From positions 1 to 24,819 of IMG/VR virus record IMGVR_UViG_3300037502_000118: 24,819 nucleotides of DNA; one strand, written 5' to 3'. The notes beneath the pieces were generated by a model. That model was not told the origin of the DNA and did no database searches. It saw only the letters and a list, made by a program, of their open reading frames with translations. This DNA is from a virus. Shown piece by piece: positions 1-24,819 of this stretch; positions within the stretch are counted from its first letter, which is position 1, and every line of letters starts with the position of its first letter. Position numbers and translations under genes: made by a program.

Positions 1-2
1 TC

Positions 3-173
3 GTGATTGACGTGCATCCTGATGAAACAGATGAAGTAATCAACATCATCAAGAGTGTTGACGCTGATCTGGTTGATCTGGTAAAGGCTGCGTATGGTGT
101 TACGATCAATGTGCCCATGAAACTTGAGGCAAAGATCGGACCAAACTGGCTGAACACAAAAGATGTTGCTTGA
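3..173 (+). CDS. DNA polymerase I (family A), C-terminal fragment
   Basis: This open frame enters from the left edge and ends with TGA at 171-173, leaving 56 residues. The fragment has the look of the end of the palm domain of family A DNA polymerases. A VHPDE-like stretch comes near the start, and the last 20 residues read PMKLEAKIGPNWLNTKDVA, matching the usual 'pl.aevkiGpNW' ending of bacterial and phage Pol I enzymes. It would be the replicative polymerase of the phage. The catalytic HDE motif would lie just upstream, outside the window, so activity cannot be judged. Its position directly before nuclease genes fits a phage replication module. The stop codon is overlapped by the promoter at 170-198. 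Confidence 0.82.
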   Translation: MIDVHPDETDEVINIIKSVDADLVDLVKAAYGVTINVPMKLEAKIGPNWLNTKDVA

Positions 174-198
174 CATTAGCAGCGTCTTATGCTATAAC
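170..198 (+). promoter_or_regulatory. sigma-70-type promoter with extended -10
   Basis: A perfect -35 box TTGACA lies at 170-175, followed by a 17-base spacer and the -10 box TATAAC at 193-198 (one mismatch to TATAAT). TG at 190-191 provides an extended -10. Transcription would start near 205, only about 22 bases before the ATG at 227. The -35 box overlaps the polymerase stop codon. It should let host RNA polymerase transcribe the nuclease and nucleotide-metabolism genes independently of upstream read-through. Confidence 0.75.
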
Positions 199-226
199 TA
201 TGGCTCTTGACTCAAAGGAGAATGAC

Positions 227-1147
227 ATGAGTACAGAAGTTGCTGTTTTCAACGATGCGTTTGGTGAGATTGGTGCTGATCTTGCCGCAGCTATGGGCTT
301 CGGTGATATCAATGCTGCTGCGTATAGCACCCTCCCCAAGCTGTCGCAACTCTACAAGGCGCTGAAGGGTGAGATGGAAGACAAAGGCCGCAAGATGACG
401 GTTGAGACTATCCCCGGAGGCTACTACAAACTTGAGACGCCGGATGGTCGCAGCATCTACAGCGATACCGTCACTGTGCGTATCTTCATGCAGCGGTTCT
501 TCTACCAGCGGTATGAGAAGTTTGCTGTGCCTGTTGATGATAAGCAGGGACGCATGTATCGTAGCACCATGGCTATCAGCCTCAGCAAAGGTGACATGAA
601 GGACAACTACGGCACCTTCAACTGTGGGCGTCCCGGCGGCTTCATCAAAGACTACAAGGCTCTCAGCGGCCCTCTGCAAGACATCGTGAAGAACACCAAG
701 CGTGTCATGGCTGTCTTTGGCCTTGTCAAACTCAACAATCCTACGGATGAGAATGGCAATGCCGTTGAAACTGAAGAGTGGCAACCGTTTGTCATGAATG
801 TGAAGAACCGCTACAGCTACAAGAATATCGAGGATGGCATTCGTGCTATCATGAAAGGCAACCGCCTTCCGATCCAGTATCTTGCTGAACTGTCTTCTTC
901 ACATGAGATGCTTCCGAATGGTGAGGCCAACTACTTCAGCACCATGAAGCCCATGAATGTCGTGCCTATCGAAGCGGGTGATCAGCAACTCATGAAAGAC
1001 TTCGTTGAGTATGTTGAAGAATACAACCGTGTGATCCTCAGCATGTGGGACAATGCCCATCGCAAAGACATGTCTGATGAAGACAAGGCAATCGTTGATA
1101 GCTTCATCACCATCGAAAGCGATGACATCGAAGACGTGGCAGCATGA
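227..1147 (+). CDS. 306-residue replication-module protein, possible ssDNA-binding protein
   Basis: The start is placed at ATG 227 because AAGGAG at 215-220 sits six bases before it. An in-frame ATG at 170 lies on the -35 box and would lie upstream of the predicted transcript start. I do not recognise the family with certainty. The protein is soluble-looking, with no membrane segment or signal peptide. It has aromatic and basic stretches such as IFMQRFFYQRYEKF, and it ends in an acidic tail (DEDKAIVDSF..ESDDIEDVAA). Its place between the DNA polymerase and two DNA nucleases matches where T7-like phages carry the gp2.5 single-strand-binding protein, which also has an acidic C-terminus that recruits replication partners. 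That role is inferred from context and tail composition only. Its stop overlaps the next start as ATGA (1144-1147). Confidence 0.7.
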   Translation: MSTEVAVFNDAFGEIGADLAAAMGFGDINAAAYSTLPKLSQLYKALKGEMEDKGRKMTVETIPGGYYKLETPDGRSIYSDTVTVRIFMQRFFYQRYEKFAVPVDDKQGRMYRSTMAISLSKGDMKDNYGTFNCGRPGGFIKDYKALSGPLQDIVKNTKRVMAVFGLVKLNNPTDENGNAVETEEWQPFVMNVKNRYSYKNIEDGIRAIMKGNRLPIQYLAELSSSHEMLPNGEANYFSTMKPMNVVPIEAGDQQLMKDFVEYVEEYNRVILSMWDNAHRKDMSDEDKAIVDSFITIESDDIEDVAA

Positions 1148-2037
1148 TGCAACATCCTGCTGAGGTAGCGTTGCACATGCTTCTGCAGGATGTGGCGGCA
1201 GGTCGGGGAGAGGTCAGCGATGACATCCTCGACCGTGTTGCTGCGGATGTAAAAGCATCGCTTGAGCGACAACTGACATCTAAAGAACGAAACAAGGACT
1301 TCACGCTGCGTATGTCAAACCTTGGAAGGGCACGTTGCCAACTGTGGTTTGACAAGAATAATCCAAAAGCGGCTGAGCCTATGCAGCCGTTCTTCCTGAT
1401 GCAGATGATCATAGGAGACATCACAGAGGCTGTCTTCAAGGGGCTTCTGAGGGCCGCTGGTGTGGCATTCGGTGACTCTGAAACTGTTGTGCTGAAGATT
1501 GAAGGCGCTGAAATCAAAGGCTCCTACGATCTGTTCCTCGATGGCAAGATTGATGACATCAAGTCTGCTTCGCCTTGGTCATACAAGAACAAGTTTGACA
1601 ACTTTGAGGCACTAGCTGAGTCTGATACCTTTGGCTATGTGTCTCAACTTGTAGGCTATGCTGTAGCTAAAGGCGTAGACGTAGGCGGTTGGTGGGTCAT
1701 CAACAAAAGTGATGGTGCCTTCAAGTATGTGGCAGCAGACACTGTTGACATTGATGCCATCATGGAAGACATTGCCCACACTGTGTCATACATCAACAAC
1801 AACGAGCCGTTCAGGCGCGAGTATGAAGCAGAAGAAGAGACGTTCTATGGAAAACCTACTGGTAACAAGGTTCTTCCAAGCACGTGTGGCTTCTGTTCAT
1901 ACAAGAAGACATGCTGGCCTGAACTGAAAACACTGCCTAAGCTTGTTACAAAGGCAGGAACAAAAGACCCTGCCATGGTAGACTACGTTCATGTAGCACC
2001 AGAACACAAGGACAAGGCAGATACATATGCCGCCTAA
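1144..2037 (+). CDS. Cas4/RecB-family PD-(D/E)XK exonuclease with Fe-S cysteines
   Basis: This 297-residue protein has the core of the PD-(D/E)XK nuclease superfamily: E95 in GDITE, D129 in GSYDLFLDG, D138 and K140 in DDIKSAS, and the QxxxY motif (Q168..Y172, SQLVGY). One cysteine at C65 (RARCQLW) and a C-terminal cluster C248-x2-C251-x5-C257 (TCGFCSYKKTC) reproduce the four-cysteine pattern that holds a 4Fe-4S cluster in Cas4 and AddB nucleases. In phages such enzymes act as exonucleases in replication, recombination or host DNA breakdown. No CRISPR array or cas1/cas2 lies nearby, so a replication/recombination role is more likely than adaptation. The start ATG overlaps the upstream stop; a second Met at 1147 is an alternative start. 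The end overlaps the endonuclease gene by 11 bases. Confidence 0.85.
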   Translation: MMQHPAEVALHMLLQDVAAGRGEVSDDILDRVAADVKASLERQLTSKERNKDFTLRMSNLGRARCQLWFDKNNPKAAEPMQPFFLMQMIIGDITEAVFKGLLRAAGVAFGDSETVVLKIEGAEIKGSYDLFLDGKIDDIKSASPWSYKNKFDNFEALAESDTFGYVSQLVGYAVAKGVDVGGWWVINKSDGAFKYVAADTVDIDAIMEDIAHTVSYINNNEPFRREYEAEEETFYGKPTGNKVLPSTCGFCSYKKTCWPELKTLPKLVTKAGTKDPAMVDYVHVAPEHKDKADTYAA

Positions 2038-2467
2038 CACAACAAGAAGGCATAACAGACGAACCTATCGCAGCGGCTTGGAGGATCAGGTCGCTGCTTT
2101 TCTTTCAGACAAACAGTCAGAGGTTCGCTATGAGAAGCTGAAGATCGAATGGGCTGACTTCCGCTACAGGGTGTATACTGCAGACTTTGTGCTAGACAAT
2201 GGCATCATTGTTGAGACAAAGGGCAAGTTTGATTCTGATGACAGGAACAAGCATCTTGAAATCAAACGGCAGCATCCTAACTTGGACATACGGTTTGTGT
2301 TCAGCAACAGCAAGGCAAAACTGTATAAGGGAAGCAAAACCACCTATGCTGAGTGGTGTGAAAAGCATGGCTTCCAGTGGGCGCATCGTGTAATACCCTT
2401 GACATGGCTACAGGAACGTGGTAAGCCAGTCAATACGGGTCGTATCAATGTGAAGGAAAGAAAATGA
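2027..2467 (+). CDS. T7-type endonuclease I (Holliday junction resolvase)
   Basis: The 146-residue protein matches the layout of T7 gp3 endonuclease I over nearly its full length. Visible landmarks are SGLEDQVAAFL, YTADFVLDNG, VETKGKFDSDDRNKHL, HPNLDIRFVF, KLYKGS and WCEKHGF. The four metal-binding/catalytic positions of T7 (E20, D55, E65, K67) correspond to E19, D53, E63 and K65 here. The family resolves branched DNA, trims replication intermediates before packaging and helps degrade host DNA to feed nucleotide pools. The gene overlaps the exonuclease gene by 11 bases and ends in an ATGA overlap with the next gene, so translation is likely coupled. All key residues are intact. Confidence 0.95.
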   Translation: MPPNTTRRHNRRTYRSGLEDQVAAFLSDKQSEVRYEKLKIEWADFRYRVYTADFVLDNGIIVETKGKFDSDDRNKHLEIKRQHPNLDIRFVFSNSKAKLYKGSKTTYAEWCEKHGFQWAHRVIPLTWLQERGKPVNTGRINVKERK

Positions 2468-2838
2468 TCCAAGAAAATCTTGATGATCTACACTACGCAC
2501 TGGCGTTCAAGCCAAACGTAGACGACAACGGAGACATGTCTATTGGTGTGGGGCTACTCATTCGCAACCCACAAGACGAAGATAGAGTGGTGGCTGGAAC
2601 TATTCTGATGATGTTGATGCTGTCAGCGGCTTTCGTCATGATCAATGAGGATGATGAGTTCTATGATGTCGTGATGGACAGGCTGTATACTCTACGAAAT
2701 GACAGCCATCCAGAAGGCTTCTTGAAGAAGGTTTTGGAAACGCTGGATGATGAAGACACTGTGTCTTACGAATATACGGATGAAGACAAGAAGGTGATCA
2801 AGCTTAACTTCAATACGAAGACTGAAGGTACAGCATGA
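2464..2838 (+). CDS. acidic 124-residue protein of unknown function
   Basis: I do not recognise this family. The protein is acidic, with many Asp/Glu residues throughout (for example NEDDEFYDVV and DDEDTVSYEYTDEDKK). A hydrophobic stretch, GTILMMLMLSAAFVMI (about residues 45-60), could be a buried helix or a short membrane segment. It starts by an ATGA overlap with the endonuclease I gene and ends by an ATGA overlap with the DUF3310 gene, so it belongs firmly to this operon. The acidic composition could indicate DNA mimicry or binding to a basic partner, but nothing in the sequence proves this. Confidence 0.75.
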   Translation: MIQENLDDLHYALAFKPNVDDNGDMSIGVGLLIRNPQDEDRVVAGTILMMLMLSAAFVMINEDDEFYDVVMDRLYTLRNDSHPEGFLKKVLETLDDEDTVSYEYTDEDKKVIKLNFNTKTEGTA

Positions 2839-3068
2839 GTGAACACGATCCTGTGAACAAGCCTGCCCACTACAACTTTGGTGGTATCGAGTGCATCGAC
2901 TACATCAAGCAGACACTAGGCGATGACGGCTTCAAGTCGTATTGCTTGGGTAACACAATCAAATACATCCACAGGCACAAATACAAAGGCAAGCCTGCGG
3001 AAGACTTGGCTAAAGCACGGTACTACCTCAACAAAGCAATCGAAACGATGGAGACGAAGAATGGCTGA
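2835..3068 (+). CDS. DUF3310 (SaV-like) phage protein
   Basis: This 77-residue protein carries the signature of the DUF3310 family. It has an N-terminal 'NKPAHYNFGGIECIDYIKQ' segment and then a 'YCLGNTIKYIHRHKYKGK' segment. These are followed by a helix, EDLAKARYYLNKAIE. The family is widespread in phages and is sometimes annotated as nucleotide kinase-like, but its biochemical role is not settled. Members are often found beside nucleotide-metabolism genes, as here with the MazG-like gene directly downstream. GAAGG lies upstream of the ATG. The gene overlaps the previous gene by ATGA and the next by eight bases. Confidence 0.9.
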   Translation: MSEHDPVNKPAHYNFGGIECIDYIKQTLGDDGFKSYCLGNTIKYIHRHKYKGKPAEDLAKARYYLNKAIETMETKNG

Positions 3069-3537
3069 GACTGACAAACTGAATACTGCTGATGCACTGA
3101 CAGAGTTCATCAAGACTTTTGGTGCCCCAATTGATCCCCGCTTCTGGTATAAACTCTTCAAGGAAGAGACAAAGGAACTGGAAGAGGCGCTTGTCAGTGG
3201 CAACAAGAAGGACATCCTAAAGGAACTGTGTGATGTCGTTTACGTATACACTCCAATGCACAACTTTATGGAATGGGCGATTGATAAAGACCTCTTTCCA
3301 GATGATGAAATCATGGAGATGACTAACTATCTGACAAGTAAAATGGGTGTGTCTGCTGTTGCAATGTCAATGTTCCCATACTCTGTTGTTACTGAGGCTT
3401 TCATGCGTGTTCACAAGAGCAACATGTCTAAGGTTGGCGATGATGGCAAGCCGATCAAGCGCGAAGATGGCAAGATCATGAAGGGGCCTAACTACAAGCC
3501 GCCGCACCTTGATGACCTTGTGGAGAAGACTGAATGA
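3061..3537 (+). CDS. MazG-like / phosphoribosyl-ATP pyrophosphohydrolase-like protein
   Basis: The ATG at 3061, overlapping the DUF3310 stop by eight bases, gives 158 residues. The frame is open further upstream, but that part lies inside the neighbour. The all-helical NTP pyrophosphohydrolase signature is present: E35-E36-x-x-E39 (KEETKELEEAL) followed by E55..D58 (KELCDVVYV), the usual Mg-binding set. The C-terminal part, VHKSNMSKVGDDGKP and GPNYKPPHL, is typical of phage MazG/HisE-like proteins. Such enzymes hydrolyse (d)NTPs to monophosphates; phage versions have been proposed to recycle host nucleotides or alter stringent signalling. Residues 75-112 between the two motifs look like an insertion relative to the shortest members. 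It ends in an ATGA overlap with a 53-residue gene. Confidence 0.85.
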   Translation: MAETDKLNTADALTEFIKTFGAPIDPRFWYKLFKEETKELEEALVSGNKKDILKELCDVVYVYTPMHNFMEWAIDKDLFPDDEIMEMTNYLTSKMGVSAVAMSMFPYSVVTEAFMRVHKSNMSKVGDDGKPIKREDGKIMKGPNYKPPHLDDLVEKTE

Positions 3538-3695
3538 AGTTCGCCGTAAGGTTAGAACTGAATGTGGAAGAGGATGGCAACATCCTCTCCACTACGCCGT
3601 CACAATACGAAGAAGACATCAAAGAATTGTTCAGCGACTTGCTGTATGATGTCGATGATGTAAAGCTGATCAACATAGACGTGAGGAAGAAATGA
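3534..3695 (+). CDS. 53-residue acidic protein upstream of the ribonucleotide reductase
   Basis: This short frame runs from ATG 3534 to TGA 3695. It is joined by ATGA overlaps to the MazG-like gene on one side and the reductase gene on the other, which is strong positional support. The protein starts MKFAVRLELNVEEDGN and ends KLINIDVRKK. The pattern suggests a strand-helix-strand mini-domain, with a central acidic helix QYEEDIKELFSDLLYDVDD. I do not recognise a family. Coupled translation with the reductase makes a partner or regulator of nucleotide synthesis possible, but this is inference. Confidence 0.72.
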   Translation: MKFAVRLELNVEEDGNILSTTPSQYEEDIKELFSDLLYDVDDVKLINIDVRKK

Positions 3696-5383
3696 AGTTC
3701 AAGTCTAATCTAAACCCGATGTTCCGTAGTAAATTTTCAGAAGATATTTTCAACCATAAGTATCGGCATGAAGGCGCAGAAACTTGGCAACAACTGGCTA
3801 AAACGCTGGTCAAAGACGTGTGCTCTGTTGCAGGTACAACTATGTCTGTTGAAGACAGAGACCAGCTTGCACAATACATCACTGAACTAAAGTTTATCCC
3901 CGGTGGACGTTATCTTTACTATGCAGGGCGTCCTAACAAATTCTTCAACAATTGCTATCTGCTTCGTGCAGAAGAAGATAGTCGTGAAGATTGGGCTAAC
4001 CTTTCGTGGAAAGCTGAATCTTGCCTCATGACTGGCGGCGGCATTGGCGTAGACTATAGCATCTACCGTGGAGAAGGCGAACCGATTGCTCGCACAGGCG
4101 GGCAAGCATCTGGTCCGATCCCTAAGATGAACATGATCAATGAAATTGGTCGTCGTGTCATGCAGGGCGGCTCCCGTCGCTCCGCAATCTACGCCTCACT
4201 AAATTGGAAACACGCAGATGTGATGAGTTTCCTTGCAGCTAAAGATTGGCAGAGTATGCCTGTAGGCAAAACAGGTAAGACGTTGTGGGATATCAAACAG
4301 GATGACTACAATTTCCCTGCGCCGCTTGATATGACTAACGTCTCCGTCAATTATGACACTGAGTGGCTGCTTAACTACTACAAGACAGGTAAGCCGGGTA
4401 ACGTATTCATTGAAAATGTGCGTCAAGCATTGCGTAGTGCTGAACCGGGGTTTAGCTTCAACTTCTTTGACAAGGAGCGGGAGACTCTTCGTAACGCATG
4501 TACAGAAGTAACATCAGAAGACGATAGTGATGTCTGCAATCTTGGATCGCTTAACTTTGGTCGCATTGATAGCATTGATGAACTTCGTGATGTTGTTCGT
4601 CTTGCTACAATGTTCCTTATCTGCGGTACACTAAAGGCGCAACTTCCTTATGCTAAGGTCTACGAGGTCCGTGAAAAGAACCGTCGCCTTGGTCTAGGCT
4701 TCATGGGTGTGCATGAGTGGTTGCTTAAGCGTGGCTACAAGTATGAGGTTACGCCTGAGTTGCATCAGTGGCTGTCCGTCTACAAAGGCATCAGTGACGC
4801 TACCAGCAAGTCGTTTGCTGATACGCTTTCTATTAGCCGCCCTGTAGCTAATCGTGCTATTGCTCCTACTGGAAGCATTGGCATCCTTGCAGGAACCTCT
4901 ACGGGTATTGAGCCTATCTTTGCTGTGGCATACAAGCGCCGCTACCTTAAGGGGCAAAACAGGTGGGTCTATCAGTATGTCGTTGACAGTGCTGCACAAG
5001 AACTCATCAGTCTCTACGGTGTCAATCCTGATGAAGTAGAGTCTGCTCTTGATCTTGCTGAGGACTATGAACGCCGCATTCGTTTCCAAGCGGATGTACA
5101 AGATTATGTTGACATGAGTATCAGTTCTACGATAAACTTGCCAGCGTGGGGTTCTCGACTCAACAATGAAGATACAGTGCAACCTTTTGCTGATACTCTG
5201 GCAAAGTATGCACATAGACTTCGTGGCTTCACTTGCTATCCAGATGGTAGCAGGGGAGGTCAACCCCTTACGTCTGTGCCGTACAGTGAAGCAGTGTCTA
5301 AACTTGGTGAAGAGTTTGACGAGCATGTTGAAGCGCATGATATCTGCTCTATCAGCGGCACAGGAGGAAGCTGCGGTATCTAA
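3692..5383 (+). CDS. ribonucleotide reductase, apparently class II (adenosylcobalamin-dependent)
   Basis: The 563-residue protein has the ten-stranded reductase barrel motifs. C88 (FFNNCYLL) and C282 (SDVCNLGSLN) are the expected redox pair. N268-x-C270-x-E272 (RNACTEV) supplies the thiyl-radical cysteine with its Asn and Glu partners. Also present are the GGGIGVDYS loop, MQGGSRRSAIYASL, the APTGSIG loop (391-397) and STINLP. Cysteines 552 and 561 near the C-terminus may take electrons from a thioredoxin-like protein. The enzyme makes deoxyribonucleotides for phage replication. The short length, lack of a recognisable ATP-cone and absence of nrdB or nrdG in the window point to class II, which needs coenzyme B12 from the host. 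The gene starts in an ATGA overlap. A class I assignment is less likely but cannot be excluded by eye. Confidence 0.9.
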   Translation: MKFKSNLNPMFRSKFSEDIFNHKYRHEGAETWQQLAKTLVKDVCSVAGTTMSVEDRDQLAQYITELKFIPGGRYLYYAGRPNKFFNNCYLLRAEEDSREDWANLSWKAESCLMTGGGIGVDYSIYRGEGEPIARTGGQASGPIPKMNMINEIGRRVMQGGSRRSAIYASLNWKHADVMSFLAAKDWQSMPVGKTGKTLWDIKQDDYNFPAPLDMTNVSVNYDTEWLLNYYKTGKPGNVFIENVRQALRSAEPGFSFNFFDKERETLRNACTEVTSEDDSDVCNLGSLNFGRIDSIDELRDVVRLATMFLICGTLKAQLPYAKVYEVREKNRRLGLGFMGVHEWLLKRGYKYEVTPELHQWLSVYKGISDATSKSFADTLSISRPVANRAIAPTGSIGILAGTSTGIEPIFAVAYKRRYLKGQNRWVYQYVVDSAAQELISLYGVNPDEVESALDLAEDYERRIRFQADVQDYVDMSISSTINLPAWGSRLNNEDTVQPFADTLAKYAHRLRGFTCYPDGSRGGQPLTSVPYSEAVSKLGEEFDEHVEAHDICSISGTGGSCGI

Positions 5384-5412
5384 TTGGTACAGACAAAAGA
5401 AAAGGAAAAGCA

Positions 5413-5556
5413 ATGAGCAAGGCTATCGGCACTACCACATGGAGACCCTCACCGAAGCACAAGAGGACTTCACAAGCAACCTTCAAGGCTAGTCATAAAC
5501 GGTCTAGCACAAACAAACGCAATCGAAGTAAGCTGTATCGTGGGCAAGGCCGATGA
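5413..5556 (+). CDS. 47-residue strongly basic peptide upstream of phoH
   Basis: This small frame begins 29 bases after the reductase stop, behind an AAAGGAAAAG ribosome-binding site. It ends in an ATGA overlap with phoH, so it is very likely translated. It has 14 Lys/Arg residues and no Asp or Glu. It starts MSKAIGTTTWRPSPKHKR and ends SKLYRGQGR. The composition suggests a nucleic-acid-binding or RNA-associated peptide. PhoH proteins are thought to act on RNA, so a joint role is conceivable but unproven. I do not recognise a named family. Confidence 0.72.
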   Translation: MSKAIGTTTWRPSPKHKRTSQATFKASHKRSSTNKRNRSKLYRGQGR

Positions 5557-6260
5557 CTGAGGACATTGTAAAATCCTCTAGGCGCAAGAGCAAATACAAG
5601 AATGCGGAGGCAGAGGCGGCAGCTAGTGTTGTCGCCCTGCTTCCCATGAATGATAACCAGAAGTTGTACATTGATGCAATCAACAGCAATCAGCAAGTCA
5701 TCGTGCTTGGCCCTAGTGGCACAGGCAAGACGTTCATTGCTGCTACTGCTGCGGCCAATGCCTACGCCAGACGGGAGATAGACAGGATCGTGGTAACACG
5801 TCCCAATGTAAGCGTCGGCAAAGACTTGGGTTATCTGCCCGGATCGCTGGAAGAGAAGTATGCGCCATGGGTGTTGCCTGTCTTTGAAGTGCTTGAGAAG
5901 CAGCTAGGAAAAGCTGTCGTAGAAACAGGAGTGAAGAATGGAAACATTGAGATGGCACCTCTTGCAACTATGCGTGGGCGCAGCTTCCGTGATGCCTTTG
6001 TAATCTTGGATGAAGCGCAGAACACTACCATCCATGAAATGAAAATGCTCTTGACACGGGTAGGTGAAAACTGTAAGATCATCCTCAATGGTGACATTCG
6101 CCAGAGTGATATCAAAGAGCAGAGCGGCCTGAGCAAAATCATGCACTTGGCAAAGAAGTATCACATGGATGTGCCAGTCATTGAGTTCACTGTTGACGAT
6201 ATCGTTCGCAGTGATATCTGCAAAGCGTGGGTGATTGCTTTCATGGAGGAAGGTCTGTAA
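5553..6260 (+). CDS. phoH: PhoH-like ATPase
   Basis: This 235-residue protein has a Walker A loop at 53-60 (GPSGTGKT) and a Walker B segment FVILDEAQN at about 149-157. RIVVTRPNVSVGKDLGYLPG and IILNGDIRQSD are hallmark PhoH sequences. PhoH-type ATPases are related to the helicase superfamily 1 fold and are common in marine phages. Roles in RNA metabolism or phosphate stress are proposed, but the phage function is unsettled. The first 30 residues are a charged extension before the ATPase core. The start overlaps the stop of the basic 47-residue gene (ATGA), and the next gene begins one base after its TAA. Confidence 0.95.
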   Translation: MTEDIVKSSRRKSKYKNAEAEAAASVVALLPMNDNQKLYIDAINSNQQVIVLGPSGTGKTFIAATAAANAYARREIDRIVVTRPNVSVGKDLGYLPGSLEEKYAPWVLPVFEVLEKQLGKAVVETGVKNGNIEMAPLATMRGRSFRDAFVILDEAQNTTIHEMKMLLTRVGENCKIILNGDIRQSDIKEQSGLSKIMHLAKKYHMDVPVIEFTVDDIVRSDICKAWVIAFMEEGL

Positions 6261-6261
6261 C

Positions 6262-6426
6262 ATGAAGCCGTACGACAAAGGATACAAAGCGTTCTTCTAT
6301 GGGGACTTCAACAACCCCTTCAACAAGGGCAGCTTTGAAAGCAAGGAGTGGGAGCGTGGCTTTAACGCAGCCTACTTCACAAACCAGCAGGCACTGAAGG
6401 ACAACCATCATGAAGCTAGAGGATGA
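6262..6426 (+). CDS. ribosome modulation factor-like peptide
   Basis: The ATG at 6262 lies one base after the phoH stop and behind GGAGGAAGG inside phoH, giving 54 residues. The core pattern, YDKGYKAFFYG, then NNPFNKGS, then WERGFNAAYF, follows the layout of the RMF family: a G(Y)xxA helix, a small-residue turn with N-P-(Y/F), then WxxG(W/F)xxA. Bacterial RMF binds 70S ribosomes and drives their dimerisation into inactive 100S particles. A phage copy could tune host or phage translation, or it could use the same fold for another RNA-related purpose. The assignment rests on pattern matching over about 35 residues, so it is moderate. The last 17 bases overlap the next gene. Confidence 0.7.
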   Translation: MKPYDKGYKAFFYGDFNNPFNKGSFESKEWERGFNAAYFTNQQALKDNHHEARG

Positions 6427-6613
6427 AGCTGAACAGTTTCGCTATGGCAAACACATGCAGTTCCTCAGTGGTGTAACAGACGATCTGGCAAAGATCGAAG
6501 CGCGAATACTGAAAGGTCTACATGATACAAAAGAGCGTGAACACGCCATGACAAAGCTATCAGAAGCATTCATGTGGATACGAAAATGTATTGACACGCA
6601 CGGCATGAGGTAA
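6410..6613 (+). CDS. small helical protein resembling the Acb2/Tad1 hairpin family (candidate immune-signal sponge)
   Basis: This 67-residue, mostly helical protein is the last gene of the rightward operon. Its second half, HDTKEREHAMTKLSEAFMWI followed by RKCI, fits the phage family pattern 'p-(D/S)-x-R/K-E-x-x-x-A-(L/M)-T-K-L-x-E-A-x-M-W-x-x-x-x-I' seen in small Acb2/Tad1 hairpin-domain proteins. Proven members bind cyclic (oligo)nucleotides or cyclic ADP-ribose signals and so block CBASS or Thoeris defence. Many short relatives are uncharacterised, so sponge activity here is inference. The start ATG overlaps the RMF-like gene by 17 bases; an ATG at 6423 is in another frame and does not fit. 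The bidirectional terminator follows directly. A generic small helical protein is the alternative. Confidence 0.68.
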   Translation: MKLEDEAEQFRYGKHMQFLSGVTDDLAKIEARILKGLHDTKEREHAMTKLSEAFMWIRKCIDTHGMR

Positions 6614-6614
6614 A

Positions 6615-6656
6615 ACAAAAAGGGGGCTGCATCACTGCGGCCCCCTCTGCTTTTGT
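6615..6656. terminator. bidirectional rho-independent terminator between convergent operons
   Basis: The arms GGGGGCTGC (6622-6630) and GCGGCCCCC (6637-6645) pair over nine base pairs with one G-U wobble and enclose a six-base loop. Outside the stem, an A-rich run (6612-6621) gives a strong U-tract on minus-strand transcripts, and TCTGCTTTTG (6646-6655) gives a weaker one on plus-strand transcripts. It lies exactly between the stop of the rightward operon (6613) and the stop of the leftward operon (6658). Confidence 0.88.
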
Positions 6657-6657
6657 A

Positions 6658-9600
6658 TCAACGAGTGCTTCCTACACCCTTAGTGACACTCTCCATTTCA
6701 TCATACAGTTGAAGCAGTTGCTGTATAGCCAGTGCTTTCTGCGGTATGTCTTTTTGTCGTTCAAGATATCGTTCAGCACTTGGGGCACCAAGCTTGTCTT
6801 GAATGAAGGCATTGATCTGCTCAACACTGTATTTGTTTCGCATGTTTTTGGTACGGATCAACAGATCATTACGCAGGTAGCCCATAGCTAGATTAGGCTG
6901 TTCATGTACCAACTGCTCAAACCGCAGTTTTGTATTCTCTTTCACAATGCTGACATGCTCTGCAATACGTGCTCTGAGGTTGATGGCCTTCAACTCGTCA
7001 GGGAGCATTGTGTATACATCTGAGTTGATGTATTCCTCCATTCTACCCGGAAGATTATACATGTCTTCCCTAGCCATGATGGCAAGCATAGCGTAATGAA
7101 GAGAAGGATTTGGAGCATTACGCTTTCCAAACAGCGTCCACTCTTCGATGTTCAGCCTAGCCAATTCTCTTTGCAAAGCACTAGGAGGCACGTTCGTGCG
7201 CAAGCCTGTTAGCTGTTTCATGAGTGGATTGATTTCCTGCACAGGGCGATTGTTAAACAGCCACCACAGAGGAAGATCACGCTTGCCGTCTAGGCTTTCA
7301 AACCACTGGTTTATGGCTATATCAGGCATGAACCTAGCAAAACGTTGTGCTGGTTCTGTCGTAATCTCAATAAGATCAAACAAGTTGATGGTGTCACCTT
7401 GAGTTGATCGAGTATACGGCTTGATAGAGTTACGAGGATCAAACTGTCCAAGAGCATCCCTGAATGCTGCAAGGGGATAGGTAAATCGAGCGGCTACATC
7501 ACTAACACGATTTGCAACTTCCTCTGCAGTATAGCCAGATTCCCATGCCTGAGCAAGTCTGGTCCAGCTATTAAGCATACCGCTGCCCTCGAACATCAGA
7601 CCCGTTCCGATAAGTGATTCTTCAATTTTAGCAAGATTATCAGGTGCTTTACCAATGGGAAGATCATTATTGTAGCGATACATCAGATCAGCAAACACAT
7701 ACATTGGCAGCAATGGCCCAAGGATGCGGTTTGTGTCAACTTCATTGCCTTCTTCGTCAATGAATGTACCAATCTTTGCATCAGCGCCCTGCTGCGCACG
7801 AATGCCATACAGAGCAGAGAAGATGCCAAGGCCAGTCATCTGTCTAGCAAGGCGAGTAGCCATGTCCTTGCCTTCCACACGCTGTCCCGTAGCCAACTCT
7901 CGTGCCATAGTCATAGCACCAACACCCGGCATATAGTCATGGAAGAACTCAAGATGGTTTGCTATGTAGCGAGGGAACGGTGTAAGGAGAGTAGAGACAG
8001 CAAAAGGTACACGCTGATGTGTTCTAAGAACCCAATTTGCTGCCTGTGCAAATGCTGTATCGCGTTCTTCATATCCTTTTTGGAAAGTGTAACGAAGGCT
8101 GTCATCAACCGCCTTTTTGACTATGTTTTCAGGCAAGTCGCTGAAGAGACCGCCTTTGCGAATGAAGTCTTCGATGTCAACACCAATGTTGGCGTCATTC
8201 AATTCACGCAGTGAGCGACTGACACTTGCAGTAAACACAGCACTCTTGAATGTGTTGTCAGATATTTGGTTCAACACGTTAAGGGCTGTTCCTGCTCGTG
8301 ACAACAGACTAGTAGAATTGTTATCCAGTTCTACTTGTGACGTTTCCCTAAACAGTTTGTTAACCTGATTTGATCCTGTAGCCATAAGCTTCAGCACTTC
8401 AGTAACTTCCCTGTCAGTTGTCATGTATTTTAGGACATCAAGAGAGCCACGGAAAGGGTTGCGCCAATCGCCACGACCGCTATCACGAATGACATTGCTG
8501 AAGAAGTTGTCAACGGCATCAATGCCGATACGACCAAAGCCAAAGACAAAGTTAGCAGCAGTAGTAGCAGGCTGAACTGTCAGTGCAGCAATACCAAACT
8601 TGTCCAAGTCATTTGCAAAATTGAAAAGTTTGCTGTTGTTATTGGCACCACGTTTTGCAAAAGCACGAAGTTGGGCATCAGAGACAGTAACAAGATTGCG
8701 ATTGAACAGATGACGAATAGCCATCAACGACTTTTCGTAGTCTGTCTGTGCTGCTTCAAGTCGCAGTTTCTTATCTGTAGATGAACCTTTTCCTGCTGCT
8801 TTACGCAACTGAGATGCAATCTGCAACGTCTTACCAGCGCGGGAGAACTCAGAAACAAACACGGCAGAGATTTCATCTGCAGTGAGACCGAGCCGTTTCT
8901 TGACATCAAGCAGAATCTGCTCACCATCATTACGATCAGCAATCAGTTGCGTGATACGAGTAGTTTTCAGATCATCAGCGGTGATGCCAAGTCTGTTAAC
9001 AAGTTCAACGGATGCAGCAGCGACCTTCTGAAGCTGGTCAGGCGCAATGCCAAGCGACATGAAGTAAGGCAGATCATCTTTTGTGTAGCCTTCAAGTACA
9101 GCACTTTTTACGCGCTCGCCCAACTTAACCATCTCTCTGTCCAACGAAGGGCGAGTGTCGTACCTGTTGTAGCCTTTTCCTGTTGCAGCTTCAGCCAGCA
9201 TGGATGCGTAATCAACAACGTTCTCAAGTGCAGCGTCAAGTACTTTGGAATCTTTGACCTGACTGATGGCTGCTGTAACTGTTCCTTGTGATGCAAACTG
9301 TCTGCGCATGGTCTCAGTAAATGCCTGCTCAATCAGATCAGCACCAACGTTCTTGCTTTTGGCTTGCAGAATACCACGAGTTGCACCACCAATGACGCCA
9401 CCAAACAGGGCGCTTGCACCACCAGCAAACGCTACTTCGGCCATATCAACGTCATACTCAGAAACAGCTTCATCCCGTGTCTGCTGATTGATGAACTCCA
9501 TGCTGGCACCAAGTGTTCCTTCAACAGCAGCAGCACGGGCAGCACCGATACGAACAGCCTGACCAACAGTCTGTCGCTTGATGCCAGACTTCAGGGCCTG

Positions 9601-10080
9601 TCTCATTGCAATCAGCGCACCTTCTTTGGCTGCCAGTGCAGTTACTTTAGCAGGCGCAGAGCCAAGACCAGCAGTCAACACAGACACTGCAGTAGATGGT
9701 GACACAAGAGTACCCATGAAATAGTCACCAAGGACACCCGCAGACATGTCTTCACCTTCAGACTCATCCCATGCAATCATGAGACGGCCAAAAGCATCCT
9801 TGCCTCTCTGAATGTTTGGATCGTTCAGTGTGTCTGACATGGCAAACTGAAGATCACGAACTGCAGTGGCTTCATTTGAGGATTGCCAGCGCATGTGAGT
9901 GAAGAACTCATCAGCCAAATCTTTAGGCTTCATGCTCTTGATCTTGTCTGCAGAATAGTTGTAACGACTGCTTTGGAAGAAGTCAACCAAATCCTGTTGA
10001 AACTCGGGTTCCTCAATGAAGTCGGACAGCGACTTGCCTCTGGTGCGTTCATAGTAGGGAAGATTGCTTTGCTGATCCAT
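6658..10080 (-). CDS. large internal/ejection virion protein candidate (1140 residues)
   Basis: This is the last gene of the leftward structural operon. I cannot assign a named family, but size, position and composition resemble the large internal core or DNA-ejection proteins of podoviruses. The region around residues 115-240 is rich in Ala and Gly with long uncharged stretches (GVIGGATRGI, SPSTAVSVLTAGLG) that could enter or cross a membrane. Long charged helical stretches follow (about 250-500). The rest reads as mixed helical sequence, including DLPLWWLFNNRPVQEINPL near residue 975. No lysozyme motif is visible; that activity may be supplied by the gene at 11645-12397. The start is 12 bases after the upstream stop and is preceded by a weak GGA. 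The function is inferred from context. Confidence 0.8.
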   Translation of the reverse strand: MDQQSNLPYYERTRGKSLSDFIEEPEFQQDLVDFFQSSRYNYSADKIKSMKPKDLADEFFTHMRWQSSNEATAVRDLQFAMSDTLNDPNIQRGKDAFGRLMIAWDESEGEDMSAGVLGDYFMGTLVSPSTAVSVLTAGLGSAPAKVTALAAKEGALIAMRQALKSGIKRQTVGQAVRIGAARAAAVEGTLGASMEFINQQTRDEAVSEYDVDMAEVAFAGGASALFGGVIGGATRGILQAKSKNVGADLIEQAFTETMRRQFASQGTVTAAISQVKDSKVLDAALENVVDYASMLAEAATGKGYNRYDTRPSLDREMVKLGERVKSAVLEGYTKDDLPYFMSLGIAPDQLQKVAAASVELVNRLGITADDLKTTRITQLIADRNDGEQILLDVKKRLGLTADEISAVFVSEFSRAGKTLQIASQLRKAAGKGSSTDKKLRLEAAQTDYEKSLMAIRHLFNRNLVTVSDAQLRAFAKRGANNNSKLFNFANDLDKFGIAALTVQPATTAANFVFGFGRIGIDAVDNFFSNVIRDSGRGDWRNPFRGSLDVLKYMTTDREVTEVLKLMATGSNQVNKLFRETSQVELDNNSTSLLSRAGTALNVLNQISDNTFKSAVFTASVSRSLRELNDANIGVDIEDFIRKGGLFSDLPENIVKKAVDDSLRYTFQKGYEERDTAFAQAANWVLRTHQRVPFAVSTLLTPFPRYIANHLEFFHDYMPGVGAMTMARELATGQRVEGKDMATRLARQMTGLGIFSALYGIRAQQGADAKIGTFIDEEGNEVDTNRILGPLLPMYVFADLMYRYNNDLPIGKAPDNLAKIEESLIGTGLMFEGSGMLNSWTRLAQAWESGYTAEEVANRVSDVAARFTYPLAAFRDALGQFDPRNSIKPYTRSTQGDTINLFDLIEITTEPAQRFARFMPDIAINQWFESLDGKRDLPLWWLFNNRPVQEINPLMKQLTGLRTNVPPSALQRELARLNIEEWTLFGKRNAPNPSLHYAMLAIMAREDMYNLPGRMEEYINSDVYTMLPDELKAINLRARIAEHVSIVKENTKLRFEQLVHEQPNLAMGYLRNDLLIRTKNMRNKYSVEQINAFIQDKLGAPSAERYLERQKDIPQKALAIQQLLQLYDEMESVTKGVGSTR

Positions 10081-10091
10081 GATTCATCCAA

Positions 10092-11087
10092 TTATCGAAA
10101 GGTAACACCTGTATTCCACGGAAGTTCGCCTCGTCTCGGTTCATCTTCTTCTTCTTCTTGTGGCAGGATACTACCACCCATGCGTCCTGTGCCGGGGCCG
10201 CGATAGATAAGACTTTCATCAACCGGGACAACACCAGCAGTAGGAACATTTGCGGCTGCTCCAACAGGCGGACTTATCTGCCGCGCAGCAGGAGGAGGAG
10301 GCGGTGCAGCGGGGATAGTTAGTGACAGGTTGTTAAGAGGCTCAATGAAGAAAGCCTCCCAAGTGCCGGGATCAGTGTAGTTAAGTTGATTTTGTGAGGT
10401 ATATGCCGCCGTTTGTGAAAGAAAGTCTAACACTTTTCTGAATGCAATACGACTATCTTGATTTTGTGCTACCATATCCCCGTATGCTTTAGAAGCAGCC
10501 TGCCTTACCATTTCAACATAGGGTTTCAGTTGTGAATTTTTGATGATAAGTGAAGTCTGTCCTGTAATCTCGTCTGTGCGAGACTCAATAATATCACTTG
10601 GCAACACATTTGCAAGCGTTGCGTTAATTTGATTGATAATCGCACCATAATCACGTGGGGCACCACCAAAATCAAATTCATCTTGTGATTTACGAAAGAT
10701 GCCACCACTGGACTTAGGAATAGCAGTTGCATCAGCCCCTTCTACGGGGCTGTCACCAAATGTCTTAATGGTGCCATCGTAATCCAGTTCACCTTTCAAG
10801 GCAGCGTCAAACACACTGTCAAACACACCAGATAGCACCACATTAGTAGCAACCTCAGCAGGAAGACCTGTTCTACCTACAAGGATAGCCACCTTCTGAG
10901 CCATATCGTCTAGACGCTTTTTCTCGTCAGCACGTGACTCGTAGTCAAATTGCAGTTCATACATCCTGCGCTGGCGATCAAAGAGCCGTTCTTCTTCACG
11001 GATTTGACGCTCTTCTTCTCGTTTGGCCTTGACTTGTTCAGCCTTGCCACTAAGAAACCCTGCCGCAGCAGCCAGAAATAGAGACAT
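10092..11087 (-). CDS. virion-associated protein with N-terminal coiled coil and proline-rich linker
   Basis: This 331-residue protein begins with a short hydrophobic Ala-rich helix (MSLFLAAAAGFLSG). A very charged helix follows (KAKREEERQIREEERLFDRQ and onwards to about residue 75), probably a coiled coil. The middle is globular-looking. Near residue 265 a polyproline stretch (PAAPPPPPAARQISPPVG) marks a flexible linker, and a low-complexity acidic tail (PQEEEEDEPRR) lies near the end. It lies between two other unidentified structural genes, with 1- and 12-base gaps. I do not recognise a family. A minor virion protein delivered or assembled with the large repeat proteins is the best contextual guess. 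Confidence 0.78.
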   Translation of the reverse strand: MSLFLAAAAGFLSGKAEQVKAKREEERQIREEERLFDRQRRMYELQFDYESRADEKKRLDDMAQKVAILVGRTGLPAEVATNVVLSGVFDSVFDAALKGELDYDGTIKTFGDSPVEGADATAIPKSSGGIFRKSQDEFDFGGAPRDYGAIINQINATLANVLPSDIIESRTDEITGQTSLIIKNSQLKPYVEMVRQAASKAYGDMVAQNQDSRIAFRKVLDFLSQTAAYTSQNQLNYTDPGTWEAFFIEPLNNLSLTIPAAPPPPPAARQISPPVGAAANVPTAGVVPVDESLIYRGPGTGRMGGSILPQEEEEDEPRRGELPWNTGVTFR

Positions 11088-11088
11088 A

Positions 11089-11640
11089 TCACATACCCCT
11101 GCTCATGAGGCCACGAGGTGCAGGAGTAGCAGCGGGCTGTTCCTCTTGCATCATAGGCTGTTCTTCGGTCATATCTTGAGGTTCAGTGGCAGCCATCTCA
11201 GCCATCATCTGCATACCTTTGTCACCTTCAAGGTTCTTTTGACGCATCTCTTCAATTTTCATCCGCAGACGTTTGCTCATCTTGTCTTGCTGACGTTTAG
11301 CCTTGACCTTATCAGGATCGTAGTTGTCAACATAAGAAATGCCAGCTTTGTCAGCCGCCGTACGAATGAACTCATGCACAACAGGCCCAATGAGAATGCC
11401 AGCATCAATACTATGCAATCCTTTTGACACACTGTTGGTAACTAGTGCGCCTGCAATAGCTTCAATCGGGATGTCCATTTCAACAAGGTCAAGGATGTCA
11501 TCAATAGCATCAGGTTTGTTGAGACGCGACAGATAATGATCTGCAATCTCATTGATGTCTTCCATTTGCGGAGGACGTTCCCACGGATACTTTCCGGGTT
11601 CACTCGTAAGTGACTCACCGGGAATAGGTTTGTTGAACAT
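11089..11640 (-). CDS. 183-residue virion-operon protein, marine-phage type
   Basis: The N-terminus MFNKPIPGESLTSEPGKYPW and the following helical domain, with EIADHYLSRLN, DLVEMDIPIEAIAGALVTN and HEFIRT, look like a protein I have seen repeatedly in marine phage structural operons; no function is known to me. The last 45 residues are low complexity and rich in Met, Gln, Glu and Pro. A strong AGGAGA ribosome-binding site lies nine bases before the ATG, inside the end of the lysozyme gene. The stop is one base from the next start. It is probably a minor structural or assembly protein. Confidence 0.8.
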   Translation of the reverse strand: MFNKPIPGESLTSEPGKYPWERPPQMEDINEIADHYLSRLNKPDAIDDILDLVEMDIPIEAIAGALVTNSVSKGLHSIDAGILIGPVVHEFIRTAADKAGISYVDNYDPDKVKAKRQQDKMSKRLRMKIEEMRQKNLEGDKGMQMMAEMAATEPQDMTEEQPMMQEEQPAATPAPRGLMSRGM

Positions 11641-11644
11641 CTGA

Positions 11645-12397
11645 TTATTCTCCTGCAGGCCGAACAGTCATGTAAAGATTGGCTCTACGAATACGCTCAT
11701 CCATGTTAGCATGTTTCTTGCTAGGCCGCAAGAACTCATTGGTAAAAATACGTGCTGCCTCTTCCGCACTGGTTACATTACGCAGCTTCTCAAGCACACG
11801 GCCTTCACGAGTGTTTTCCATTTCATATCTAAAGAACGCCATGTTACCTTCTCTGCTTCCAATGTCGAGTCCCTGTTCTTGTGCAAAACGCTCAAACTCT
11901 CTGCGTCTAGGTCCTGTCCACATAGCATAGCCAGTTCCACCACGAGAGCCTTTAACAAGAGGTTCAATCTCTTGCATATACTTGAACGCACCCGTCTCAT
12001 AGTCAAAGCTACCAACGATGCCTGCTGCAGCTTCCCTGCTAAGACCATACTGCTGCATGATCTCTTCAACAAGCTGTTGCCCAAGGTTAGAACCATACAC
12101 ACGCTCTTTTACAGACTCAGGACGCCTCGGTGCAGGCTTAGCCATACCTTCCGGCTTAGGCTTACTTTCAGCTTCATTGGCTTTCCTGAGAGCCGTAATA
12201 TATGTGGCGATACTTGTAAGATAAGGATCGGCTGCAGGCTCTTCAACACGCTCCCTGCTACGCTGCATGATACCACGAGATGTGCCCGGAGGAAGCAGCC
12301 TTTCAGGCGGGGTAGTAATCACATTAGGCGGCGGCTCTAGCGGCTCATTGTTGCCACCAAAGATGCCCTTTACTTTACGCATGATTTCTTGATACAT
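11645..12397 (-). CDS. tail-associated lysozyme (phage tail lysozyme domain)
   Basis: The 250-residue protein has a proline- and charge-rich N-terminal half (1-100) and a C-terminal domain (about 105-245) of the phage tail lysozyme type. Landmarks are QYGLSREAAAGIVGSFDYETG, with E134 the likely catalytic Glu; then GTGYAMWTGPRRREFERFAQ; then a FFRYEME segment; and AARIFTNEFLRPS near the end. Such domains cut peptidoglycan locally to let the ejection apparatus or DNA through. Its place inside the virion operon, next to the giant repeat protein, supports a virion-borne rather than a lysis enzyme. The ATG is preceded only by a weak AAGAG site. Confidence 0.85.
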   Translation of the reverse strand: MYQEIMRKVKGIFGGNNEPLEPPPNVITTPPERLLPPGTSRGIMQRSRERVEEPAADPYLTSIATYITALRKANEAESKPKPEGMAKPAPRRPESVKERVYGSNLGQQLVEEIMQQYGLSREAAAGIVGSFDYETGAFKYMQEIEPLVKGSRGGTGYAMWTGPRRREFERFAQEQGLDIGSREGNMAFFRYEMENTREGRVLEKLRNVTSAEEAARIFTNEFLRPSKKHANMDERIRRANLYMTVRPAGE

Positions 12398-12408
12398 GTT
12401 TGTGCTCT

Positions 12409-15400
12409 TTACAGTATTTGACCAAGACTGCTAAAAATGCTAGTCACGAGGGCTGTCTTCTCTTTGCTTCTTTGCAGTGCAGCTTCCGCTTCAGTTCCCA
12501 TCTTTTGAATGAGCAGATTGGTGGCTCTATCTTCTGCATTCTCAGAAGCAGTAAAAGCAAACGACATTAGGTCACGCTCACGCTGCCACAAATTGTCTAG
12601 CGTAGTCTTTGTCATTTCAGTTGCAGCAAGTGCATTCTGCATGTTTGCTTGTTGCTGTGCTGCAAACTCAGTTGTAGCAATGTTCTGCCTCCACTGTGCA
12701 TTGGACTGAGCAATCACGAGAGCGTTCTGTGCTTCAAAGATATCACGAGCATTCTGAATCTCAGTGTTGAAGCGGGCTATAGCGTTAGTTTCACCAATGT
12801 TGAACTGATTAATCGCATTCTTTTGTGCTGCATTGAATTGCGACACTTGAGCAACAAGGCTAGAATTGAACTGATCAACCTGCATCTGAGAAGACGCATT
12901 GAATTGCCTTGCAGCATTCTCAGAAGCAGCATCACTAAGAATAGCCTGAACACGAGCCTGCGTGTTGAACATTGTCATCTGCTGCTCATTGTTCAGATTA
13001 GTGAGGTCCATCTGAAGGAACGCTTGAGCATTCTGCACAGCGGCTTGCTGCCGATTGTTCAAGTTAGCCATATCCATATTAGCTATGGTAGCAGCATTTG
13101 CAAGCACAGCAGTATTCTTGGCACTCATTTCAGCAAGGCCAATAGTTTGCATCAACTGAGAGTTAGACAAAGCAGCTTGCTGCTGGGCATTGAACGTGAT
13201 ATTGGCAGCCTCAGCAAAGCGTTCAGCGTTTACGATGGCAGTCTGCTGTTTGTTCGTCAGTTCCTGCCCACGAATTGCAGCTTCAATCTGTACATTGGCA
13301 AGGGCAGTCTGTTGACGGTTAGACAGATTAGCTAGATCAACCTGCAGATTATTGGCGGTGTTGAACAGACGAGTCTGCTGCTCATTGCTAAGATCAATCT
13401 GCCGCTCTTCAACTGCATTGGCAATGTTGAAGATTGCAGTCTGCTGTTGATTGGTCATGGCCTGCTGCTTGAAAGCAACATCAGCAGCATACTGTTGAAC
13501 AAACGCTTGCTGCTTGTTCGACAGATTGATATTGTTCACTTCCGCATAGCGGGATGCGTTAATGATAGCTGTCTGTTGCAGATTGTCAAGCACTTTGCCC
13601 TGAAGTGTAGCACGAAGTTGAGCATTGGCAAGATCAGACTGCTGCCTGTTAGACAGATTAGCCATATCGACTTCAAGTGCCTGTGCAGTCTTCAGCATCA
13701 GGCCCTGTTGCTCATTGTTAAGGTTGATGTCAGCAACTTGAGCAGCACGAGCAGCATTGAATAGAGCCGCCTGTTGGCGGTTATCCAGTGTTTTGCCTTC
13801 AAACACAGCACGAATGCTGGCATCTTGGACAAAAGCCTGCTGCTGATTGCTGAGGTTGATATTGTTGATTTCAGCGTATCGTGCAGCGTTAATCACAGCG
13901 GCTTGCTGCTGATTGTCCAGCACTTTACCTTGAAGCGTAGCGCGAAGTTGAGCGTTAGCCAACTCAGTTTGCTGACGGCTAGACAAGTTAGCCATGTCAA
14001 CCTCAAGTGCCTGTGCAGTCTTAAGCATGGTGCTTTGCTGCTCATTGTTGAGGTTGATATCAGCGACTTGGGCCTGACGAGCAGCGTTAAACAGCACAGC
14101 CTGTTGGCGATTGTCCAGTGCTTTGCCTTCAAGCACAGCACGGATATTAGCGTCCTGCACAAAAGCTTGCTGCTGGTTATTCAGAGAGATATTGTTAGCT
14201 TCAGCGTAACGCGCCGCATTAATGACAGCAGCTTGTTGCTGATTGTCCAGAACCTTGCCCTGAAGAGCAGCACGAAGTTGAGCATTAGCGAGTTCCGTCT
14301 GCACACGAGTAGACTGGTTTTGCAGTTCTACCTGAAGATTTTCAGCAGAACGCTGAAGCAGAACCTGCTGTTGATTGCTGAGATTGATGTCATTGACTTG
14401 AGCAATACGAGCAGCATTGACTAGCGCAGTCTGGCTGCGAATGTCCATTGCACGACCTTCAAGGGCGGCACGTGCTTGTGCATCCTGCATGAAAGCCTGC
14501 TGTTGAGCACTAGCATTGAAGTTAGCTGCTTCAAACAGTTGCTGCGATTGTAGCACAGCCATCTGCTGCTCATTGGTGAGTTCTTGTCCTTTGAGTGCAG
14601 CACGAACTTGAAGATTGCTGAGTGCAACTTGCTGCCTGTTGTTAAGATTAGTAAGATCAACTTGCAGGTTTTGAGCAGAGTTCTGCAGTCGTGTTTGCTG
14701 CTCATTGTTGAGATTGATGTTATACGCCTCGGCATAACGGGCAGCATTGGCGACAGCGGCTTGTGCGTTTACAGAGATGACCTGATTTTGCAGTGCAGCC
14801 TTGAATTGTGCATTGGCAAGGACAACGGCTTGCTGATTGGATAGGTTTTGAGATTGCAGAGCAAAAGCATTGGCACTATTCTGAAGCGATGCTTGCTGCC
14901 TGTTGTTAAGATTGGACAGTTCCATGTTCTGCTGAGCAGCAGCATTAGCAAGAGCAACCTGTTGTCTATTGTTAAGGTTGGTAAGCTGCATCTGCATGAA
15001 CACTTGTGCATCTTGAGCAGCAATAGGCATAGCCGATTCCATGGCTGCCTGCACGATTGCAGCACCAGCCATAGAGGATGCACCAAGACCACGAGCAGCC
15101 ATTGCAGCATTGGCAGCGCGCATTGCACCAGCAGCCCACGCAGGAGTTCCATTATTGAACTGCTGCATGAGTTGAGACATCTGTCCTTGAATAGTAGACA
15201 GAGGCGACACTTCTCCTTGCTCAGCTTGAGCGAAGGCTGCCTGCGTAAAGGTGCCTTGTTGAGCCGTAGCAATAGCAGCGGCGTCAACTTGGCTCATGGT
15301 AGCAGCGACTGCTTCAATCGCCTTTTCAGCACCAATGATGTCACGCGCATTAACAAGCTGATCCGCACCAACAGTGCCTTGGGCTGCTTGAATGGTAGAC

Positions 15401-17391
15401 TGCCATGAAGTAGACAGTGCCTCAGCCGTGGGAATCTCAGCCGCTTTAGCTGCATTAGCTACAGCAGTGGCTTGCAGTCGAGCAACTTCAGTGGGAGGCA
15501 GAGTATAGTAGTCTTGAGCAGTAACAAGTTCCCCTGCATCTACCCTGCCTTGGGCCGCCTGAAGGTTAGATACATACCCACTAGTAACAGTAGAAGCTTG
15601 GTCTGCTGTAAGGCCAATACCCTGAGCCGCCACTATTTCATTAGCGCCAACCGTTGCTGTAGCAAACTGCGTCTGAATGTCGTTGTATGTAGTCTGCGCT
15701 TGAGCAAGTTGTTCAGCGGCTATCTCGCCCCTAGCATACTTTGCCTGTGCTTCATACAGAGACTGCTGAGCAGTAGCCTGCGCTGCTTGAAGATTGCCGC
15801 CTTGTGCTTGCACAAGTTCGTTCGCAGTAGCAGCACCAAAGGCCACTTGCGTTTGAATGTTAGTATAGTTTGTTTGCGCTTGAGCGAGTTGATCGGCAGT
15901 CAGTTGACCTTTTGCAAATAGGGCCTGAGCCTGATACAAAGATTGCTGTGCAGTAGACTGCGCTGCCTGCATGTCGCCGCCATAGGCTTGCGCAAGTTCT
16001 TGTGCAGACACACTACGAGTGGCAAAGTCCATTGCGCCAAGCTGATACTGCGTGACAGCCTGCGCTTGAGGCGTAGGCGTGGTAAAGCGAGCAGCCTCAG
16101 CGGTAGGCGCTTGTCCTAGAAACTGTTGAACTTGCGCTTGAGGAATGTTGAGGGCAGTCGCAGCCTGTGCAAGCTGTTCAGGAGTAACTTGAAGTTGACC
16201 CGACTGGACCTGCTGGATGTACTGCGGAGACACACCAATAGCCTGAGCAATAGCGCCAGCAGACAGTGCCCCCTGAGCAGGAGTGATCTGTGCTTGTGGA
16301 GACACAGCGCCTTGGGCAGCTTGTGCTCCTGCAACAGCACCAGCAACACCCGGAGCAGCAGCGAGAGATTGAAACGACACAGCCTGAGAGGGAGGCGGTG
16401 CAATAGTTGTTTCAGCACCCATCATGGTGGTAGTTGGAGTAGTGGGAGCAGCACCAACGGCACCTGTTCCGGGGGCAATCTCACCGCCAGTAGGAGCCAT
16501 TGTAGGGGCAGTTGCAGGAGTAATAGTGCCTTGCGGACCAGTGTATACAGAAGTAAGAAGTTGCTGTTGTCCTTGCCTGATGGTATCAACATTAGGCTGC
16601 GTAGCAGTGGTAGTGGTAGGCTGCGTAGCAGTGGTAGTGGTAGGCTGCGTAGCAGTGGTAGTGGTAGGCTGCGTAGCAGTGGTAGTGGTAGGCTGCGTAG
16701 CAGTGGTAGGCTCTTGGTCTCTTCCAATTAAGCCAGAAGCAGCCACAACAGGCTGCGTAGCAGTGGTGGTGGTAGGCTGCGTAGCAGTGGTAGTGGTAGG
16801 CTGCGTAGCAGTGGTAGTGGTAGGCTGCGTAGCAGTGGTAGTGGTAGGCTGCGTAGCAGTGGTAGTGGTAGGCTGCGTAGCAGTGGTAGTGGTAGGCTGC
16901 GTAGCAGTAACAGGTTCTTGGTCTCTTCCAATTAAACCAGACGCAGCTACAGCGGGCTGCCTAGCAGTGGTAGTCGTAGGCTGCGTAGCAGTGACAGGCT
17001 GAGACGCAGCAGCAATCAGTCTCCGCATCTCCGCTTGCACTGCATTTTTATCCGTAGACTGAGCACTAACAGCTTTACCCGTGTTCAAATCCTTGATGTA
17101 ATACAAAGGATCATCGTCACGTCTAGGCATAGTGACAACAGTATAATTAGGCTTGACAACACCACCTTGCTGCATACCCATGGCAGCAGCGGGAGGAACT
17201 GCTTTGGCTGCAGGCTGACCAGCAATCATGCGCTGTGCTGTAGCAGAATATTTGCCCATCTTTGCAGCAGCCGCTGGATTGGCTGCCATGAACTGTTGCA
17301 TGGCTTTCGGATCAGCGGGACCATGATAGCCCATCTTCTGCAGCAGCACCGCAGTCTGTTGAGGCGTAAAGCCTGCAAATTGCTTAGCCAT
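12409..17391 (-). CDS. giant repeat-built virion protein (1660 residues)
   Basis: This is the largest gene in the window. Residues 1-135 are globular and Ala-rich. Residues 136-270 hold the eight-residue repeat ATQPTTTT, eleven perfect copies in three blocks, with two SGLIGRDQEP interruptions. Residues 300-420 are Pro/Thr/Gln/Ala-rich. Two copies of a 60-residue unit (AQELAQAYGG / ANELVQAQGG) and a partial third follow. From about residue 800 to 1475 there are about thirty 22-residue helical units, each marked by an NN(E/R/Q)QQ-like motif. The C-terminus has FN-containing helical repeats and ends with a charged helix. Units of 22 (2 x 11) residues are typical of long regular helices. I do not know a function; a long internal fibre, ejection-tunnel or tape-measure-like component fits the structural context. 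AAGGT lies before the ATG. Confidence 0.85.
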   Translation of the reverse strand: MAKQFAGFTPQQTAVLLQKMGYHGPADPKAMQQFMAANPAAAAKMGKYSATAQRMIAGQPAAKAVPPAAAMGMQQGGVVKPNYTVVTMPRRDDDPLYYIKDLNTGKAVSAQSTDKNAVQAEMRRLIAAASQPVTATQPTTTTARQPAVAASGLIGRDQEPVTATQPTTTTATQPTTTTATQPTTTTATQPTTTTATQPTTTTATQPTTTTATQPVVAASGLIGRDQEPTTATQPTTTTATQPTTTTATQPTTTTATQPTTTTATQPNVDTIRQGQQQLLTSVYTGPQGTITPATAPTMAPTGGEIAPGTGAVGAAPTTPTTTMMGAETTIAPPPSQAVSFQSLAAAPGVAGAVAGAQAAQGAVSPQAQITPAQGALSAGAIAQAIGVSPQYIQQVQSGQLQVTPEQLAQAATALNIPQAQVQQFLGQAPTAEAARFTTPTPQAQAVTQYQLGAMDFATRSVSAQELAQAYGGDMQAAQSTAQQSLYQAQALFAKGQLTADQLAQAQTNYTNIQTQVAFGAATANELVQAQGGNLQAAQATAQQSLYEAQAKYARGEIAAEQLAQAQTTYNDIQTQFATATVGANEIVAAQGIGLTADQASTVTSGYVSNLQAAQGRVDAGELVTAQDYYTLPPTEVARLQATAVANAAKAAEIPTAEALSTSWQSTIQAAQGTVGADQLVNARDIIGAEKAIEAVAATMSQVDAAAIATAQQGTFTQAAFAQAEQGEVSPLSTIQGQMSQLMQQFNNGTPAWAAGAMRAANAAMAARGLGASSMAGAAIVQAAMESAMPIAAQDAQVFMQMQLTNLNNRQQVALANAAAQQNMELSNLNNRQQASLQNSANAFALQSQNLSNQQAVVLANAQFKAALQNQVISVNAQAAVANAARYAEAYNINLNNEQQTRLQNSAQNLQVDLTNLNNRQQVALSNLQVRAALKGQELTNEQQMAVLQSQQLFEAANFNASAQQQAFMQDAQARAALEGRAMDIRSQTALVNAARIAQVNDINLSNQQQVLLQRSAENLQVELQNQSTRVQTELANAQLRAALQGKVLDNQQQAAVINAARYAEANNISLNNQQQAFVQDANIRAVLEGKALDNRQQAVLFNAARQAQVADINLNNEQQSTMLKTAQALEVDMANLSSRQQTELANAQLRATLQGKVLDNQQQAAVINAARYAEINNINLSNQQQAFVQDASIRAVFEGKTLDNRQQAALFNAARAAQVADINLNNEQQGLMLKTAQALEVDMANLSNRQQSDLANAQLRATLQGKVLDNLQQTAIINASRYAEVNNINLSNKQQAFVQQYAADVAFKQQAMTNQQQTAIFNIANAVEERQIDLSNEQQTRLFNTANNLQVDLANLSNRQQTALANVQIEAAIRGQELTNKQQTAIVNAERFAEAANITFNAQQQAALSNSQLMQTIGLAEMSAKNTAVLANAATIANMDMANLNNRQQAAVQNAQAFLQMDLTNLNNEQQMTMFNTQARVQAILSDAASENAARQFNASSQMQVDQFNSSLVAQVSQFNAAQKNAINQFNIGETNAIARFNTEIQNARDIFEAQNALVIAQSNAQWRQNIATTEFAAQQQANMQNALAATEMTKTTLDNLWQRERDLMSFAFTASENAEDRATNLLIQKMGTEAEAALQRSKEKTALVTSIFSSLGQIL
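12960..15000 (-). repeat. 66-bp tandem units (22 residues) nested in 330-bp super-repeats
   Basis: Equivalent positions of the Asn/Gln motif recur every 66 bases from 12985 to 14965, keeping phase over about 31 positions. Within this array a five-unit super-repeat recurs every 330 bases: the motif that reads CTCATTG or similar on the plus strand stands at 13381, 13711, 14041, 14371 and 14701. The central copies (13711-14371) are most alike, and they differ largely at synonymous positions. Confidence 0.92.
15620..16020 (-). repeat. 180-bp repeat (60 residues)
   Basis: Two copies and a partial third of a 60-residue Ala/Gln-rich helical unit are encoded here. The equivalent sites GCTTGCGCAAG (15986) and GCTTGCACAAG (15806) on the plus strand are exactly 180 bases apart. 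Each unit contains QAAQ, QQSLYQAQ and QLAQAQT segments. Confidence 0.8.
16593..16995 (-). repeat. 24-bp minisatellite encoding ATQPTTTT
   Basis: A nearly invariant 24-base unit (TAGGCTGCGTAGCAGTGGTA plus GTGG on the plus strand) is repeated head to tail in three blocks, separated by two near-identical spacers encoding AASGLIGRDQEP (about 16710-16750 and 16913-16955). The unit length is a multiple of three, so copy-number changes keep the frame. Confidence 0.95.
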
Positions 17392-17401
17392 GTTTTTTAC
17401 C

Positions 17402-17680
17402 TTACTTTTCAGCCTGTTGCTTCATCATCTGCTCGACGTACTGCCGAATAGCCTTAATGTTTTCATCAATGCGAGCCATAGCTACAGCTTGATCTTGTAC
17501 ACTTTTCTCAAGATTGCTTGTACGAGTGTCAAGCCTTACGATTTCCATAGCGTTATGGTCAATGCTGCTGCTCATATTGCTGACAGTCCACACAATAGCT
17601 GCAGCTTGAATGACAAGCGCAAAAATCAGCGAGATTGGGACGCTTTTGCTTAGATGCCATGATTCACGTTGTTCTGCCAT
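17402..17680 (-). CDS. one-helix membrane protein, holin-like
   Basis: The 92-residue protein has a short polar N-terminus (MAEQRESWHLSKS). A single membrane segment follows at about residues 14-35 (VPISLIFALVIQAAAIVWTV), then a charged region with heptad-like spacing to the end (SNLEKSVQDQAVAMARID). This layout, one helix plus a coiled coil, is seen in phage XhlA-like or class III-type holins and in other small membrane proteins of tail-fibre/lysis regions. Location between the fibre genes and the giant repeat protein fits a lysis gene, but a virion membrane-tethering role is also possible. GAGG lies upstream of the ATG. No endolysin lies beside it in this window. Confidence 0.75.
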   Translation of the reverse strand: MAEQRESWHLSKSVPISLIFALVIQAAAIVWTVSNMSSSIDHNAMEIVRLDTRTSNLEKSVQDQAVAMARIDENIKAIRQYVEQMMKQQAEK

Positions 17681-17689
17681 ATTGTAGCC

Positions 17690-17902
17690 TCATTGTGTAG
17701 GATTGTCAAGTAAAGGAAGAGCAAAAAAGGTTCTTGCATCTGATTCACTGTCAAACCAGTACCACCCTGCAACGGGATAGTTGTAAGAAGTGTGCTCGTC
17801 ACGCAAGAGTTCTATGTCCGCTCCCATCACCGTATTGGGGCCGTAGAGCAGTTGATCGTTATCAATCTTGTAAAAGCCGCTTGTATCCACATCATTCTCC
17901 AT
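17690..17902 (-). CDS. 70-residue fibre-region accessory protein
   Basis: The start at 17902 is chosen because its ATG forms a TGATG overlap with the stop of the 867-residue protein; an in-frame ATG six codons upstream (17920) is the alternative. The protein reads SGFYKIDNDQLLYGPNTV, then a middle part ending in YNYPVAGWYWFDSESDARTF. This type of short protein is common after phage fibre genes, and I know of no proven function. Reinitiation through TGATG would tie its amount to the adhesin, as expected for a fibre chaperone or a small structural partner. Confidence 0.8.
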   Translation of the reverse strand: MENDVDTSGFYKIDNDQLLYGPNTVMGADIELLRDEHTSYNYPVAGWYWFDSESDARTFFALPLLDNPTQ

Positions 17903-20505
17903 CAGAATGTTACCGCCCATCCTTTGAGCATTGCTGCCGACGCATCAAGGTCACGGAAGGTAAGTGTTTGCGTCCCGGTGGAAGCCAGTGGCGTATCAAT
18001 CGTGACACTTGTGTTGGTAGTCACGCCAGTCACAAAAGACGGATACCGCAGCGTCATGTTGCCACCAGTGCCTGTCAGATCAATGGCAGCACCGCCAACT
18101 GTCAAGGAAATCTGGAAGTCATCTGTGTTGGCGTTGACGACATAGTAGATCACTCCGTTGCTGACGCCTGTGGTGGAGCCAAGGGATGAAAAAGAAACGG
18201 GCGTGTCGTTGGGAAGCCCGTGAGCAGTAAGCGTAAGGGTATTGGCAGATACGTCAGATACCACTGTCCTGCCTGTCGTGATGCCCGTTCCAGTACCCGT
18301 GACATACATACCTGTCGTCACGCCGGATGTGTCAGCCATTGTGATCGTGGTCGAACCAGCCGTCAGTGACAGGCTGGCCTTGGATGTATTCGTGCCCACG
18401 CCATAGTTGTTTGTGACAGTTATGGTCTGAGACGAGCCGAAGGTGCCGGAACCGAAGGTGCCAAGGTTGTCGAATACTTCTTCTATACGGGCCTTTGACA
18501 GCTTGCAGCTAGCGATGCTGACAGTAAACTTTAAGCCTGTCGCCTTGATCGACGAAACACTTTGACAACCGGAGAACGTAGAAGAAAAATTACCAGACGT
18601 AACGGCAGTAGCGTTTAGCGCAGGAACAACCGCCAATGAAACACAGTTATTAAACAGTGACTGCATATCCGTTACTGACGCCGCGTTGAGTAGGGGCATT
18701 GTTGTCAAGCTAAAACATCCGCTGAACATGCCGTTCATGCTTGTCACTGATGCTGTGTTAAACGGGGGAACCGCTATCAGTGAGTTGCAATTAACAAACA
18801 TACCGCTCATGTTCGTAACTGACGCTGTGTTGAACAGCGGCACTGTTATGAGAACGCGGCAGGCTCCAAACATACTGCTCATGTTCGTAACTGACGCTGT
18901 GTTGAACAAAGGCACTGTTGTCAAAACTTGGCAGTTGTTAAACATACTGCTCATGTTCGTAACTGACGCTGTGTTGAACAAAGGCACTGTTGTCAAAACT
19001 TGGCAGGTTGCAAACATACTGCTCATGTTCGTAACTGACGCTGTGTTGAGTAGTGGTACTTTTGTCAGTGCGTTGCAGGTATTGAACATATTGCTCATGT
19101 TCGTAACTGACGCTGTGTTAAACAGAGGTACTGTTGTCAGTGAAAAGCAGGCATTGAACATAAAACTCATGTTCGTCACTGACGCTGTGTTGAATAAAGG
19201 TGTTGTTGTCAGCGCGCGACAGGTAGTGAACATAAAACTCATGTTCGTCACTGACGCTGTGTTGAATTGAGGCACTGTTGCTAGTGAGTCACAGCTATCA
19301 AACATGCTGCTCATGTTCGTAACTGACGCCGTGTCGAATAGAGATACTTTTGTCAATGAGGTACAGTTAGTGAATAGATTTTGCATACTAGTACCACGAA
19401 TCGCGGTTCCAGTTCCGTTTGTCGTGAGTGCGACCGCAGAACCTCCGTAACTAGTTGCTACTTGAAAATCGTTGGCATTGGCGTTTATGACAAAATAGCG
19501 TGTATCAGCCGTGATGCCAGTTGTTGTGTTGACGGCTGAGAAAACAACGCTGTCCCCGTTACGAAAACCATGAGCAGTTGCCCCGACAAGATCACCAGCG
19601 TCGGTAAATGTCACAGCAATGTTCAAAGCAGCCGCAGTCGTGCTCGTTGCAATATCAACAATATATTGTAGCGAGCGGCAGTTTCTAAATAATTGCTCAA
19701 GCTGACGACAGTCAGTCCGAACAAGATTAACTTGCTCAAGATAGTTGAAGTTGATTGTCTGCGTAGTCGCTCCGGGAGTTTGAACACCCACGCGAACATC
19801 GGTCAAGTTTGCCCCAGCCACCGCAATATCAAGAAAGCCGCTTGTGTACTGTTGAAGCCCCGTCTGGTTGTGCTTTTGATGCAGGTTAAGCTGCGTCAAA
19901 GACTGTCCAGCTTGGGGATAGACCTGAACGATGACCTGCTTGTAGGGAAGAAGCGTGGCGCTGCCGTCATTTGTCAGAGCAACTGCCGATCCTCCTTCTG
20001 TCTCCGAAACTTGGAATGTGTCAGCCGCAGCGTTAATGACGTAGTATGACTGCGCCTCGTTCAGACCCGTGGTCGTTACGATGTTGTAAAACGAAACACG
20101 ATTGCCGTTGCTATACCCATGCGCCGTTCGGTTGACTGTATCAGTCGAAGCGGTGAACGTGACGGGAGCGTTGGTGTTGACAAGGTCGGCATCCGCAAAG
20201 TCGTACTCTTTGTACGCCACGACACCGGAGGAGAAATCCTGCGTCGCGCTGCCATCCCCCCAATCTACCGTGTAGTTTCCCGCCGCTGAAAGGGCCAAAA
20301 AGTTTGCATCAGGCCACACGGCGTGAAGGCCAACGAACTTTTCATCACTTGTGCCCGGAGGAGTGAGCGTCAGCCAAGACGGGTTGCGAACCCAAGCAGC
20401 GCCGCTCGATGTGTCACTGACAGTTGGAACAGGCGCTCTAAGAACACGGTCGCTAAGGTCGCGCGTGTTCGCAAGAGGATTAGCGCCAGTGAGTGCAATC
20501 GACAT
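17902..20505 (-). CDS. adhesin-like tail protein with BspA/DUF285 leucine-rich repeats
   Basis: This 867-residue protein is modular. Residues 60-105 hold a PKD-like strand with VDWGDGS. Residues ~113-185, ~297-370 and ~745-819 hold three copies of a ~70-residue beta module (AHGxxNGxxVxF..TTG..YxVxNAxxxxFQV). Residues ~375-620 hold ten or more 24-residue repeats of the form FNTASVTNMSSMFxxCxxLxxVP, the BspA-type/DUF285 leucine-rich repeat best known from Tannerella, Mycoplasma and other bacterial or protist surface proteins. The location between fibre genes suggests a receptor-binding or decoration protein displayed on the tail; that function is inferred. It starts in a TGATG overlap with the 108-residue gene and ends in another with the 70-residue gene. 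Confidence 0.88.
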   Translation of the reverse strand: MSIALTGANPLANTRDLSDRVLRAPVPTVSDTSSGAAWVRNPSWLTLTPPGTSDEKFVGLHAVWPDANFLALSAAGNYTVDWGDGSATQDFSSGVVAYKEYDFADADLVNTNAPVTFTASTDTVNRTAHGYSNGNRVSFYNIVTTTGLNEAQSYYVINAAADTFQVSETEGGSAVALTNDGSATLLPYKQVIVQVYPQAGQSLTQLNLHQKHNQTGLQQYTSGFLDIAVAGANLTDVRVGVQTPGATTQTINFNYLEQVNLVRTDCRQLEQLFRNCRSLQYIVDIATSTTAAALNIAVTFTDAGDLVGATAHGFRNGDSVVFSAVNTTTGITADTRYFVINANANDFQVATSYGGSAVALTTNGTGTAIRGTSMQNLFTNCTSLTKVSLFDTASVTNMSSMFDSCDSLATVPQFNTASVTNMSFMFTTCRALTTTPLFNTASVTNMSFMFNACFSLTTVPLFNTASVTNMSNMFNTCNALTKVPLLNTASVTNMSSMFATCQVLTTVPLFNTASVTNMSSMFNNCQVLTTVPLFNTASVTNMSSMFGACRVLITVPLFNTASVTNMSGMFVNCNSLIAVPPFNTASVTSMNGMFSGCFSLTTMPLLNAASVTDMQSLFNNCVSLAVVPALNATAVTSGNFSSTFSGCQSVSSIKATGLKFTVSIASCKLSKARIEEVFDNLGTFGSGTFGSSQTITVTNNYGVGTNTSKASLSLTAGSTTITMADTSGVTTGMYVTGTGTGITTGRTVVSDVSANTLTLTAHGLPNDTPVSFSSLGSTTGVSNGVIYYVVNANTDDFQISLTVGGAAIDLTGTGGNMTLRYPSFVTGVTTNTSVTIDTPLASTGTQTLTFRDLDASAAMLKGWAVTF
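18650..19395 (-). repeat. 72-bp tandem array encoding 24-residue BspA-type LRRs
   Basis: Equivalent sites (TCATGTTCGTAACTGACGC or close variants on the plus strand) stand at 18735, 18807, 18879, 18951, 19023, 19095, 19167, 19239 and 19311. Degenerate edges lie at 18663 and 19383, and the spacing is exactly 72 bases throughout. The VTNMSSMF core is almost invariant, while the segment between cores varies. Confidence 0.95.
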
Positions 20506-20831
20506 CAGGTGATCTCCGAGCCAAACAGATTGAACGACACATCTGCCGTGGCTGCGCGGATAGTTACAACATCCGTCGCGGCGAGAGTGACGCCAAGCGT
20601 CAGCATGACACTGTCGTACTGGTTGAGAGATGACTCGTAGACAATGTAGTGCTTGTCCTCAATCGACGCACCAGCAGGCCGGATTGCCACACGGTATGTA
20701 GTAGAAACACCAAGGTTGCAGATCGTGAGAGTGCTGCACACCGCTGAGGTTGCAGCCGGGACCGTGTAGAGGGTTGTGTCAGAAGCTGCGGACGGATGCG
20801 CCTGTCCGAGCACTTTGTAGGCTGTAGGCAT
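20505..20831 (-). CDS. 108-residue fibre-associated virion protein
   Basis: The protein begins MPTAYKVLGQAHPSAASDTT and is predicted to be all beta, with segments TLYTVPAATSAVCSTLTICN, YRVAIRPAG, DKHYIVYES and VVTIRAATADVSFNLFGSEI. It looks like a small protein found often in marine phage tail-fibre regions, of unknown exact role. A trimeric or decorating beta-sandwich on the fibre is plausible. The ATG is one base after the fibre gene stop, and the TGA overlaps the next ATG as TGATG, so the three fibre genes appear translationally coupled. Confidence 0.85.
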   Translation of the reverse strand: MPTAYKVLGQAHPSAASDTTLYTVPAATSAVCSTLTICNLGVSTTYRVAIRPAGASIEDKHYIVYESSLNQYDSVMLTLGVTLAATDVVTIRAATADVSFNLFGSEIT

Positions 20832-20832
20832 A

Positions 20833-23325
20833 TTATGCTCCCATCAACATAAATACTTGTTCAAAGCCGCCACCGCCACTTGCAGTGGTAAACGAAAGAT
20901 TACCTGAACCATCTGTAGAAAGAACTTGACCGCTTGTACCATCTGCAGCAGGAAATGTCAAGGTATAACTGCTACTAATGACTCCGGGAGCCTGTAGAGC
21001 AACGTACTGCCCACCAGTAGTATCCTGCAGTCGCAGATCACCAGTGCCTGTAATGTCTACTTGACCAGCAGTAATACTGTTAAATGTAGGATCAGTTACG
21101 TTAAAAGCAGTAGCACTCCACGCTGCACCTGTCCAGATAAACAAAGTGTTATTATTGCTATTCCAATATAGCGCACCTGTCAGCAGAGCATTGCCATCGT
21201 TATCAAGAGAAGGCGGTGACGCTTTAGCACCAAGATAGCGGTCATCAAAGCTGTCAAACGAAGCAGCAGCACTGTTGGCACTAGACAGGGCACTGGAAGC
21301 TGAACCTGCAGCATTGGTTTCACTGACAGCCGCAGCCGCAGCACTGGCAGCAGCAGCGGTAGCAGAACCGAGGATGCTGTCCACATACGCCTTACGAGTC
21401 AGATCATCATCAGTGGTAGGCGTAGCAGTAGATGTAACCTTGTTGGCACCCATGACAATGTTACCCGTCATGGTTCCACCAGACAGGTTAAGCTTCAATG
21501 CATCAGCATCGTCTACATATTTCTTGGTAGCAGCATCTTGGTTAGCCGTGGGATCGCCCATGCCCGTAATCTTGTTAGTCCCCATGGCAATGGCACCCGA
21601 CATGGTACCACCAGTGAGGCTAAGTTTCAATGCATCTTGCGTATCAACGTATCCCTTACGGGTAAGCGTATCATTGGTAGCAGGAGCGGCAGTAGAAGTT
21701 ACGGCATTGCTTCCCATCGTGATGTCACCAGTCATGGTGCCGCCAGACAGATTAAGCTTCAGCGCATCTTGCGTATCAACATAACCTTTACGTGTAAGAG
21801 TGTCATCTGTAGCAGGCGTAGCTGTCGAAGTTACAGCATTGCTACCCATCGTGATGTTACCAGTCATGGTACCACCAGACAGATTCAACTTCAGCGCATC
21901 TTGAGTGTCAACATAGCCTTTACGAGTAAGCGTATCATCCGTTGCAGGAGTAGCCGTGCTAGTGACTTTGTTGCTTCCCATAACGATGTCGCCTGTCATG
22001 GTACCACCAGACAGGTTCAGTTTAGTAGCAAGACTGTTTGTAATCGTGGTGGAGAAGTTGGCATCATCGCCAAGAGCAGCAGCAAGTTCATTCAGCGTAT
22101 CAAGAGCGCCCGGAGCAGAATCAATCAAGTTACTGACTTGCGTATCCACATAGCCCTTGGTAGCAGCGTCACCAGAAGCAGTTGGAGTACCAAGACCAGT
22201 GATCTTGTTGCTGCCCATAGCGATAGCACCACTCATCGTGCCGCCAGACAGATTAAGCTTAAGGTTGTCAGCGGTATCAACATAGGATTTGGTGGTGGCG
22301 TCACCAGATGCAGTGGGCGTTCCAAGGCCAGTTACCTTGTTGTTACCCATTGCAAGATTGCCTGACATGGTTCCGCCAGACAGGTTGAGTTTGAGATTGT
22401 CAGCAGTGTCAACGTAATCTTTGGTAGCGGCGTCAGCCGAAGACGTAGGCGTTCCAAGGCCCGTGATCTTGTTACTGCCCATGGCGATAGCACCGCTCAT
22501 GGTACCACCAGACAGGTTCAGCTTGAGTGCGTCAGCAGTATCAACATACGTCTTGGTGGCAGCGTCTGTGGCGTTGGAAGGCGCAGACAGTCCAGTAATG
22601 GTACCAGCAGTACCAGAAGACATGTCAAGGGTGCCGTTGATGGTGACGTTGTTGAACGTAGAAGAACCAGACGATGCAGTTACGTTACCCGTCAGGTTGC
22701 CAGTAACGTTACCAGTTACATCGCCCGTAATGTTACCCGTGATATTACCAGTCACGTTACCAGTAAGCGTACCACTGAATCCAGTAGTAGCAGTAATCAG
22801 CGTACCAGTGATAGCTTGAGCAGATGCAGCGCCAATGACAGCACCATCAACAGTGCCACCATTGATATCCACCGATGCAAGTGTGGACAGACCCGTGACA
22901 TTAAGAGTGCCAGCAATCGTGGCATTTTCATCGACAGTCAGCGTGTCAACTTTTGCAGTGCCGTCGATATACAGGTCTTTGAACTCGATGGAAGACGAAC
23001 CAAGATCAATATCATTGTCTACAACAGGAAGGATTACACCATCCTGAACACGAAACTGTTCTGCAGCAGCACTGGATACTTCAACGTAAAAGCGAATACG
23101 ATTGTTTGTCGTATCCGTTTCAACTTTGTTACGAGCATCAAGGTCAGCGATAAGTGGGACATAGGAGCCTTGATCAGCCGAGCCATCGTGCTTGTGTCCA
23201 GTAACACCCGTGGTACTAAACTCAAATGCATCACGGAGAGCGTTAAACTCCGTGTTCAGCGGAGACGCACGAACAACTGCGGTAGGGATGATGTCTGCGG
23301 ATGACTGTCTAGTGTAGCCGCTCAT
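20833..23325 (-). CDS. repeat-rich tail fibre protein (830 residues)
   Basis: The N-terminal ~60 residues (SSADIIPTAVVRASPLNTEF, then HKHDGS) form the usual virion-attachment part of such fibres. Residues ~95-175 are beta-rich (VDTLTVDENATIAGTLNVTG). A run of four-residue TGNV/TGNI units follows (about residues 185-215). Then come about eight ~44-residue repeats with LNLSGGTMSGAIAMGSNKIT and a YVDT end. An inserted segment, SAPGALDTLNELAAALGDD, sits in the middle, and a poly-Ala helical stretch near residue 650 precedes a beta-rich tip (LYWNSNNNTLFIWTGAAW; FPAADGTSGQVLSTDGSG). These are classic phage fibre elements that trimerise and contact the host. AGGAGA lies nine bases before the ATG, made from the last codons of the upstream gene. 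Confidence 0.92.
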   Translation of the reverse strand: MSGYTRQSSADIIPTAVVRASPLNTEFNALRDAFEFSTTGVTGHKHDGSADQGSYVPLIADLDARNKVETDTTNNRIRFYVEVSSAAAEQFRVQDGVILPVVDNDIDLGSSSIEFKDLYIDGTAKVDTLTVDENATIAGTLNVTGLSTLASVDINGGTVDGAVIGAASAQAITGTLITATTGFSGTLTGNVTGNITGNITGDVTGNVTGNLTGNVTASSGSSTFNNVTINGTLDMSSGTAGTITGLSAPSNATDAATKTYVDTADALKLNLSGGTMSGAIAMGSNKITGLGTPTSSADAATKDYVDTADNLKLNLSGGTMSGNLAMGNNKVTGLGTPTASGDATTKSYVDTADNLKLNLSGGTMSGAIAMGSNKITGLGTPTASGDAATKGYVDTQVSNLIDSAPGALDTLNELAAALGDDANFSTTITNSLATKLNLSGGTMTGDIVMGSNKVTSTATPATDDTLTRKGYVDTQDALKLNLSGGTMTGNITMGSNAVTSTATPATDDTLTRKGYVDTQDALKLNLSGGTMTGDITMGSNAVTSTAAPATNDTLTRKGYVDTQDALKLSLTGGTMSGAIAMGTNKITGMGDPTANQDAATKKYVDDADALKLNLSGGTMTGNIVMGANKVTSTATPTTDDDLTRKAYVDSILGSATAAAASAAAAAVSETNAAGSASSALSSANSAAASFDSFDDRYLGAKASPPSLDNDGNALLTGALYWNSNNNTLFIWTGAAWSATAFNVTDPTFNSITAGQVDITGTGDLRLQDTTGGQYVALQAPGVISSSYTLTFPAADGTSGQVLSTDGSGNLSFTTASGGGGFEQVFMLMGA
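21395..22580 (-). repeat. 132-bp repeats (44 residues) of the tail fibre shaft
   Basis: The plus-strand marker CCAGACAG (Ser-Gly-Gly of SGGTM) recurs at 132-base steps: 22508, 22376, 22244, then 22007 and 21875, and onward with the same spacing. The one larger step (237 bases, 22244 to 22007) holds the inserted SAPGALDTLNELAAAL segment. Confidence 0.88.
22680..22780 (-). repeat. 12-bp repeats encoding TGN(V/I/L)
   Basis: Seven to eight consecutive four-residue units, TGNVTGNITGNITGDVTGN and so on, are encoded by degenerate 12-base units. Such short units usually build one face of a beta-helical fibre shaft. Confidence 0.85.
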
Positions 23326-23328
23326 GTA

Positions 23329-24819
23329 TTATCTCCTGTCAGCCAGACCATACGTAACAGTAAGTGCTTGAATTGTATGGCTAGGTGTAGAATTGTTTGT
23401 CACATAGGATACTGAAATTGAGTCGCCTGATCCTGCAATATTTGTCTTACGAACAGGAGTAGGGTTGCCATCGTAAATATCTGTAGAGTCAAATATAGCA
23501 ATGCCGTAAAGTGCAGCAGCGCCTGCAGTAGTGAAACTGAAGTTGCTGGGGATCAGAATGGTCGAGTCACCGTAGTTAAAGTTGATACCAACAGTAACAG
23601 TAGTCTCGCCTTCAGCAAGCATGTATGTCTTCAGCGTGTAGAACACTTTGCGGAGTTCAGGATCATCCATGTAGAAATAGGGTGTCTGATATAGACTGAA
23701 AATGTCTTCTCCATCAAACGTGTAGCCACGTTCTTGACGATGAACTTTACCACCAGCATCTCCGTGAATCACGTATTCAAACTGACCAATGTATCCACTG
23801 TCAACACAAGTGATTCCTATTCCTGTTAGCTGGCTGTATTCAAACGGAGACTGTGCAGAAGAACTCTGTCTGATTGCGCCAATGAGAGATAGCGCCTCAG
23901 CATTCTCAAAAAACAGCCTGAACTGAGACTTCTTACGCAGCACAACAGTTTTGACTGTAGACAAATCTTCAGTACGAGCATACAGTTCAAACAGGTCTTG
24001 AACTTCTCGGGAAACAGTTTCAAGTTCAACGTCACCAATCTTGGACGTACCAGACACAGGACGAATGCCATCAGGACCAAGAAACAGAATGTCTCCACCA
24101 AACTCCATCACACTGTCACTGGCAAGGCAGCCCAAGTCAGACGTAACTTGTTGAAGCACAAAGTTACCGATATCCGTTCCTACAAGGCGTTTAATCTCTC
24201 GCTGACCAAAGATGTAAAGCTGATCACGGAAAGCCTTGATCTGAACAATAGAAAAGCCTACATTGATTACACCAGCGCCACTGGCAGGACTAAAGTCGGT
24301 CTCATCAAGAGGGGCAGAGAAGTATAGATTGTATGGAGCAGTCCCTTGTCCAGCGAGGAACAGATGATTTGCAAATGCTGCAGCATACTTGGGGGCAGTA
24401 GGAGCATTTGAATGAGTAATCTGAGTGTAGGTGGTTCCATCATACTTTGCAGCAGGATTGACACCATCAGTCAGAACAAGAATTTCAGTAGTCCAGTTGT
24501 AACTTGTGAAGCGCACAACTGAAACACCATTCATGGTTGGTGAGCCAGCAGTAGTAACAGCCGTCCAACCAATGACTGTGGGCGTAGCAGTGACAGTGCT
24601 GCTGAAGGTAGAGGTTACACCTGTGATGACATTATTGGTTGCAAACACAGCAGTAGGAATGCGACCGAAGTCAACCGTGAGACTATCTGCTGCTTTCGCT
24701 TTGACTACACCAGTCACAGCAGTAGGCGTGGAGTCTCCTGAACTGACGACAGCAGTCAGTGTCTCACCTACAGTAAAACTAGTGCCAGTGCCAGCAGTGA
24801 CAGATACAGTGTAATAGTG
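23329..24819 (-). CDS. head-tail stabilisation / tail-tube-B-like protein, 5' end outside window
   Basis: The frame remains open through the right edge: 33 further codons beyond the GTG at 24715-24717 contain no stop and read YYTVSVTAGTGTSFTVGETL. So the gene starts outside and at least 496 residues are present. The sequence is beta-rich, with propeller-like segments VLTDGVNPAAKYDGTTYTQI, FANHLFLAGQG, FRDQLYIFGQREIKRLVG, MEFGGDILFLGPDGIRPVSG and FYMDDPELRKVFYTL. This is the pattern of the P22 gp10-like 'stabilisation protein' and T7 gp12-like tail hub family, which joins the portal/adaptor to the tail of podoviruses. Its position at the head of the fibre genes agrees. The family call is from pattern recognition and is fairly secure as a tail-hub protein. 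Confidence 0.78.
   Translation of the reverse strand, partial: HYYTVSVTAGTGTSFTVGETLTAVVSSGDSTPTAVTGVVKAKAADSLTVDFGRIPTAVFATNNVITGVTSTFSSTVTATPTVIGWTAVTTAGSPTMNGVSVVRFTSYNWTTEILVLTDGVNPAAKYDGTTYTQITHSNAPTAPKYAAAFANHLFLAGQGTAPYNLYFSAPLDETDFSPASGAGVINVGFSIVQIKAFRDQLYIFGQREIKRLVGTDIGNFVLQQVTSDLGCLASDSVMEFGGDILFLGPDGIRPVSGTSKIGDVELETVSREVQDLFELYARTEDLSTVKTVVLRKKSQFRLFFENAEALSLIGAIRQSSSAQSPFEYSQLTGIGITCVDSGYIGQFEYVIHGDAGGKVHRQERGYTFDGEDIFSLYQTPYFYMDDPELRKVFYTLKTYMLAEGETTVTVGINFNYGDSTILIPSNFSFTTAGAAALYGIAIFDSTDIYDGNPTPVRKTNIAGSGDSISVSYVTNNSTPSHTIQALTVTYGLADRR

Follow-up and report, generated by a model that had tools for sequence, protein, structure and literature searches.

In the window, which spans the whole of an IMG/VR virus record of 24,819 bases, the rightward operon closes with a gene whose product is, on the support of sequence profiles and a predicted fold, a short and divergent protein of the Acb2/Tad1 hairpin superfamily. 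By analogy with other members of that family, its most likely role is to form oligomers that soak up an immune nucleotide, and we consider this sponge reading probable. The gene defines a subfamily within the HMO-2011-type marine roseophages. Its proteins fall under the Pfam cut-off and are annotated as "hypothetical protein" in phages CRP-2, CRP-207 and CRP-603, and this analysis gives them a name. In the upper ocean, HMO-2011-type phages are reported as both dominant and widespread (PMC9038755). If the sponge works, it places signalling-based immunity and a counter-measure to it in these phages.

A conserved gene at the end of the early operon

The open reading frame of 67 codons, with an ATG start (MKLEDEAEQFRYGKHMQFLSGVTDDLAKIEARILKGLHDTKEREHAMTKLSEAFMWIRKCIDTHGMR), lies at 6410-6613 on the plus strand. 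Both the full frame and the position are preserved in relatives whose proteins are 69%, 39% and 34% identical to it, and the codon differences from one related locus, L001, peak at third positions (13, 12 and 25). Because frame and position are kept and the differences peak in this way, the frame is protein-coding, and it is a real, conserved, operon-terminal gene. The sequence-only reading had described a 67-residue helical protein ending an early operon, and the observation is confirmed.

The operon occupies the left third of the window and includes a match to a Cas4-domain exonuclease, an endonuclease I-like gene, DUF3310, a MazG-like gene, ribonucleotide reductase and PhoH, with the hairpin gene last, downstream of phoH. 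The PhoH-like ATPase (5553-6260, plus strand; PF02562, E=8e-68) is upstream in nearly all related loci. A 54-aa reading frame (6262-6426, plus strand) follows it and shares 17 nt with the hairpin gene; L001 and L002 have the same gene upstream. Beyond the hairpin gene, a terminator-like hairpin of 11 pairs, eight of them G-C (6621-6646, plus strand), separates the convergent operons, and the early operon gives way to a convergent gene of 1140 aa (6658-10080, minus strand). Related loci long enough to show it have a convergent gene of about 1150 aa in the same place. The order in the examined loci is phoH, then one small gene or none, the hairpin gene and the convergent giant gene. In L018 and L023/L024 phoH was not picked up by our script, and a different small gene lies directly upstream of the hairpin gene.

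The 54-aa product carries a motif, GY..F..G...NPF........EWERGFN.AY, common to CRP-1 gp29 and CRP-345 gp38. CRP-1 gp29 matches ribosome modulation factor (RMF) weakly (PF04957, E=0.03), and the 54-aa product may be an RMF-like protein. The hairpin proteins of L001 and L002 are identical while their PhoH proteins differ strongly, and the PhoH of L002 looks close to that of the window. The contrast between these three sequences suggests recombination at the boundary between phoH and the hairpin gene.

Family membership and predicted fold

In Pfam, the protein matched a single family at E<=10, PF24729, Acb2_Tad1_hairpin (E=7.2e-4, 20.1 bits, residues 31-61). The match bears out the earlier identification of EREHAMTKLSEAFMW as the conserved hairpin helix. 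The stretch coding for residues 43-61 of the second helix (REHAMTKLSEAFMWIRKCI; 6536-6592, plus strand), the hallmark of the family, lies within the match and aligns with A66-V81 of Vs.4 of phage T4. The Pfam search proposed as a check on that identification found the family, but with a score under the curated gathering cut-off of 27 bits; relatives scored 15-17.5 bits. The shortfall concerns the curated threshold and does not speak against homology. PF24729 was matched by 14 of the 19 subfamily members, more than any other family was.

Comparing profiles gave a much stronger result. HHalign of the subfamily profile against 15 PF24729-type proteins returned a probability of 95.3, E=2.3e-8 and a score of 49, while the maximum was 17 among 200 column shuffles and 11.8 among 68 reversed rotations. 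A score so far over these controls indicates homology rather than chance similarity between helices. The 15 reference proteins were gathered by tblastn from a Curtobacterium relative and from T4 Vs.4, and all 11 that were scanned exceeded the PF24729 cut-off. The path to the Curtobacterium relative began at the window protein, so some caution is needed, but the PF24729 membership of the reference proteins is independent of it.

Other collections gave weaker matches. The window protein matched PHROG 15810 and PHROG 1454 weakly; both are also matched by proteins that clear the PF24729 cut-off by a wide margin (E down to 4e-34), and the CRP-603 protein matched PHROG 1454 at E=4e-6. Searching the PDB with a five-row profile placed "Acb2 homolog 43" (9ptq) first (E=0.033) and Tad1 third (E=1.1), while a 19-row profile did worse (9ptq at E=0.45, with chance matches to MAD2B). 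A phmmer search of the PDB with the single window protein gave nothing beyond chance matches. PADLOC gave no match at E<=10, and matches in NCBIfam were at chance level.

AlphaFold2, given 18 relatives, predicted an antiparallel two-helix hairpin with helices at 3-36 and 41-64 (mean pLDDT 90.6, pTM 0.68), the second helix carrying the L-x-E-x-x-M-W pattern of the family (L50, E52, M55, W56). Two-helix hairpins are a common shape, which weakens fold matches as evidence, and the best Foldseek match in the PDB, Tad1 (7uav), was not significant (E=1.3). The BFVD neighbours were more informative: behind a close relative at rank 1, ranks 2-17 include 12 named Acb2/Tad1 hairpin proteins and a thirteenth, from phiCB2047-B, that is PF24729-positive. 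The family call of the sequence-only reading is therefore supported by sequence-profile and profile-profile comparison and by the predicted fold. Its suggestion that a minimal length, shorter than Tad1, sets the protein apart was not borne out, as lengths of 61-76 aa are frequent among PF24729-type proteins and many of the BFVD neighbours have 61-72 aa; we reject the length of 67 aa as unusual in itself.

The nearest proteins, by profile and by BFVD models, are the short phage PF24729 proteins (PHROG 1454/15810, for example the 68-aa protein of Paenibacillus phage GIW2016) and "Acb2 homolog 43", a 76-aa protein with six chains in its PDB entry. Both share the length class and the motif. The short phage proteins that were tested scored 33-96 bits against PF24729 while roseophage subfamily members, tested individually, scored 15-20, and the roseophage subfamily has invariant residues of its own. 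Acb2 and Vs.4 (anti-CBASS 2; PHROG 717; PDB 7uq2, 8h2j and 8ixz) are also short and share the hairpin core, the AxTKLxEAxMWxx[RK] helix, a small residue at the A66 interface position and a basic R79 equivalent. However, they are 88-94 aa long, and little identity extends beyond the second helix. The window protein has no recognisable counterpart of the N-terminal loop and short helix that carry Y8 and H11; its predicted first helix is continuous over residues 3-36.

Ligand contacts and likely function

T4 Vs.4 forms hexamers, each of which takes up three cGAMP molecules (PMC10097602). Y8 and F82 stack on the ligand, while Y8, H11, K23 and R79 form hydrogen bonds and salt bridges with it. When L29, A66, A73 or A77 at the interface is substituted, the protein no longer oligomerises or binds the ligand (PMC10097602). 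A screen of T4 phage yielded vs.4 A77I, T12I, S74N and L60F, of which A77I clashes with the hexamer interface (PMC10097602). Acb2 has in addition a separate site for cyclic trinucleotides at the trimer interface (PMC12043709).

Mapped by alignment, the core of the second helix is well kept. Vs.4 A66 corresponds to A46 (Ala or Ser in 18 of 19 subfamily members), and L70, E72, M75 and W76 are retained as L50, E52, M55 and W56. A73 corresponds to A53, a position held by Val in 12 of the 19. A77 corresponds to I57, the residue of the clashing A77I mutant, which counts against the sponge reading; however, Ala occupies the position in 12 of 19 relatives, and Leu or Phe may stand there in bona fide PF24729 members. 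The ligand contacts fare differently. R79 becomes K59 (Lys or Arg in 16 of 19), and among the five residues of the Acb2 cGAMP pocket (Y8, H11, K23, R79, F82) this equivalent alone is retained. K23 is replaced by T23, and the position is basic in none of the 19 (T, Q, H, D, E or I) against 13 of 15 PF24729 proteins. F82 is replaced by D62 and is aromatic in no member (D, E, A, S or V), while its equivalent is Ala in eight of the 15 PF24729 proteins. Y8 and H11 lie outside the reliably aligned region, where an ungapped extension would place them on E6 and Q9. On this mapping the protein preserves the structural core but has lost most of the Vs.4 cGAMP contacts. As the contact residues differ, the ligand is probably held otherwise than cGAMP is by Vs.4.

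The 19 members share a different set of invariant residues, M1, E4, E6, A7, F10, F18, L37, H38, E42 and G65, with L50, E52, W56 and the K67 column nearly so. On the predicted secondary structure, these residues group around the turn (37-42) and the open end (the N-terminus and 64-67). A protomer predicted to be an antiparallel helical hairpin would, by analogy with Vs.4/Acb2, Tad1 and "Acb2 homolog 43", form a small oligomer of identical subunits, probably six. This oligomer would capture a nucleotide immune signal of the infected cell and keep it sequestered without degrading it. Candidate residues for a pocket of its own are E4, E6 and F10 with H64-G65 at the open end, and L37-H38 with E42 at the turn. 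It is tempting to propose that such residues (H38/E42, and E4/E6/F10 with H64-G65) hold a signal that neither Acb2 nor Tad1 handles, but we regard a sponge of new specificity as rather doubtful. If true, it would point to signalling defences of ocean roseobacters. The changed contact residues make the subfamily a good place to test whether ligand specificity has shifted.

Anti-CBASS activity towards an unspecified ligand is plausible. SMODS (CD-NTase) genes were found in 16 of 198 Rhodobacteraceae genomes and SAVED effectors in 13, so a CBASS-type target in the host family is plausible too. PF24729 proteins over the cut-off occur in nine of the 198 genomes (L170-L175), where they presumably sit in prophages. 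Our literature search found no paper on 9ptq, Acb2 R67 or roseophage anti-CBASS.

The loss of contact residues could also mean that a homologous hairpin has been repurposed, keeping the inherited fold and oligomer core to bind something other than an immune nucleotide, such as a metabolic nucleotide or a protein of the host. The distinct invariant set and the Vs.4 contact positions, which are not conserved, would fit such a change, as would the fixed place after phoH, which suggests long co-inheritance with metabolic genes. However, several contact positions are variable across PF24729 proteins as a whole, sibling phages swap other small frames into the slot, and the characterised superfamily members in the cited literature are nucleotide sponges. 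We consider repurposing possible, but clearly less probable than the sponge reading.

The sequence-only reading had also proposed an anti-Thoeris function, and this part of it, unlike the family assignment, is not supported. Tad1 (Thoeris anti-defense 1; PDB 7uav, 8smd and 8kbb-8kbh) shares the two-helix hairpin and a related motif, RE(N/K)xxAxTxxEEALMW, but has about 125-140 aa and an N-terminal antiparallel beta-sheet, and in its binding of gcADPR one protomer contributes loops and tail and a second one its helices (PMC12043709). The 67-aa window protein has two helices only, so the beta-sheet domain and parts of the gcADPR pocket are missing. With the Vs.4 contacts mostly lost as well, neither anti-Thoeris activity nor any named CBASS ligand is supported. 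A Tad1-like sponge sequestering gcADPR could draw on Tad1 heading the Foldseek list, non-significant as that match is, and on the Curtobacterium tblastn relative, which has 165 aa with extra C-terminal sequence and is annotated as cyclic nucleotide sequestering, but it is highly improbable. Least credible is a generic two-helix protein unrelated to Acb2/Tad1 and matched by chance: the single-sequence Pfam score under the cut-off would allow it, as would VIA-align, which ranks many unrelated helical hairpins (Z 7.3 to 6) over Tad1 (5.2) and is uninformative for this shape, but the calibrated profile comparison makes it very unlikely, and Pfam, PHROGs, the PDB sequence profile and the BFVD neighbours agree against it.

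Distribution and other hairpin genes

Relatives of the gene were found at 26 IMG/VR loci and in the three CRP phages. Full-length homologues have 69% identity (two IMG/VR contigs), 39% (CRP-207), 34% (CRP-2 and CRP-603) or, for the others, 31-40%. The window virus is probably a relative of the HMO-2011-type group, judging by gene content and order; at the DNA level almost nothing in the phage collection matches the window. The siblings CRP-13, CRP-3, CRP-235, CRP-1 and CRP-345 have other, unrelated small frames in the same slot at the operon end, none of them matching PF24729, which indicates that the hairpin gene is lineage-specific. Such exchange is the pattern expected of an accessory host-interaction gene. 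No relatives were found in the genome contig collection, nor in the 198 Rhodobacteraceae genomes, a search that had no positive control.

The Curtobacterium relative found no relatives in the viral contig collection. Curtobacterium phage Pippin15 gp61 (L007:642-947) is annotated as a "cyclic nucleotide sequestering protein" and has no Pfam match at E<=10, while the adjacent gp62 is over the PF24729 cut-off. The gp61 annotation may be wrong, or based on another family. The Sulfitobacter phage phiCB2047-B gene SUFG_00048 (AGH07415.1; L036:375-941), which adjoins thymidylate synthase, encodes a 188-aa "hypothetical protein" that combines a RyR domain (PF02026, 40.5 bits) with an Acb2/Tad1 hairpin over the cut-off (33.4 bits). 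Its domain content makes it a candidate two-domain nucleotide sponge from another lineage of marine roseophages.

No tRNA gene was found in the window. A 1660-aa reading frame (12409-17391) has about a dozen copies of long TQPTTTTA-type repeats, at 16450-17000 on the minus strand, and its protein is additionally rich in NLNNRQQ-type repeats.
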